DNA of 64,000 nucleotides from contig JAQCEJ010000003.1 in assembly GCA_027618475.1 (NCBI GenBank), positions 1 through 64,000 of the forward strand, in the 5' to 3' direction. Made by a program: the position numbers and the translations under genes. Numbering within the stretch: the stretch's first letter is position 1; each line of letters starts with the position of its first letter. Below, one piece after another: positions 1-64,000 of the stretch. A model generated the notes under the pieces. It was not told where the DNA came from. It saw only the letters and a list, made by a program, of their open reading frames with translations, and searched no databases. Source of the stretch: Planctomycetota bacterium (GTDB lineage: Bacteria; Planctomycetota; Planctomycetia; Planctomycetales; Planctomycetaceae).

Positions 1-12
1 GCTAGTTGTTAA

Positions 13-2358
13 TCAATACCTCGTAATGGTCTCATTTAAGTTGTAAATCGCTCGTGCGACGGACGTCCACGCAGCGACGTCGATCACATCGAGATCTGTC
101 GGTTTCGGTGACAATCCGACTGTCATCAACTCATCGGCGGCAGATGGATTCATCGCATAGCGCTCGTGTTCTCGTTGCCATAAAACAGCTAGCGTTTTCC
201 GTTCGCGCAACTCCGGTTCACGCGATAAGACAATGCGGAATATCCAGCCAAGTTGATTTTTGAAGGAGTCTCCTCCGTCGCGTATCGTCCGCTCCGCGAG
301 CACTCGTGCCGCTTCAATCGACGATGGGTCGTTGAGCATCACCAGCGCCGAGAGAGGCGTGTGCGAAATCGGGCGGTCGGCGGTGCATTCTTCGCGGCTG
401 GGGGCATCGAACGCAATCAATGCCGGATGCAGATACGTTCGCTGCCAGTGCATGTAGACGCCCCGACGATATTGCCGTTCGTTCGTATCAGAAACATACT
501 CTCGCGTCGGAAAATTCAGATAGGCATAATACCCGGCAGGCTGATACGGCCGGGCACTTTCTCCCCCAAGTCTCGCCACGAGCAGACCGCTTGTCGCGAG
601 CATCACATCGCGAACATGCTCGGCATCGAGCCGCCGCCGAGTCTGCCGGGCCAGCAAACGGTTTTCAGGATCCTGTTCATGGAGTTCCGACGTCGGTGTG
701 GATGAGAGCCGATACGCCGAAGACGTGATCATCAATCGTACGATGTGTTTGATGTCCCAGCCTGAGTCACGAAACTCCGCCGCTAACCAGTCGAGCAATT
801 CGGGATGCGTCGGGCGATCTCCCTGTGACCCGAAGTCGTCGAGCGTACGGACGAGTCCTTTTCCGAACACGATTTGCCAAAGGCGGTTGACCATCACACG
901 GGAGGGAAGCGGATTCGTTTCGCTCATCAACCACGTTGCCAGATCGTCGCGGTTCAAACGCCTCGAGGCCTCGACGGAACTCTCAAACCCCGTCAAGAAT
1001 TTAGGAACCGCCGGCTCGACCGTCTCACCCGAACGATCGAGCCAGTTACCGCGCGGCAGGATTTTCATCTCGCGTGGTTCCGATGAAACGGTCGGGATGG
1101 TGAACCGAACCGTCTGGAGGAACTCTGCTTTCTGCTGTTCGAGCGCAGCGATCTGCTGCTTCGCCTCTTCCGATATGTCCCCCCTTTGCAGCGCGGCGAT
1201 CTCGGAGTCGAAGTGTGCGATCCGTTCGGCTTGTTGCGGCGTTGGCACGGCAAGATCGGCGACGGGATTACCGTAACCTTCCTCACGCAAATCGGCGAAA
1301 AAGGCCGCGAGACTGTAGAAGTCTCGCATGGTCATGGGATCGAATTTGTGATCGTGGCACTCGGCACAGCCGAAGGTCAATCCGAGCCAGACAAGCGACG
1401 TCGTACGCACCCGATCGGCGGCGTACTTGGTGAGATATTCTCCCGGCTGCGCTCCTCCTTCGATCGTCGTCATCCCCAGCATGTTGTAGCCCGACGCGAC
1501 TTTCTGCCACAACGTCGCCTCGGAAAGCAGATCGCCGGCGAGTTGCTCGCGAGTGAAGACATCGTAAGGCATGTTGGCGTTAAACGCAGCGATCACATAA
1601 TCGCGATACGGCGAAACCGATCGTTCCTGATCGCCGTGATAACCGACGGTATCGGCGTACCGCACCGCATCGAGCCACTGCACAGCCAGACGTTCGCCGA
1701 AATGCGGCGACGACATGAGGCGATCGACGAGATGTTCGAACGCATTCTCGTCGGTGTCGGCGACGAACGCATCAACTTCGTCTTGCGTCGGTGGCAAGCC
1801 AAGCAAATCGAACGAGACGCGGCGAATAAGAGTGACGCGATCGGCCGGTTCAACCGGCGTAATCTTCTCGGCTTTCCACCGCGCCATCAGAAAGGCATCG
1901 ATGGGGTTTCGCAGCACTCCGGTCGCGTTGACGGACGGCGGAATCGGTCTCGTGATCGGCTCAAAAGCCCAGTGACCTTTCCATGCTGCTCCGGCGGAGA
2001 TCCAGCGTTCGAGTGTTTTGATTTCATCTGCCGTCAGCCCCTTCCCCTCGCCGGGGGGAGGCATCCGCTCGTCACCCACGGCGCGAATCCGCCGAACGAG
2101 TTCGCTGCCATCGAGATCGCCGGGCACGATCACCGCCGCTGCCAGTAATCCCTCGCGCGTATCGAGCCGCAGGTCGGCTTGACGGTTCGCCTCATCGGGT
2201 CCGTGACAGACGAAGCATTTGTCCGACAGAATCGGCCGCACGTCGCGATCGAAATCGATGCGTGGCGAATCGGCGAGAGTATCGACGACAGGAACGGTCA
2301 GCCAAAAAACCGCTTCCAGTATGAGAAAGACCTGATTTCGACGACGGCAACCTATCAT
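13..2358 (-). CDS. Secreted planctomycete cytochrome c / DUF1549 / DUF1553 protein
   Basis: Large exported protein of about 781 aa. An N-terminal hydrophobic stretch acts as signal peptide. A haem-type CFVCH motif (about residues 48-52) lies in a PSCyt1-like domain, then a DUF1549-like region with a second CxxCH (GCAECHDHKFDP), and a C-terminal DUF1553 domain (VMVNRLWQIVFGKGL). These proteins are hallmarks of Planctomycetes and are thought to work outside the cytoplasm, perhaps in redox-assisted polymer breakdown; the exact reaction is unknown. The track begins at a TTG (2370); the ATG at 2358 is preferred. A DUF1501 partner often follows such genes and would lie beyond the left window edge, so this is inference. 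Confidence 0.9.
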   Translation of the reverse strand: MIGCRRRNQVFLILEAVFWLTVPVVDTLADSPRIDFDRDVRPILSDKCFVCHGPDEANRQADLRLDTREGLLAAAVIVPGDLDGSELVRRIRAVGDERMPPPGEGKGLTADEIKTLERWISAGAAWKGHWAFEPITRPIPPSVNATGVLRNPIDAFLMARWKAEKITPVEPADRVTLIRRVSFDLLGLPPTQDEVDAFVADTDENAFEHLVDRLMSSPHFGERLAVQWLDAVRYADTVGYHGDQERSVSPYRDYVIAAFNANMPYDVFTREQLAGDLLSEATLWQKVASGYNMLGMTTIEGGAQPGEYLTKYAADRVRTTSLVWLGLTFGCAECHDHKFDPMTMRDFYSLAAFFADLREEGYGNPVADLAVPTPQQAERIAHFDSEIAALQRGDISEEAKQQIAALEQQKAEFLQTVRFTIPTVSSEPREMKILPRGNWLDRSGETVEPAVPKFLTGFESSVEASRRLNRDDLATWLMSETNPLPSRVMVNRLWQIVFGKGLVRTLDDFGSQGDRPTHPELLDWLAAEFRDSGWDIKHIVRLMITSSAYRLSSTPTSELHEQDPENRLLARQTRRRLDAEHVRDVMLATSGLLVARLGGESARPYQPAGYYAYLNFPTREYVSDTNERQYRRGVYMHWQRTYLHPALIAFDAPSREECTADRPISHTPLSALVMLNDPSSIEAARVLAERTIRDGGDSFKNQLGWIFRIVLSREPELRERKTLAVLWQREHERYAMNPSAADELMTVGLSPKPTDLDVIDVAAWTSVARAIYNLNETITRY

Positions 2359-2459
2359 GATTTTTTCCAATCGCGAACGATGGGCCAGGATTTGTTGAGT
2401 ATATCGAAACTCCTGCTGGAAAGGGAGTTTTCCAATTGATCGGAGTGGGGGAGATGTGA

Positions 2460-3902
<1,443 letters not shown>

Positions 3903-4057
3903 ATCTGTCAAAGGTTGTAATTCGTCCCCGGTCGCTCGCGTCTGGAATTTCCTGTCGGTAGGTTGCACCGAGGAATTATCTCCCGTTTCCTCTTGCCGGC
4001 ATTGCATTTACATCAACACTCCCACATGCACGACCAGGCTTGTGTATTAAAATGCGC

Positions 4058-4103
4058 GAGGCAAAATAATACATTATGTATCATTTTGCCTCTTTTTTCT
4101 TTC
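4058..4103 (+). terminator. Near-perfect palindromic intrinsic terminator after metY
   Basis: Arms GAGGCAAAATAATACAT and its complement (17 nt each, one mismatch) are separated by one base and followed by T6CT3. It lies about 155 nt past the metY stop, so it probably ends that transcript. Confidence 0.8.
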
Positions 4104-4303
4104 TTGTGATCTCATGATTGACACGCCATTTTGACCAGGAAATCAAATTCCTCGAACAAAATTCCCGGGGCGTGCTTTGGTCCCAGTAACGATAACTCTG
4201 CTACAATATTGGCCTCAATTCGATCTCGTCGATCTATAGATTTTAGTTGCGTCCGGCGAGAGAATCTCACGAAATGAAAAATAAATTCGCCGATTGCTAA
4301 ATG

Positions 4304-4320
4304 TGGCACGGATGCTGCAT
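4304..4320 (+). promoter_or_regulatory. Candidate sigma-54 promoter
   Basis: TGGCACG-N4-CTGCA places GG at -24 and GC at -12 with exactly 10 nt between them, as in the sigma-54 consensus TGGCACG-N4-TTGCW (one mismatch). The predicted start is near 4330, just before two hairpins. The activator and its upstream sites were not identified. Confidence 0.6.
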
Positions 4321-4329
4321 TGTAATACC

Positions 4330-4416
4330 TGCAATGATGGCAAGCGTTGGCCCGCACTTGTCATCGCCAGACACGAAGGCGTTCCCGGTAACTTGTTATC
4401 GGGAACGCTTTCTGTC
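4330..4416 (+). ncRNA. Putative sigma-54-dependent small RNA
   Basis: Between the sigma-54-like promoter and a T-rich tract lie two hairpins. Hairpin one pairs GATGGCAAG (4336-4344) with CTTGTCATC (4357-4365) over 9 bp with one G-U. Hairpin two pairs GCGTTCCCG (4379-4387) with CGGGAACGC (4400-4408), can extend inward through GTAAC/GTTAT, and is followed by TTTCTGTCTTTT. No convincing ORF fits. Hairpin, linker and terminator in under 90 nt is the usual layout of a trans-acting sRNA; targets are unknown. Confidence 0.55.
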
Positions 4417-4420
4417 TTTT
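4379..4420 (+). terminator. Intrinsic terminator of the putative sRNA
   Basis: A 9-bp GC-rich stem (GCGTTCCCG/CGGGAACGC), extendable to about 13 bp with a CTTG loop, is followed by TTTCTGTCTTTT. It forms the 3' end of the proposed small RNA. Confidence 0.7.
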
Positions 4421-4475
4421 ATCGAGTTCGATTTTGAACGATCGAAATCAACTCCATTCTTATCCCGATCCAAAA

Positions 4476-4514
4476 AAACACCCGCTTGAAGTACCTGACT
4501 TCAAGCGGGTGTTT
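4476..4514 (-). terminator. Strong intrinsic terminator (possibly bidirectional)
   Basis: A perfect 17-bp stem (AAACACCCGCTTGAAGT with its complement) and a 5-nt loop. Read on the minus strand it is followed by a run of seven Ts, so it fits the 48-codon gene ending 28 nt away. Confidence 0.85.
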
Positions 4515-4542
4515 ATCGTTTATGCGTGACAAGATCTGCGAG

Positions 4543-4689
4543 CTATCCCGTCACGCCAGACAGGCCGGGCGGTACATCCATAATCGAACCCTCTTGAATA
4601 CGAGGACGGGAAAAAGAGACCTGAACCAGGCGTCGCCGGGGGACGATCATCCCCCGCTCTGACACCCTTTTCGGCGGACTTAGCAGCAT
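4543..4689 (-). CDS. Small 48-aa protein, function unknown
   Basis: The ORF track lists a longer 67-codon frame, but the inner ATG at 4689 has a strong AGGAGG Shine-Dalgarno 5 nt upstream, giving a 48-aa basic product with no predicted membrane segment and no cysteine. A strong minus-strand terminator follows the stop, and a sigma-70-like promoter lies about 165 nt upstream, with two hairpins in the leader. These signals argue for a real gene although the protein is not recognised. It does not resemble a known toxin or regulator by eye. Confidence 0.55.
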   Translation of the reverse strand: MLLSPPKRVSERGMIVPRRRLVQVSFSRPRIQEGSIMDVPPGLSGVTG

Positions 4690-4791
4690 TGTGCCCTCCT
4701 CTTCCGAAATGCGTTTCAACACTCCAGTCGTCGCACGCGGGCTCAAATTCGTCGGGATACCTCGCGTTCGGAGAAGTCTTGAAACCAGAAA

Positions 4792-4844
4792 CGGTGAAGC
4801 TCACCGTGGTGACATTCCGTGTAACGAATCGATCTTCGTTACAC
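4792..4844 (-). promoter_or_regulatory. Structured leader of the 48-aa gene
   Basis: Two perfect inverted repeats: CGGTGA-AGC-TCACCG (4792-4806) and GTGTAACGAA-N6-TTCGTTACAC (4819-4844). Both fall inside the predicted 5' untranslated region of the small minus-strand gene. They could be RNA hairpins controlling it or protein-binding sites. Confidence 0.4.
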
Positions 4845-4862
4845 CTCATTCCACTGATTTCC

Positions 4863-4891
4863 AATGTACCGAGATTTTTTCTCGCGGTCAA
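4863..4891 (-). promoter_or_regulatory. Sigma-70-type promoter candidate for the 48-aa gene
   Basis: On the minus strand TTGACC, a 17-bp spacer and TACATT read as -35 and -10 boxes. Transcription would start near 4856 and run through the two leader hairpins into the small gene. Confidence 0.4.
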
Positions 4892-4985
4892 ACTTTTTCT
4901 TTGAAAAATTGCCCGACATGAATCTCAGTTCCGACCCCCGACCATCGTAGCTCACCCGATCGTTTTCTCGATCGCAGCCTCCGGC

Positions 4986-4991
4986 TATAAT
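4986..4991 (+). promoter_or_regulatory. -10 box candidate for xylA
   Basis: A perfect TATAAT lies 50 nt before the xylA start codon. No good -35 box was found at the usual spacing, so activation by a regulator is possible. Confidence 0.35.
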
Positions 4992-5041
4992 CGGCACTCA
5001 TCGTCACCGATCCGCGTCCCATTTTGCAGAAAGTCGAACCG

Positions 5042-6355
5042 ATGCCGTACTTCTCCGATATCGCTTCTGTCGTTTACGAAGGCCCCGACAGCAAGAATCC
5101 GCTCGCGTTCAAATATTATAATCCCGACGAACTGATCGAAGGGAAATCGATGCGCGAGCTGTTTCGCTTCAGCGTCTGTTACTGGCACACCTTCCGTGGC
5201 ACGGGGAGCGACCCGTTCGGAGCGGCCACCCTCCAGCGCCCCTGGGACGACGGCAGCGATTCGATCGACAACGCCAAAAAACGGGTCGACGTCGCCTTCG
5301 AGTTCATGCAGAAACTCGGCGTCGACTTCTATTGCTTTCACGATCGCGACGTCGCTCCGGAAGGCAAAACGCTCGCGCAGTCGAACAAAAATCTCGACGC
5401 CATCGTCAAACATTTGAAGAAATCGCAAAAATCGACCGGCATCAAACTGCTGTGGGGAACCGCGAATCTCTTTTCGCATCCCCGCTACATGCACGGTGCC
5501 GCCACGAGTTGCAATGCCGATGTCTTCGCGTACGCGGCGGCTCAGGTGAAACACGTGATGGAAGCAACCCACGACCTCGGCGGCGAGAACTACGTTTTCT
5601 GGGGGGGACGCGAAGGCTACATGAACCTCTACAACACCGACATGAAACGCGAACTCGACCATCTCGCCACCTTCATGCACATGGCCGTCGACCACGCCAA
5701 AAAAATCGGCTTCAAAGGACAGTTCCTCTTCGAACCTAAACCGAAAGAACCGACGAAACATCAGTACGACTTCGATGCGGCGGCCTGTTTGAATTTCATC
5801 CATCGCAACAAACTCGACGGACACGTAAAACTCAACATCGAAACGAACCACGCCACGCTCGCCGGCCACACGATGATGCACGAACTCGAATACGCCCGCA
5901 TTCACAACGCCCTCGGCAGCATCGACGCCAACACCGGCGACCTGCTGCTCGGCTGGGATACCGATCAGTTCCCCACCGACATCTATCTCACGACGCAGTG
6001 CATGCTGGTGATTCTCGAACAAAAGGGGTTAGCTCCCGGCGGCACCAACTTCGACGCGAAAGTCCGCCGTGAAAGTTTTGAACCGATCGATCTGTTTCAC
6101 GCCCACATCGGCGGGATGGATGCCTTCGCCCGAGGAGCCAGAATCGCCGCCGCGATCCGCAAGGATGGCGTGTTGAAGGACGTCGTCAAGCAGCGTTACG
6201 CCAGCTTCGACGAAGGGATCGGCAAGCAGATCGAAAAAGGGAAAGCGAGCCTCGCCGATTGCGAAGCCTACATGCTGAAAAACGGCAACCCCGCAGCCAA
6301 CACCAGCGGTCGGCAGGAGTTTCTTGAGAATGTGATTAACGATTATTTGCGGTGA
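5042..6355 (+). CDS. xylA: Xylose isomerase
   Basis: 437-aa TIM-barrel enzyme interconverting D-xylose and D-xylulose with divalent metals. Visible family marks are the catalytic-His segment FYCFHDRD, the signature VFWGGREGY and the metal/substrate signature [14 protein letters not shown]. The length matches the usual 436-440 aa. The ATG at 5042 gives the usual N-terminus; the track's TTG at 5024 is less likely. No xylulokinase or xylose transporter is adjacent, so it stands alone. Confidence 0.95.
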
Positions 6356-6391
6356 GGTGAGTGAGTGGGGAGAATCGGGATGGAAGACCCC

Positions 6392-6477
6392 GAACGGCCC
6401 TTTCAGGGCCGTTCCAATCAATGGAACCACGTTCCCAGGCCTTCGGCCTGGGCTGACGGAATCGGCCTTTCAGGCCG
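6392..6477 (+). repeat. REP-like hairpins upstream of the RAYT gene
   Basis: Three palindromes in a row: GAACGGCCC-TTTCA-GGGCCGTTC, CCCAGGCC-TTC-GGCCTGGG and CGGCC-TTTCA-GGCCG. The last two match, in inverted order, the two hairpins beyond the transposase gene. Confidence 0.75.
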
Positions 6478-6500
6478 TGATTCAACCGGTGGAGGCATCC

Positions 6501-6953
6501 ATGCCGCAATCGCTCGCGAAGGTCTACCTTCACATCGTATTCTCGACAAAGAATCGCGAGCCGCTGTTGGCAAGCCCATGGCGAGACGAACTTTTCCGCG
6601 TATTGGGGGGTGCCGCAAACAATCTCGGTTGCCAATCGTTGATTGTGGGGGGAGTCGAGGACCACGTCCATCTGTTGATCCAACTCGGCAGAACCATCAG
6701 TGTTGCCGACGCCGTGGGAAAGATCAAATCGACATCCTCCGCGTGGATCAACCAGACGCGCGGCCTCGCGATGTCTTTTCATTGGCAGGCGGGGTATGCC
6801 GCGTTTTCGGTCAGTCAGTCGAATGTCGAAGCCGTACGCGAGTACGTACGGAAGCAGCCGGAACATCACATCAAACAATCGTTTCAAGACGAACTGCGAG
6901 AATGGTTACGGCGTTACGAAATCGAATGGGACGAACGTTACGTCTGGGATTGA
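6501..6953 (+). CDS. REP-associated tyrosine transposase (IS200-like, RAYT)
   Basis: 150-aa Y1/HUH-type nuclease. The HUH motif is seen in EDHVHLLI, and the probable catalytic Tyr in VREYVRKQPEHH near the C-terminus. The start at 6501 has GGAGG 5 nt upstream; the track's longer frame reads through the REP hairpins. RAYTs recognise and spread REP palindromes in their host genome and are usually single-copy domesticated genes. Flanking hairpins in inverted orientation are what the family leads one to expect. Confidence 0.85.
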   Translation: MPQSLAKVYLHIVFSTKNREPLLASPWRDELFRVLGGAANNLGCQSLIVGGVEDHVHLLIQLGRTISVADAVGKIKSTSSAWINQTRGLAMSFHWQAGYAAFSVSQSNVEAVREYVRKQPEHHIKQSFQDELREWLRRYEIEWDERYVWD

Positions 6954-6963
6954 ATACAGAATT

Positions 6964-7008
6964 CGAGCCTGAAAGGCTCGTTCCACCAGCCCAGGGCAAA
7001 GCCCTGGG
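6964..7008 (-). repeat. REP-like hairpins downstream of the RAYT gene
   Basis: CGAGCC-TGAAA-GGCTCG and CCCAGGGC-AAA-GCCCTGGG. Read on the minus strand this is the same two-hairpin unit as upstream, with the same TTTCA loop and a shared GGGCTG linker, so the two sides form an inverted pair. Confidence 0.75.
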
Positions 7009-7127
7009 TACTCTGTCATGTGGTCACGATCACAATTGACGTTCCAACGAACGGTGGGTCAGCCGATCGAATCAATTGATTACCAATGCCGCAGGGCGTG
7101 TGCTATCATCTTCTTGTCGCTGCGCAA

Positions 7128-7149
7128 CCCACACGCAGGGGCGTGTGGG
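7128..7149. repeat. Inverted repeat
   Basis: CCCACACGC-AGGG-GCGTGTGGG, a perfect 9-bp stem in the stretch between the RAYT repeats and the next small gene. No T-run follows. Nothing else was recognised in 7010-7307. Confidence 0.5.
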
Positions 7150-7307
7150 CCACCCGTCCGATGTGTATCCGACAGACTGGGGGTGCGGCAAGTATCCCCC
7201 GCCGATTTTTCCGGTGACGAAGGACGACTTTGGAGAGGCTTTTTGAATGCAGAGAGGAAGGCATGCGGGAGCATGCCCTACAGAACTACAGGACTCTGCA
7301 ACACGGG

Positions 7308-7571
7308 ATGAGCATGAAACTCCTCGGCACCATCCTGATTCTTCTCAGCGTCGGGATTCTTCTCTACGGCGTGCCGGTGATGTCGTTTCTCGCCTTTCAG
7401 GAGGTTGCCAATCATCCGGGACAGGCGAGGCCCGAGGACTTGGCGGCGGGACTCGCACGCGGTTATGCGTTGCGATTTATCGCTCTCCCCATCGGATTGA
7501 TCGGCATCGTCTTTTACGTCCTCGGCGTGTTCTTCCGCAGGCGGTCGGTGAAGCGTCACACGTTCAGATAA
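7308..7571 (+). CDS. Small two-helix membrane protein
   Basis: Predicted 87-aa protein (85 aa if the second ATG at 7314 is used) with two hydrophobic helices, LLGTILILLSVGILLYGVPV and ALPIGLIGIVFYVLGVFF, ending in a basic tail FRRRSVKRH. It is probably an inner-membrane protein with both ends on the same side. The track's TTG start at 7230 adds a Cys/Glu-rich segment without support. No family was recognised and no neighbour suggests a role. Confidence 0.55.
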   Translation: MSMKLLGTILILLSVGILLYGVPVMSFLAFQEVANHPGQARPEDLAAGLARGYALRFIALPIGLIGIVFYVLGVFFRRRSVKRHTFR

Positions 7572-7651
7572 CGTGCGTCGTTCGTTTGCGCCTTGCTGCT
7601 CTCTCGCCGAATTGTGAGAATGAGTCGGAACAGCTTGAAGCGAAAACCAAA

Positions 7652-7698
7652 GGCACCCTCATCCGGCCTGCGGCCACCTTCTCCCAGAGGGAGAAGGG
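7652..7698. repeat. Dispersed palindromic repeat (CTCCC-type)
   Basis: GGCACCCTCATCCGGCC precedes a CTTCTCCC-AGA-GGGAGAAG hairpin. A closely related unit occurs at 46815-46850, and its hairpin resembles that at 45371-45397. It lies just ahead of the M81 peptidase start. Confidence 0.65.
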
Positions 7699-7727
7699 AT
7701 ATTGTCACTCAACTCTGGATTTTCACC

Positions 7728-9248
7728 ATGCGCATCGCCATCGGACAACTCTGGCAGGAAACGAATACCTTCAATCGCAACGCGACGACGCTTGCCGATT
7801 TCGAGAACTGGGGGGTCGCGACCGGAGGTGACGTGATCGCGAAATATGGCAACACCGGGGAACTCTCCGGGTTTCTAAAGGAAGCGAAAACGTGGGATGG
7901 CGATGTCGAATTCGTCGGGCTGGCGCGGTATGTCTGCTGGCCCTGGGGAGCTGTCGATGCGGCGACATGGCGGAAAATTCGCGACGATTTCATCGCTCAG
8001 CTCGAAGCAGCCGGGCCGGTCGATGCGGTCTTTCTGGCGTTGCATGGGGCGATGTCGGCAGAAGGTGAACCCGATGTCACCGGAGCGATTCTCGAACTCG
8101 CACGGTTGACCGTCGGCTCGGACGTGCCAATCGTCGGGTCGCTTGATCTGCATGGAAACATCACACCGCGTATGGTCGCGAACGCCGATGTGCTGGTGGG
8201 ATATCACGCGGCTCCACATCTCGACGCCGTGCAGACCGGCGAACGATCGGCGAAAGCCTTGCGCTGGATGCTCGAACATCGCGGACAAAAACCGGTGACG
8301 TATTGGCGCAAGCTGCCGATGATGACCGCCGCCGAGAATCACAACACGTTCACCGGCATCCCCGCGCCGCTCTATCGGCAACTCGAAGCGTTCGAACGCG
8401 AACCGAACGTCCTCTCGGCCGGTCTGTACATGGTGATGGCGTGGTTCGACACGCCGTGGGTCGGCTGGACGGCATTGATCACCACCACCGAAAACGATCG
8501 GGGTCTTCGAGAAAAACTCGACAGCTTCTGCGACGCCTGTTGGGAACTGCGACACGTAATGGAAGACGTCGAACGGCTCCCCGCGAAAGAACTCGTCGAC
8601 CGCGCGTTGATGGTCAAGGGACACCCGGTCGTCATCGGCGACGGTGCCGACGCCACTAACAGCGGTTCACCGGGGGATGCGACCGAACTGTTGCGAGAAT
8701 TTCTCAGCCGCGAGTCGATTCCTCGCGGCGCGTTGACGTTTATGGTTGATCCGCAGGCCGTTGCGGTCGCGAAAGAGATCGGCGAAGGAGGGGCGTTCGA
8801 CGCCCCGGTCGGCGGTCGGTATTCCCCCGAGTTTTCAACGCCGGTGCAGGTGAAGGGAACCGTCGAAAAAATTCTCGACATGAAGTGGACGCTGACCGGG
8901 CACATCGGAAACAACCTGCCGATCGACATGGGAACCGGTGCTGTCGTTCATGCGGGAGAGACGACGATTCTGCTGGTGGAACGAAGCGGCCCGGGAAGTT
9001 CGCCGGTGTTGTACGAGACGGCGGGGCTTGATCCGCGAAACTTCGGAATGGTCGTCGCGAAGTCCCCTTCCGGTTTTCGGGCCGACTACGGCTCGTTCGC
9101 GGCGGAAATCTTACTCGCCGACACCGACGGTTGTGCGCCGGGAAATTTACAGCGGCTGACGTACGAGCACGTGCATCGTCCCCTCTGGCCGCTGAATCCG
9201 ATCGCCTCGATGGAAGAAGCCCGGTGGACTCCGGCCGGTTATGTGTGA
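7728..9248 (+). CDS. M81 family metallopeptidase (MlrC-like)
   Basis: 506-aa protein of the microcystin LR degradation MlrC family. The N-terminus MRIAIGQLWQETNTF is typical (family members often start RIAVGGFxHETNTF). Conserved segments VFLALHGAMSAEG, GSLDLHGNIT and GYHAAPHLD hold putative zinc ligands. The start at 7728 follows from the family alignment; the track's longer frame runs through a repeat. In other bacteria these proteins are zinc peptidases or amidohydrolases of unsettled substrate. It ends 10 nt from the convergent FG-GAP gene. Confidence 0.85.
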   Translation: MRIAIGQLWQETNTFNRNATTLADFENWGVATGGDVIAKYGNTGELSGFLKEAKTWDGDVEFVGLARYVCWPWGAVDAATWRKIRDDFIAQLEAAGPVDAVFLALHGAMSAEGEPDVTGAILELARLTVGSDVPIVGSLDLHGNITPRMVANADVLVGYHAAPHLDAVQTGERSAKALRWMLEHRGQKPVTYWRKLPMMTAAENHNTFTGIPAPLYRQLEAFEREPNVLSAGLYMVMAWFDTPWVGWTALITTTENDRGLREKLDSFCDACWELRHVMEDVERLPAKELVDRALMVKGHPVVIGDGADATNSGSPGDATELLREFLSRESIPRGALTFMVDPQAVAVAKEIGEGGAFDAPVGGRYSPEFSTPVQVKGTVEKILDMKWTLTGHIGNNLPIDMGTGAVVHAGETTILLVERSGPGSSPVLYETAGLDPRNFGMVVAKSPSGFRADYGSFAAEILLADTDGCAPGNLQRLTYEHVHRPLWPLNPIASMEEARWTPAGYV

Positions 9249-9258
9249 ATCACTTCTG

Positions 9259-10503
9259 TCATCTCGGCTTCGTCGGTCCGAGATTGCGCCAAAGCCGGAA
9301 GTCGTTCGAGCCGCGCTCGGCGGTACCGATGAGATCCTGCCTGCCGTCACCGTCGATATCGGCGGCGATCACCTGGTTGGCGTTGATCCATGTCGGCATG
9401 ATCGGGTGTTTTTTCCATTGGCCCTTCGGGTCGCCGGTGTTTTCGAACCAATGAATGCCGCCGGGGTTTCCCATGCTGGAGCCGGAGGCATCGATGTCGC
9501 CATCGCCATCGAGATCGACGGCGATCGCCTCGAATGCCCAGTACAACTCACCGATGAAATGCTTCTTGAAGGTCGATCCGTCGCCGGGGGTGCCGACGTT
9601 TTCGTACCACGCGGCCTGATGGGTCGAGTCTTTGTCCGTGCCGTCGAAATAGCCGAGCCCGACGATGATGTCGATGTCACCGTCGCCGTCCATATCAGCG
9701 GGATGCCCGTGACACGGGTTCGGAGACTGGTCGTCGACGACATGTTTTTTCCAGACGACTTTGCCGTTGTCGTCGAGCGATTCGTACCAGGCCACCAGCG
9801 GTTGTCCCAGGACCGTTCCCAACAGATCGATGCAGCCGTCGCCGTTGAAATCGGCACAGGCGATTGTGCGGGTATCATTGAGATCGGTGTCGACAAGATG
9901 TTTCTTCCACAGGTCATCGTCGTCGGGAGTGCCGTCGTTCTCGAACCAGGCGAACTCGCGTCCCGCGTAATTCGAACCGGCAACGTCGAGATCGCCATCA
10001 CCGTCGATGTCTGCGAGGGCGACATCGTACGCGCGGGAGAATTCGTTGGTGATGACATGCCTGTTCCACGGGTTGACGTCCCCTCCCTTGCCGCTATGTT
10101 CGAACCACAGCAGCTCTCCGACCCAGTTCTTGACGATCGCGATGTCGGGCCAGTCGTCGCCGTTGATGTCGCCGACGGCGTGCCGTTCGAACAGACCGGG
10201 GTCGTTATCGCAGACCAGATGTTGCCGAAAATGACCGGTGCCGTCGTTGGCGAACCACATCAGCTGGTTGTCGGTGGCATCGGCACACGTCAGATCAAGA
10301 TCCCCATCGCGATCAAGGTCGACGGCGACGGTGCCATAGGCATAGCCGAATTTGTCGCGAATCACCGATGCCTCGAATGAAAGCGGCCCGCTTTCGACAA
10401 TCGATGTCTTGGCGGGAGAATCGTCGGCGGCGTGCGAGTTGGCGAAGAGAGCAACGGCAAGGCCGAGAATGGCGATGCAAACACCCGTTGGCAGGCGGAC
10501 CAT
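9259..10503 (-). CDS. Secreted FG-GAP/VCBS repeat protein
   Basis: 414 aa. A signal peptide (VCIAILGLAVALFANSHA, cleavage after SHA) is followed by a predicted beta-propeller of FG-GAP-like repeats. At least seven calcium-type motifs are seen, such as DLDRDGDLDL, DINGDDWPDI, DIDGDGDLDV and DMDGDGDIDI, alternating with LMWFANDGTGHF-type strands. The start at 10503 has AGGAG 7 nt upstream; the track's earlier start is not supported. Likely extracellular or periplasmic, binding calcium and perhaps sugars or proteins. Confidence 0.85.
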   Translation of the reverse strand: MVRLPTGVCIAILGLAVALFANSHAADDSPAKTSIVESGPLSFEASVIRDKFGYAYGTVAVDLDRDGDLDLTCADATDNQLMWFANDGTGHFRQHLVCDNDPGLFERHAVGDINGDDWPDIAIVKNWVGELLWFEHSGKGGDVNPWNRHVITNEFSRAYDVALADIDGDGDLDVAGSNYAGREFAWFENDGTPDDDDLWKKHLVDTDLNDTRTIACADFNGDGCIDLLGTVLGQPLVAWYESLDDNGKVVWKKHVVDDQSPNPCHGHPADMDGDGDIDIIVGLGYFDGTDKDSTHQAAWYENVGTPGDGSTFKKHFIGELYWAFEAIAVDLDGDGDIDASGSSMGNPGGIHWFENTGDPKGQWKKHPIMPTWINANQVIAADIDGDGRQDLIGTAERGSNDFRLWRNLGPTKPR

Positions 10504-10859
10504 GGCTACGCTCCTTAGAAATCGTAAAGGAGAAAATGCTTTCTTTCGTCCGTCAGTAGAGTCCGTCAATTCGTGGAATGCAAGCCCACCCCCCCCTCTA
10601 CAAAGGGGTGGCAAAGGGACGAAACGGAGAGTGGCCGTTGAAGGGGATCCCCCCTTTCATCCGTCATTTTTCTTACGGCGCTTGTGAGCGGTCAAGTTTT
10701 CTGGTTAGAATAATTGGTGAGAATGAAATGTATGACACCGGGAAGTATGCCTCCCCCGTTACGCCTGCCACACTCTCTCCGCCGATGACTTGTCGTGATA
10801 TTCGAGATCGATGGCGATCTCGCCGACGGAGAGCACCATAAAATGCCAAGGAGTCGAAA

Positions 10860-11699
10860 ATGAAGTCGATTGTTCGTCCTTTTCTGTTCGTCGTCACCAG
10901 TTTACTGGTCTGGAGTGCGGTTTCAGTCGCACAGGCCCAGGTTGCGATTCCCGACAAGAACCTCGAAACGGCGATTCGCGACGTACTTAAGAAGACCGAC
11001 GCCGCGGTTGCTCTCACCGAAGACGACCTGATGAACGTCTTCATTTTGAAGGCGAAGGGAAAAGAAATCGCCGACCTGACCGGTCTCGAAAAATGTCCCA
11101 ATCTCGCCGAACTGAATCTCGCGAACAATGCGGTGACGAATCTGGCTCCTCTCGCCGGGCTGAAGAACATTCAGTCGCTGACGCTCTCGGGAAATCAGAT
11201 TGCCGACGTCGCCCCGCTGACCGAACTTACGAAATTGCAGTACCTCAACCTCGAGGGAAATCAGATCGAAGCGATTGACGGTCTGGCTGGTTTGACCAAG
11301 TTGTCGGCGTTGTACCTTTCGAAGAACAAGTTGACATCGATCGGCCCGACGGCTGGTCTCACGAAACTCGCCTCGCTGTATCTCGCCGACAATCAGATCG
11401 CTGATTTAACGCCGCTCGCCGGCATTCAGCGCGTGCAGTCTCTCGATCTGCGGAATAACCAGATCGTCGATCTCGCTCCCCTGTCGGCGATGACCGATCT
11501 CCGTTATACCCAACTTCAGGGAAATAAAGTGACCGATCTCGCTCCGCTCGTTACGATGGCCAAAGCCGATGCAGAAGGGGATAAACGTTTTGCCCCGTAC
11601 TGGAAGTTATACCTCGCCGGCAACCCGCTGAGCGACGACGCGAAGAACACGCAAGTCGCCGAACTCAAAGCGGTCGGTGTCAGAGTGATGCTGGAATAA
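10860..11699 (+). CDS. Exported leucine-rich repeat protein (internalin-type)
   Basis: 279 aa with a signal peptide ending near AQA. About seven LRR units of 22 residues follow the pattern LxxLxxLxLxxNxIxDLxPLAGL. The N-terminal segment VAIPDKNLETAIRDVL is common in LRR proteins of this kind. AAGGAG sits 6 nt before the ATG. A strong terminator follows. Its role is probably a protein-protein contact outside the cytoplasm; no partner is encoded nearby. Confidence 0.88.
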   Translation: MKSIVRPFLFVVTSLLVWSAVSVAQAQVAIPDKNLETAIRDVLKKTDAAVALTEDDLMNVFILKAKGKEIADLTGLEKCPNLAELNLANNAVTNLAPLAGLKNIQSLTLSGNQIADVAPLTELTKLQYLNLEGNQIEAIDGLAGLTKLSALYLSKNKLTSIGPTAGLTKLASLYLADNQIADLTPLAGIQRVQSLDLRNNQIVDLAPLSAMTDLRYTQLQGNKVTDLAPLVTMAKADAEGDKRFAPYWKLYLAGNPLSDDAKNTQVAELKAVGVRVMLE

Positions 11700-11733
11700 C
11701 CGATCGACCCCGCATCGATCGACAATAAATAAT

Positions 11734-11773
11734 AAAGAGACGCGACGAACCACAATTCGTCGCGTCTCTTTTT
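11734..11773 (+). terminator. Intrinsic terminator after the LRR gene
   Basis: GAGACGCGACGAA-N6-TTCGTCGCGTCTC forms a 13-bp stem (16 bp with the A/T flanks), followed by TTTTT. It also lies at the end of the convergent minus-strand gene and could serve both. Confidence 0.9.
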
Positions 11774-11791
11774 GTCAGATCAGAACCGGTC

Positions 11792-12157
11792 TTATGACCC
11801 GGTTGTCGGTGGTTGCTCCACCGGTGGCAGAACGCGAATGGTTTCTGTTTCGGCATCGTCATTACGGGCGTACGTCATCATCGATTCCCGCCGTTGCCAA
11901 TGAATGCGGTCGCGTGTGATCACCCCGTCGGCGAGGGCGCAATTCAAACAGAACTTTTCGTGCCCGCGCTGCACGTAGATCTCACCGGCTACGAGCAGAT
12001 GATAATAATCCTCGCCGGGCGATTTCGTATAGCAGTACTCTTTGTCGCAGTCGGCTTTGATGTGTACCTCAACCCCTTCGATATGGGGGACATACACCCG
12101 GCGATCTTCGATCGGCGGGTTTGGTGTCACATCATATCGGTCGCCGGGCGAGGACAT
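11792..12157 (-). CDS. Hypothetical protein with four clustered cysteines
   Basis: 121 aa; start at 12157 chosen because AGGAG lies 5 nt upstream (the track's earlier start reads through a repeat). Two cysteine pairs, DCDKEYC and FCLNC, about 40 residues apart could hold a metal ion. There is no signal peptide or membrane helix. The product was not recognised. It may be followed by the same terminator hairpin used by the LRR gene. Confidence 0.6.
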   Translation of the reverse strand: MSSPGDRYDVTPNPPIEDRRVYVPHIEGVEVHIKADCDKEYCYTKSPGEDYYHLLVAGEIYVQRGHEKFCLNCALADGVITRDRIHWQRRESMMTYARNDDAETETIRVLPPVEQPPTTGS

Positions 12158-12167
12158 CTTTTCTCCT

Positions 12168-12193
12168 CGTTCCCAAGCTCCCGCTTGGGAACG
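12168..12193. repeat. Dispersed palindrome GTTCCCAAGC-type
   Basis: CGTTCCCAAG-CTCCCG-CTTGGGAACG, a 10-bp stem. The same palindrome in the opposite orientation is at 14495-14520. No T-run, so more REP-like than terminator-like. Confidence 0.7.
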
Positions 12194-12218
12194 CACCTCT
12201 TCGCCGATCGTTCTTGAG

Positions 12219-12246
12219 AGCGCTCCGCGTTGCGTCGCGGCTAACC
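12219..12246 (-). repeat. Dispersed repeat AGCCGCGACGC-type
   Basis: Read on the minus strand, GGTTAGCCGCGACGCAACG followed by CGGAGCGCT. A near-identical copy on the plus strand lies at 45320-45347. Confidence 0.6.
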
Positions 12247-12259
12247 ACAGAACCGCGCG

Positions 12260-12703
12260 TTAAATATGCTTGATCTCGAAAATCGCTTCGATCTCGACGG
12301 CGGCGTTCGTCGGCAGCGCGGCAAAGCCGAGGGCGCTGCGGGCGTGAAAACCGTCGCCGCTCTTGCCGTACAGTTCGTGCAGCAGATCGGAAGCACCGTT
12401 GATGACCAGATGCTGATCGGTGAATTCAAGCGTCGAATTCACACAACCGAGCAACTTGAGAACCTTGAGTCCGTCAAGCGTGCCGTGGGCCTGATGAACC
12501 GACTGCAAAATCTTGATGGCGCAATCTTTGGCGGCGGCGTAGCCCTGTTCGATCGTCAGCCCGGCACCGAGCTTCCCTTTAAGATCGCTGACATGCCCCG
12601 AGGTGATCAGCAAATTACCGGTGCGGACGCACAGGTTCAAATAGCCGGGCTCTTTAGTGGGAAACGACAGTCCGAGCGAAACGGCTTTTTCTTCTGGTGT
12701 CAT
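12260..12703 (-). CDS. RidA/YjgF/UK114 family protein
   Basis: 147-aa member of the RidA superfamily, whose best-known members hydrolyse reactive enamine/imine intermediates from PLP enzymes. Typical segments are GNLLITSGHVSDLKGKLG and an IEIEAIFEI-type C-terminal strand (here AVEIEAIFEIK). The longer form resembles the YjgF-like group with a TPEEKAVSLGLSFP N-terminus. The archetypal catalytic Arg (CRVQV-type segment) is not obvious. ATG at 12703 with an AGGA 9 nt upstream. Confidence 0.85.
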   Translation of the reverse strand: MTPEEKAVSLGLSFPTKEPGYLNLCVRTGNLLITSGHVSDLKGKLGAGLTIEQGYAAAKDCAIKILQSVHQAHGTLDGLKVLKLLGCVNSTLEFTDQHLVINGASDLLHELYGKSGDGFHARSALGFAALPTNAAVEIEAIFEIKHI

Positions 12704-12909
12704 CAATTCATTCCTTGTTCAAGTTCGTAAGTAATCGAGTTCGTGCGACACAGTTTTTTCGTTGCTACAGGATGTCAGATTCGGCCGGCAGAATCAAATG
12801 TGCAACACGAGTTCCCTTCGGCAAGTTGCCACTTTAACGGGTACGGAGTGGCATTGAAACATTCCCGCGTGCTAAATTAGAAGAGAGATTACTCAATCGA
12901 GGTAACACG

Positions 12910-14373
12910 ATGCATCCGTGGGACGAACACAATCTGACGCAAACGCGCCGGCAGTTTTTTGGTCGTGGGGCGACCGGAATCGGTCTGGCGGCACTCGCCT
13001 CTCTTCTGAACGACGATCAGCCTGCGTCGGCGCGCGAACCGCAAGAGGCGGACGAAGGTCTCGCCGGGTTTCCGAATCATCCCCCGAAGGCCAAACGGGT
13101 GATTTATCTGCTCCAGTCGGGAGCCCCCACCCATGTCGATCTGTTCGACTATAAACCGAATCTGATCCCGCTACGCGGTACACCGCTCCCTGCATCGGTG
13201 CAGATGGGGCAGCGCCTCACCACGATGACGCAAGGAAAAGAACAGCCTGTTTTGCCCGCGATCGCACCATTTCACCGGCATGGCGACTGCGGCACATGGA
13301 TCAGCGATTTTCTCCCCTATACGGCCTCGATCGCCGATGAAATCTGCCTCATCAAGTCGATGCACACCGAAGCGATCAATCACGCCCCAGCGGTGACGCT
13401 GTTTCTCACCGGCGGCCAACTTCCCGGACGACCGAGTTTCGGTGCCTGGTTGTCGTACGGCCTCGGAAGTCTGAATCAGAATCTGCCGTCGTTCTGCGTG
13501 ATGACCTCGCGCGACAAAGAAGCGTCGTGCGGTCAGCTCTTCTACGATTACTACTGGGGAAGCGGGTTCCTGCCGTCGAAATTGCAGGGGGTCAAATTCC
13601 GCTCGAACGGCGACCCGGTGTTGTATCTGTCGAATCCCGAGGGACTCTCCACCAAAATCCGCCGCGGCATGTTGGATGACCTCGCGAAACTCAACGAACT
13701 CAAATATCAGCAGGTCGGCGACCCCGAGATCGTCACGCGAATCGCTCAATACGAAATGGCGTATCGCATGCAGGCGTCGGTCCCCGAGTTGACCGATCTC
13801 TCGACCGAGCCGAAACACATTCTCGACATGTACGGTCCCGACGTCACACGGCCCGGTTCGTTTGCACAAAACTGCCTGCTCGCTCGACGTCTTTCGGAAC
13901 AAGGGGTTCGCTATGTGCAACTGATGCACGCCGGTTGGGACCAGCACGGCAACCTGCCGACGCAGCTCAAGATTCAATGCGAGGATACCGATCAGCCCTC
14001 GGCGGCCCTCGTCCGCGATTTGAAGCAGCGCGGACTGCTCGACGACACGCTCATCATCTGGGGTGGCGAATTCGGCCGCACCGTCTTCGGACAAGGGGAC
14101 ATCAATAACAAGCAGGCCCACGGTCGCGACCACCATGGCCGCTGTTTCTCGTTATGGATGGCTGGCGGCGGCATCAAGCCCGGTTTCAGTTACGGCGAGA
14201 CCGACGATTTTGCATACAACGTCGCCCAAGACCCGGTCCACGTCCACGACTTTCAGGCAACGCTGATGCACTTGTTAGGGATCGATCACACGAAGCTGAC
14301 GTTCAAATATCAAGGCCGGCATTTTCGGCTGACCGACGTGCACGGAACCGTCGTGCAACCGATTTTGTCGTGA
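12910..14373 (+). CDS. Tat-exported DUF1501 protein
   Basis: 487 aa. The N-terminus carries a twin-arginine motif (QTRRQFFGRG) before a hydrophobic GIGLAALASLL stretch, so it should be exported folded through the Tat system. The DUF1501 domain shows the family blocks WGGEFGRT and GRDHHGRCFSLWMAGGG; this fold is related to alkaline phosphatase/sulfatases. Such genes usually pair with cytochrome/DUF1549/DUF1553 genes; here the gene stands alone, the nearest partner being over 10 kb away. Confidence 0.92.
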   Translation: MHPWDEHNLTQTRRQFFGRGATGIGLAALASLLNDDQPASAREPQEADEGLAGFPNHPPKAKRVIYLLQSGAPTHVDLFDYKPNLIPLRGTPLPASVQMGQRLTTMTQGKEQPVLPAIAPFHRHGDCGTWISDFLPYTASIADEICLIKSMHTEAINHAPAVTLFLTGGQLPGRPSFGAWLSYGLGSLNQNLPSFCVMTSRDKEASCGQLFYDYYWGSGFLPSKLQGVKFRSNGDPVLYLSNPEGLSTKIRRGMLDDLAKLNELKYQQVGDPEIVTRIAQYEMAYRMQASVPELTDLSTEPKHILDMYGPDVTRPGSFAQNCLLARRLSEQGVRYVQLMHAGWDQHGNLPTQLKIQCEDTDQPSAALVRDLKQRGLLDDTLIIWGGEFGRTVFGQGDINNKQAHGRDHHGRCFSLWMAGGGIKPGFSYGETDDFAYNVAQDPVHVHDFQATLMHLLGIDHTKLTFKYQGRHFRLTDVHGTVVQPILS

Positions 14374-14494
14374 ATGGACCAGGTTTGCGTGCCACTGGCG
14401 GCTCGTCCGCCAGTGTGCTTTTTCTGGTTTTTGTAAATAGACCAAGTGACGTTTCGTTCGCCCAACCCGATCGAAGCAGAGCTTCGAAGACTTG

Positions 14495-14520
14495 TGTTCC
14501 CAAGCGGGAGCTTGGGAACA
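14495..14520. repeat. Dispersed palindrome GTTCCCAAGC-type
   Basis: TGTTCCCAAG-CGGGAG-CTTGGGAACA, 10-bp stem, copy of the element at 12168-12193 with inverted loop. It lies directly ahead of the enolase-superfamily gene. Confidence 0.7.
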
Positions 14521-14546
14521 AGAGGAAGATATAGAAACCACACCCC

Positions 14547-15728
14547 ATGAAAATTGACCACGTTGAAGCGATCTGTCTCCGATTTGAATATCCCGGCGAT
14601 TCCGGGTTCACTTATGCCGGGGGAAAATGCACAGCGCGGGTGACGACGATCGTCCGTGTGCATACCGACGATGGACAGGTCGGCATCGGCAGCGGATACA
14701 GTCATCCGGCGTTAATGAAGACTATCGTCGAAGGGCACGTCGGGCCCCTCTTGCGAGGGTTCGATCCGACCGACGTCGAAAATACCTGGGAAAAGATGCA
14801 TCGCTGGACGCGGTGGTACGGTCGCAAAGGGGTCGCGATGACCGCCGTCGGAGCGATCGACACCGCCCTGTGGGATCTGCGCGGCAAAGCAGCGGGCAAA
14901 CCGGTCTATCAGCTGCTCGGCGGAGAGAAAAACTCGTGCCCCGCCTATGCGAGCGCCCTGCTGTGGAAGTCCCCCGCCGAGACCGCCGAGGAAGCGGCCC
15001 GGCATGTCGCCAACGGTTTTCGCCGTATGAAAATGCGGCTCGCACGATCCCCCGAACTCGATGTCGAACTCGTCAGCGCGGTCCGGCAGGCGATCGGACC
15101 GGAGTGCGATTTCATGGTCGACGGCTCGATGCGGTACAACCTCGACGAAGCGAAACGGATGGGGAACATCCTGGGCAAACTCAACGTCTTCTGGTTCGAA
15201 GAACCGTTCGAGCCGGAAGACATCGACAGCTTCGTTGCATTACGCGGGAATGTCCCCGTACGCCTCGCCACGGGTGAGAACGAATTCGGTTTCGATGGTT
15301 TTCGCGAACTCATTCGTGCGAAAGCCGTCGACATCGTGCAGCCCGATGCCAGCCGCTGCGGTGGCATCACGATCGTCAAGCGGGTCGCCGATCTCGCGAA
15401 AACAGCAGGGTTAAAGGTCGCCCCGCACAGTTGGAGCGACGCGGTCGCGATCACGGCGAATGCCCACGTGGTGGCGACGTTGCCGCATGGATTGACGGTC
15501 GAAGTCGATCAGACGGGGAACCCGTTCGTCGAAGAGTTACTCGTCGAGCCGCTGAAAGTCCGCGACGGCATCTTGACGTTGAGTCAAGCTCCGGGCCTGG
15601 GAATCGAACTTCGGAAAGAAATCATCGACCGCTACCGCTTCGACAACGTCGAACAGATGCCCGACGGTTCGTACTCGGATATGGCCTTCGGCCAAAAGTA
15701 CGACGTCTCGGCGAGAGCGTATGGATGA
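14547..15728 (+). CDS. Mandelate racemase/muconate lactonizing enzyme family protein
   Basis: 393-aa enolase-superfamily enzyme. The barrel acid/base residues can be placed: KMR near the second strand, metal ligands in DGSMRYN, EEPF and GENEF, and a His in APHSWSD. Together these indicate an acid-sugar dehydratase or racemase acting on a sugar-acid-like substrate; the exact compound cannot be read from the sequence. The ATG at 14547 gives a good N-terminus (MKIDHVEAI) though the Shine-Dalgarno is weak. It is next to the DUF1501 gene but separated by a repeat. Confidence 0.88.
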   Translation: MKIDHVEAICLRFEYPGDSGFTYAGGKCTARVTTIVRVHTDDGQVGIGSGYSHPALMKTIVEGHVGPLLRGFDPTDVENTWEKMHRWTRWYGRKGVAMTAVGAIDTALWDLRGKAAGKPVYQLLGGEKNSCPAYASALLWKSPAETAEEAARHVANGFRRMKMRLARSPELDVELVSAVRQAIGPECDFMVDGSMRYNLDEAKRMGNILGKLNVFWFEEPFEPEDIDSFVALRGNVPVRLATGENEFGFDGFRELIRAKAVDIVQPDASRCGGITIVKRVADLAKTAGLKVAPHSWSDAVAITANAHVVATLPHGLTVEVDQTGNPFVEELLVEPLKVRDGILTLSQAPGLGIELRKEIIDRYRFDNVEQMPDGSYSDMAFGQKYDVSARAYG

Positions 15729-16168
15729 GAATGACGAATGTCGAAATCCGAATGTCGAATCAATTCCCAATGTCGAATACCCCAATGCACATTTTCATGT
15801 CTCGGGTGTCCCCGACAATCTTTAATCCATTCCACTTTGTTTTGGGTGGCACCGATACCACCGGTGCGGCGCAGCCGTAAGAGGCCGGGGGACAAGCGAT
15901 CTGATCGCTGGGGAACTCCCGCACGCCGTCGGTTTTGATCTCATAACTTCTCGACACATTCAACGTCCATCCTGTCGCCTGATGATGACGTCAGATTTAC
16001 CGGTCGGCAGTCGATGAGCAGCCTCGCACGGCTGCGCCGCCCCGATTTTATCGGGGCCACCCTGCGGCGTTCGGGTTTCGACATTTCCAGCCGATGACTG
16101 GCTATGAACGGACCGGGGAACTACGATAAAGGTGACATCATTTTCATCGTCACTCGGAGCCTTTATCG
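15729..16168. other. Intergenic region, 440 nt
   Basis: No gene was seen. Near its left end short copies of GAATGTCGAA recur (ACGAATGTCGAAATCCGAAT and relatives), a low-complexity repeat. The right end should hold the glnA promoter, but no clear promoter or sigma-54 site was recognised. Confidence 0.5.
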
Positions 16169-17581
16169 ATGACCCCTCGTGAAGTTCTGGCGCTCTGCCG
16201 CGAACGGGAAATTCGTGCCGTCGACTTGCGGTTTATGGATTTTCCCGGAACGCTCAAGCATTTCACCATTCCGGTCCATGCGCTGACCGAAAAAAGTTTC
16301 GACGAAGGGTTCGGTTTCGACGGGTCGTCGATCCGCGGCTGGCAGACGATCAATGAGAGCGACATGCTCGTCGTTCCTCAGGCCGAGACGGCGTTCGTCG
16401 ATCCCTTTATGTCGCAGACGCTGGCGATGACGTGCAATATTCAAGATCCGATCACGCGGATGGATTATCCGAAAGACCCGCGCAACGTCGCCCGCAAGGC
16501 CGAGGCGTATCTTAAATCGACCGGTTTTGCCGACATCGCGTATTTCGGACCGAAGGCGGAATTCTTTCTCTTCGACAACATTCGCTTCGATATGCGCGAA
16601 CACGAGGCGTTTTATCATATCGACAGCATCGAAGGGGAATGGACCCGCGGGCAGCCGCGCAGCGTGCAGAACGCCGGATATCAGATTCGGCGGAAGGAAG
16701 GGTATCTGCCGATTCCCCCCGCCGATACGCTGCAGGATGTGCGAACCGAAATGATGCTCACAATGCTCGAATGCGGCGTGCAGGTCGAAGCGCAGCACCA
16801 CGAAGTCGCGACGGCGGGACAATGCGAAATCGATATGAAATTCGGTTCGCTGGTCACCATCGCCGACCACCTACTGCGGTACAAGTACATTGTGAAGAAC
16901 GTCGCATCGCGGCACGGCAAGACGGCGACGTTTATGCCGAAGCCGATCTGGAACGACAACGGCAGCGGCCTGCATCTTCATTTTTCGCTATGGAAGGGGG
17001 AGCATCCTCTGTTTCCCGGCGGGAAATACGGCGGTTTGAGCGACCTCGCGCTGTATGCGATGGGAGGGATTCTCAAGCATGCCCCGGCGGTGATGGCGTT
17101 TTGCTGTCCCACGACGAACAGTTACAAACGCTTCGTGCCCGGATACGAGGCGCCGGTCAATCTGACGTACAGCCATCGCAACCGCTCGGCGGCGATTCGC
17201 ATTCCCGTGCATCATCCCAGCCCCGAACATCGGCGGTTTGAATTTCGGTGTCCCGATTCGTCAGCGAATGCGTATCTCAGTCTGGCGGCGATACTGATGG
17301 CGGCGATCGACGGCATTCAGAATCGCATCGATCCCGGCCCGCCGCTCGACAAGGATATGTACGATCTCACCCCCGAAGAGATTGTCGATCTTCCCCCGGT
17401 GCCCCATTCGTTGGAAGAGTCTCTCGCAGCTCTGCAGAAAGATCACGACTTTCTGATACGCGGCGACGTATTTACCGAAGACGTGATCAAGACATGGATC
17501 TGGTATAAGACCACGCACGAGGTGCAATCGCTGCGAGAACGTCCGCATCCCTGGGAGTTTGCGATGTATTACGACGTATAG
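16169..17581 (+). CDS. glnA: Glutamine synthetase, type I
   Basis: 470-aa enzyme joining ammonium to glutamate with ATP. Typical segments are GFDGSSIRGW, the metal/glutamate region PKAEFFLFD, the ATP-binding signature KPIWNDNGSGLHLHFS and NRSAAIRIP. The C-terminal KDMYDLTPEE corresponds to the NLYDLPPEE adenylylation loop of the GSI-beta class, so the Tyr may be adenylylated. No PII gene or adenylyltransferase is nearby. It is convergent with the ketosynthase-like gene. Confidence 0.95.
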   Translation: MTPREVLALCREREIRAVDLRFMDFPGTLKHFTIPVHALTEKSFDEGFGFDGSSIRGWQTINESDMLVVPQAETAFVDPFMSQTLAMTCNIQDPITRMDYPKDPRNVARKAEAYLKSTGFADIAYFGPKAEFFLFDNIRFDMREHEAFYHIDSIEGEWTRGQPRSVQNAGYQIRRKEGYLPIPPADTLQDVRTEMMLTMLECGVQVEAQHHEVATAGQCEIDMKFGSLVTIADHLLRYKYIVKNVASRHGKTATFMPKPIWNDNGSGLHLHFSLWKGEHPLFPGGKYGGLSDLALYAMGGILKHAPAVMAFCCPTTNSYKRFVPGYEAPVNLTYSHRNRSAAIRIPVHHPSPEHRRFEFRCPDSSANAYLSLAAILMAAIDGIQNRIDPGPPLDKDMYDLTPEEIVDLPPVPHSLEESLAALQKDHDFLIRGDVFTEDVIKTWIWYKTTHEVQSLRERPHPWEFAMYYDV

Positions 17582-17681
17582 TTTTTCCTGCTCCCCGCGT
17601 ATGATTGCGGGACGACGAACTTCGGTGTCGACAATGTCCGCTACGGTCACACACGATTTGAAGAACGCTGCTGCGGTTTCG

Positions 17682-18977
17682 CTAAATCGCCCGGACGACG
17701 ACTGCTGCACTTTGGCCGATCGACGACCGATTGACGCTGATCGCGGTCCGCGTTTTCAACTGGTGGGGCTCTTCGCGGGTGACGTTGAGCCGGCACAACG
17801 GGTCGGGCGTTTCGTAATTGAGCGTCGGCGGGAGCATCCCCCCTTGCAGCGATAGAAGCGTCCCCGCCAGTTCCACGGCTCCCGATCCCGCTTCGAAGTG
17901 ACCGAAGTAACTCTTCATCGCGGTCACCGGCACACTCTCGGCGTAATCACCCAGCGAGCGATGATAGGCGCGCGACTCGATGCAGTCGTCGGCCAGCGTG
18001 CTCTTGCCGTGTGCGTTAATATGACCCAGTTCCGACGGTTCGATACCAGCTTGCCGTAATGCGGCCTGCACAGCGACCGATAACCCGCGACCGAGATCGG
18101 CACTATCGGCCCCCGCGGCATCGCAACCGGCTCCGACCCCCAGAATCTCCCCATAGATGGGAGCTCCCCGAAGGTCGCCATTCTCGTACGATTCGAGAAT
18201 AAACGCAGCGGCCCCTTCACCAACGATGATCCCGTCGCGATCGCGGTCGAACGGCCGGCACGCCTTCTGCGGGTCGGTCCAACGTTGATTCAATCGCTCG
18301 TACAGACCCATTTTGGCAAGATCGACCGGATTGAGATGCGATGTGCTCGCCCCCACAATCATATAGTCGGCGGCTCCCCGTTCGATCACACGCCGTCCCT
18401 CGGCGAGAGCGAGAATCGCCGAAGAATCGCGATTCGTAATCGTGTTGTTCGGCCCGCGGGCATCGTGTTCGATCGAAACGTGACACGCCGGCATGTTGGG
18501 GAGTTGCCGCAACAGCCAGAGCGGATGAATGTGATTCAGGCTTTCGGTTCCCCACAATTGAGGATCGAAATTTGCATCGGCCCCCAGGCAAGCCTTCGTG
18601 ACGGCAGAGAGTTCGCCGGGGGTCGTCGGAATGCGACCCGCACCGAAGACAACGCCCAGTCGATCGGGATCGGTTCCCCCGGATTCTTTCAGCTTCGAGT
18701 CGGCCATGGCTAACGACGCCGCCGCGACACCGAGCTGAATGTCCCGAGTCATGACTTTGATAAATTTTCTGTTGGCAATGTAGTTTTCCGGCACAAAGTC
18801 GCGAATTTCCGCTGCAAGTTTCGTCGGAAGATCGCTCGCGGGAATCGTCTGCAGAAAGTCGATGCCCGATTTGCCGCCGGTGAGGCTTTGCCAAAATGCG
18901 TGCGTACCTATCCCGATTGGTGAAACGATACCAATACCGGTGATAACCACACGTGGATAGTCATTCCCAGCCGTCAT
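17682..18977 (-). CDS. Ketosynthase-like protein lacking the active-site cysteine
   Basis: 431 aa with the overall layout of beta-ketoacyl-ACP synthase II (FabF). The two catalytic histidines remain (INAHGKST near residue 324 and KSYFGHFEAGSG near 357). At the nucleophile position the usual TACTSG reads EHDARG, so Cys is replaced by Asp. The C-terminal GFGGTN loop also reads SSIGQSA. It therefore should not condense acyl chains in the normal way and may be a chain-length-factor-like partner or decarboxylase. No acyl carrier or second ketosynthase is adjacent. Confidence 0.85.
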   Translation of the reverse strand: MTAGNDYPRVVITGIGIVSPIGIGTHAFWQSLTGGKSGIDFLQTIPASDLPTKLAAEIRDFVPENYIANRKFIKVMTRDIQLGVAAASLAMADSKLKESGGTDPDRLGVVFGAGRIPTTPGELSAVTKACLGADANFDPQLWGTESLNHIHPLWLLRQLPNMPACHVSIEHDARGPNNTITNRDSSAILALAEGRRVIERGAADYMIVGASTSHLNPVDLAKMGLYERLNQRWTDPQKACRPFDRDRDGIIVGEGAAAFILESYENGDLRGAPIYGEILGVGAGCDAAGADSADLGRGLSVAVQAALRQAGIEPSELGHINAHGKSTLADDCIESRAYHRSLGDYAESVPVTAMKSYFGHFEAGSGAVELAGTLLSLQGGMLPPTLNYETPDPLCRLNVTREEPHQLKTRTAISVNRSSIGQSAAVVVRAI

Positions 18978-20000
18978 AGCTCAACCCTGGTTACGACCTG
19001 TCGACAGGTCACACCAACACACGTTGCAGTCCCACATGCACTGTGCGTCGAATGAAGCATCTCGCTAATCCCTGAGCGGACACCGCATCAATTCCAGTCA
19101 GCGTTCCCTTGTAGCCGACTACTAACTCTCAAAGTCTTGTTTCCTGCGCCACATCATGGCGAGATTACGACCCTGTCGTCAAGTTTTTTCTGCCCACCCG
19201 AATCTGACCCCGTCCGGCGATCGTCCCCTGCGAACGGTCAAACAGACGAGAATTCGCGGTCGCCATCCATCAAACTCAATGGCGAATCAAGCCCATATCT
19301 TAATACTCCGAGTCGGCAAATCAAACGTGTCTTCTCGATTTATCGGCATTTAACGGTCGAGAATTACGGCTGCGTCTGAAGAGACTTCGTCGCCGTCTCG
19401 ATTCCCGATCGATATTACGATTTCAAAAACCACTCAACCGCCCCCAACACAAGCCATAACTAACTAAATCACAACTGGTTATGATTATTGCCGTATATTG
19501 TTTAAACAGGGGACCGGTCACATCGATTCGTTGACAAAAAGTTACTCAATGCGATCGTTTTTTGAGATAAAAACGTATTTTTTGGTGAACGAGCGAAACC
19601 GTCAGGACGGATTGCTGCTGATGGAGGGAGATCCTGGTTGGAGCCGCCGATGTCTTTGCGGGGTTTCACCCGAATTGCAGGAAAAAACAATTCTGGCACA
19701 ATGTCTCCGCATCACCGAACCCGTAATGTTCACCCGATGCGAAGGATCGTACCTCTAATTACATCCTAACAGGGCAATCATGTCAAGCATGTTCTTCCGT
19801 GAGACTCGCCTTGAAGTGATCACAAGATCACATCCCCCACCTTGAAAGAGCGAGTCTGGATAAATTGAAGGAAACACGAAATTGAACAACTCGTGCGAAT
19901 TTCGGCGAGAATCACACGCCTTCAATTCACAGCCGCTATCGCTTTTCGACGCCGACGCTTCGATCAGACGGCACCGGAGCGAGGAGAAAAAGACCCCCAC
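18978..20000. other. Gene-poor region, about 1 kb
   Basis: No reliable gene. It holds a 16-bp palindrome near the ketosynthase-like gene, and an 8-bp inverted repeat AGACTCGC/GCGAGTCT (19802-19809, 19850-19857) enclosing a smaller TGATC/GATCA hairpin that could be a small RNA or leader. The 86-codon ORF at 19498 begins at TTG and has no family resemblance. Confidence 0.45.
18995..19010. promoter_or_regulatory. 16-bp perfect palindrome, operator candidate
   Basis: GACCTGTCGACAGGTC lies 17 nt upstream of the ketosynthase-like start codon, where a repressor could block transcription or translation start. The binding protein is unknown. Confidence 0.45.
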
Positions 20001-20144
20001 TCAAGAGGACTTGTCCCCTTTCTTTTTCGCAACGCCGGACCGAACGTTGTGCTTGCTTTGCTGTGCATGGGACATCTTCTTCTGCAGATGGGCAAACTTC
20101 GTCGCCGGTTGCCTGATCATCCCTTTGCCACCCCGTTGCACCAT
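20001..20144 (-). CDS. Small basic protein, 47 aa
   Basis: Lys/Arg/Gln/Ser-rich 47-aa product (begins MVQRGGKGMIRQ, ends VAKKKGDKSS). The track shows a longer frame starting at 20192, but the ATG at 20144 has a perfect AAGGAG 6 nt upstream. The high basic charge and lack of hydrophobic segments suggest a nucleic-acid- or ribosome-binding role; this is inference. A competing 169-codon ORF on the other strand has less gene-like composition. Confidence 0.55.
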   Translation of the reverse strand: MVQRGGKGMIRQPATKFAHLQKKMSHAQQSKHNVRSGVAKKKGDKSS

Positions 20145-20459
20145 GATGATCTCCTTGACGGGTGATTTGACCTTCCCCTTTTTCTGTACCAAGCGTTATG
20201 AGAGTCGGGGTTGGGTTATTTGGTTCTGGTCTGGGGGCTGGTTGTCACTTGAAAAAATCTACGCATGGCGAGGGGCTTTCATTTTTCGTGCGGTCACTGA
20301 AAAACAAGGAGGGGGGTCCGAAGCTCCCCTTTCCGCCGTTTTCGATGAAAAACCTGAACGCATGGATTTTTGTGAACTGGGTGGATGGTGATGATTCGTG
20401 GTATTCACCCCTCTCCCTGTAGATTACTATGGCGTTAATTATTCTTTACAGTCGATTAA

Positions 20460-21434
20460 ATGCGACATCAATTCCCTTCGCATAAAGAAATCGAGCCTCC
20501 CGTGCCTCCACTCGACTCTGTCTTTGCCATAGCTGTGGCCTTAGCGATCATGCTACTTTACTTTGTAGTGCGAGGCTTGATGCTGGCGATAGACAACTCA
20601 AGAAAGAATCAGTTTTCGTTTGCCTTGTCTTTCATGGCCATGATGCTTTTTTGGCCGTTATTCATTATGGAGTTACAGTTAAAGGAGTGGGGCGTTCCAT
20701 TCCCTAGACCGGGAATCAATACTTCTTTAAATGGAGAATTCTTTGTTATCCCTGCGTTTGCATGTGTGATGGCCTACCTCATGACATTTCTGGTAGGCAA
20801 GATTTCACTGTTGGTATCGGAGATTCCGAGTTCGTCCGAAAGTTCGCCTGCAAATCGGATGGAAACTTCCCCGCAGTTAGACCGCTCTCTCGCATTACGA
20901 TGGTGCGGCGTAATGGCGATCTTGGGTGGAATGATCAGGGTGGCATATCGATTTCATTTTCAAGTCCACCTGCTCGATTGGGTGTGGCGATTCTGGCCGC
21001 TGGTATGGGGATGGACCATCTTTCAGCTATGGAAGTCATCAAAAGGACGAAAGGGCGTATCGATCTTGCTATCAGCGTTGTTAGTAGCCTCTGGGCGAAT
21101 CATTCTGCTTTGTGGAAAAGTGTTTGTCCCCTCGATTTTTACGTCAAAAGGTTTCTCTTACATGTTGATTTCCTCCGGCTTGGAGTTCACTGTTATGTCC
21201 TTGTTGGGCGTGGCACTCCTGCGAACCAAGCTTGTTTCACCAGCAATTCCAGTGTTTTGCTTCGCTTCATCAATCTCTTCGCTCGTGAATTGTCAGGTGT
21301 TTGTGACAGGCATTGATAACCCACCATTCGCCGATATTTTATCTTATGCCTCCACAGTGATTCTCCTATTTGCACTGGGGGTATCACTGTTATATAAATC
21401 TCACAGGCAAGTGGAATGTTCAACTCCCTCCTAA
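20460..21434 (+). CDS. Multi-pass membrane protein, function unknown
   Basis: 324 aa with about seven or eight hydrophobic segments, for example FAIAVALAIMLLYFVVRGLM, LSFMAMMLFWPLFIMEL and ILSYASTVILLFALGVSLLY, and a soluble Ser/Pro-rich loop near residue 130. It is AT-richer and uses different codons from its neighbours, and it sits in a gene-poor tract beside a tRNA and a MITE-like element, which suggests acquisition. No Shine-Dalgarno is obvious; an internal start is possible. No family was recognised. Confidence 0.6.
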   Translation: MRHQFPSHKEIEPPVPPLDSVFAIAVALAIMLLYFVVRGLMLAIDNSRKNQFSFALSFMAMMLFWPLFIMELQLKEWGVPFPRPGINTSLNGEFFVIPAFACVMAYLMTFLVGKISLLVSEIPSSSESSPANRMETSPQLDRSLALRWCGVMAILGGMIRVAYRFHFQVHLLDWVWRFWPLVWGWTIFQLWKSSKGRKGVSILLSALLVASGRIILLCGKVFVPSIFTSKGFSYMLISSGLEFTVMSLLGVALLRTKLVSPAIPVFCFASSISSLVNCQVFVTGIDNPPFADILSYASTVILLFALGVSLLYKSHRQVECSTPS

Positions 21435-21633
21435 CGACATTGATCGATAAAGTCTGGCCTTACGGTCGCCCGTTTATTGTTCCACACGTTACCATCATCT
21501 CCCCGTTGGGCTTATCCCCAGAGCGTCTTTCGCTTCGCCTCAACATATTGGCCGGTGAGATAGCGAAGTTCATCCGCATTCGTCCATTGACCGCCAAGAA
21601 CCATTGTCACGACCGCGATACACGATTTTGAAA

Positions 21634-21715
21634 TGCGAGAGGGGGGACTCGAACCCCCAATCCGTGAGGAACCAGATCCTAAATCTGGCGCGTCTGCCAA
21701 TTCCGCCACTCTCGC
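21634..21715 (-). tRNA. tRNA-Leu(UAG)
   Basis: Full cloverleaf on the minus strand: acceptor GCGAGAG/CTCTCGC, D-arm GGCGGAATTGGCAGACGCG, anticodon stem CCAGA/TCTGG with loop TTTAGGA (anticodon TAG), a variable arm of the Leu type, and T-arm GGGGG-TTCGAGT-CCCCC. Discriminator A, as expected for Leu. CCA is not encoded. Confidence 0.95.
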
Positions 21716-21827
21716 GAACGTCTTCATGCCGCGTGCATTTTACCAACTTCCTGTCGCAAGACAAACGGCGAACGCCAAGGGATTCGTGGGGCGGCACAGT
21801 CCGTCGGGCCTCGGTAAGATTATCCTG

Positions 21828-21995
21828 GGTGCATCCCTTAAATGGTGGAGGTCATTCGGGTGGCCGGGACAGCTTTGTGTCCCGGTCGCGTAGCGATAAG
21901 AGGACTTCTCAGCCGAGGTCTTCGATCTCGATCCGGCCTCACAGAGGCCAGCTACAGAGGCATAACAAAAGGGACCACCATTTAACGGATGCACC
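21828..21995. mobile_element. MITE-like element with terminal inverted repeats
   Basis: A 168-bp unit bounded by a 21-nt imperfect inverted repeat: GGTGCATCCCTTAAATGGTGG at the left, and its complement with one change at 21975-21995. Inside are smaller palindromes such as GGCCTCACAGAGGCC and GGGACA/TGTCCC. A degenerate relative is at 40152-40256. No transposase is encoded, and no clear target-site duplication was seen. Confidence 0.6.
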
Positions 21996-22023
21996 AGATC
22001 ACCCTCTTTAACACGATAGACGA

Positions 22024-22053
22024 TTTACAACCCCCGGACGAATCGGGTATAAC
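22024..22053 (+). promoter_or_regulatory. Sigma-70-like promoter before the hairpin element
   Basis: TTTACA, an 18-bp spacer and TATAAC. The predicted start (about 22060) coincides with the first base of the long hairpin. Confidence 0.4.
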
Positions 22054-22059
22054 TTGAGT

Positions 22060-22120
22060 AACAGCCGGATGCTGGATTCAGTGTGGTACCTGCCCCACCG
22101 CACGAATTCTCCCGGCTGTT
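22060..22120 (+). ncRNA. Putative structured RNA (long bulged hairpin)
   Basis: AACAGCCGG pairs with CCGGCTGTT (9 bp), then GGATTC with GAATTC (with one G-U) and GTGTGG with CCGCAC, closing an 11-nt loop. The stem is interrupted only by small bulges. It follows a promoter-like sequence, and no ORF covers it. It also lies 49 nt past the end of hisB on the other strand, but without a T-run. Confidence 0.4.
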
Positions 22121-22169
22121 TCCATCGAAACACCGCGTCGAGTGCGTTCGAGCCGGCATCGTTGCCGCC

Positions 22170-22757
22170 TCACAACACTCCCTTCGTCGACGGGACTCCC
22201 GTTTGACGCGGGTCGATGCTCACAGCTTGCCGCAGCGCTCTCGCGGCCCCCTTGAACATCGCTTCGGAAATATGATGGCTATTGTGCCCGTGGTGCAATA
22301 CGAAGTGCAGGTTCATCAGTGCGTTGGATGAGACTGCCTGCCAGAATTCCTGCACGAGTTGCGTGTCAAATTCACCGATTTTTTCGGTGGGAAATGACGC
22401 CTGATACACAAAGACCGCCCGGCCGCTGAGATCGAGAGCCGTTGTCACCAGCGTTTCTTCCATCGGTAGAATCATCGAACCGTACCGCGTGATTCCCTGC
22501 TTATCGCCGATCGCTTCGAGTATCGCCTTGCCGAGACAAATGCCGACATCTTCGACGGTGTGATGATGATCGACGTGCAGATCTCCGTCGGCCTTCACCG
22601 TCAAATCGAACAAGCCATGCTTCGCGAACAGCGTCAGCATGTGGTCGAAAAAACCGATACCGGTCTCGATCTGCGATTGTCCTTTGCCGTCGAGATCGAG
22701 CGTCAGCAAAATGTTCGTTTCACCAGTCTTGCGGGTCAAAGTCGCCGTGCGCGGCAT
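22170..22757 (-). CDS. hisB: Imidazoleglycerol-phosphate dehydratase
   Basis: 195-aa monofunctional dehydratase of histidine biosynthesis (step from imidazoleglycerol phosphate to imidazole acetol phosphate). Metal-binding His clusters are clear: [10 protein letters not shown] and [23 protein letters not shown] near residue 37 is also typical. There is no fused histidinol phosphatase domain. HisC lies upstream on the same strand after a 217-nt gap containing an A/T-rich repeat. Confidence 0.95.
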
Positions 22758-22974
22758 TGGTCGGATTCTCCCTTACAATGAATGAGTATGAAACGAATAG
22801 CCACAAAAAAACGCAAAAGACACAAAAAAGAGACAGAATGAATACGATAAAAAAATCGTCGCAGAGAGTCCGTTACGGTACTCTTTTGCGTATTTTGCGA
22901 TTTTTCGCGGCGATTAATTTTCCTGAGAAACTCGAATGATGAAGTTTGGTCCTTGAACTCGGTTTTGCCGTCGC

Positions 22975-24051
22975 TCATACAATCTCTTTCAATGCGGCGA
23001 GCAGGGCATCGAGTTCGGCGTCGGTGCCGATGGTGATCCGCAGGCCGTCGAAGAGTTTGTCTGGCGTGTAAGAGACATCGGGAAATTTCATGTAACGGAT
23101 GAGGATTTTTCGCTGCTTGAGCGCTTCGTAGGTCTTTTGATGTTCGCCCGAGGGGAGTGTCGCCCAGACGAAGTTGGCCTGACCGGGCGCGACATCGAAA
23201 CCGAGTTCGGTGAGCGACGCCGTCAGGCGTTTGCGTGAAGCGCGAATCTTCGCAGCATTCTGCTGCATCCACTCCTGATCGGTGATCGCCGCCGTCGCCG
23301 CCGCTAACGACAAGGCATCGCAGTTGTAGCTGTCCTTCACCTTCCGCATCTCGGCGATGAGGTCGGGATGAGCAACCGCGTAACCAAAACGAATGCCGGC
23401 CAGACTGTACGCTTTGCTGAAGGAATGCGTCATCACCAGTTGTCGATTGAGTTCGGTTGTCAAAAGTTCGCCGCGGTCGGGCTGATCGGCGAAGTCGCCG
23501 TACGCTCCATCGAGGACAAGCAGACCTTCCGGCGGAACAAGTTTCGTCAATTCGTCGTGTGTCCAGAATGTCCCCGACGGGGAATTCGGGTTGGGGATCA
23601 ACACGAGTTTACTGCGGGCGGCGATGTCTTTCGACTTCTCTTCATCGAACGACCAGTCGGCGCGTAACGGTAACCGTACGTGTTTAGCGCCTTGAAGGTC
23701 GGCGAGCGTTTCATAGAGGATATAACTCGGATAGGGGAACGCCACGAGTTCGCCGGGGTCAACAAACGTTCGCAACAAGATCGTCAGGTTCTCATCGCTG
23801 CCGTTGGCGGGGAGAATCCAGTCGGGGTCGACGCCATGCACGTTCGCCGCCGCTTTGCGAAATGACGTGCCGTGCGGATCGGGATAGATATTCAGTCGAC
23901 CGTGGATCGCCGCTCCGAGCGCTTCGATCACCCGGGGCGAACAGGGGTACGGATTTTCGTTGGTATTGAGTTTGATCCAGCCGGTTTCCTGCGGCTGTTC
24001 TCCGGGGACATATCCGGCGATGCGGGCAACATCGGGCCTGGCAAAATTCAT
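22975..24051 (-). CDS. hisC: Histidinol-phosphate aminotransferase
   Basis: 358-aa PLP class I/II aminotransferase. It shows LNTNENPYPCSP, the LPANGSDENL segment, and the PLP lysine in THSFSKAYSLAGIRFGY. Start MNFARPDVARI at 24051 fits the family; the track's longer start adds a 13-residue tail. It transaminates imidazole acetol phosphate to histidinol phosphate. Together with hisB it is part of a split histidine pathway; the other his genes are not in this window. Confidence 0.93.
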   Translation of the reverse strand: MNFARPDVARIAGYVPGEQPQETGWIKLNTNENPYPCSPRVIEALGAAIHGRLNIYPDPHGTSFRKAAANVHGVDPDWILPANGSDENLTILLRTFVDPGELVAFPYPSYILYETLADLQGAKHVRLPLRADWSFDEEKSKDIAARSKLVLIPNPNSPSGTFWTHDELTKLVPPEGLLVLDGAYGDFADQPDRGELLTTELNRQLVMTHSFSKAYSLAGIRFGYAVAHPDLIAEMRKVKDSYNCDALSLAAATAAITDQEWMQQNAAKIRASRKRLTASLTELGFDVAPGQANFVWATLPSGEHQKTYEALKQRKILIRYMKFPDVSYTPDKLFDGLRITIGTDAELDALLAALKEIV

Positions 24052-24160
24052 AGGGGCAGAACTTTTTCGTTGGCGGGGAGGGACATACAAACGGTCAAAC
24101 GGTGATTCTCCGTTCCGAGGGGAGCGGCGTCAATATAGACGGCAAATTGGGAATCGAGGT

Positions 24161-24988
24161 TCACCAGTGAGCCGAATCGGGCCATTCTCCACGGAACACT
24201 TCTTCCGCCGGGCCGGTGAGCCAGACGGTGTTGTCGTCTTTCCATTCGACCTGCAAATCGCCTCCCGCCATGTGACAGAGAACGCGACGGGAAAGTCGCC
24301 CCGACAGTACACCGGCGACGACAACGGCACAGGCACCGGTGCCGCACGCAAGCGTCACGCCGCTACCGCGCTCCCAGACGGTGATCCGGCATTCCTCCGG
24401 AGAAATCACTTCGACAAATTCGACATTCGTCCGTTGAGGAAAGGCGTCGTGACGTTCGATCAGCCGACCGAAGTGAAGATCCTCATGGCCGAAGATGACA
24501 CAATGGGGATTTCCCATCGAGAGAACCGATACGACGAATGTGTTGCCCGCTTCGAGCGGCACATCGATCGGCGGATCACCCGGCAACAGAGTTGGAATCT
24601 CCGTGCCTTTGAGAATCGGTGTTCCCATTTCAACCGACACGCCGATGAATTTGCCGTTGTCGCGTCGAATATGATTCGTCAGCACGCCCCGTTTCGTTTC
24701 GATGCGGATCGTTTCAGAATCGCTCCTTCCGCTCTCGAACAGATACCGCGCCACGCAGCGGATGCCGTTCCCGCACATCTCGGCTTCGCTGCCGTCGGCG
24801 TTCCACATTCTCATGCGGGCATCGGCGACGGTCGAAGGTTCGATGAAAATCAGTCCGTCCCCCCCGACGCCGAAATGCCGATCACTGATCGCAACCGCCA
24901 ATTTCGCGGGATCAGCAGGTGTCGGCTGATCAAAGAGGTCGACGTAAATGTAGTCGTTGCCGGCTCCCTGCATTTTAATAAATTGCAT
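24161..24988 (-). CDS. dapF: Diaminopimelate epimerase
   Basis: 275-aa cofactor-independent epimerase converting LL- to meso-diaminopimelate for lysine. Both catalytic cysteines are visible: EMCGNGIRC and LACGTGACA. MQFIKMQGAGNDYIYVD is the classical N-terminus, with GGGA-type purine-rich sequence upstream. The product of the DapL gene at 56.9-58.1 kb is its substrate, so the window holds the last two steps of the DapL route. Confidence 0.95.
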   Translation of the reverse strand: MQFIKMQGAGNDYIYVDLFDQPTPADPAKLAVAISDRHFGVGGDGLIFIEPSTVADARMRMWNADGSEAEMCGNGIRCVARYLFESGRSDSETIRIETKRGVLTNHIRRDNGKFIGVSVEMGTPILKGTEIPTLLPGDPPIDVPLEAGNTFVVSVLSMGNPHCVIFGHEDLHFGRLIERHDAFPQRTNVEFVEVISPEECRITVWERGSGVTLACGTGACAVVVAGVLSGRLSRRVLCHMAGGDLQVEWKDDNTVWLTGPAEEVFRGEWPDSAHW

Positions 24989-25050
24989 TGCCGGTTCCCT
25001 CTGCAAGAAATATGTTTGACCGCAAGGACGCGAAGTAAAACGCGTGTGTT

Positions 25051-25077
25051 CTTTGCGAACTTTGCGCCTCCGCGGTC
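25051..25077. repeat. Dispersed repeat TTTGCG-type
   Basis: CTTTGCGAACTTTGCGCCTC followed by CGCGGTC. A near-identical copy is at 28173-28199. Similar but diverged sequence lies around 22800-22920. Confidence 0.6.
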
Positions 25078-25086
25078 AACCATCTC

Positions 25087-25980
25087 TTACGAAATCAAAA
25101 GACCATTCTCGCCGATCTCGAACGGTACGATCGCATCGTCGCAACGGCTGCCACGGTGTTTGGCGACGTGCAGGGCGCGCTTCATTGTCAGGCCGTCGCG
25201 GACTTTGCCCATCAAGATAATCGTGTTGGCGTTCGAAAGAATATCACCGCTTTCGATCGGACGCGAGAGCAGATCGTCGAGCAGCACTTCATGCGTCGTC
25301 TGTAGCAGAAGACAACCGATCTCATGGCAGTCGTACGGATGACGTTTGACATCCTCTTCATTCTGGCGGAAGTGCACACGGAACAGATCGCGGGCCAGCC
25401 AGTCGGCTTCCTTGCGCAGCACCTGATGGTAGATGTAGTCGAAAACATGAATCTGAAACGAATCGCTGGCGGTTTCGGTCGGTTCGACGCCGTCAATCAC
25501 GCAACGCCGCACGCCGTGAACGAAGTTTCCGTAAAAGTAGGCGATGGTCGCATCGAGTTTTTTCATCAGTTCGATTTTCCATTCGCGCCATTCATCGGGA
25601 TCGAGATCGTGAATCGTGACCCGCTTCCCTGACCGCTGAAACAGATGCAGAAAATCGCTGCGGGCCTTCTCTTTGTCCCACACATCGTCGGGCTGTCGCA
25701 GGCGTTCGGGATGCAACGTCTGCCAGTCGGTCGAGAGGGTCCATCCGAACATCCGTTGCGCATAGTCGGCGTGATTCTGAGCATCGCCTCGCGACGTCAG
25801 ATCGAACAGGATGCCGGCTTCCCCCTCCTGCGATTTCCCGGCGTGGGCGTATTGCAGGCCGAGTTGCGTCTTGCCGATGCCGGTCGCACCGAGGACGACG
25901 GTAAGCGTACCGGGGATCAATCCGCCGCCGAGCATCTCATCGAGTTCGGCGATGCCCGTTGATTGTCGCGTGCTCGTCAT
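25087..25980 (-). CDS. KaiC/RadA-like RecA-superfamily ATPase
   Basis: 297 aa. The N-terminus [17 protein letters not shown] and the Walker A GATGIGKT are characteristic of KaiC-like/RAD55 ATPases. The family's C-terminal [18 protein letters not shown] segment is also present. KaiC-like proteins without KaiA/KaiB are usually regulatory or signalling ATPases; the target is unknown. It starts 4 nt after the D-threonine-aldolase-like gene ends, which suggests co-transcription. Confidence 0.85.
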
Positions 25981-25984
25981 AACT

Positions 25985-27115
25985 TCACACCGTCAGCCAG
26001 CGGTCGCGCGAGGCGACGTCCCAGCGTTCGATCATCTTTTCGCCGGAGACGACGAAGACCTGTTTGTGCAACGCCGACGTCGGACAGATATGCGTGGGAA
26101 AAGCGAACAGCTCATCCCCCGGCTGATACTCCTCGGCGTGACTCGTCTGGAGCACGAGATGTTCTTCGTTCTGCAAGACTTGCTCGGCGTCGGGAAGCGT
26201 GGGAAACATCAATCGCTTCCCCGCCGGCGGATCGGAGGCGACCGCCTTCGTTCCTAAATCGACGGTAACGCGATCGTTCGTCGGACGGCTGATGACGCGC
26301 GTCAGCAGAATCGCAGCCGGTGTAAAATGCAGATCGGGAAACTTCGCGTTGTAACCCGAATCCCAAAAGACGCACGTCCCGGGGCTCAACTCAATCGCCG
26401 GATCGGTCTGCTGGGCGTAAACGGGGAACGAACCGGTTCCCCCCGCCAGAATTCGCGGGACCGCCAACCCCGACGCAACCAGCTCGTCGCGAAACGCGAG
26501 AACTTTCGTGAACTCCGCCAGCACGGCAGCGCGGCGATCGTCGAATTGTTCCTGATGCTGATGCCCGTCGTAGACGTGAAACCCCTCGGCAATGAGCCCC
26601 GGCGTTTTCGCAATTTGCTGATAGAGTTCTTTCGCACGGGGACCGACGATCACTCCCGTGCGATGCTGACCGGTATCGACGTCGAGCAACACTCTGATGG
26701 TCGCACCGGCGGCGGTCATCGCCGCTCCCAGTTCTGCGACCGGTTTCGGATGATCGGCTGTGACCGTGAATTTCACGTTCGGATACTTCTTCACGAAAGT
26801 CACCGCGCGGGCGATATTCGGACCAACAATGTTGTAGGCCAGAACGATATCTTTTACGCCGACATCGGCGAGCATCTCGCATTCGGCGAATGTGGCGGCT
26901 TTGTGTTTGTCGATGCCGTCCGCCAGTTCCATCGCGGTGACTTCGCGCATCTTGTGCGTCTTGCAATGTGGCCGCAACCGCGATGTGCCGCCGGCAATGC
27001 GGATGATTTCCTGGAGATTCTTTTCGATAAGTTCGCGAAAAATCACCAGTCCGGGAGAAAGAATCGTCTCGGAATTCGTGATGCGATAGGGGGCGGGGAA
27101 GGATTTGGCGTCCAT
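25985..27115 (-). CDS. D-threonine aldolase/D-serine dehydratase-like PLP enzyme
   Basis: 376-aa PLP enzyme of the alanine-racemase-like fold-type III (DSD1/D-TA group). The PLP lysine is in RPHCKTHKM near residue 52, and a C-terminal metal-binding pair can be inferred from [10 protein letters not shown] (His and Cys). Members cleave beta-hydroxy-D-amino acids or dehydrate D-serine; the substrate cannot be assigned. Start [12 protein letters not shown] at 27115. Adjacent transporters and an amidohydrolase hint at a catabolic cluster. Confidence 0.85.
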
Positions 27116-27138
27116 GAAATGTGTCTCTTGTTGTTCAC

Positions 27139-27220
27139 ACCAGCCGCGACCGTCAGGAAGCGGTTTATTTTTCAACACGCGAATGAACTGAAAAACCGCT
27201 CCCTGACGGTCGCGGCTGGT
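27139..27220. repeat. Large inverted repeat AGCCGCGACCGTCAGG-type
   Basis: 28-nt arms, 27 of 28 matching, ending in ACCAGCCGCGACC and its complement, separated by 26 nt. It fills the gap between the amidohydrolase and the PLP gene. The arrangement resembles the 23-bp repeat at 52938-53012. It may act as a REP element or transcript stabiliser. Confidence 0.75.
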
Positions 27221-27228
27221 AAAAATGA

Positions 27229-28059
27229 TTACGAGAAAAAGACCCGTTCGGCGGTTTTCGTCAGCATGTCTGCTTTATCGTCATCCGACAGAAAGTCGAG
27301 CCCATGAATGAGATCGATCGACTCTTTGTAGGTGTGCCCTTTGACGACCTGGAAGGGGGCGTCGCTGGCCCACATCAGACGTTCGGCTCCGTACGCTTCG
27401 TAGACTCTCTTGATCAGCGGCGCAAGATCGTGGTAAGGGGGCTCTTTCTTGCCGAGGGCGTAGAAAGCCGAAATTTTCACCGTCACATTTTTGTGCTTCG
27501 CCATGTCGCACAATGCTTTGACGTCGGCGTCGATCACTTCACCTGAAGCGCCAATGCGGCAGATATGATCGATAACGACAGGGGTCTCGGGGAAATCGCG
27601 GCATTTGCGGTCGAGTGCGGGGAGTGCATCGGGGTTGATGAGGCAGCACATCGCAAGCTGCTCTTTGGCTCCGGTGTCGAACATGGTGTGCATCGCGTCG
27701 CCGTCGAGCCATTTGTCGGGCGTTTTGTTCTTCGGATAGATGCGAAAGCCGCGCACCCCTTTTTTCTTGAGGTCGAGCATCGTCAGATCGGGACGACGGC
27801 CATCTTGATCGATGACGGCGACGCCGGAAAACATGCCGGGGTTGTCGCGAATGGCATCGAGCATGTAACTATTGTCGAACCCGTAGAACGACATTTGAAT
27901 AAGAACGACGCGATTGACGCCGACCTGTTTCATATTCGTCTGCAATTCTTCAACCGTAAAACTCGGCGGGTCCATGTTGGCCCGAAAATATCCAGCGGCG
28001 AGTTTGTACTTTTCGGTATCGGGCGTCCAGATATGCGAGTGAGCGTCGATGTACTTCAT
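27229..28059 (-). CDS. Amidohydrolase family protein (TIM barrel)
   Basis: 276 aa with the metal-dependent hydrolase hallmark DAHSHIW near the start, a VVIDHICR segment and a C-terminal MWASDAPF (the usual acid residue of the Amidohydro_2 family). It therefore probably hydrolyses or decarboxylates a small cyclic or carboxylic compound. Start at 28059 has GGAG 9 nt upstream. Gene neighbours suggest it works in the same uptake and breakdown cluster. Confidence 0.85.
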   Translation of the reverse strand: MKYIDAHSHIWTPDTEKYKLAAGYFRANMDPPSFTVEELQTNMKQVGVNRVVLIQMSFYGFDNSYMLDAIRDNPGMFSGVAVIDQDGRRPDLTMLDLKKKGVRGFRIYPKNKTPDKWLDGDAMHTMFDTGAKEQLAMCCLINPDALPALDRKCRDFPETPVVIDHICRIGASGEVIDADVKALCDMAKHKNVTVKISAFYALGKKEPPYHDLAPLIKRVYEAYGAERLMWASDAPFQVVKGHTYKESIDLIHGLDFLSDDDKADMLTKTAERVFFS

Positions 28060-28172
28060 CGAAATTGACTCCCTGATGATAATTGAATAACCGCGAAAAT
28101 CGCAACGACTTAAAAACTCAAATCTCGGACTTACCATTCATAATTACGTGATGGGCAGAAATCTTGCGTTTC

Positions 28173-28199
28173 CTTTGCGGACTTTGCGCCTTCGCGGTC
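28173..28199. repeat. Dispersed repeat TTTGCG-type
   Basis: CTTTGCGGACTTTGCGCCTT then CGCGGTC; a copy of the element at 25051-25077, between the MFS and amidohydrolase genes. Confidence 0.6.
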
Positions 28200-28221
28200 C
28201 CTATTCATACCCTGAGACAGT

Positions 28222-29877
28222 CTATTCCGGCAAGGGTTTGCCGTGGGTTTCCGGGGCGAACCAGATGACAACCATACCGATGACATAGATCAGGCTCATC
28301 ACGCTGCAGGCGAGCGGATAACCACCGGGAATTGTCGTCCCCAGAAAGACCTGGTCATATTCGAATCGTGCCATCAGGTTACCGGTCTGCAAAGCACCGA
28401 CGGCGGCAATAATACGACCGAAGTTGAAACTGAATCCCTGTCCGGTGGCGCGAACGTTCGTCCTGAACAGTTCCGGTAGATACAACGGCAACCAACCGTA
28501 AAACGATGCCGTCGTCGCCCCGGCGATGAAGACGGAAATCAAGAACATCGTGTCGACCGAGTCGTTCCCCAAAAAGAACCAGAGTGCCGAAATCTGTGAC
28601 ATCAGACAGAGAGAGAAATAGGTAATACGTCGACCATATTTTTGTCCTGCAACGGCGGCAAGAATTGTGCCGATGATGGCTCCGATCGCCGACCAGATTT
28701 GCGTCTGCGAGCGGGCATCGGCACGGCGGGCGTCGACCTCTTTTGCTGGAAGTTCGAGTTGTTTCGCCTCGGCTTCTGCCAGTTGATCGGCCCAGGGGAC
28801 GGCCCATTGTAGTGAGCCCCATGTTCCCATCAGCGCCACTCCGCTGAGCATCGCTCCGAGCAACATGTGACCGATCGTTGAGCCCCATGACGAAACCATT
28901 GTCGGTGCTTGTCGTTTCATCCGCAGCAGATATTGTACGACCGGATACATATAACCGACGGTGGTGATCGAAACCGCGGTCAGGATGGCGATAATTCTGA
29001 CAGCGGTGGCATAATCTCCAGCCCATTCGAGTTTATTCATCGAAAAATAGATGATGGTCAGTGCCGAGAGAGCACCGATTAACACGCCGATCAGATCGCG
29101 CGTTGCCCAGTGCGACGTTTTGCCTGCTCCTTTTTCCTGTTCCCACTTCGCCGATTCGGGGACGAACAATCGGATAAAGAATGTCAGCAGCGCAGGAGAT
29201 GCCCCCAGCAACATCAGAAGCCGCCAACCGGTCTTGTGCCCTTCGGCACCGATGAAAAACGTGACCCAGCTTTGCGGCAGTCCGGCGCTGAGCATCACTC
29301 CTTCGAGTTCCAGAATTTGCTGTCCGAGCACGAGCCCAAACAACGCAATCAGCAAGAAACCGACGTTGGCGGCGGCACCGATCAAACCGGCAAGAAATCC
29401 GCGCGAACGGTCGGGCCAGATTTCCATAACAAGGGCGACGCCGAGCGACCATTCCCCCCCCATTCCCAGGGCCGAGAGAAAACGAAACGAGACGATCATC
29501 TCGGGCGATATCGCCACGCCGCACAGGCCGCTGAAAATCGCATAGGTCAGAACACTCAAAGTCATCGCCCGCACCCGGCCAATGCGATCGCCGAGCCAGC
29601 CGAACAGCACACCACCGCTCGCCGCGCCGATGAGAAATGCCGCAGTGGCAATGCCGATCCACATGCCGACTTCACCGTCGATCATCTGCTGAGCTTCTTG
29701 GGCATTCGCCGCGGTCGCCGTAATTGTTTCGGTGTCGACGAGATCTTTGAGCGAAGGACGCGCCACCAGCGGAAAGAGGCCGATTTCCAGCCCATCGAAC
29801 ATCCAGCCGAGCAATGCGGCCAATAGCGCCATCCACTTGCCGTCCGATTTTTTGGCGATCGGTGCGGGGGAATTCAT
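28222..29877 (-). CDS. Major facilitator superfamily transporter
   Basis: 551 aa with about 12 helices. The signature loop between helices 2 and 3 is GWLGDRIGRVRAM, and GMGGEWSLGVALVMEIWP resembles aromatic-acid or metabolite:H+ symporters of the AAHS/MHS group. A central soluble insertion near residues 380-400 is Ala/Glu/Arg rich. It is 56 nt downstream of the SSS transporter gene on the same strand and probably in one transcript. Confidence 0.88.
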   Translation of the reverse strand: MNSPAPIAKKSDGKWMALLAALLGWMFDGLEIGLFPLVARPSLKDLVDTETITATAANAQEAQQMIDGEVGMWIGIATAAFLIGAASGGVLFGWLGDRIGRVRAMTLSVLTYAIFSGLCGVAISPEMIVSFRFLSALGMGGEWSLGVALVMEIWPDRSRGFLAGLIGAAANVGFLLIALFGLVLGQQILELEGVMLSAGLPQSWVTFFIGAEGHKTGWRLLMLLGASPALLTFFIRLFVPESAKWEQEKGAGKTSHWATRDLIGVLIGALSALTIIYFSMNKLEWAGDYATAVRIIAILTAVSITTVGYMYPVVQYLLRMKRQAPTMVSSWGSTIGHMLLGAMLSGVALMGTWGSLQWAVPWADQLAEAEAKQLELPAKEVDARRADARSQTQIWSAIGAIIGTILAAVAGQKYGRRITYFSLCLMSQISALWFFLGNDSVDTMFLISVFIAGATTASFYGWLPLYLPELFRTNVRATGQGFSFNFGRIIAAVGALQTGNLMARFEYDQVFLGTTIPGGYPLACSVMSLIYVIGMVVIWFAPETHGKPLPE

Positions 29878-29933
29878 GAAATGCCTCTCTCTTGTTTATG
29901 TTCTCGTTACGATATTTCAGAATCGGATGTGTC

Positions 29934-31772
29934 TTACGATGGACTGGCTGCATCCGCAGGAAGTTGCGACTGGGCATCAAACAACGGCGAAACGACATGA
30001 TCGGGAGGGGGAGGAGTCATCAAGCTCACAACAACGCCCGCTATCAGCGACGCGCTCAGTCCCCAGATAATCGGATCGAGATTCCCGAGATAATAAGGTC
30101 GCAAACCCTTGGCTGGGCCGAAACCGGGGTCGCCACCAACCTCGTTGAATCCAAGAACGTACAGAATCAGCATTGCCGCGGTTCCGCAGAGCATGCTTGC
30201 CATCGCTCCTTGCTTCGTCGCCCTGCGCCAAAAAGCAACCATCAATGATGGAATACAGAACGTGGCGGCAGCACTCGAACCGCTAAAAACAACAATGGCC
30301 TGTAAATATGGGGGAGGTTCGAGATTTGCGATGACGGCAATAGCACCGACAAGCATCATGACGAAATAAGACAACCGCTTCATTTCTTGTTGCGTGGCCT
30401 GCGGATTGATAAATCGCTGATAGACGTCCCGCACTAACCCCGACGCAATCACCACGAGATACGAACTGACCGTCGCCATCACGGCACCGAACGGGGCCGC
30501 CAGTATCAGTCCGGCAAGAAATGAACTGACCGGTAGATCTTTCGTCATGTGCAATGCCATCAATGGGATAATTTCGTCGGATTGACCTGCTGGCAGTGCC
30601 GGCAATAGGGCACGACCGCACATGCAAATCATGATGAGGGGAATATAAATGCAAGCGTTATAAAGGCTGAGCAGGTAAATCGACCTACGAATAACGTCGG
30701 TGTTTTCCGACGCCATCACTCGAACGACACTCGCGGGAGACCCCATTCCTGCAAATACCCAAATAAAGAACATCGAAAACGCCAGACTTATCGGCAAATA
30801 AGGACGTCCTGCACCGGTCGGATCAAATCCAGGACCAGTAGCAATTTCGACTCCAAAACGCTCGACAGCTTCGCGGTTCGCCGCTTCTAATCCACCAGCA
30901 GCGTTGAGCGAGAGTATCAACAGAAACACAACCCCTAGAAACATCATGATGCTCTGAAATAAATCGGTCCAGACTGCGGCCAAAAATCCACCGAGCATCG
31001 TGTAACCAACTACAGTAACGGTGAAAATGGCTAAACCGAACAAAAAGGCGTAATCGAGCGGTGACGATGCCGTGATTAGATCGGACTTTATTTTGGCCCG
31101 TTTGGTCTCATCGCCAACATCGGTTAGAGCGGCTTCAATAGCAGCCTCAAGATCCTCCCGGCTGGAATAGTCGTTGCCAGCCAGCGGTGCCAGATCAACG
31201 GCGATATCGCTCGATTCATTGTCTTGAATAACATCTTGGATGTGTTCGTCAGTAACTTTGAACGATGTGAAATCCTCGCTGAGCGATAACGTTCCCGAAC
31301 CGGGCCACGAGAGTTTCATGACGATCGCACCCGCTTTGAACTGAGCGACCATCATGAAAGACATATAGAAAAGAATCAGCAGCGATGCGATCAGGCCCAG
31401 CCGAGGACTATCGAACCGGGAGCGAAACAGATCGGGAACGGTAATCGCGCCGGTCTTCCGCGAGATTTGGGCCATGCGTTTAGCGAGCACGCCGAAACCC
31501 GTAATCGGCACCACCATATAACCAGCGATCCACAACGCCAGAACCCATCCGTGACTGTACGCCAGCGACGGGAAGCCCATAAACGTCCCGCCGCTCTGCA
31601 CGGTTGCCGTTAAGGCCAATGTCCACGCCCCTAATCCGCGATTACCGAGGAAAAAACCTTTGAGGAACGATCCTTTGCTGACGGCACGATTTGCCAGTAT
31701 TCCGATATAAATCGAGGCCAGCACAAATACCAGCAATGCGAGTAATGCGCCGATACCGGGTCTTGGATCCAT
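29934..31772 (-). CDS. Sodium:solute symporter (SSS family) with a soluble insertion
   Basis: 612-aa transporter of the SSS fold (SLC5-like). Around residues 155-230 a charged stretch rich in Asp, Glu and Ser (near TSFKVTDEHIQDVIQDNESS) interrupts the helix order; other family members usually have a short loop here. An upstream small gene resembles the YhdT partner of PanF. The substrate may be a carboxylate or vitamin-like anion; not determinable by eye. Confidence 0.88.
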   Translation of the reverse strand: MDPRPGIGALLALLVFVLASIYIGILANRAVSKGSFLKGFFLGNRGLGAWTLALTATVQSGGTFMGFPSLAYSHGWVLALWIAGYMVVPITGFGVLAKRMAQISRKTGAITVPDLFRSRFDSPRLGLIASLLILFYMSFMMVAQFKAGAIVMKLSWPGSGTLSLSEDFTSFKVTDEHIQDVIQDNESSDIAVDLAPLAGNDYSSREDLEAAIEAALTDVGDETKRAKIKSDLITASSPLDYAFLFGLAIFTVTVVGYTMLGGFLAAVWTDLFQSIMMFLGVVFLLILSLNAAGGLEAANREAVERFGVEIATGPGFDPTGAGRPYLPISLAFSMFFIWVFAGMGSPASVVRVMASENTDVIRRSIYLLSLYNACIYIPLIMICMCGRALLPALPAGQSDEIIPLMALHMTKDLPVSSFLAGLILAAPFGAVMATVSSYLVVIASGLVRDVYQRFINPQATQQEMKRLSYFVMMLVGAIAVIANLEPPPYLQAIVVFSGSSAAATFCIPSLMVAFWRRATKQGAMASMLCGTAAMLILYVLGFNEVGGDPGFGPAKGLRPYYLGNLDPIIWGLSASLIAGVVVSLMTPPPPDHVVSPLFDAQSQLPADAASPS

Positions 31773-31905
31773 AAGGCAGTTTCCCTGATGCTATACGCCA
31801 AACAAGTGAATAATGAAAATGAATTTTATGACCGAGTTGAAAGTGTATTGCACTAATGAGTCTTGAATATCACGGCGACAACCTGAAATCAGTAAGCAAC
31901 GTAAA

Positions 31906-32223
31906 TCAGAGAAAGTCGCTTTGTTCTTCAAGTTCCTGTCCAAGATCTTCATCGCGAACAAAGAATGCACCGAAAATAAATGAAAACACGATGCACGATC
32001 CCCAGGGAACGATAATCGCCCAGAAAATCCAGTCGGGAAAACCGAATACGTATTCGAGATCTTCCTTCTTCCGGTCGTAACCGAGGTAATTGCTCGCTAA
32101 GACCGTCCAGACCAGCGAAATCAGAAACACAATCAGAACAATGCTCGCTTCTCGCCGGGAACTGACCAGAACGGGGTCGTCCTGACGTTCGCCGACCGGA
32201 AGACGTGGGACTTCTTGCGACAT
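31906..32223 (-). CDS. Small YhdT-like (DUF997-like) membrane protein
   Basis: 105 aa with two hydrophobic segments, SIVLIVFLISLVWTVLASNYLGY and a FPDWIFWAIIVPW-containing one, and acidic ends. Small proteins of this layout are often encoded just ahead of SSS symporters such as panF and are thought to assist them. GGAGG is 10 nt before the ATG. The family assignment is by appearance only. Confidence 0.65.
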   Translation of the reverse strand: MSQEVPRLPVGERQDDPVLVSSRREASIVLIVFLISLVWTVLASNYLGYDRKKEDLEYVFGFPDWIFWAIIVPWGSCIVFSFIFGAFFVRDEDLGQELEEQSDFL

Positions 32224-32583
32224 ATTGATCTCTCCTCCTCCGGCCTAATGATGAACGCCGGCCCAATCGTACCGATGATGAAATTCAACGGCTCACAATG
32301 TCTTGCGACCCAAGTGTCGCGGACCGACCATTGTAATGCGATTTCCGGAAGATCGCAAAGTGGTGAGCCCCTTTCGCGGTTTTCTCGAAGAAACTATTTC
32401 TCGTGACGTGTGACGATTTTGACGGTATAAGAAAATGTTTAAGATAGAGGAGAGGCCCGCTCACCCCTCGCCAAGGCGGAAATATGCGTCGAACGTAAAT
32501 AACCAACCCCCTTAACAGCCTGTTAAGGGCGATAGAGTCTGAAATGTTCGTCGATCGCTATCGATCACGAAGGATGAAATAAC
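32224..32583. other. Divergent intergenic region with candidate operator
   Basis: 360 nt between the YhdT-like gene and the cytochrome gene, so it should carry two promoters. A TTGACG near 32420 is a candidate -35 box, but no convincing -10 was found at the right distance. The main recognisable feature is the palindrome listed separately. Confidence 0.4.
32509..32529. promoter_or_regulatory. 21-bp palindrome, operator candidate
   Basis: Arms CCCTTAACAG and CTGTTAAGGG around a single central C, 54 nt before the start of the cytochrome/DUF1549 gene. This is the size and symmetry of a dimeric repressor or activator site. Confidence 0.45.
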
Positions 32584-35151
32584 ATGCGTACCGTTCGAGT
32601 CACTTCGATCCCCCCTGTGTTCACCGTCACAGCACGGGTGTTGAGAACGATATCCATCGCTGCGGTGATTGGGGGAATTCTGGCCGTTGGTCACCCGTCA
32701 TCGACTTTCGCCCAGAAAACTCCTTCCGCACCGACCGCCGAGCAATTGCAATTCTTCGAAAACGAAATTCGTCCGTTGCTCGTCGAGCAGTGTCACAAAT
32801 GTCACGGAACCGAAAAACATCAGGGGAATCTGCGGCTCGATTCGTTTGACGCCATTATTACCGGAGGAGACAGCGGACCGTCGGCCATCCCCGGCGAACC
32901 AGCCGAGAGTCTCCTCATCGAAGCGATCGGTTATGAGGGGGTGATCCAGATGCCTCCCGGCGGCAAGCTCAAACCCGACGAGATCGATCGGCTCACCCGA
33001 TGGGTCGCGATGGGAATGCCCTGGCCCAAAACTGACGGCGAGAAACCGGCTCTGGTTCCCCGCAAAGCGGGTTTCGCCATCACCGAGCAAGACCGCAACT
33101 TCTGGTCGTTTCAGCCTCTCAAGCGTCCGGCACTTCCCGACGTCGACGATCAAACGTGGGCGTCGAATCCGATCGATCTGTTTATCTTACAAACGTTGCA
33201 GGAAAATAAACTCACGCCGTCAACGGTCGCCACCCCCCGCGAACTGGTGCGTCGTTTGTATTTCGATCTGATCGGACTTCCGCCGACTCCGGAGGAACTC
33301 GATGCCTTCGTCAGCCACGCTGATTCCCCCTCGGCTTACGATCGCCTTGTCGACGATCTACTCGCCCGGCCTCAATTCGGCGAACGCTGGGGACGGCATT
33401 GGCTCGATCTCGTCCGTTACGCACAAACCAACGGATACGAACGGGACAACGAAAAACCAGAAGCGTGGCGCTATCGCGATTATGTCGTTCGCGCGTTCAA
33501 CGAAGACAAGCCGTACGACCGCTTCGTGATCGAACAACTCGCCGGCGATGAAGTCGACCATATCACCGACGATTCGCTGACGGCGACCGGTTTTTATCGG
33601 CTCGGTGTCTGGGACGATGAACCCGATGACCGCCTCGAAGCCCGCTTCGACGAACTCGACGACATTTTGAGTACGACAAGTTCGACGTTTCTCGGACTGA
33701 CGGTCGGCTGCGCCCGCTGTCACGATCACAAATTCGATCCCATACCACACGAAGATTATTATCGTCTGCTCTCGTTCTTCCAGAACATCTCGCTGTATGG
33801 CAGCGAAGTCAGTTCAACGCATTTCAAAGACAACCAGAACGGAATTTTCACGCCGCTGATTTCGCTGACCGAAGCGGAACAATGGCGTGCCAGGCACAAC
33901 GAACTGCTGGTACAAATCACGCCGCTCGAAGAAAAATTGAACGCCCTCAATCAGGAAGACGACGAAAAAAAGAAAGCCACGGAAGACGAACGAAAGTCAC
34001 TCGAAAAGCAAATCAACGATTTGAAAACCGAGGCGAATACCGTTCCTTTCGTACAAGTTCTCTCGGTTCGCGAAAAGCCGGCTGAAACCGAACCGCTGAC
34101 GGTCTTGATTCGCGGTAACCCCCGCAGCCCCGGAAAGCCGGTCGAACCGAACTATCTGCAAGTCCTTGAACGAGCCGAGTGGAACGTCGATCGCTCGGTC
34201 ACCCCGGCGAGCGACGACGAACGTCGGCAGGCCTTACAGACATTTGGTGTGGTCCCATCATCGGGCCGACGCCGCGCGCTTGCCGAATGGATCGCCAGTC
34301 GCGAGCATCCGCTCACCGCGCGGGTGATCGTCAATCGGCTCTGGCAGCATCATTTCGGACGCGGGCTCGTGCCGACGCCGAGCGACTTCGGACACACGGG
34401 CGAATTGCCGTCGCATCCCGAACTGCTCGACTGGCTCGCCTGCGAACTGAGGGACCACGGCTGGTCGATGAAGCACATTCATCGGTTGATTCTCTCTTCG
34501 AGTACCTACCGGCAATCATCGCGAATCGACGAAGTTGCAAACGTCAACGTCGATCCCGGCAATCGTCTTCTCTGGCGACAGAACCTTCGGCGTCTCGAAG
34601 CCGAGGTGATTCGCGACAGCGTGCTCGCGGTGAGCGGTTCGCTCAATCCACAGATGACAGGACGCGGAGTTTTCCCGCTGCTTTCGCCCGAAGTTCTCTC
34701 GACGCAGTCGCGACCGGGTGCGGGCTGGGATCAGTCCGACGATTGGCAGCGGTCGCGTCGCAGCATCTACATTTTCGTCAAGCGAACGCTGAACGTTCCG
34801 CTGATGGAAGCGTTCGACGTTCCGAGTCCCGACAAACCGGGTCCGGACCGTTCGGTGACCACGATCGCTCCGCAGGCGCTCATGCTGCTCAACAGCGAAT
34901 TTCTCGACCGTAACGCCGATGCGTTTTCCCGGCGACTGATGCAGGAAGCCGGCGACGATCGTCATACTCAAATCGGGTGGGCCTTCCGCATCGCTCTAGG
35001 ACGACTGCCAACCGACGTTGAATCGAAGCAATCGTCTGCGTTTATCGAACGACAGAAATCGCTGGTCGACGCCGACAACGCCGAAGCGGTCGCGATGTCG
35101 GCATTTTGCAAGTTGTTGATGAATTTGAATGAGTTTGTCTATATCGATTAA
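32584..35151 (+). CDS. Secreted planctomycete cytochrome c / DUF1549 / DUF1553 protein
   Basis: 855 aa. A signal peptide-like N-terminus precedes a PSCyt1 domain with CHKCHG (about residue 77), a DUF1549-like region with CARCHDHKFDP, an internal Lys/Glu-rich segment (EKLNALNQEDDEKKKATEDE) likely to be coiled coil, and a C-terminal DUF1553 domain (VIVNRLWQHHFGRGLVPTPSDFG). Same family as the gene at the left edge. No DUF1501 partner follows; an oxidoreductase gene does. Confidence 0.93.
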   Translation: MRTVRVTSIPPVFTVTARVLRTISIAAVIGGILAVGHPSSTFAQKTPSAPTAEQLQFFENEIRPLLVEQCHKCHGTEKHQGNLRLDSFDAIITGGDSGPSAIPGEPAESLLIEAIGYEGVIQMPPGGKLKPDEIDRLTRWVAMGMPWPKTDGEKPALVPRKAGFAITEQDRNFWSFQPLKRPALPDVDDQTWASNPIDLFILQTLQENKLTPSTVATPRELVRRLYFDLIGLPPTPEELDAFVSHADSPSAYDRLVDDLLARPQFGERWGRHWLDLVRYAQTNGYERDNEKPEAWRYRDYVVRAFNEDKPYDRFVIEQLAGDEVDHITDDSLTATGFYRLGVWDDEPDDRLEARFDELDDILSTTSSTFLGLTVGCARCHDHKFDPIPHEDYYRLLSFFQNISLYGSEVSSTHFKDNQNGIFTPLISLTEAEQWRARHNELLVQITPLEEKLNALNQEDDEKKKATEDERKSLEKQINDLKTEANTVPFVQVLSVREKPAETEPLTVLIRGNPRSPGKPVEPNYLQVLERAEWNVDRSVTPASDDERRQALQTFGVVPSSGRRRALAEWIASREHPLTARVIVNRLWQHHFGRGLVPTPSDFGHTGELPSHPELLDWLACELRDHGWSMKHIHRLILSSSTYRQSSRIDEVANVNVDPGNRLLWRQNLRRLEAEVIRDSVLAVSGSLNPQMTGRGVFPLLSPEVLSTQSRPGAGWDQSDDWQRSRRSIYIFVKRTLNVPLMEAFDVPSPDKPGPDRSVTTIAPQALMLLNSEFLDRNADAFSRRLMQEAGDDRHTQIGWAFRIALGRLPTDVESKQSSAFIERQKSLVDADNAEAVAMSAFCKLLMNLNEFVYID

Positions 35152-35291
35152 TGACACGCGCCAAAGGAAAGACGAGAAGTTAATTTTTCCGCGTCACGAA
35201 TCGATGACCAACAGACGAAACAAAATTTGATCCCCTGCGCCGCAGGCGGAATGCGGAAACGAGTCTTCCTCTTATACTGAAAGGATCCGCA

Positions 35292-36335
35292 ATGGCGGAC
35301 GGAATGTATCGCGCCGGTATTGTCGGACTCGGATTTATCGGCGCGGGGGACCAGGTTTCCGGCGATCGGTTGGGGCAAAACGTCGCCGATCTCGACGGGT
35401 ATCATTTGCAGGCCTTGCAGAACCACCCGGCGATCGATGTTGTCGCGGGGAGCAGTCGAGACGAAGGCCGCCGCGAACGGTTTGTCACCCGCACCCGCGC
35501 GACGACCTACGCCGACTGGCGTGAAATGATCGAGAAGGAACGGCTCGACATCGTCAGTGTGGCGACGTACGCCGGCCCGCACGCCGACATCACCGTCGCC
35601 TGTGCCGAGGCGGGGGTGAAAGCCGTCTATTGCGAAAAACCGATGGCGACATCTGTCTCCGACTGCGACCGTATGGTTGAGGCGTGTCAGAATTCGGGGA
35701 CGTTACTCGTGATCAATCACAACCGTCGGTTTCATCCCCTGTATCGACGCATCGCCGAGTTCATCAAAGAAGGATGGCTGGGCGATTTGATCACCGCCCA
35801 AGTGAATTGGGGATCCGGACGCCTGGGCAACGTCGGCACTCATATGTTCGACGCACTGCAGATGGTCACCGGCCGCAATGTGCTCGAAGTCTCCGCCACG
35901 CTCGATCTCGCCGGCAAACCTGATTGCCGGGGAGACGAATTCCGCGATTACGGCGGCTGGGGTATGTTTCGAATGGAGGGAGGTTTGATGGCACAGTTCG
36001 AAGCGCCCGATTACTCGAAAGCTCCTGCCGGTATCACCGTGAATGCCAGTCAGGGACTGGCAACGATCGACAGCAACGGCGTGAACATCACCTGGTGGAA
36101 CGGCAAGTCAGAAAACTGGACGGTTCCCGAACGAAACGAAACGTCGATGGACCGGGCGGTCAACGAGATCGTCGACGCCCTGCAACATGGTAAGCCGCTG
36201 TATTGTGAGGCCACGCAGTCGGTTCGTACGCTCGAAACGATTGCGGCTTGTCACATTTCACACGAACGGCAGTCGCGGTTCATTCGTCTGCCGCTCGGTG
36301 GCGACGACCGCACGAAAGTCTTGAACATCGCATAG
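35292..36335 (+). CDS. Gfo/Idh/MocA family oxidoreductase
   Basis: 347-aa NAD(P)-dependent dehydrogenase. GIVGLGFIGAG is the Rossmann dinucleotide motif; YCEKPMATS contains the family's EKP motif with the catalytic Lys; NVGTHMFDAL holds the usual Asp/His pair. Acts on sugars, inositols or related compounds. AAGGA lies 8 nt before the ATG. It is the nearest downstream gene of the cytochrome protein but 140 nt away, so co-transcription is uncertain. Confidence 0.92.
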   Translation: MADGMYRAGIVGLGFIGAGDQVSGDRLGQNVADLDGYHLQALQNHPAIDVVAGSSRDEGRRERFVTRTRATTYADWREMIEKERLDIVSVATYAGPHADITVACAEAGVKAVYCEKPMATSVSDCDRMVEACQNSGTLLVINHNRRFHPLYRRIAEFIKEGWLGDLITAQVNWGSGRLGNVGTHMFDALQMVTGRNVLEVSATLDLAGKPDCRGDEFRDYGGWGMFRMEGGLMAQFEAPDYSKAPAGITVNASQGLATIDSNGVNITWWNGKSENWTVPERNETSMDRAVNEIVDALQHGKPLYCEATQSVRTLETIAACHISHERQSRFIRLPLGGDDRTKVLNIA

Positions 36336-36380
36336 ACTCTCGTCAATTCACCTTTAGCGAAGTTCGTCGTCGGAACATCA

Positions 36381-38570
36381 TTACAACTTCGGCAACGTGG
36401 GTGCCGGAGGTCGCGACGACGGAGCGGGTGTCGGCGTCGGCATCGGTGCGAATTGCGGCGGCGCTTTCCCCGGATCGCCCGGTTTCGGAGGTGGCGGCGG
36501 CGGAATATAATGCTCGATCACCTTGATGCCGAACGGATCACGCAATTCGCGTGCGGCATGCACGGCCCACGGCGTTCCCGGAGCCTCGGCGATCACGCGG
36601 TTCAGCAGTTGGGTCGCCAGACGTGCCGTTTTCGTGTAATTCGCCGCATAATTCAACTGGCGATCGGGCTGAAAAATGAAGTGATTCGCCCGCTGCGAAA
36701 TATCTTCGGGGGCTTTGTCGTTTTTCAGTGAAGCACAAGCGTGATTGAATTCGTAGTAACGTACCTTCTGGGCCAGCAGCCGACCGTAGGCCAGGTTGTA
36801 TTCCATCCGCCAGCGGAGAGACGATTCTTTACTGTATTCGTTGTCGATGTTTTTCGGAAAGGCGTCGAGAATCGCCTCGAGAGCGGCCGTGCTGATCGCC
36901 ACCGGTTTCTGCGCATCGCCGAACACCTGTTTGTAATTATCAGCGTTGACTTTGAATTCCATTGCCGGCGTGCCGCGAAGATTATCGCGGATCATTTTTT
37001 CTTCGCGAAGCAGAGCCGCGTTGACGACCACTCGGCGTATCGGGCGTTTGCGCAGATCATTCATAAACTGCCGCGGGTTGGAAAACTTGTATTCGGGTTC
37101 GAACGCCTTGAGCGAGACAGCATCGAAACTGCCGGTCGTCGCCAGCCCTTTCGCCGTCGTCATGTTGGTCATGAAGTACACGCCGCCGGTTTCGTGAACG
37201 AGCCGCGTGAGCGCGTACGGTCCGAATCCCGATGTCATATATTCGTGTTGCGGTCCGCCGTACCAGAACGGCATCCATAACTGCGAAATGACGGCCGATT
37301 CGGGACCGAGATCGACAGGAAGCTGATACGTTCGGCCGTTTTCCGGAGCGACATACGGAACAAATCCCTGACGTCGCCCGAAGACCGCCGGGGGACCGAT
37401 CACATACGATTTGATGCCGAGTCCGCGGCAGCGCGAAATCGACGCTTCGAGATGTTCGCCGTAATCGTCTCCCGCTTCGTCGGTGACGACGATCAGCATG
37501 ATGCGCCGGCCCCACTCGGCCCGGTACTTCGCCCAGCGATCAACCACCTGACGCACGGCTCCGAAGACGTTCTCTTTGCCCGACGGGTCGTTCTGCACGC
37601 TGCCGATGGCGGCGACGACTTCATCGACCTTGTCGGTCGGTTCCGAGTGAGCAAACGTCGTCGATTCGCCAAAGGCCACAACGCCACTGAGCAACGGACG
37701 ATCGATTCTAGGAATCTGTCCCGTTTCTTTCAGAGCGTCGAGTTCTCCGTAGATACGTCGCATGCGGTTGGCGATCACGTCTCGCTGTTCGGTCAGACTC
37801 CCCGAGGCGTCGAGCAGCCAGACGACGAGTACTTTTGACTCCTTCATATTCTGAGCGATTTCCCAGGTCACGCGATCGAGCGCCGATTCGAGTTCGATCA
37901 TCTCGTTACCGGTCATCCCTTTGACGACGATTCGCTCGTCGACTTCGAGTCCCTCGGGAATGTCGTATACCTCGTTCTTGAACTCGGTCGGGTTAACCTC
38001 CTGCGGAATGAACGGCGAATCGAGCGGCTTGGGACTGTCGGTGCGGCTGAGCGCCAGACTCTGAGCCGCGACGACTTCAGTTATTTCGTGCTCGCGGTCG
38101 TCGATCGGCGGTGACAGCTGATACTCGACGATTTCCTCGGTCACCTTCTCCTTTTCTTGTTCTTCGAACTGCGTCGAGATCAACTCGTGATTCGCTTCGA
38201 GTTCGGGCTGCGAGCGAATATAATTCGCCAGCGCAATCAAGACCCAGATGTGCAGCAATATGCTGATCACCGTGCCGGGAAGACTTTGTTTCCAGGTGAG
38301 CGGTTCTTCGGCGATGATTTCGCCACCGGCGAGTTCGAGCAAGACCGGCGCGGCGGAGGGTGACTCGTTTGCCGTTAAAAGATTTAACGGCAACTCCGCA
38401 TCCGAAAGAACCCCATCAGCGATTTCATCGGCGAACTCGGCAACGGAGGAAACGTCATCGAGCGTCGACACCCCCACATCAGCGGGACGAAGCGTCTCTG
38501 TCGAGAGTCCGTCAACGCTCTCGGAATTCGGCTCGGTGGTATGAACCAGTGAATCGATGGCAAATCGCAT
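36381..38570 (-). CDS. Membrane-anchored VWA domain protein
   Basis: 729 aa. An acidic, low-complexity N-terminus is followed by one transmembrane helix near residues 97-118 (SLPGTVISILLHIWVLIAL), a VWA domain with a MIDAS motif DASGS near residue 257, and a C-terminal Pro-rich tail (IPPPPPPKPG). VWA proteins of this form work in surface adhesion or as regulators of AAA ATPases; here no MoxR-type ATPase is adjacent. Convergent with the oxidoreductase gene. Confidence 0.85.
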   Translation of the reverse strand: MRFAIDSLVHTTEPNSESVDGLSTETLRPADVGVSTLDDVSSVAEFADEIADGVLSDAELPLNLLTANESPSAAPVLLELAGGEIIAEEPLTWKQSLPGTVISILLHIWVLIALANYIRSQPELEANHELISTQFEEQEKEKVTEEIVEYQLSPPIDDREHEITEVVAAQSLALSRTDSPKPLDSPFIPQEVNPTEFKNEVYDIPEGLEVDERIVVKGMTGNEMIELESALDRVTWEIAQNMKESKVLVVWLLDASGSLTEQRDVIANRMRRIYGELDALKETGQIPRIDRPLLSGVVAFGESTTFAHSEPTDKVDEVVAAIGSVQNDPSGKENVFGAVRQVVDRWAKYRAEWGRRIMLIVVTDEAGDDYGEHLEASISRCRGLGIKSYVIGPPAVFGRRQGFVPYVAPENGRTYQLPVDLGPESAVISQLWMPFWYGGPQHEYMTSGFGPYALTRLVHETGGVYFMTNMTTAKGLATTGSFDAVSLKAFEPEYKFSNPRQFMNDLRKRPIRRVVVNAALLREEKMIRDNLRGTPAMEFKVNADNYKQVFGDAQKPVAISTAALEAILDAFPKNIDNEYSKESSLRWRMEYNLAYGRLLAQKVRYYEFNHACASLKNDKAPEDISQRANHFIFQPDRQLNYAANYTKTARLATQLLNRVIAEAPGTPWAVHAARELRDPFGIKVIEHYIPPPPPPKPGDPGKAPPQFAPMPTPTPAPSSRPPAPTLPKL

Positions 38571-38736
38571 CGTCGGTAACCGGTGCCTCGCGATTTTCGG
38601 TGTCTATGTGTTCAATAGATATGTGAGGGGACACCACCAATATTGTACCAGAAAACCACATCAAAAGTGAATCGTAATCTCTGATTTCATCGCCACAGCA
38701 GGGAAAACGGCATCAGTCAATTCCCCTGAATTCGGT

Positions 38737-39243
38737 TTATTTCTTCCCCAACGCCCGCTGCTGAGCGAAGAACCGTTGCAGGATTTCCGCACATTCGTGC
38801 TGCATCACGCCCGCGATGACTTCGGAGCGGTGATTCAATCGGTTGTCGCTGGTAATGCTGTACAGCGAATGGCACGCCCCTGCTTTGGGGTCGGTCGTGC
38901 CGTAGACGACCTGGGGAATTCGGGCCTGCACGATCGCTCCGGCACACATCGGACAGGGTTCGAGCGTGACATATAAGATGCAGTCCGTCAGCCGCCACGA
39001 TTCCATCGCCTGCGAAGCTTGCGTGATGGCGATCATCTCGGCGTGGGCGGTCGGATCTTTGAGCGTCTCACGCTGATTATGTGCGGCTGCAATGACCCGT
39101 CCCTGATGCACAATCACCGCACCGACGGGAACCTCTTGTTCAGAGAACGCTTCCTGAGCCTGCAATAACGCCTGCTGCATCCACGCCTCATGACGTGGCG
39201 GCACATCGGGCATCAATAATTCGTCGTCGGGGAGATCGATCAT
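38737..39243 (-). CDS. tadA: tRNA-specific adenosine deaminase
   Basis: 168-aa zinc deaminase making inosine at the wobble position of tRNA-Arg(ACG). The active site HAEMIAI and PCPMC (zinc Cys pair) is complete, and the N-terminus ([12 protein letters not shown]) fits TadA. The track's start is at 39330, but the ATG at 39243 is the family's usual beginning; the longer form overlaps a repeat. Confidence 0.92.
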
Positions 39244-39308
39244 GGTTGGTCGTGAGTCGAAAAGTTCAGAGTCCAAAGCCAAAACAAAAGCATAACAGAT
39301 TGTCTCGC

Positions 39309-39337
39309 CGCGCAGAATGTCGACAGACATTTCTTGT
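39309..39337 (+). repeat. Left copy of a 29-bp direct repeat
   Basis: CGCGCAGAATGTCGACAGAC plus ATTTCTTGT, repeated with two changes at 40321-40349, exactly 1012 bp away. It contains an AATGTC/GACATT palindrome. Confidence 0.75.
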
Positions 39338-39497
39338 ATCCCCCTCTCAGACTCTCCCCCCGGGTTGACCCCATAGGGAGGAAGATGGATATTTCGACTT
39401 GAATATTTGTGGAATTTCGTTCATGTTTTGTATCATTGCACACCGGTTCGAAATCTCAGTTCAAAGATCAAATGTCGACAGCAATGGGGAATCTGTC

Positions 39498-40136
39498 ATG
39501 GAAACTTCAAGTCAATTTTCACAATCAAATTCCCAAGAGAGGAACAAGAGATTTACGATTCTTTTAGCATTGGCTTTTACCTGTGGTGTAATTGCAATTT
39601 CCATCGTATTAATGGCCTTACCACATACGAAACCAAAGGTGAATCACGTTTTATACGGTTTAAAAGTACGATGGGTTGAGGTGGAAGAAAAGACAATAAG
39701 AATTGAAGATGGCCGAGAAATTGTAGAAGTGAAGAAAAAGCTGGTCCCGATGACAGAGACCGCATCGAGGAGCACAGAAATAATTTTCTTTGAATCACCA
39801 AAGGACCGTCTTTGGCTCTACCTCATGATTGGAGTGTCATTATTTGTTGGTTTTGCGGCATTTGCAACACTCATCGTATGGTTCTATCTGCTGTTCAAGG
39901 GAAGAGATATCCCCCCAGTTTTGACCGAGCTTTTTAAGTATTTCGTCACTGGCTCAGTCAGCATTATGATCGGATTTCTTGGTGGTTACGAAATAGGTTC
40001 TCAAAGTCAAAAGGCTGAGCAGGAATTCTTTAAGATGGAAAACGCACCGCCTGAAGCGGTCGACGATGATTTTGCTCCCTCGCCTCCTCCCGATCCAAAT
40101 TTCGAGGAGAATACTGATGAAAGCCGTGTCGATTAG
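39498..40136 (+). CDS. AT-rich orphan membrane protein
   Basis: 212 aa, start chosen at the ATG 39498 (GGGGA 8 nt upstream); the track's longer start begins in front of it. Three hydrophobic segments: ILLALAFTCGVIAISIVLMA, a central LWLYLMIGVSLFVGFAAFATLIVWFYLLF, and FVTGSVSIMIGFLGGYEIG. A soluble Lys/Glu-rich loop separates the first two, and a Pro/Asp/Glu-rich tail ends the protein. Unusually AT-rich for this window and bracketed by direct repeats, so probably inserted. No family recognised. Confidence 0.65.
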   Translation: METSSQFSQSNSQERNKRFTILLALAFTCGVIAISIVLMALPHTKPKVNHVLYGLKVRWVEVEEKTIRIEDGREIVEVKKKLVPMTETASRSTEIIFFESPKDRLWLYLMIGVSLFVGFAAFATLIVWFYLLFKGRDIPPVLTELFKYFVTGSVSIMIGFLGGYEIGSQSQKAEQEFFKMENAPPEAVDDDFAPSPPPDPNFEENTDESRVD

Positions 40137-40151
40137 TTTCACAACCTTCTC

Positions 40152-40256
40152 GGATGCATCAATTAAATTGTGGTCCCTCCCATTATGCATCTGTAGCTGA
40201 CCTCTCAGAGGCCGGATCGAGGTCAAAGACCTCGACGCAGTGACAAGACACAGCTG
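40152..40256 (+). repeat. Degenerate relative of the 21.8-kb MITE-like element
   Basis: GGATGCATCAATTAAATTGTGGTCCC, TCTGTAGCTGACCTCT and GAGGCCGGATCGAGGTC match the minus-strand reading of 21828-21995 over about 105 bp. The second terminal repeat is missing, so it looks like a remnant. Confidence 0.6.
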
Positions 40257-40320
40257 TCAAATATTTGATGATAATAAACAATAAACCTCGTCAATCAACC
40301 TGCTTCTTGTGCCTCGCGAC

Positions 40321-40349
40321 CGCGCAGAATGTCAACAAACATTTCTTGT
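40321..40349 (+). repeat. Right copy of the 29-bp direct repeat
   Basis: Copy of 39309-39337 with two changes. Together the two copies bracket the AT-rich membrane gene and the MITE remnant. Confidence 0.75.
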
Positions 40350-40372
40350 CTTCCTGACTCCCACTCCCCCCA

Positions 40373-40447
40373 TCTCCCACTCTCCCACTCTCCCACTCTC
40401 CCACTCTCCCACTCTCCCACTCTCCCACTCTCCCACTCTCCCACTCT
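40373..40447 (+). repeat. 8-bp tandem repeat (TCTCCCAC, nine copies)
   Basis: Nine perfect consecutive TCTCCCAC units plus TCT. It ends 35 nt before the NCS2 permease start. The 8-bp unit is not a multiple of 3 and it lies in the likely promoter/leader, so copy-number change would alter spacing rather than frame. Confidence 0.85.
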
Positions 40448-40482
40448 GGACACTCCCCACCCGCTCCGGTACGCTCCGAATC

Positions 40483-42141
40483 ATGAATTCCCCACCTCTT
40501 ACATTCTTCGTCAAACGCGATTGGGACGGGTTTTTCGGGCTGTTCGTCGATAACCTTGTGCAATTGCTGCTGATCGTCAACTTATGCGGGCTGTGCGGCA
40601 TTAGCGCCGACTCCGATTTGATGGTGCGCTCGATTCTCCCCGGAGCAGCCCTGAGCATCGTCATCGGAAATCTGTTCTATGCCTGGCAGGCTTTGCGGCT
40701 CGCCCGTCGGGAAAACCGTAACGACGTCACCGCGTTACCTTACGGCATCAACACCCCGTCGTTGCTCGTGTATGTTTTCTTCGTGATGGTCCCGGTTTAC
40801 CAGCGAACGAACAGCCCCGAACTCGCGTGGAAAATGGGGCTGCTCGCCTGTTTTGGAAGCGGCGTGATCGAATTCGTCGGCTCGTTTGTCGCCGAAGGAA
40901 TTCGCCGACGAACCCCTCGTGCCGCCCTGCTCTCCACACTCGCGGGGATCGCCATCGGTTTTATTTCGATGACGTTCGCGCTCCAGATTTTTCAACGGCC
41001 GCTGGTGGCGATGCTCCCTCTGGCGATTGTGCTCGTCACCTATTTTTCGCACGTGCCGTTTCCCGGAGGACTTCCCGGGGGACTGGTCGCCGTGATCATG
41101 GGGACGCTGCTTGCGTGGATTCTGCCGCTGGCATTGCCCGCTTCGCTTGCCGGCCCGCCGATGAGCGTCGAAACGTTGACGCTTGGTTGGGAATCTCGTG
41201 GCGTATATCTCCCGCGTCCGGCGGTGTCTGATCTTGTCGGTATTCTTCAACAACCGAGCGAATGGCTCGGCTTTTTGTCGGTGATCGTGCCGATGGGATT
41301 GTTCAACGTCATTGGCAGTCTGCAGAACATCGAATCGGCCGAAGCCGCAGGGGACCGATACAACACCCAATCATCGCTGGCGGTCAATGGATTAGGAACG
41401 ATTCTCGCCTCCTGTTTCGGGAGTTGCTTTCCCACGACGATTTACATCGGTCACCCCGGTTGGAAACAACTCGGTGCGCGGGCCGGATATTCGACGCTCA
41501 ACGGTGTCGTCATTATGCTCATCTCCCTGACGGGAACTGTCGGTTTTATCAGCAAGTTGATTCCCCTCGAAGCCGGCATCGCCATCGTGCTCTGGATCGG
41601 CATCATCATCACAGCACAGGCATTTCAAACAACGCCGAGCAACCATGCACCGGCGGTCGCGGTTGGTTTGTTTCCGGCAATCGCCGCCTGGGGTGCGACG
41701 GTGACTCACGGGGCGTTTATCGCGATCGGTTTGTCGACGCCCGCAGCTCCTACGATGCAATCTCTGCTCGACGCCGACCCGGGATTCGCCGTCAACGGGT
41801 TTCTGCTGCACGGCCTGTTGTTGATGGAGAGAGGCTACATCTTCTCGTGCATGATGCTCGCGGCGATTTGCGCTTTTCTGATCGATCGGCGGTTTAACGT
41901 GGCGGCATTCTGGTCTCTGATTGCGGCGGTGTGTGCCACCATCGGTTTGACGCATGCCTATCAACTCTCGGGGAACACGTTCGATTATCTGTTCGCGTTT
42001 CAGGAGCCGATGGAAGGAGCGACCCCCTACCGGGCGTATGGCATTGCAATCGGATATTTGCTGTTCGCGGCATTTTTCTTCCTGATGGGACGGTATCACG
42101 AAGGCCGAGGCGATCTTCCCACAACCGGTGGACACGGATGA
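40483..42141 (+). CDS. NCS2 family (xanthine/uracil-type) permease
   Basis: 552-aa transporter with about 12-14 helices. Nucleobase-transporter segments include [16 protein letters not shown] and [24 protein letters not shown]. The ATG at 40483 is preferred; the track's start reads through the tandem repeat. It belongs to the AzgA/GuaB-like or distantly related bacterial group rather than a classical UraA. Its stop overlaps the start of epmA by 4 nt (ATGA), so the two are translationally coupled. Confidence 0.85.
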
Positions 42142-43163
42142 TGGCAGAACGCGATTTTCTTCCGACGGCTCGCATCGACGTTCTGCAAGCTCGTGCGCGA
42201 ATCTTTCGAATCGTACGTGAATTCTTCGATTCGCACGGCTACTGGGAAGTCGAGACACCGATCATCTCGCATGATATCGTCGTCGATGCGCATCTCAATC
42301 CGTTTGTAACGACGCCCGATAACAACTTATCAACAACCGAACGGTTGATGTATTTGCAGACATCGCCCGAGTTTGCGATGAAACGTCTGCTCGCCGCCGG
42401 TGCCGATTCGATCTATCAGATCGGAAAGGTCTTTCGCCGGGGTGAAGCGGGGCGAAATCACAACCCTGAATTCACGATGATCGAATGGTATCGCGTCGGT
42501 TCGACGTACATCGAACAGATGCATTTTGTCGAGGAGATGGTCATCGCTGTGATGGAGGCCTGCCGTCACGAGCCGCTCGCGACAACTCCCCAGCGGCAAT
42601 TCCCCGTTCCCGTGCATCGGCTGACCTACGACGAAGCGTTCGTACGCGCCACAGGGTCGCGCGTGCTCTCGGCAACCGTGGACGACTTACAGAAACTCGC
42701 CGAACAACACGGCATCGTTCCGCCGCCGGGACTGACAGACGACGATCGCGACGGCTGGCTCAACTGGCTGCTCGCAGAACTCGTCGAGCCGATGCTGGAG
42801 AGGGAGCAAGCCGTATTCGTATACGATTTCCCCGCCAGCCAATCGGCGTTGGCTCGCGTGCGCGATGACAATCCGCCAGTCGTAGAGCGGTTCGAACTGT
42901 ATCTGCACGGCGTGGAAATCTGCAACGGTTATCAGGAGTTAACCGACGCCGAAGAACTCCACCGCCGGAATACAATTCAGGCTGAAATTCGTGCGCGCGA
43001 AGGGCATCCCCCGCTGCCGAACGAAAGCCGATTGCTCGCAGCGATGGAATCCGGGTTCCCCAATTGCAGCGGCGTCGCCCTGGGCTTCGATCGACTGTTC
43101 ATGCTGGGGATGGGAATCACATCGATCGACGAAGTGATCGCGTTTCCCTTCGACCGGGCGTGA
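42138..43163 (+). CDS. epmA: Elongation factor P (R)-beta-lysine ligase (EpmA/GenX)
   Basis: 341-aa class II lysyl-tRNA-synthetase-like enzyme without the anticodon domain. Typical segments: [36 protein letters not shown] and the C-terminal [12 protein letters not shown]. It adds beta-lysine to elongation factor P. Start ATG at 42138 overlaps the permease stop (ATGA). EpmB (lysine aminomutase) and efp are not in the window. The coupling to a nucleobase permease is unexpected. Confidence 0.9.
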
Positions 43164-43242
43164 GTAAAAAATCCCGAAGAACGGCGGAAAATCAATTGTA
43201 TAATGGCGAACTCAGTCGATATCCTGCATTAGGATGGTTCCC

Positions 43243-44400
43243 ATGTCGATCGTTGAATTAGAAAAGTGTTGCCGAATGAGTTTGCCTGAATCGACGCCGC
43301 CTTCTTCCGATGCCGCAAGCGACTCGTCGTCCGATAAAGTGACCTCCATCGGCCTCGACGATCGCATCCTCGGCGACTTTCGCTTGCTGCGCCGGCTGGG
43401 GCGCGGGGGGATGGCCGAGGTCTATCTCGCCGAACAGACGTCGCTCAAGCGGCAGGTTGCGATCAAACTGATGCGCTCCGAACTCCTCTCCGACGAAAAA
43501 TCGTTGGCCCGCTTCAAACGTGAAGCCCTGGCCGCCGCCGGGCTCAATCATCCTAAAATTGTGCAGGTCTACACCGTCGGCGAGGCGGAGGGCGTGCAGT
43601 TCATCGCACAGGAATACGTGCAGGGTATGAATCTTCGCGACTTCATCGCGAAAAAAGGTCCGCCCGAAACGTCGGTCGCGGTACACATCATTCGGCAGGT
43701 CGCCCAGGCGTTGCAGTCGGCTCACGAAGCAGGAGTCGTGCACCGCGACATCAAACCCGAGAACATCATGCTCACCCGCCGCGGCGAAGTGAAAGTCGCC
43801 GACTTCGGCCTCGCTCAAGTCATGGAGCGCACCGATGGGATGAACCTGACGCAAGAGGGGACCACGATGGGGACTCCCTTGTACATGAGCCCCGAGCAGG
43901 TCAACGGCAAAAAACTCGACCCTCGCAGCGATCTCTACTCACTCGGCGTGACTTGTTATCACATGCTCTCCGGTCGACCCCCATTTCGCGGCGAGACGGC
44001 ACTCAGCATCGCCGTGCAACATTTGCAGAACGAACCTGAACCGCTCGCGGCGATTCGTCCTGATCTACCCCCGGCGTTATGCGACGTCGTCCGCAAGCTC
44101 TTGGCGAAAGACCGCGAACAGCGGTATCCCGATGCGAAAACGCTGCTGAACGATTTGAAACTCGTGACTCGTCAGATGAACGCCGGTCTCGAAACGGGAA
44201 ATCTTCCCGTACCAGAATTCTCCCTGTCGGAAGGGGATGTGCTTGATGTTCGGGACGAGGCCAACGACATTGCTCCCACATTCTGGAATGTCGCTCAATG
44301 GAAGATCTTCGTCGTTGCCTGCGTGGCCATCGGCCTGTTCGCCGCCCTCATCGGCTGGCTTTTTCGCCCCGAAAACCCGCTGAATGCACCGTTGCCTTAA
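43243..44400 (+). CDS. Ser/Thr protein kinase with C-terminal membrane anchor
   Basis: 385-aa Hanks-type kinase. Glycine loop GRGGMAEVYLAE, VAIKLM (Lys), HRDIKPENIML, DFGLAQ and GTPLYMSPEQ are all intact. The C-terminus has one helix (KIFVVACVAIGLFAALIGWLF) and a short tail, with no extracytoplasmic sensor such as PASTA repeats. Planctomycetes have many such kinases. Two starts are plausible; 43243 has AGGA 8 nt upstream, while the earlier 43234 lacks one. Confidence 0.92.
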   Translation: MSIVELEKCCRMSLPESTPPSSDAASDSSSDKVTSIGLDDRILGDFRLLRRLGRGGMAEVYLAEQTSLKRQVAIKLMRSELLSDEKSLARFKREALAAAGLNHPKIVQVYTVGEAEGVQFIAQEYVQGMNLRDFIAKKGPPETSVAVHIIRQVAQALQSAHEAGVVHRDIKPENIMLTRRGEVKVADFGLAQVMERTDGMNLTQEGTTMGTPLYMSPEQVNGKKLDPRSDLYSLGVTCYHMLSGRPPFRGETALSIAVQHLQNEPEPLAAIRPDLPPALCDVVRKLLAKDREQRYPDAKTLLNDLKLVTRQMNAGLETGNLPVPEFSLSEGDVLDVRDEANDIAPTFWNVAQWKIFVVACVAIGLFAALIGWLFRPENPLNAPLP

Positions 44401-44555
44401 GAGTTGCGTGCCGAGCATTTAAGACGGAAACGAAGAGTGCCAGCCCCGTGGCATGGAAGACATGTGGGATTCCTCTTTTCCGTTCGGCCCCTTCCGCATA
44501 TGATGACGGTGTACAGATTCCCCGCTACACTCGCGGCTTCCGGGATACCTCCGTC

Positions 44556-45311
44556 ATGAAACTGATCCCGATTTTCTGCATCGGATCGTTCTTCGTAACC
44601 TCACTCGTTACCGGCTGCGCCACTTTTACTCTTGCTGGTGCAGAACAGAACCATTCCGTTGCCGAAGACGAAGCGGCAGAGACTTCAACCGAATCGCAGC
44701 GACGCGGCGAGATTGTCGTGCTCATCCATGGTATGATGCGCAGCCCGCAGAGTATGAAATCGATGGAAACGTTTCTCAAAAACGAAGGTTACGACGTCTT
44801 CAACTGGGGGTACTCGAGCACCTGTTGCAGCATCGCCGAACTGGGTGAGAAGCTGCAAACCGATCTCGCCGAATACCGCGAGACGCATCCGGGCAAAGTG
44901 AATTTTGTAGCCCATAGCCTGGGCAACATCATCACCCGCTGGGCACTCACACAAGGGACACCCCCCGAAGAGGTCGGCCGCGTCGTGATGCTCGCACCCC
45001 CAAATCATGGTTCGACGATGGCCGACACATTCACGCCGATCATCGGCGAGATCATCAAACCGATCGCCGAATTGCAAACCGACGCCGAGAGCACGGCGAA
45101 CTCGCTTCCCGAAGTCAAGACCGCCGAGATCGGCATCATCGCCGGTGAGTACGACGACAAAGTGAGCATCGAAGAATCGCATCTCGAAGAAGAGTCTGAC
45201 CACATCGTGGTTCCGGCGTTTCATTCGTTCTTGATGTGGCGCGATGATGTGAAACAGCAGGTGCTGACGTTTTTGGAACAGGGTCAGTTTGAGCACGAGA
45301 ACGATGAATAG
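44556..45311 (+). CDS. Lipoprotein alpha/beta hydrolase
   Basis: 251 aa. The start ATG 44556 is preferred: it gives a signal peptide ending in a lipobox LVTGC, so the protein should be lipid-anchored. IVVLIHGMMRSPQSM is the oxyanion/strand segment, VAHSLGNIITRW holds the nucleophile Ser (AHSLG rather than GHSLG), and FHSFLMW a likely catalytic His. Similar proteins are lipases or acyl-hydrolases. The track's longer form starts in the previous gene. Confidence 0.85.
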   Translation: MKLIPIFCIGSFFVTSLVTGCATFTLAGAEQNHSVAEDEAAETSTESQRRGEIVVLIHGMMRSPQSMKSMETFLKNEGYDVFNWGYSSTCCSIAELGEKLQTDLAEYRETHPGKVNFVAHSLGNIITRWALTQGTPPEEVGRVVMLAPPNHGSTMADTFTPIIGEIIKPIAELQTDAESTANSLPEVKTAEIGIIAGEYDDKVSIEESHLEEESDHIVVPAFHSFLMWRDDVKQQVLTFLEQGQFEHENDE

Positions 45312-45319
45312 ACTCAACA

Positions 45320-45347
45320 GGTTAGCCGCGACGCACAGCGGAGCGCT
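45320..45347 (+). repeat. Dispersed repeat AGCCGCGACGC-type
   Basis: GGTTAGCCGCGACGCACAGC followed by GGAGCGCT; plus-strand copy of the element at 12219-12246. Confidence 0.6.
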
Positions 45348-45370
45348 AGCCCCCCAATGTACGATCTTCA

Positions 45371-45397
45371 AAACCCTCTCCCAGAGGGAGAGGGTTT
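45371..45397. terminator. Hairpin between convergent genes (CTCCC repeat)
   Basis: AAACCCTCTCCC-AGA-GGGAGAGGGTTT, a perfect 12-bp stem in the gap between two convergent genes. It belongs to the CTCCC repeat family and may end both transcripts; Ts on both sides are short. Confidence 0.6.
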
Positions 45398-45402
45398 GAG
45401 CG

Positions 45403-46797
45403 TCAACCGTCGATCGTCGCAATCAACCCCTCATCGCGCAGTGCGACAACCGTCTTCTCAAACGCAACCGTCGCTTCGTCGATATCCTCGTGTGTATGTG
45501 CCGCCGAAAGGACGCCGCCGGTGCTGCTCATGTTGTCGACGCCGTGGTGACGCAGTAAGCGTTGATAGTGCTGGATGAGCGAGCCGGGCATCCCTTTCAA
45601 CCGGCCGGCGTCGGTCGTGTGCAGATCGCTGCGGCGGGATGCATTCTTGATCTGCTCGACATCGGTCTCGAAGTAGATGTGAAACGTCGAACTCGGGCCG
45701 TACACATAACCGGCGATGCCGTGCTTTTCGAGCACGGCGTCCCATTGCTCGCGTAAATACACCGTGACCGCGTTCGCGGTTTCAATCGGTTGTCCACTGG
45801 CGATGCGGTTGAGTGCGACGATTCCCGCCGCTGCCGACAACGGAGAACCGTTGAACGTCCCCTGATGCGTCACTCGCTGATGCCGGTCGTGATGAGGATC
45901 GCCGGTGAGATCGAACAACTTCATCACCTCGGCGATGCCGACGACCGCTCCGCCGGGGAGTCCTCCTGCGAGTATTTTCGCGAAGCACGACAGGTCAGGC
46001 GTCACGTCATGCAACTGCTGCGCGCCACCGGGGGCGAAACGAAACCCCGTGACGATTTCATCGAAGATCAAGAGCACACCATGCCGTCGTGTGATGTTTC
46101 GGAGCCCCTGCAAAAACTCCGTCGAAATCGGTACGCGGCCCCACGAGGCCCCCGACGGTTCGAGAATCGCCGCCGCGATGTCGCTCTGCTTGTTGAGCGT
46201 TATATCAACAAGATCGAGATTGCCATCGGGGATCGTCACATGGTCGCCGCGAATATGCGCGGGGACACCGAGCGACCCATCGGCATCGAACGGGGGTTGA
46301 AACCCGTGAATCACGCCGTCGTGCCAACCGTGAAAATGTCCTTCGAAGCGGAGGATTTTCGTCCGTCCCGTAAATGCCCGCGCGAGCCGCAACGCGAGAT
46401 GCGTCGCTTCGGTCCCCGAGTTGACGAACCGCACCCGCTCGGCGGAGGGAACTATCTTCTGCACGAGTTCGGCCCATTCGATATGCCGGGGGTGATCGTT
46501 GCCGAAGTGCGTTCCGTCCGCCGCCGCTTCACGAATCGCCTCGGTGATCTCATCGTCGGCGTGACCGAGGATCAGCGAACCGTTCCCCATGAGAAAGTCG
46601 ATGTATTCGTTTCCGTCGACATCCCACTTGCGCCCGCCGCGTCCATGCGTGATGTACAGCGGCACGGGGACGAAGTGTCGCAAGTCGTGCCCGACACCCC
46701 CCGCGAGAGTTTCTTGTGCACGAGCGTACCATTTCAGACTCTCGGGGCGTTTGGCGGCGTAGGCGGCGATGAGGTCGTTCGTTTTATTCTGGCTCAT
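45403..46797 (-). CDS. Class III aminotransferase (glutamate-1-semialdehyde aminomutase-like)
   Basis: 464 aa. Class III motifs: EYIDFLMGNGSLILGH, NSGTEATHLALRLARAFTGR, LLIFDEIVTGFRF and the PLP lysine in CFAKILAGGLPGGA. Resembles HemL, but hemL is normally near heme genes, and the length and N-terminus fit a substrate-specific aminotransferase instead. Start at 46797 chosen over 46803. It is the last gene of the five-gene operon, 66 nt after the Nramp-like gene, with a repeat between them. Confidence 0.85.
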   Translation of the reverse strand: MSQNKTNDLIAAYAAKRPESLKWYARAQETLAGGVGHDLRHFVPVPLYITHGRGGRKWDVDGNEYIDFLMGNGSLILGHADDEITEAIREAAADGTHFGNDHPRHIEWAELVQKIVPSAERVRFVNSGTEATHLALRLARAFTGRTKILRFEGHFHGWHDGVIHGFQPPFDADGSLGVPAHIRGDHVTIPDGNLDLVDITLNKQSDIAAAILEPSGASWGRVPISTEFLQGLRNITRRHGVLLIFDEIVTGFRFAPGGAQQLHDVTPDLSCFAKILAGGLPGGAVVGIAEVMKLFDLTGDPHHDRHQRVTHQGTFNGSPLSAAAGIVALNRIASGQPIETANAVTVYLREQWDAVLEKHGIAGYVYGPSSTFHIYFETDVEQIKNASRRSDLHTTDAGRLKGMPGSLIQHYQRLLRHHGVDNMSSTGGVLSAAHTHEDIDEATVAFEKTVVALRDEGLIATIDG

Positions 46798-46814
46798 CCT
46801 CATCCCTCGAATAA

Positions 46815-46850
46815 GGCACCCTCACCCGGCCCTCTCCCGGCGGGAGAGGG
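46815..46850. repeat. Dispersed palindromic repeat (CTCCC-type)
   Basis: GGCACCCTCACCCGGCC then CTCTCCC-GGC-GGGAGAG; related to 7652-7698. It lies in the short gap of the five-gene operon. Confidence 0.65.
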
Positions 46851-46863
46851 AGATAGAGAAGAA

Positions 46864-48348
46864 TCACAACTTCGCGGCCAATAGATCATACAAACCGATC
46901 GCACCGCCGACAGCGCACATGAGCAAGACCACCGCCGACGCGACGCCACCGCCGATCACCCACCACTGCGGACGATACAACTTGGGGAGCGTCACGTTGA
47001 AATACAACACGCACACAAACACAATCGACAGCAGCAGGCTCAGTGAGAAAAACGCACCGAGGGCCGTCAGGATGGTGAAACTGACGCCGGTCCATGTCCA
47101 GACCATCGACGTCCCGAAAAACCAGAGCGCGATGACTGTCTTCACGCGATCGACAGAAATCTTCTCGAAGCGCGGCCAGATGGCGCTCAGAAAATCATGC
47201 ACGACCTGCGAGATCGTCTCGGGAATGCTGGCAAGAGTCCCCCAGAGGGCTGCCACCACAGCGACGTAATACACGGGGACAAGACCGGCGTGTATCTGCC
47301 GCCAGATGCTCGCCTGCTTGGTAAGGAGTTCCCACGCATTACCGCCGATCGGTTGTTCGCGGGGATAAAGCACCGTGGCTCCCGCCGCGAGAAACGCTGC
47401 GCTGACGATGGCGAGTACGATCGCTCCCATGCCGATGTCCCACCGCAGCGGCGAGAGAAGTACATGCAATCGACGGACCTGTGCGGGATCGTTCGGCAGA
47501 TAATCGATCCCTCGCATTGCCCGCTTGCGGATGGCTGCGATATCGGGGTGTGAATTGATCCCCCAGCCGTTCTGACTGATCCAGCTCGAATAGACGAGAT
47601 GACCGCTGAGACTGCCGCCGATGTAGCCGAAGATCGTCACGAGGTTGAGCACATAGGCCGTCTTTGCCGCTTCCGGCCCCCACTCAGGAACTTCGGGAAG
47701 GTGGCCGAAACTGATCGCGCCAATGATGAGATCACCGTAATCGGGACGAACCATTAACGTCGCTACCATTGTCCCGGCGACGATGATCCCGCAGATGATA
47801 ATCTGCTGCGTCTGCAATCGATCGAACGACGTGCAAATACTGAGCGAGAGGGCCGCCCCCAACAACAGCGATGTGAAAATATTCTGCCACGTATCGAAAT
47901 CGAGCGTCCCACCAAGAGAATCGGACGCCAGAAACGCAACCAGATTGCCGCACGGCTTGGCGACGGCGGTGAGTCCGGTACTGAGCAGGCAGACTTCGAC
48001 GACAATGACGGCGAGCAGGATCCACCCGCGTGGTCCGGGAATTCTGGCCAGCCGGTTTCCGATACGTTCTCCGGTGATCGCCGTATATCGTCCCACCAGA
48101 TAGGTGACGAAGACTCCTTTGACGACCACGCTCAACAAGAGCAGCCACAAGAGTTGAAACTCAGACCACGCCCCCAGCCCGGTGACCATGATCGTCTCCC
48201 CCGCCCCGAGCGAGAGCGACGTGATCACCGCTGCCGGTCCAAAAAACCCGGCGAGCCGCACCAGCTTACCAAGCGACAATGGTTCGGCGTAGATGCCTGT
48301 CAATTGCGGAATGTCGATGGGTCGAAGATCGGTTTTTGCATCCGGCAT
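46864..48348 (-). CDS. Nramp-like transporter without the DPGN metal motif
   Basis: 494 aa with about 11-12 helices of the APC/Nramp fold. The helix-1 motif that normally reads DPGN reads SLGAGETI here, so the metal-coordinating Asp and Asn are absent, and the helix-6 MPH motif (here GSLSGHLVY) is also changed. It may carry a different cation or an organic substrate. It lies between a dehydrogenase (22 nt away) and an aminotransferase in one transcript. Confidence 0.85.
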   Translation of the reverse strand: MPDAKTDLRPIDIPQLTGIYAEPLSLGKLVRLAGFFGPAAVITSLSLGAGETIMVTGLGAWSEFQLLWLLLLSVVVKGVFVTYLVGRYTAITGERIGNRLARIPGPRGWILLAVIVVEVCLLSTGLTAVAKPCGNLVAFLASDSLGGTLDFDTWQNIFTSLLLGAALSLSICTSFDRLQTQQIIICGIIVAGTMVATLMVRPDYGDLIIGAISFGHLPEVPEWGPEAAKTAYVLNLVTIFGYIGGSLSGHLVYSSWISQNGWGINSHPDIAAIRKRAMRGIDYLPNDPAQVRRLHVLLSPLRWDIGMGAIVLAIVSAAFLAAGATVLYPREQPIGGNAWELLTKQASIWRQIHAGLVPVYYVAVVAALWGTLASIPETISQVVHDFLSAIWPRFEKISVDRVKTVIALWFFGTSMVWTWTGVSFTILTALGAFFSLSLLLSIVFVCVLYFNVTLPKLYRPQWWVIGGGVASAVVLLMCAVGGAIGLYDLLAAKL

Positions 48349-48369
48349 CGAGATGTCCTTAACGATCGA

Positions 48370-49113
48370 TTAACACCGTCCACCACACGCTGCAATCGTC
48401 TGTCCGGTGACGAAACTCGAATCGTCCGATAACAGAAACTTGACGACCGATGCCATTTCCGAAGGATCGGCGACTCGGGCGAGCGGAGTTTCCGTCAGCA
48501 ACTTTGCGACGAGATCCTGATCGGCGTTGTGAATCATATCGGTCGCCGTCATTCCCGGTGCGACGCAATTGACGCGTACGTGCGGAGCGAACGCTTCGGC
48601 ACAATGGCGCGTGAACGAAATCACTGCTGTTTTCGTCGTCGCATAATGCACCATGTCTTTCTTGATCTTAATCCCCGCGAGCGAAGAGATGTTGACGATG
48701 CGGCCGAACTTGCGGGCAATCATTTCATCCTTCACAGCCCACGTCGGCAAAAACACACCGTCGACATTGACTTCGAACATTCGCTTCCAGTTGGCGAACG
48801 TGACCTCGTTGTGCGGTTCGTTGCGGACGATGCCGGCGTTGTTGACCAGAAAATCGATCGGACCAAGCTGTTCTCGCACGATTTGCATCAGACGAGTCAC
48901 TTCATCTTCGCGCGAGACGTCTCCCTTCACGAGGATTGCCTTCTCGGCATTCTTCTCGATCAAAGCGAGCGTCTCGTTCGCCCCCTTGTCGTTCTGTTGA
49001 TAATTGACTGCGACACGGGCACCGTGCGACGCCAGCATCTGGCAGATTGCCCTGCCGATCCCCCGCGCTCCCCCTGTCACGACAGCCGTTCGATTCGTGA
49101 AGAGTTTTTCCAT
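48370..49113 (-). CDS. Short-chain dehydrogenase/reductase
   Basis: 247-aa classical SDR resembling FabG. TGGARGIG is the cofactor loop, NNAG and the YATTK active-site pair are complete, and NISSLAG gives the Ser. FabG itself is usually near fatty-acid genes; here the operon suggests a different alcohol or ketone. Start at 49113 (ATG) preferred over TTG 49122. It ends 16 nt from the ceramidase-family gene upstream in the operon. Confidence 0.9.
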   Translation of the reverse strand: MEKLFTNRTAVVTGGARGIGRAICQMLASHGARVAVNYQQNDKGANETLALIEKNAEKAILVKGDVSREDEVTRLMQIVREQLGPIDFLVNNAGIVRNEPHNEVTFANWKRMFEVNVDGVFLPTWAVKDEMIARKFGRIVNISSLAGIKIKKDMVHYATTKTAVISFTRHCAEAFAPHVRVNCVAPGMTATDMIHNADQDLVAKLLTETPLARVADPSEMASVVKFLLSDDSSFVTGQTIAACGGRC

Positions 49114-49129
49114 CGTTTTCAATATCCTC

Positions 49130-50566
49130 TCATTTGAGATCGTTAAGCAGCGACAGCGAGTTCTCGATCACTGCCGGGCCCCATTCGCGCGTGAATTGCG
49201 CCGGGAGCATGTAATTCTGGTACGACTCGTTGACTTCCATCCCCCCCTCGTCAAACGCTTTGGGCGTGGGGAGATAGCCGAGACAGCCGTTGCTGTAGCC
49301 GAGAAAATATGTGTGAGCGAGTGGGGAACGGCGTTTCACTTCGATCGCCAGTTCTGCAAACGGTTCGCCGTTGACCGCGACGATACCGATGTCGTTGACG
49401 CGCAGACCCCAGCAGACTAGATCGCGCGTTACCGGCTTGCCCTCGTCAATCGTTCGCAACACCAGCTCGGCCCAGTGTACCAGCCGTTGTGCGACGTGAA
49501 TCGGCCCGATCTTTCCGTCCGCTTGCGCTTTTTCCAAACGTGTCTGACAGTCGGTTAACGTTTTCTCAGCCGTAGTCCGTTCCGGCAATGGTGCCATCGG
49601 CAGCGTGATTCGCTTCGCGCCGACCGAAAAATGATTGAGCGTGTTTTCTGCGAGCGGTTCGTAGTCCCACAACGAAATCGCCGCAACCGATTGCACAATA
49701 CGTCTCGGCCCATGCTGATTGTGCGTACGAATCTGCGACCAGACCTTGAGCGTTTCGCCACCGAGCATGGCACCAATTCTTTCGAGGTCGTCATATTGTT
49801 CGGGTCCGCCGCTGCCGATGCCACAGCGCGGGCTGACATTCCCCGCCGCCCCCTGAAAAAAGAGTGACGGTGCCCCGGTCGTTCGTTCGACGATTTCGCG
49901 TGCCGGTCCGACGTAATCGGGAGAAAGTTGCGACGTCTTCGGGCCGAGCACGATCGTATGAGCCGCCGCGATCATGATCGTCGCGAGGGGGGTTCCCGAA
50001 AGATCGTCGATGCGAATCACTCCGACGTCATGATCAACTGCTCCATCGGGATTCTCCCCAATGATCACCCGACCGTCGGGCAAACGTTCGCGGCGATTAA
50101 TGCCGATCGGTGCATGCCCCTTCCCCGCACCAATTCGCGCGGGTTGCAATTTGTTGTCGGCCATCCTCGACACGCCGACGAGCGATTCTTCGAGCAGAGC
50201 GAGATAACGTTCCTGCAGCCGCTGCTGCTCGGGTGTGTCGGCCTGCCAACCGGGAAACATCGGCCCCAAATGCGTATGAGACGTATTGATCAGGACATTG
50301 TCGAAGGGAATCTGCAACTCATCACCGACGCGCTGGCGAATGCGTTCCACATGCGGCGATTGAATGAACAACACATCACACGCTAGCAGCACGACTTTGG
50401 TTTCCCCATCGCCGAGGACGAGAGCCGTTGCCGTCAGTTCCCGTTCGACCGATTCGGAGACGCATTCCTGCACGGTGTAACCCATCAGACGAATGCCGAC
50501 CGGCGGTGTGATGCAAACGCGACCGACACCGGCCAATAATATCTTCGCGGATGATGGTGGGCTCAT
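49130..50566 (-). CDS. Neutral/alkaline non-lysosomal ceramidase-family protein
   Basis: 478 aa. The N-terminus VGRVCITPPVGIRLMGY, the zinc-binding SHTHLGP, and AAGNVSPR near the catalytic serine region match the neutral-ceramidase N-terminal domain. No signal peptide is visible, which is unusual because characterised ceramidases are exported; it lacks the usual C-terminal immunoglobulin-like domain. The substrate may be a non-ceramide amide. Gene gaps of about 16 nt on each side support an operon. Confidence 0.85.
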   Translation of the reverse strand: MSPPSSAKILLAGVGRVCITPPVGIRLMGYTVQECVSESVERELTATALVLGDGETKVVLLACDVLFIQSPHVERIRQRVGDELQIPFDNVLINTSHTHLGPMFPGWQADTPEQQRLQERYLALLEESLVGVSRMADNKLQPARIGAGKGHAPIGINRRERLPDGRVIIGENPDGAVDHDVGVIRIDDLSGTPLATIMIAAAHTIVLGPKTSQLSPDYVGPAREIVERTTGAPSLFFQGAAGNVSPRCGIGSGGPEQYDDLERIGAMLGGETLKVWSQIRTHNQHGPRRIVQSVAAISLWDYEPLAENTLNHFSVGAKRITLPMAPLPERTTAEKTLTDCQTRLEKAQADGKIGPIHVAQRLVHWAELVLRTIDEGKPVTRDLVCWGLRVNDIGIVAVNGEPFAELAIEVKRRSPLAHTYFLGYSNGCLGYLPTPKAFDEGGMEVNESYQNYMLPAQFTREWGPAVIENSLSLLNDLK

Positions 50567-50582
50567 GATGTTCCGGACTCGA

Positions 50583-52730
50583 CTAATTGCGCGTCAACCA
50601 CGGATGTTTCGCATGCGCGGCGGTATCTTCTTCGGGGGTGAGATGATAAAATTGATCTCCCTGCTTCAAATACAGAATCTTCCACGCGCGATCGGATAAG
50701 ATGCGATCGTCGACCTTCGACATCACCTGTTCCATCGCCGCGGAACCCTCGGGACCGAAATTGAGAATCACATTTCCCAGAACGCGCCAGCCCCATTCGC
50801 CGTCGGTTCGTTGGCAGGCGTCGCCGTATTGATTGAAAAACTTCGTTGCGATCTTCAACGCCGCGGTTCGCGCCGGGTCGTCCTCGGGCAAACGGGCGTG
50901 CATCGCGGCATAGGCCACCGCCGCACGGACTTGAACGGCGTGATCGGCATCGTGCTCCATCACCTCTCGCATTGCCTGCGAGACCTCGGTCGTTGCACCG
51001 AAGCTGCTGCTTAAGTTGACGATCGCCAATTCTCGCGAGTAAGGATTCTCATCCTGCTTTACGATATGCAACAGTTTTGCCAGCACGTCGGGATCAGCCG
51101 GTGCGCCGACGCGAGAGAAGTAATACAACACCAGTTCGCGATTTCGCGACTCGTCATCGGTGAGACGATCGACAAGCAACTGTTTGTCCGCCGGCGTGAG
51201 ATCCCCTGCTGCATTCATCGCCGTCAACACTTCGGGAATCGTACGAAAATGAAATTGAAACGTACTCTGCGGTTCGAACGCCGCCTCGATCAGCGTTTCC
51301 ACTTTCCCTTCGGCAGGAATTTCGCCGAGAGCGACCGCCGCAAGACAACGGACCGAGTTTTCGGGATCGTTGAGCGCCGCGATGACCACGTTATACGTTT
51401 CACCAACCTTATTTGCGGCGATCGCTCGTAACGCAGTACGGCGGACGTAAACATCGTCATCGTTCACCGCGACCGCATATTGCTCGGGGGTAAGTTTGAC
51501 TTTTCCCTTCAGAGCGAGAGTCAACAATCGACGGCGGGCGAAGATGTCGTCGCTCGTCAGACTCTCGATCGGTTCGGCGTGCGGTGTTTCGTCGGGCCAG
51601 TCGATCCAGGCTTCCGAATCGTAACCGCTTTCGAGTTCGCGACCGAGAAACATAATGCGCGCCCGGCCCGCCGGCATCTCGCCCCGCGTGCGAAACGACG
51701 TCAGCACCACCGGCGATTTCTGCTCTTTGATTTTCTTGTCGAGCGCATTCAGCGCCACTGCTTCTTTCGGACTGAACAGACAAATCTCATCCACAACCGA
51801 ACCATCGAGCCATTCATCGATCGACCAGACGGCGTTTCCCGCCGTCCGCACGCCGTCGTCGACCAGCCATTTCATCGGACGGTTCGGCTCGTCGCCATGC
51901 ACGCAAACAGCGACTTTCTTGCCGTGTGTGCTGAGTTGCTTTTTGAGCAATCGCAGAAACTCAGTGATATGCCCGCCGCGCATTGTTCGCCACGCCTCTT
52001 TATCGAATTCTTCGGTGCGAATATCGACGCCATATTTTTTCTTGAACTCTTTGACGATCGGTTCGCTGTAGCCGAACTCATCTTCGTATCGCTGCGAAAA
52101 ATTCTCGGCGTAGGTGAGAAACGCGATGCCGTCGTAGTCGCCGTCGACGACGTACTTCGTGAGATAATCGGCCATTGCCTGCCGGGCCTCGGGATAGGCG
52201 AACTCGATCGGTCCCCCCTGCCGCCACGTTCCCCATTTATTGACAGGCGCCCATTCGGGGTGTTCGATGCGCAGCTTATCTTCGATAGCGTACGGAAAAC
52301 CCGAGTACCCGGCGTCGGCCTGCGAGCCGTTGTCGAATAGGCCATAGGTCAGCCAGATTTCCAGCCCCTGCTTCTTTGCTTCGGCGACGGCGATGCGATT
52401 GGTTTTGACGACACGATACTGCAAATCGCGCCACCAGTCCCAGATACGGGCGAAGATGCGATTTTCGGGGCGGATGACGAACTCTTCCCCCCAGATTTCA
52501 TCCTGTCCCCCGCGCCACCAGATGCGATTCGCATGAAAATTCTCGCGGCACGCGGTGAATGCCGCCTCGATCGTCGTCGCCGAATCGACCGGTGGAAAGG
52601 TGATGAGATCCTGATTGTCGCCGGTGCTGAAATAAACGGTGCGCGGGTTGCCATCGACCGGTTCACCGGCGGAGACGGCGTTCATCAAGCCGACGACACA
52701 GACAATTGCACAGCCAAGTGGAAATCGCAT
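50583..52730 (-). CDS. Secreted glycosidase-like protein with HEAT repeats
   Basis: 715 aa. A signal peptide (FPLGCAIVCVVGLMNAVSA) precedes a TIM-barrel-like half (WLTYGLFDNGS, DGIAFLTYAENFS, KVAVCVHGDEPNR) resembling glycoside hydrolase-like proteins. From about residue 420 there are repeated alpha-helical units typical of HEAT or PBS-lyase-type repeats (YVRRTALRAIAAN, SVRCLAAVALGEI). It is the first gene of the five-gene operon. Catalytic acids cannot be assigned with confidence. Confidence 0.75.
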   Translation of the reverse strand: MRFPLGCAIVCVVGLMNAVSAGEPVDGNPRTVYFSTGDNQDLITFPPVDSATTIEAAFTACRENFHANRIWWRGGQDEIWGEEFVIRPENRIFARIWDWWRDLQYRVVKTNRIAVAEAKKQGLEIWLTYGLFDNGSQADAGYSGFPYAIEDKLRIEHPEWAPVNKWGTWRQGGPIEFAYPEARQAMADYLTKYVVDGDYDGIAFLTYAENFSQRYEDEFGYSEPIVKEFKKKYGVDIRTEEFDKEAWRTMRGGHITEFLRLLKKQLSTHGKKVAVCVHGDEPNRPMKWLVDDGVRTAGNAVWSIDEWLDGSVVDEICLFSPKEAVALNALDKKIKEQKSPVVLTSFRTRGEMPAGRARIMFLGRELESGYDSEAWIDWPDETPHAEPIESLTSDDIFARRRLLTLALKGKVKLTPEQYAVAVNDDDVYVRRTALRAIAANKVGETYNVVIAALNDPENSVRCLAAVALGEIPAEGKVETLIEAAFEPQSTFQFHFRTIPEVLTAMNAAGDLTPADKQLLVDRLTDDESRNRELVLYYFSRVGAPADPDVLAKLLHIVKQDENPYSRELAIVNLSSSFGATTEVSQAMREVMEHDADHAVQVRAAVAYAAMHARLPEDDPARTAALKIATKFFNQYGDACQRTDGEWGWRVLGNVILNFGPEGSAAMEQVMSKVDDRILSDRAWKILYLKQGDQFYHLTPEEDTAAHAKHPWLTRN

Positions 52731-52937
52731 AAATGTCCTTCGCTAAGAAACGATGTGATGCAAACGATGCCACGATCGATCGCGTGGGCTGCAATATACG
52801 GTAGCATATCGGACGAACGGTCGCGACTTGAGCCACGTAAAAAAATGATTCTGTTGCCCAGCCAAGTGCGATTGATCTTTCGCCTGCCGATGATCACACT
52901 AGAAGGGAACAAACCCACACGTCTGGAAGAAACGAAT
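52731..52937. other. Upstream region of the five-gene operon
   Basis: This 207-nt region should hold the operon promoter on the minus strand. No clear box pair was found. No ORF is supported. Confidence 0.35.
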
Positions 52938-53012
52938 AGAGCCGCGCACGCAGTAAGCGGAAAATAGTATTACCGCCAGCTATAAAGAACCGCTTACTGC
53001 GTGCGCGGCTCT
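52938..53012. terminator. Large perfect inverted repeat after the permease gene
   Basis: 23-bp perfect arms AGAGCCGCGCACGCAGTAAG(CGG) separated by 29 nt, starting right after the minus-strand stop codon. Structurally like the element at 27139-27220. It may end transcription or stabilise the 3' end. Confidence 0.7.
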
Positions 53013-53606
53013 TTACACGTCCCATTCGAGATTCCGCCAGCGCTTTCTCGCAGTGAAGGCAATCGCGAACAACAAAACGACCGCTGCTAGCGCGAACAGC
53101 TCGATGGCAGGGCTCCATACGTTCGACGAAAACAGGGCATCGATCGATACGATCTCGACCACAAGCAGCATCACAATCGAGCTACTGATGACGATGAGTC
53201 CGCGCCGATTCTGTGCGTACGTCAGCAACGTCAGAGCGGTGGTCAAGATCAAGCCATAACCAGCCAAGATGAGGACAACCACGGGTATCGACAACTGCAT
53301 ACTCTGCCCGGTGATCGCCGCGTAGACGATGATGTTCAGCGTATGCACGCCGGCGATAATCCCGGTATCCATGGCAATCGATTCGCAGAGATTGCGCCAC
53401 AAATCTCTGCGTGCGACGGGCCGCATCAATTCGATGACGAACGTGCGACGTCGCAGATCCCATTGCTGGAGGAGCATCAGTGACGGGGCCATGAGCGACA
53501 TAAGTAATATCGACACATGCTGTCCGCCCAACAACATGGATATATCACCGTTCAACGCCAGCGACATCAGAGCCAGCATGATCCACATCATGACGACCAA
53601 CATCAC
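53013..53606 (-). CDS. ABC-2-type permease, C-terminal part (frameshifted)
   Basis: About 197 codons with six hydrophobic segments. It continues the preceding ORF in another reading frame; dropping one base within an A7 or T7 run at about 53615-53640 joins the two into one protein of about 485 aa (SGKNLLFFCVMLVVMM across the join). Its own start would have to be a GTG or ATG inside the overlap with no Shine-Dalgarno. Belongs with the GntR-ABC ATPase operon. Confidence 0.65.
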   Translation of the reverse strand: MMLVVMMWIMLALMSLALNGDISMLLGGQHVSILLMSLMAPSLMLLQQWDLRRRTFVIELMRPVARRDLWRNLCESIAMDTGIIAGVHTLNIIVYAAITGQSMQLSIPVVVLILAGYGLILTTALTLLTYAQNRRGLIVISSSIVMLLVVEIVSIDALFSSNVWSPAIELFALAAVVLLFAIAFTARKRWRNLEWDV

Positions 53607-54471
53607 ACAAAAAAAGAGCAGATTTTTTTCCGCTCATGGCATTTGCATTTCTCAAATGTGCGGCGCGTGATCGGTTGCCGTGGCGAGCGCATCCGGGCGT
53701 GACGTGGGCGAACAGCCGATTGATTTTATCTTGCAGTTTTGCCGAATGTTGCTGCGGCTGATTCCGCTGACTCCACTCGACCCATTGCCCCCACGAGACT
53801 TCGCAGGAGTGCCGTTGGTTCGACGATTCGTTGAGAACGCGATGTCGCAAGGGCATTCCCCGGACAATCATCGCCACACTGACAACACCCGCCCCGAACA
53901 GCACCCACGCGAGCTGCGGATAAGCCCCCGCCAAAAATCGGTCGATGAATTGGTGGGATATCCAAAACTGGCAGCCAACGATGAGTAATGCGTATGCCAT
54001 GGGGACAAATACAGCCATCGCTCTGAATTTGTCCGCCGCGGGATCTCCTTCCAGCACCCGGTCGTGAGTCAGTTGCATCGTCCCCCACGGAATGAATAAG
54101 AGACCATAGAAGGCCGCCGCGGCGAGCAAATCGGCGCGCAGGGCGAACATCAACATCAGCGACTGGATGCCCCACATCAAGACGATCATCGCAGTCAACA
54201 CGATCTGATGCGGCAACCAAAACCGCGGCGCGACGGCACCGACGGTCGTCACAGTCTGAGCGCGAAACTGTAACCAAAGCCCGGCGATAAGGGCGAGTTG
54301 CGCCTGAAGAAGCAAGCCGATCACCGCCCGGGACGGAATCCCCTCCGAAATGAATCCGCCGATGCACAAGCCAATGGTAGCCAGCACATAACACACATAA
54401 CAACCGAAGAAAAACCACAACGTTTTTCGCGTGGTGTAGGACTTGATGACCCAGTAGATTTGGTTGTCCAT
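53545..54471 (-). CDS. ABC-2-type permease, N-terminal part (frameshifted)
   Basis: N-terminal half of the export permease, with about six hydrophobic helices (WFFFGCYVCYVLATIGLCI, ALIVGCQFWISHQF and others) and then a hydrophilic linker. Its C-terminus (SALFLCDVGRHDVDHAGSD) is out-of-frame sequence caused by the shift. Start at 54471 has GGAG 7 nt upstream; a second start at 54510 is possible. Domain partner of the ABC ATPase encoded upstream; the pair probably exports a peptide or lipid. Confidence 0.7.
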   Translation of the reverse strand: MDNQIYWVIKSYTTRKTLWFFFGCYVCYVLATIGLCIGGFISEGIPSRAVIGLLLQAQLALIAGLWLQFRAQTVTTVGAVAPRFWLPHQIVLTAMIVLMWGIQSLMLMFALRADLLAAAAFYGLLFIPWGTMQLTHDRVLEGDPAADKFRAMAVFVPMAYALLIVGCQFWISHQFIDRFLAGAYPQLAWVLFGAGVVSVAMIVRGMPLRHRVLNESSNQRHSCEVSWGQWVEWSQRNQPQQHSAKLQDKINRLFAHVTPGCARHGNRSRAAHLRNANAMSGKKSALFLCDVGRHDVDHAGSDVAGVER

Positions 54472-54510
54472 CGAAATGCTCCACAACGGATATTTGTCTA
54501 ACGACGTCAT

Positions 54511-54605
54511 TCCCCAGCCTCGGAGAGGCGGCCGTCAATAGCCTGGTGGCGGAAGCCCCAGGTAGTAATTTGTCGATGGCATCCAAGCCCCGGCGGGGCG
54601 ACAGA
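54511..54605. repeat. Dispersed repeat, GC-rich palindromes
   Basis: CCCAGCCTCGGAGAGGC, CCTGG-TGGCGGAAGCC-CCAGG and GCCCCGGCGGGGC follow each other between the ATPase and permease genes. The last is a short GC-rich palindrome. Confidence 0.5.
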
Positions 54606-54711
54606 TGAATTGTTCGAATCATTATTAACGACGCAACAACGTTGCATCACATCGAATTGACATTGGTCCGGTCTTTATACTTTTCATGTTACGTTCACCC
54701 CTTCGGGGTTC

Positions 54712-55608
54712 TCAGGCCACCGGCGTCAACCGGCTGTTCATTTCCACAAAAATCTCCTCCAGATTAAGATCTTCTACGCTTACCGTGGCGTTCCATTTTT
54801 GCCGCAAGAGCGAGAGCAAAGCATCATCGGCTCCGACGACTGTCGCGAGGGCGATCTTGCCGCTGACTTCGGTGTGCAGGGCCTGAGGAACTTCGAAGTC
54901 GGCTGTAAATTCCCACTCGCCGGCGATGCGGATGCGCTTCACGCGATCTTTTAATGCATCGAGTTCTTCGAACAGGCTCACTTCGCCCGCTTTGAGCATC
55001 ACCACGTGCGAGGCGACTCGTTCCAAATCGGATGTGATGTGCGTCGAGAACAGAATCGTTTTGTTCTCCTCCTGGGCGAATTCGAGCAGGCTCCTTAAAA
55101 ACTCGCGGCGGGCCAGCGGGTCTAATGCGGCGACCGGTTCGTCGAGGATCAACAAGTCGGGACGCGGGCCCATCGCCAAGAGCAGGCCGAGTTTTTGCAA
55201 CTGGCCGGGGGAGAGGGGACCGATGCGATGGGTGCGGGGGATGTCCCAGTTATTGATGAGCTTGTCCATCAGCTTGGCGTCCCACTTCGGATAATACGCC
55301 GATGTGTATTGGATGATCTGTTCGACGGTCATCCACGAATACAATCGGATGTCTTGCGGGACGTAGCCGAGACGCTCTTTGACCTCGGCGGAGAGGTGCA
55401 GCGAATCGTCGCCCAGGAGTTCGGAGTTGCCCATCGTCGGACGGAGCAGACCGACGAGGCATTTGATGAGGGTCGATTTGCCGGCTCCGTTGGCACCGAG
55501 CAGGCCGACGACGGTACCGGCGGGGATGTCGAGCGTAATACCCCGCAGGACTTGCGTGCTGCCGAAGTTTTTCCAGAGGTTGCCGGTGCGAATGGCGAAG
55601 TCGGTCAT
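54712..55608 (-). CDS. ABC transporter ATP-binding protein
   Basis: 298 aa. Walker A GANGAGKS, a variant signature LSPGQLQKLGL (instead of LSGGQ), Walker B LLILDEP and the D/H loops (FSTHITSDLER) are all recognisable. The start overlaps the end of the GntR regulator gene by 4 nt, so the genes are coupled. Fits the YtrB/BcrA-like single-domain export ATPases that accompany YtrA regulators. Confidence 0.93.
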   Translation of the reverse strand: MTDFAIRTGNLWKNFGSTQVLRGITLDIPAGTVVGLLGANGAGKSTLIKCLVGLLRPTMGNSELLGDDSLHLSAEVKERLGYVPQDIRLYSWMTVEQIIQYTSAYYPKWDAKLMDKLINNWDIPRTHRIGPLSPGQLQKLGLLLAMGPRPDLLILDEPVAALDPLARREFLRSLLEFAQEENKTILFSTHITSDLERVASHVVMLKAGEVSLFEELDALKDRVKRIRIAGEWEFTADFEVPQALHTEVSGKIALATVVGADDALLSLLRQKWNATVSVEDLNLEEIFVEMNSRLTPVA

Positions 55609-56000
55609 GGTCGTTGCTCCCGCAAATGTTTTTTGACCTGGTCGAGAATGTGATCGTCGGTCAGCCCGAGTTGCAGACCGCGGGCGACAAGCTGGTCGAT
55701 GAAAGGTTGCAGTTGTTCGCGGCGTTGGGTAAGCGTGCCGGAATCGGTTTGCTCGCTGATGCGCATCCCCTGCCCGCGCTCGCGTTCGATGAGCCCCTCG
55801 GCCTGCAATTTGGCATAGGCTTTGGAGACGGTCATCATGTTGATTTCGAGTTCGGCGGCCATCTGCCGGACGGAGGGCAACATGTCGCCGGGTTTCAGCC
55901 GTCCGCCGGCGACGAACGCGCGGACCTGATCCATAAGCTGCCGATAGATCGGCACGCCGGAGGAAGGATGAATCGAAAACTCGAACGGTTCATGCTGCAT
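55605..56000 (-). CDS. GntR-family regulator, YtrA subfamily (leaderless)
   Basis: 131 aa. A winged-helix domain covers about residues 10-75 (FVAGGRLKPGDMLPSVRQMAAELEINMMTVSKAY is the recognition segment region), followed by a short C-terminal dimerisation part without an effector-binding domain, the YtrA type. The start at 56000 is preferred because the promoter puts the transcript start at or next to this ATG, so the mRNA is probably leaderless. Binding site upstream suggests self-control. Confidence 0.88.
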   Translation of the reverse strand: MQHEPFEFSIHPSSGVPIYRQLMDQVRAFVAGGRLKPGDMLPSVRQMAAELEINMMTVSKAYAKLQAEGLIERERGQGMRISEQTDSGTLTQRREQLQPFIDQLVARGLQLGLTDDHILDQVKKHLREQRP

Positions 56001-56002
56001 AT

Positions 56003-56024
56003 GTGTATTACAACAGTAATGCAC
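56003..56024. promoter_or_regulatory. Operator candidate for the GntR regulator
   Basis: GTGTATTAC-N4-GTAATGCAC, a 22-bp inverted repeat with one mismatch, overlying the -10 box and spacer of the operon promoter. Size and position are as expected for a YtrA-type repressor site. Confidence 0.55.
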
Positions 56025-56035
56025 GTGAACGTCAA
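56007..56035 (-). promoter_or_regulatory. Promoter of the GntR-ABC operon
   Basis: TTGACG, a 17-bp spacer and TGTAAT, each one base from consensus, on the minus strand. The expected start falls at about 56000, the A of the regulator's ATG. Confidence 0.6.
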
Positions 56036-56129
56036 GGGGTGAGGGGCGAGAGGTTGGGGATTAGGGGTTGAAGAATCTCATGAAGGCGTGACTACGCGCC
56101 TGGTAGTGGAAAGTGTATCATCTCGCGAC

Positions 56130-56345
56130 ATGGGGAATTCACAAGACAGATTCCGAGTCGACAAGACGGCGTTCTCTGTGGTTTCGCTCCACGACGAGCC
56201 AGATGACGTGGCATATTGGCGTAGCAAAACGCCGCAAGAACGTCTGGAAGCTACAGAGTTGATGCGACAGGTCATTTATGGGTACGACCCGGCTACCGCC
56301 CGATTTCAAAGATTTTTTGAAATTGCTGAACTCGAAACGCGTTAA
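56130..56345 (+). CDS. Small acidic protein of a putative nucleotidyltransferase module
   Basis: 71 aa from the ATG at 56130; GTG 56088 is a possible longer start. The product has an Asp/Glu-rich stretch (HDEPDDVAYWRSKTP) and a helical ELMRQVIYGYDPATAR segment. Its 3' end overlaps the next gene by 68 nt, which links the two. Small proteins like this commonly precede MNT-type nucleotidyltransferases in putative toxin-antitoxin pairs; the assignment is by context. Confidence 0.6.
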   Translation: MGNSQDRFRVDKTAFSVVSLHDEPDDVAYWRSKTPQERLEATELMRQVIYGYDPATARFQRFFEIAELETR

Positions 56346-56730
56346 GTACCTGCTGATAGGTGGGTATGCGGTTTCATACTATGGTTATTCTCGTGCGACG
56401 GCAGACATTGATATATGGGTCGCTATCGACCCGAAGAACGCCCAGCGCATAACCAGCGTGATTCGTGATTTTTTTGATTGTGAAGTCGAAGGGGCGACTC
56501 CGGAATTGTTCACGCAGAAGAATAAAATCGTACGTATGGGTGTTCCACCGTTTCGAATCGAAGTCCTGACGACGATATCAGGAGTGGAATTCGACGACTG
56601 TTACCTGAAACGAAAGCGTGTTTCAATCGACGGAATTAAAGTTTCGCTGATCAGTCTCGAAGACCTGAAGGTTAACAAACGAGCAAGCGGGCGGCATCAG
56701 GACTTGAATGATTTGGAACATCTCAAGTGA
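56278..56730 (+). CDS. MNT-type nucleotidyltransferase
   Basis: 150 aa. The nucleotidyltransferase core is visible as LIGGYAVSYYGYSRATADIDIWV, with the GG and DxD residues of the family. A helical C-terminal part (DDCYLKRKRVSIDGIKVSL, SLEDLKVNKRASGRHQDLND) fits AbiEii/DUF6036-like members. Together with the small gene before it this may be a type II-like toxin-antitoxin or phage-resistance pair; which is toxin is not established. Confidence 0.75.
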   Translation: MGTTRLPPDFKDFLKLLNSKRVKYLLIGGYAVSYYGYSRATADIDIWVAIDPKNAQRITSVIRDFFDCEVEGATPELFTQKNKIVRMGVPPFRIEVLTTISGVEFDDCYLKRKRVSIDGIKVSLISLEDLKVNKRASGRHQDLNDLEHLK

Positions 56731-56879
56731 TACATGACGACTTTTTTGCTGCGTCAGATTTTCTGAACTCAACCAAACCGCGCATGTCTTAGGACTCTTG
56801 TCTCTCGACGCTTGATTTCCTAAAACGGTCTTGAGTCACGATCCTATTGCATTTTATCCCACCGGAGAAACGTTCAGCC

Positions 56880-58112
56880 ATGGCCAGGATTAACGAAAAC
56901 TTTTTGAAGCTCAAAGCCGGTTATCTGTTTCCTGAAATCGGTCGGCGGGTGACGCAGTTTGCTCAGCAGAATCCCGAGGCGAAAATCATTCGGCTGGGGA
57001 TCGGCGATGTCACCGAACCGCTGCCGGCGGCGGCGATCGCCGCGATGCACGCCGCCGTCGACGAGATGGGAGAACGAGCGACATTCAAAGGATACGGCCC
57101 CGAACAAGGGTACGATTTTCTGCGCAACGCGATTGCGAAGCACGATTATGAGTCGCGCGGTTGCGACGTCGACGCCGATGAGATTTTCGTGTCGGACGGC
57201 TCGAAGTGCGACACGGGGAATATTCTCGATATCTTCGGACTCGACAACGTCGTCGCCGTCACCGATCCCGTCTATCCCGTGTATGTCGACACGAACGTGA
57301 TGGCGGGACGTACGGGGACGGCCGATGACGCCGGGCGGTTCGGCGGGCTGGTTTATATTCCCGTCACCGAAGAGAACAATTTTGTGCCGGCGATCCCCGA
57401 ACAGCACGTCGATCTCATCTATTTGTGCTATCCCAACAACCCAACGGGGACGGTCGCGACGCAAGAGACGTTACAGAAGTGGGTCGATTATGCGAAGGCC
57501 GAGAAGGCCGTGATCTTGTACGATTCGGCATACGAGGCGTATATCACGACGCCGGGGATTCCGCACTCGATTTACGAAATTCCGCGAGCCCGCGAGGTGG
57601 CGATCGAGTTCCGCAGCTTCAGCAAGACGGCGGGGTTCACCGGAACGCGATGCGCGTATACCGTCGTGCCGAAGTCGTTGAAAGGATCAACGGCGACCGG
57701 CGAGGCAGTCGACTTGCACCGGTTGTGGAACCGGCGGCATTGCACCAAGTTCAACGGCGTGCCTTATATCATTCAGAAGGGGGCCGAGGCCGTCTACTCG
57801 AACGAAGGAAAACAGCAGGTGCAAAACTTGTTGTCGTTCTATCTCGAAAATGCCCGGTTGTTGCGCGAGGGGTTGCAAAGCGTCGGCATCACGGTGCATG
57901 GCGGAGTCGATGCACCGTACGTCTGGCTGAAAACACCCAATAATCTCAGCAGTTGGGATTTCTTCGACCGTCTGCTTGGCAAAGCCCACCTGGTTGGAAC
58001 ACCCGGCAGCGGCTTTGGCGCAAGCGGCGAAGGGTATTTCCGTTTGAGCGCGTTCAACAGCCGGGCGAACATCAACGAAGCGGTGACGCGGTTTCAGCAG
58101 GCTGTACGGTAA
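56880..58112 (+). CDS. dapL: LL-diaminopimelate aminotransferase
   Basis: 410 aa, the usual DapL length. VRLGIGDVT-like segment ([14 protein letters not shown]), [20 protein letters not shown] and the PLP lysine region [17 protein letters not shown] are all typical. It converts tetrahydrodipicolinate directly to LL-DAP and is found in plants, Chlamydiae and Planctomycetes. GGAG lies 13 nt before the ATG. dapF at 24-25 kb takes the product further, so lysine and peptidoglycan-type DAP synthesis are represented. Confidence 0.95.
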
Positions 58113-58140
58113 GTGGCTGGCGCTACGCTGTGATTCGCTG

Positions 58141-60039
58141 TTAACCTTGGGACGACGAATTCGCAGCGTCTGCACTTACTGGTGCCGACTCGCTTGATGG
58201 CATATCGGCTGTGGCGTCGGTTGGCGTTTCGTCGGTTGGTTCCGACTCAGCCGGCGGTGTTTCGGACTTTGTCTCAACCAGTGCAAACAACGACGTCTTG
58301 CCGAACGGCTTCATGCATTTCGGACATTTAAACTTGGCGATACCGCTGCCGGTTTTGCCACCGATTTTTTCTTTCTTACGTCCGTCTTCACTGACGATCA
58401 GACCGCAGCCTTCACATTTTCGACCGATGAGTTGCAGCGTGTAGTTTTTGTCGGCCTGGTAATAGTCGACGTTCTTGAGAATGTGCAGCACCTGTTCGGT
58501 ATAATGGCATTTCTGTTCGTCAAACTCATCGCGCATCGGTACGCCGATGTCTTCACCAAGCCCTGTGATGCCGTACAGGTCGCTGATGATCGCACAGAAG
58601 TCGCGGAACTGCGAAAGCGGAAACGAGAGATAATGCGGGAACGGCATGTCGTCGGTCTTGGGAAGCATAATGGCGATGCGTCCCTCGCCGAAGACCTGAA
58701 CTCCGGCGAACATCGACTCATGTTCGTACTGTACCGGCTGAACGACACGGATTTCGCGAAATTTGTCGACCGGAATGGTTATCTGACTGGCGAGCGTCAG
58801 TTCGGCCGCTGGTTTTCCTTCCTTGAGTTGCCCGATAAGCGTTTCTCGGGCCGCCGGTTTCTTCTTGTCTGCGCCGCCGAACAATCCCCCCTTTTTGACG
58901 AGATTGACCAGCATGATGCTGTCGTTCGAGAAGAAAATGTCGTGCAGGACTTCGGTGCCAAGCAGGCTTCCGGGTTTCAGTTTGAGTTTTTGAGGGTCAA
59001 CCACGAGCAACGCGATGTCGGCGAGACTGCGGGTGAAATTTCCTCCATCGATCGTATGTGGATCGGTCGATTGCGGAACGGCAGGGGACGCACCAGACGT
59101 CTCGACCGTATCGGGTTTTTGCTCCCACATCTGGTCGGGGACGATGAACAGCGATTTGCATTTCGGACAACGCCCCGACATGCCGCGATGCCGTTCTTTG
59201 ACTTCGATGCGATGACCGTTGGGGCAAAAGACGATCACTCCTTCGGGGTTTGAGGAGCGCCGGCGGCGGCGGCCCGACTGCTGGCGTTTTTGAGATTCGA
59301 CCTCTTCCTGAAGAGCGACATTCAGCAGCACATCGCCGGCGGTTGCTTCGGAGTGCGCAATCTCAGGACCGGAATTGGTCGTGGAGGAATCTGCGGCCGC
59401 GTCGGTTTGTCCTTCCGCAGCGGGTGTATTGGTTCCCTGCTCTGTCGGGTTTGCTGCGGCGTCGGTCTTCGACGGAGTCTCGGCTGGAGAACCGGAAATC
59501 GAGTAGGTGTTGGATTCTTCCCCTTTGACGACCTTAGGCAATGTCGACGAACCCGATTGACCTTGCGCCGGTTGATTTTTCTTCTCGGGGCGCTTTATCT
59601 GGGCATTGATCTGCACGCCCTCGTCGAGTTCAAAATCCAATTCGCCACCGTCGTCAGCCGATGTGTTGGCGTCGTCATGTGAAACATTGCGGTGTCGTCC
59701 CGCCGAGCGGCTGTGTTCGATGATCGACTCTGCAGGAACGATCATGTCCTCCTGCGAAACGCTGTAAATAATCGGTCGCGGCTTCGAGATCCGCTGGCGG
59801 TAAGATTCGGCAATCTCTTCCTGCATGAAGGCGCCGCAATTCCAGCATCGCACCAGGCCGATGCGCACCATCTCGTGACACGAGCTGCATTCTTTCTCTT
59901 CGTCCGATGGCGCTGTCGGCGTTTTTTCCACCGAACCTGACGCTTTACCATCGAGAACGAAACCGCACGAGGGGCATTGAGGCGTGTCGTGGAGCAACAT
60001 CTCGCGGCACGACGGACAAGGTTTCATCGCCAGATTCAT
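58141..60039 (-). CDS. Multi-zinc-ribbon protein next to the FtsK-like ATPase
   Basis: 632 aa. Four separate Cys clusters each look like zinc ribbons: CPSC...CPSC (residues about 8-25), CSSC...CWNC (50-68), CPNG...CPKC (about 273-297) and CEGC...CPKC (about 556-588). Between them are long Ser/Thr/Ala-rich linkers and a roughly 240-residue central domain of unknown fold. It is soluble as far as can be seen. Position next to the large FtsK/EssC-like ATPase on the same strand suggests a shared system. Confidence 0.75.
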   Translation of the reverse strand: MNLAMKPCPSCREMLLHDTPQCPSCGFVLDGKASGSVEKTPTAPSDEEKECSSCHEMVRIGLVRCWNCGAFMQEEIAESYRQRISKPRPIIYSVSQEDMIVPAESIIEHSRSAGRHRNVSHDDANTSADDGGELDFELDEGVQINAQIKRPEKKNQPAQGQSGSSTLPKVVKGEESNTYSISGSPAETPSKTDAAANPTEQGTNTPAAEGQTDAAADSSTTNSGPEIAHSEATAGDVLLNVALQEEVESQKRQQSGRRRRRSSNPEGVIVFCPNGHRIEVKERHRGMSGRCPKCKSLFIVPDQMWEQKPDTVETSGASPAVPQSTDPHTIDGGNFTRSLADIALLVVDPQKLKLKPGSLLGTEVLHDIFFSNDSIMLVNLVKKGGLFGGADKKKPAARETLIGQLKEGKPAAELTLASQITIPVDKFREIRVVQPVQYEHESMFAGVQVFGEGRIAIMLPKTDDMPFPHYLSFPLSQFRDFCAIISDLYGITGLGEDIGVPMRDEFDEQKCHYTEQVLHILKNVDYYQADKNYTLQLIGRKCEGCGLIVSEDGRKKEKIGGKTGSGIAKFKCPKCMKPFGKTSLFALVETKSETPPAESEPTDETPTDATADMPSSESAPVSADAANSSSQG

Positions 60040-60323
60040 GCTGATACTCTGCTAATATGTGAACGTGTCAGATGTCGATTTCGGATGCTTTTCAGCTTAC
60101 CACAGTGCCTGCTCATTTTCAGCCCAAAATGGGACCGAGCGATGAACAAATCGGGCAAAGCTCCGCAGAACCGGTTCCAGCGGTCAAGTCGCTTCCGAGG
60201 AGAATAACCCGATGCAACGGCGAAAAGTCACCCCAACGGATCACATCCGCTTCCAAAATCGATGCCAACTTCACGCATTAACGCGGTCGTAATGAATGTA
60301 CGGAGTGATCGCAGTGGTCACCG
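60040..60323. other. Intergenic region, 284 nt
   Basis: The gap between the FtsK-like and zinc-ribbon genes. No ORF, repeat, terminator or promoter was recognised, so whether they share one transcript is open. Confidence 0.4.
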
Positions 60324-63300
60324 TTACGTCACAGGCCATTGATCGATATCGTCGCAGATATCCAGATTCAATTCCTTCTCGACACTTTCGGGAGCCGCTC
60401 GATCGTCGGGCAACCCTGAAATCGGCTCTTCCACAGCCGGCGCATTCGTATCTGCAACGATATCAGTGGGTTCGGTCGCATTCACAGGCAGATCAACGGG
60501 TTGCCAGATGCGCCACCAGTTATCCGACAGCTCGCCGAACGGACGGAATTTTTCGACGGTGCCAAGATCGGAACGATGCAGCAGCGCGCGATGGACACCG
60601 AGTCGTCCCGCCTCCGGGGTATCGATTAATTGGCTCGAATCGGCGGAACTCATCGGGAACAGAATTCGCATCTCGAATTCGCGAAGCAGTTGCATGCCGA
60701 GCCAGCGCATCGCGTTGCTGTTTGTGTCGCACCACACCAGCAGATGCAAACCGACCGACGGGCCCCGTTTCAAGATTTCGGCGAACTGCTGCGACGAACT
60801 GAGACGCTTTTCGGCATCGTGGCGGCCAAAACCAAAATCGTCGTCGCTCTTGCGGAGCGTCCGAAATCGTGCGACATCAAACACGATCAGCACCCGCGTC
60901 GAGAATTCTTGATCGGCCCTCTCTTCGCGGCGTTCCAGTTCTCGCATGTAATTTTCGAGTACATCCGCGGCATCGGAGGGACCGTAAACAGCGACATCGT
61001 CCGGACGATACGCTTTCATGACCGATGAGAAGCGACGCCAGAGAGTGTGCTCATCCGATTGTGCGGCGCTGCCGTCGAGAATGCTCACCACCGGAACGGT
61101 TCGAGCTGAACTCTCTTCGGATGACGGATCGGCCGGTCCATCGGTGGGAGAGACCTCTGCTAAAAGGCTCGCCGACGCGACAGCCATCATACCTGCCGCT
61201 GCAGTCGGTTGTTGACCGACGAGCAGCAGATGACAACCGTTTTGACGTTTGAGTGTGACCGAAGGAGGGGATGTCAACGACACTGCTTCACCGAGCCATA
61301 TCGAGGGTTCGAATTCTTCAGAGAATTCGGCCTCGTGTTTCGTCATCGCATCGGCGTGAGTCAAGCGATTCCAAAGTGTAACGATTTCGGAATTGAGCAT
61401 CGGATCGGCGGGACGATGTCCTTCGAAGACGAGAGCCGGCGCTGTCATGATGCCGCATTCGTCGGCGCGGTCTTTGATCTTCTGCAGATATTGCTCGCGC
61501 TGCGTCTCCGACAACCAGGCGATTTGAAAATTGTGATTCCCTTCAACCAGTCCATTGGCGTCGTTGTAAATGGCTTCACCAGGACGCGTTAACCGGCGGG
61601 CAGCCGTATTTTCTTCGCTGAGTATCAGATGGGCATCGGCTTCGCTGCACTGCAGTGCAATTCGGACATGCATCTGTCCAAGGGTACTGCGAGCGAGGGT
61701 GTACGCGCCGCCGAGTGTCTGCGAACCGAGCAACACGTGAATGCCGAATGCACGCCCTTGTCGGACGAGCCGGTCGAGAAACAGACTTGCCGCCTGCGAA
61801 TAACGGTCGTCTTCGACGAAGAATTCCTGAAACTCATCGACAATCAGCATCACTCTTGGGAGCTTCACCTCCGGATGCGCTTGACGGTACGATGCGAGAT
61901 CCTGCACTCCCGCCTGGCGGAATTTTTCGCCCCGTTCCTGGAGCAGGCGATCGAGACGTTCGAGCACACTGATGCCGAATTCGCGGTCGCTTTCGATCGC
62001 AATCACGCGTGCATGCGGCAAGGCGTGAGAAGCGTACGTTTTGAATTCGACCCCTTTTTTGAAATCGATGAGATACAGTTCGATCTGGTCGGGCGAATAA
62101 TGTAATGCTACGTTGGTAATGAGTGCATGCAGAAACGACGACTTTCCCGAACCCGTCTTGCCGGCGATGACGACATGTTGCGACGTCCCGCCCCCCAGTT
62201 TCAATTGCTGCCACTGTGAGGGACCGCTTCGTCCCAGCGGAATATGAATGCCATGCGCGCTGTCTGACGACCACATCCGATCGGGCGTCGGGGCAATACG
62301 GCTGAAACTCACCTCGACCCGTTTCGCCGCACGGGCAAGCTCGCCAAATTGTCTGAGCGAACGACTCAACTCGTCATGCGGCGGCAACTCATCCGACGCC
62401 ACAACGAGTTTTTCCAATCCGGCGAGACCGGGATGAAATCCTCCCTGTTTCCATTTCCAGACCGTTGCCATTTTTTCAAGATCGACGTTTTCGAACGCTT
62501 GCGGCAATTGAGCTTCGTTGTTGATTCCGATGACCGTCCATATGCCGCACCGCGGACCGGTCCGCATAATATTGAGCAACCGGCGGGCTGATTCTTCGCT
62601 GAAATTCGTAGGGAAATCGGCGATGACCAGCAAATGGTACGGTTCTGCGACTTCTCCGGCAGCACGGTTGTATTCGGCAAGCGTCGCGAATTCATTCCGC
62701 AGGTACGACTGCAATATATGTTCGATCTGTTCACTGATGTGCATCAGCCGTTGGTCGATGGCCTGCTCTTCGGTAAGAATTCGCCCCGAGATCAGCGCAT
62801 CGTCGTAGTCTTTCAGATGCATGAACGCCGAGAAGTTTTCTCCCAGTCCAACGGGATCAATGATCGTCGATCGTAATTGTCCAGGGGGAAACGCCGTCAG
62901 CCAGCGATAGAGAGCAAGTTGTAGAATCTTGAGCGACTCACGTCGGCCTTGTCCGCGAAACATGAGAACGAGCGACGAGACGTCGAGTAACGGAATCGCC
63001 GCCGGCAGGATGTATTGTAAAGGTAACGACGACAATCGCGGATCGCGCGGCGTGGCGTCGTCCCACTCTGAGACGTCGAGTCGGTATTCTCCCACGCGAA
63101 TCGCCTCGGGTAACAGCAGCGATTCGCCGACAGTGGCAGGAAGCTGTTCGGCACGTCGTCGCGACGGAACGGCAAGTTCGCGATGCAGATGTTCTACCGT
63201 TCCTTGAAAATAATGAATGGCCTTTTCCCAACGATGAGAGAGCATTTCCCATCGCTCCTGTGCCTGCTGACGATGGGCCGCGACGCGGTCGTGATGGGCC

Positions 63301-63989
63301 CGCTCGATTTGCGTCTTGGCCGACTGAGCCTCGGCCTGAGCCTGATGGACCTGACCGCGGTATTCGGTCTCACAACGGTCGAGTTCATCCTGCAGCTGTT
63401 TCTGAAGTGCGGCGATCTTATCGGGGAAATCGACGACCACTTGCTCGAGACCCGCGTCGCGTATGTTCGTCACTTCTCGCTGCTTGGTCGAGAGTGTTTC
63501 TCGAGCCTTTTGTAACGCCGAATCTCGCTTCTGCACGAGAGCTTCGTACCAACTGCGGACATCGCGGCGCTGTTTTTCGAGCTCGGACTGCGAATGCTTT
63601 TGCCATGCCTGAAACGCCCGCTCGCAATCGAAGATCGACTGTTTGAGCACGACCATCACATTTTCGGCATGCGAGAGCGCAATCGAATGAAGAATCCAGA
63701 TGCCGATCCAACCCAGCAGCAAACCCCCTCCCAGTGCGTACCATTGCCAATGCGACATCGGGACATCACCGGGAAAGCCGAGCAACTGCCGCATCAGAAA
63801 GAGCAAGACCATAATGGGAAGACTCATGGTCACCCAGAGTCCGAGCGGACGCAGCCCGACAAAGAGTTTACCCATCCGCTGCGCCTGCAATGCCTTCCCG
63901 GCGGCCTGGGCGTCGTTGCTCGCGGCAACAAAACGCTGATAGGATTGTTCTTCACTTACCGGCATCGGTTCAGTCGCGGATGGAACCAC
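60324..63989 (-). CDS. FtsK/EssC-like ATPase with three ATPase modules (may extend past the edge)
   Basis: 1221 aa as tracked; the reading frame is open to the window edge, so the true start may be beyond it. Two membrane helices (about residues 48-70 and 83-105) are followed by a coiled coil (115-290). A degenerate FtsK-like module occupies about 330-590. An intact one has Walker A GKTGSGKS near 613 and Walker B VMLIVDEFQEF near 715. A third degenerate module follows (HLLLVGQQPT, RVLIVFDVAR). The layout resembles type VII secretion ATPases (EccC/EssC), but the intact module is the second. Confidence 0.85.
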   Translation of the reverse strand: MVPSATEPMPVSEEQSYQRFVAASNDAQAAGKALQAQRMGKLFVGLRPLGLWVTMSLPIMVLLFLMRQLLGFPGDVPMSHWQWYALGGGLLLGWIGIWILHSIALSHAENVMVVLKQSIFDCERAFQAWQKHSQSELEKQRRDVRSWYEALVQKRDSALQKARETLSTKQREVTNIRDAGLEQVVVDFPDKIAALQKQLQDELDRCETEYRGQVHQAQAEAQSAKTQIERAHHDRVAAHRQQAQERWEMLSHRWEKAIHYFQGTVEHLHRELAVPSRRRAEQLPATVGESLLLPEAIRVGEYRLDVSEWDDATPRDPRLSSLPLQYILPAAIPLLDVSSLVLMFRGQGRRESLKILQLALYRWLTAFPPGQLRSTIIDPVGLGENFSAFMHLKDYDDALISGRILTEEQAIDQRLMHISEQIEHILQSYLRNEFATLAEYNRAAGEVAEPYHLLVIADFPTNFSEESARRLLNIMRTGPRCGIWTVIGINNEAQLPQAFENVDLEKMATVWKWKQGGFHPGLAGLEKLVVASDELPPHDELSRSLRQFGELARAAKRVEVSFSRIAPTPDRMWSSDSAHGIHIPLGRSGPSQWQQLKLGGGTSQHVVIAGKTGSGKSSFLHALITNVALHYSPDQIELYLIDFKKGVEFKTYASHALPHARVIAIESDREFGISVLERLDRLLQERGEKFRQAGVQDLASYRQAHPEVKLPRVMLIVDEFQEFFVEDDRYSQAASLFLDRLVRQGRAFGIHVLLGSQTLGGAYTLARSTLGQMHVRIALQCSEADAHLILSEENTAARRLTRPGEAIYNDANGLVEGNHNFQIAWLSETQREQYLQKIKDRADECGIMTAPALVFEGHRPADPMLNSEIVTLWNRLTHADAMTKHEAEFSEEFEPSIWLGEAVSLTSPPSVTLKRQNGCHLLLVGQQPTAAAGMMAVASASLLAEVSPTDGPADPSSEESSARTVPVVSILDGSAAQSDEHTLWRRFSSVMKAYRPDDVAVYGPSDAADVLENYMRELERREERADQEFSTRVLIVFDVARFRTLRKSDDDFGFGRHDAEKRLSSSQQFAEILKRGPSVGLHLLVWCDTNSNAMRWLGMQLLREFEMRILFPMSSADSSQLIDTPEAGRLGVHRALLHRSDLGTVEKFRPFGELSDNWWRIWQPVDLPVNATEPTDIVADTNAPAVEEPISGLPDDRAAPESVEKELNLDICDDIDQWPVT

Positions 63990-64000
63990 GTCGACGCGCA

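Follow-up and report, generated by a model that had tools for sequence, protein, structure and literature searches.

CrcZ, CrcY and NrsZ of Pseudomonas are small RNAs (sRNAs) transcribed under the control of sigma-54 and an NtrC-type activator. Judged by description, they are longer RNAs, with multiple motifs or subject to processing, unlike the planctomycete sRNA reported here. The Qrr1-5 RNAs of Vibrio are intergenic and around 100 nt long, have a sigma-54 promoter and an intrinsic terminator, and occur in multiple copies in some genomes; upstream of their genes, near -90 to -130, lies the LuxO site TTGCAW3TGCAA (PMC11443567, PMC10162802). Planctomycetia are covered by a survey of the sigma-54 regulon from 2025, which leaves small RNAs unmentioned (PMC12316311), and in the literature on planctomycete sRNAs we found no relevant regulatory sRNA described from Planctomycetaceae.

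The locus considered here lies in a 64,000-nt stretch of planctomycete DNA, referred to below as the window, between metY (O-acetylhomoserine sulfhydrylase; 2466-3902, + strand; TIGR01326, 689 bits) and xylA (xylose isomerase; 5024-6355, + strand; TIGR02630, 727 bits), both of which are separate from it. On the basis of the observations below we hypothesise, with a probability of roughly 0.8, that it encodes a stand-alone, trans-acting sRNA of a new family, which would depend on sigma-54 and an NtrC-type activator, and whose loop would act without Hfq.

The sequence TGGCACGGATGCTGCA at 4304-4319 (+ strand) is a GG-N10-GC box of the kind expected for a -24/-12 promoter recognised by sigma-54 (RpoN). 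On its own the box is weak evidence, because TGGCACN6TGC, which occurs once in the 64-kb window, is expected 0.46 times by chance; the case for a sigma-54 promoter is made by the comparative data. Counting 12 nt on from the -12 C places the start of transcription near 4330, and thus a predicted sRNA of about 90 nt at 4330-4422 (+ strand), which scores 80.1 bits (E = 2.3e-15) with covariance model R1. Its first part is a 9-bp hairpin (4336-4365, + strand) with a hexaloop UGGCCC at 4348-4353 and a C.A mismatch at 4345/4356, followed by a predicted intrinsic terminator with a 17-bp stem and a T-rich tail (4375-4422, + strand). The segment 4330-4416 folds at -44.9 kcal/mol, compared with -24.3 +/- 3.1 kcal/mol for shuffled controls (z = -6.6). 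The two hairpins of the original prediction are thus borne out, and their stems covary among relatives.

A DNA search of 150 genomes from the same GTDB family, Planctomycetaceae, gave matches in 36, centred on window positions 4339-4362, and 30 loci were fetched. A covariance model built from 21 of these carries out the search of relatives that had been proposed originally, and finds relatives in 114 of 170 Planctomycetaceae genomes, representing 49 of the 58 genera. Diverged members in genera g5, g43, g48 and g53 are added by a combined promoter-loop pattern search, and by the two methods together the family is present in about 53 genera. Among 294 genomes of the phylum, only two weak covariance-model matches fall outside Planctomycetaceae, both lacking the core. 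Pattern matches outside the family were rejected, being mostly coding-like and having no hairpin-terminator arrangement. Rfam 15 contains no matching family for the window, at gathering or relaxed thresholds. The best sub-threshold match is the Pseudomonas sRNA P11 (RF00625), whose model likewise has a sigma-54 box and a terminator; it reaches 24.4 bits, where the gathering cut-off is 70, and only the box and the terminator align, leaving the conserved hairpin unaligned. Comparative sequence evidence therefore indicates that this is a real and previously uncatalogued sRNA family, of an apparently sigma-54-dependent kind. The suggestion of a new sRNA in the metY-xylA gap stands as regards the RNA, the family being absent from Rfam 15, but the position is particular to this genome. 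The window's own genome has a second copy (G000:C139:8829-8738, minus strand), which has a variant loop and a sigma-54 box of its own, and genus g31 has tandem triplets, in which every unit has its own promoter and terminator.

It is the conservation of the promoter box that is most telling. GG-N10-GC is found at the same place in 97 of 103 distinct copies from the family, whereas each of the control spacings GG-Nk-GC (k = 6-9 or 11-15) is found in just 4-19 of them. The converse finding, hairpins retained and the GG/GC spacing lost, would have counted against the proposal, and is not the pattern seen. In the early sample the box lay 34-38 nt 5' of the core in all 30 fetched loci. When the 19-base core alone was searched for as an exact match in all GTDB species genomes, disregarding the promoter, the box was present in 42 of 44 matches on planctomycete contigs of the same family, and in none of 19 matches elsewhere. 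The gene rpoN was found in all 17 genomes tested, the window's own genome among them. Together with the spread over some 53 of 58 genera and the enhancer-like palindrome described below, this supports the earlier view of a sigma-54 promoter, for which an ATP-dependent activator would be needed, and of a stand-alone sRNA that ends at an intrinsic terminator.

No good box is found in the copies of genus g29 or in L107, L145, L216 and L217, and that of L186 is degenerate. In both genomes of g29 there are two copies (L063, L068, L074, L078), with hairpin and terminator and no sigma-54 box; these genomes have RpoN, and a different promoter may have taken over in these copies. In L107 (493-511) and L145 (5394-5412) the boxless core hairpin is contained in a longer stem, and in L145 the 3' arm GCGGGCCA, preceding the T-tract, is exactly complementary to the loop UGGCCCGC. 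These two could be decoy or antagonist RNAs.

The hairpin was tested for covariation using a gap-free alignment anchored on the hexaloop. In register, 72.5% of positions pair, compared with about 37% after a slide of one position, and for pairs 6-13 from the loop the mutual information exceeds that of all 200 shuffles. The loop is closed by a U.G and a G-C pair, followed by the conserved C.A mismatch and then by the variable, covarying stem. The hexaloop and adjoining mismatch are near-invariant while the stems vary freely, and the loop variants GGAUUGGCCCGCAC, GUACUGGCCCGCAC and GUUCCGGCCCGUAC all retain YGGCCC. Nearly all of the 30 fetched loci have a terminator-like hairpin 3' of the core, and the terminator stem shows compensatory changes in relatives. 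It is worth adding that in many of the sRNA terminators (for example L028, L132 and L145) TGCGC or ATGCG tends to come after the T-tract. A similar sequence is found in the window (4513-4526) 3' of a terminator-like hairpin that is unrelated to the sRNA, and terminators of this bacterial family may share the feature generally.

In the 290 nt before the box, word counting and de novo motif discovery by EM recovered gTGttGCAAAATGcaaCA, an upstream palindrome of the form TGTTGCA-N3-TGCAACA. Motifs trained on half of the sequence clusters locate sites in the other half (p ~1e-11 to 1e-13). A palindrome score of at least 10 is reached in 64 of 96 copies, compared with 0.4-0.7% of shuffled sequences. 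The palindrome lies mostly 100-160 nt 5' of the box, and is present both beside panB and in other contexts. It includes the Vibrio LuxO site, TTGCAW3TGCAA. For the family as a whole it is probably an enhancer-like activator site. In the window the sole good matches are two overlapping candidate sites at 4052-4098 (scores 9.3 and 9.1), which are imperfect. They are ambiguous, because they lie farther from the box than is typical (-100 to -160) and overlap an inverted repeat with a T-tail, at 4060-4090, that is probably also the terminator of metY. A regulon search by the palindrome alone, allowing 2 mismatches, gave no clear excess over the control. At one locus (L230/L401; G050:C5, about 680.5 kb), close to a GspE-like gene, the GG-N10-GC box CGGCACATGTGTGGCA lies 3' of a perfect GTGTTGCAAAATGCAACAC palindrome; there is no sRNA of the UGGCCC family at this locus, which may also belong to the regulon.

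To look for the activator, the NtrC-type activators of ten genomes were placed in a tree. A gene for an activator with the architecture FHA-GAF-AAA+-HTH_8 (FHA-EBP) is directly 3' of the sRNA in g16, g38 and g49, and the same order is seen in two g5 genomes. Among the activators compared, it is the only NtrC-type protein ever found adjoining the sRNA, and this in four genera. FHA-EBP is universal in Planctomycetaceae, and correlating its presence with that of the sRNA is therefore uninformative, leaving adjacency as the one line of evidence. From gene order, FHA-EBP is the best candidate for the activator of the sRNA, with a chance of about one in two. The chances are also even that the same sRNA is served by a different NtrC-type protein, for instance an NtrC-like response regulator from group C or E: several NtrC-type groups are common to the genomes compared, and the sRNA copies adjoining FHA-EBP have the weaker palindromes, although none of these other groups was seen next to the sRNA.

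We propose that RNA polymerase with sigma-54 would bind the -24/-12 box, and that an NtrC-type AAA+ activator on the upstream TGTTGCA-N3-TGCAACA palindromes would loop over and fire the promoter in response to a particular condition; the product would be an RNA of about 90 nt that stops at its own terminator. Promoter prediction ties sigma-54 in Planctomycetia to chaperones, proteases, stress proteins and csrA (PMC12316311), and for this reason a stress response is a reasonable first candidate for the inducing condition. If the activator is FHA-EBP, it would couple the sRNA to Ser/Thr phosphorylation signalling.

The part of the RNA most likely to act is the loop. The UGGCCC(GC) hexaloop would be presented to other RNAs and pair through a short GC-rich seed, and would do so without Hfq (PF17209), which was found in none of 12 genomes tested, the control genomes being positive. 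Searches for targets gave little: across 14 genomes GTGCGGGCCAA, an 11-nt sequence complementary to the loop, shows no enrichment over the same word reversed, and in the window's own genome it returns the sRNA alone, while short loop complements show no excess near start codons, in what is a weak test covering only 323 genes. Seed pairing by the loop is our first choice as the most likely mechanism, and protein capture the second. According to the latter, the hexaloop and C.A mismatch would bind an RNA-binding protein, which is titrated or carried as by CrcZ or RsmZ. The near-invariance of loop and mismatch on changing stems, the lack of enriched complementary sites and the absence of Hfq would all suit such a role. 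On the other hand, there is a single motif per RNA, where titrating RNAs usually have several, the loop has no GGA (CsrA) motif, and there is no candidate protein; we consider it rather unlikely.

With regard to Qrr, the predicted planctomycete sRNA shares the features listed in the first paragraph, together with upstream sites of the TTGCAW3TGCAA type (PMC11443567, PMC10162802), imperfect in the window copy, and a copy beside a gene for an NtrC-type activator, as qrr1 is next to luxO. It differs in phylum, in its conserved segment, which is a UGGCCC hairpin loop, in the lack of Hfq (needed by Qrr RNAs) in the genomes tested, and in its candidate activator, an FHA-GAF protein in place of the receiver protein LuxO. 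The Rfam Qrr model gives no match in the window at the gathering threshold or at E values up to 10. The sRNA is therefore Qrr-like in promoter layout and yet not a Qrr, since there is no Rfam match, no Hfq and a different core. It would appear that a Qrr-type promoter layout has been paired with an unrelated RNA. A tentative extension, to which we give somewhat less than an even chance, is an Hfq-free, Qrr-like circuit beyond the Proteobacteria, in which an FHA activator reading phospho-threonine would act with sigma-54 to drive an sRNA family found in nearly all Planctomycetaceae, its near-invariant GC-rich hexaloop working either by capturing a protein or by loop-loop pairing. In any case, an sRNA that spans the family and comes with a defined promoter, an enhancer site, a candidate activator and a single conserved loop would offer a direct route into post-transcriptional control in planctomycetes, a phylum that has no recognisable Hfq.

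The genomic surroundings argue for a stand-alone gene. Relatives most often have the gene beside panB: about 30 copies adjoin a divergent panB, 15 are near a thioredoxin-reductase-like gene and the remainder are elsewhere. In g5, g16, g38 and g49 the sRNA does share its strand with the FHA-EBP gene and lies 14-320 nt 5' of it, as would be expected of a leader or attenuator acting on that gene. However, the neighbouring genes vary between genera in kind and strand, and in the window a bidirectional terminator-like hairpin (4476-4514) and 600 nt lie between the sRNA and xylA, and we regard a leader as very improbable. Finally, that the locus encodes a small protein is scarcely credible and was rejected: the frame AUGAUGGCAAGC... 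stays open through the RNA in the window and has a start codon in 49 of 102 copies, but the peptides and stops downstream are unrelated among copies, the core is near-invariant at every codon position, the stems covary, and in the window no Shine-Dalgarno site is evident in the stretch from +1 to the AUG.

Some further observations may be noted. On the minus strand of the window, a 48-aa frame (4543-4689) with a good Shine-Dalgarno site runs towards the same hairpin at 4476-4514; it has no relative among the 170 genomes of the family. A diverged copy of the sRNA (L391, G097) is located about 1 kb 5' of a gene with a GroEL-like start. Three other planctomycete families (f106, f103 and f108; L375, L376 and L382) have in common a different conserved stretch, TGGCAC...TGGCCCGCGGGGYCTCTG...TGGCACG.
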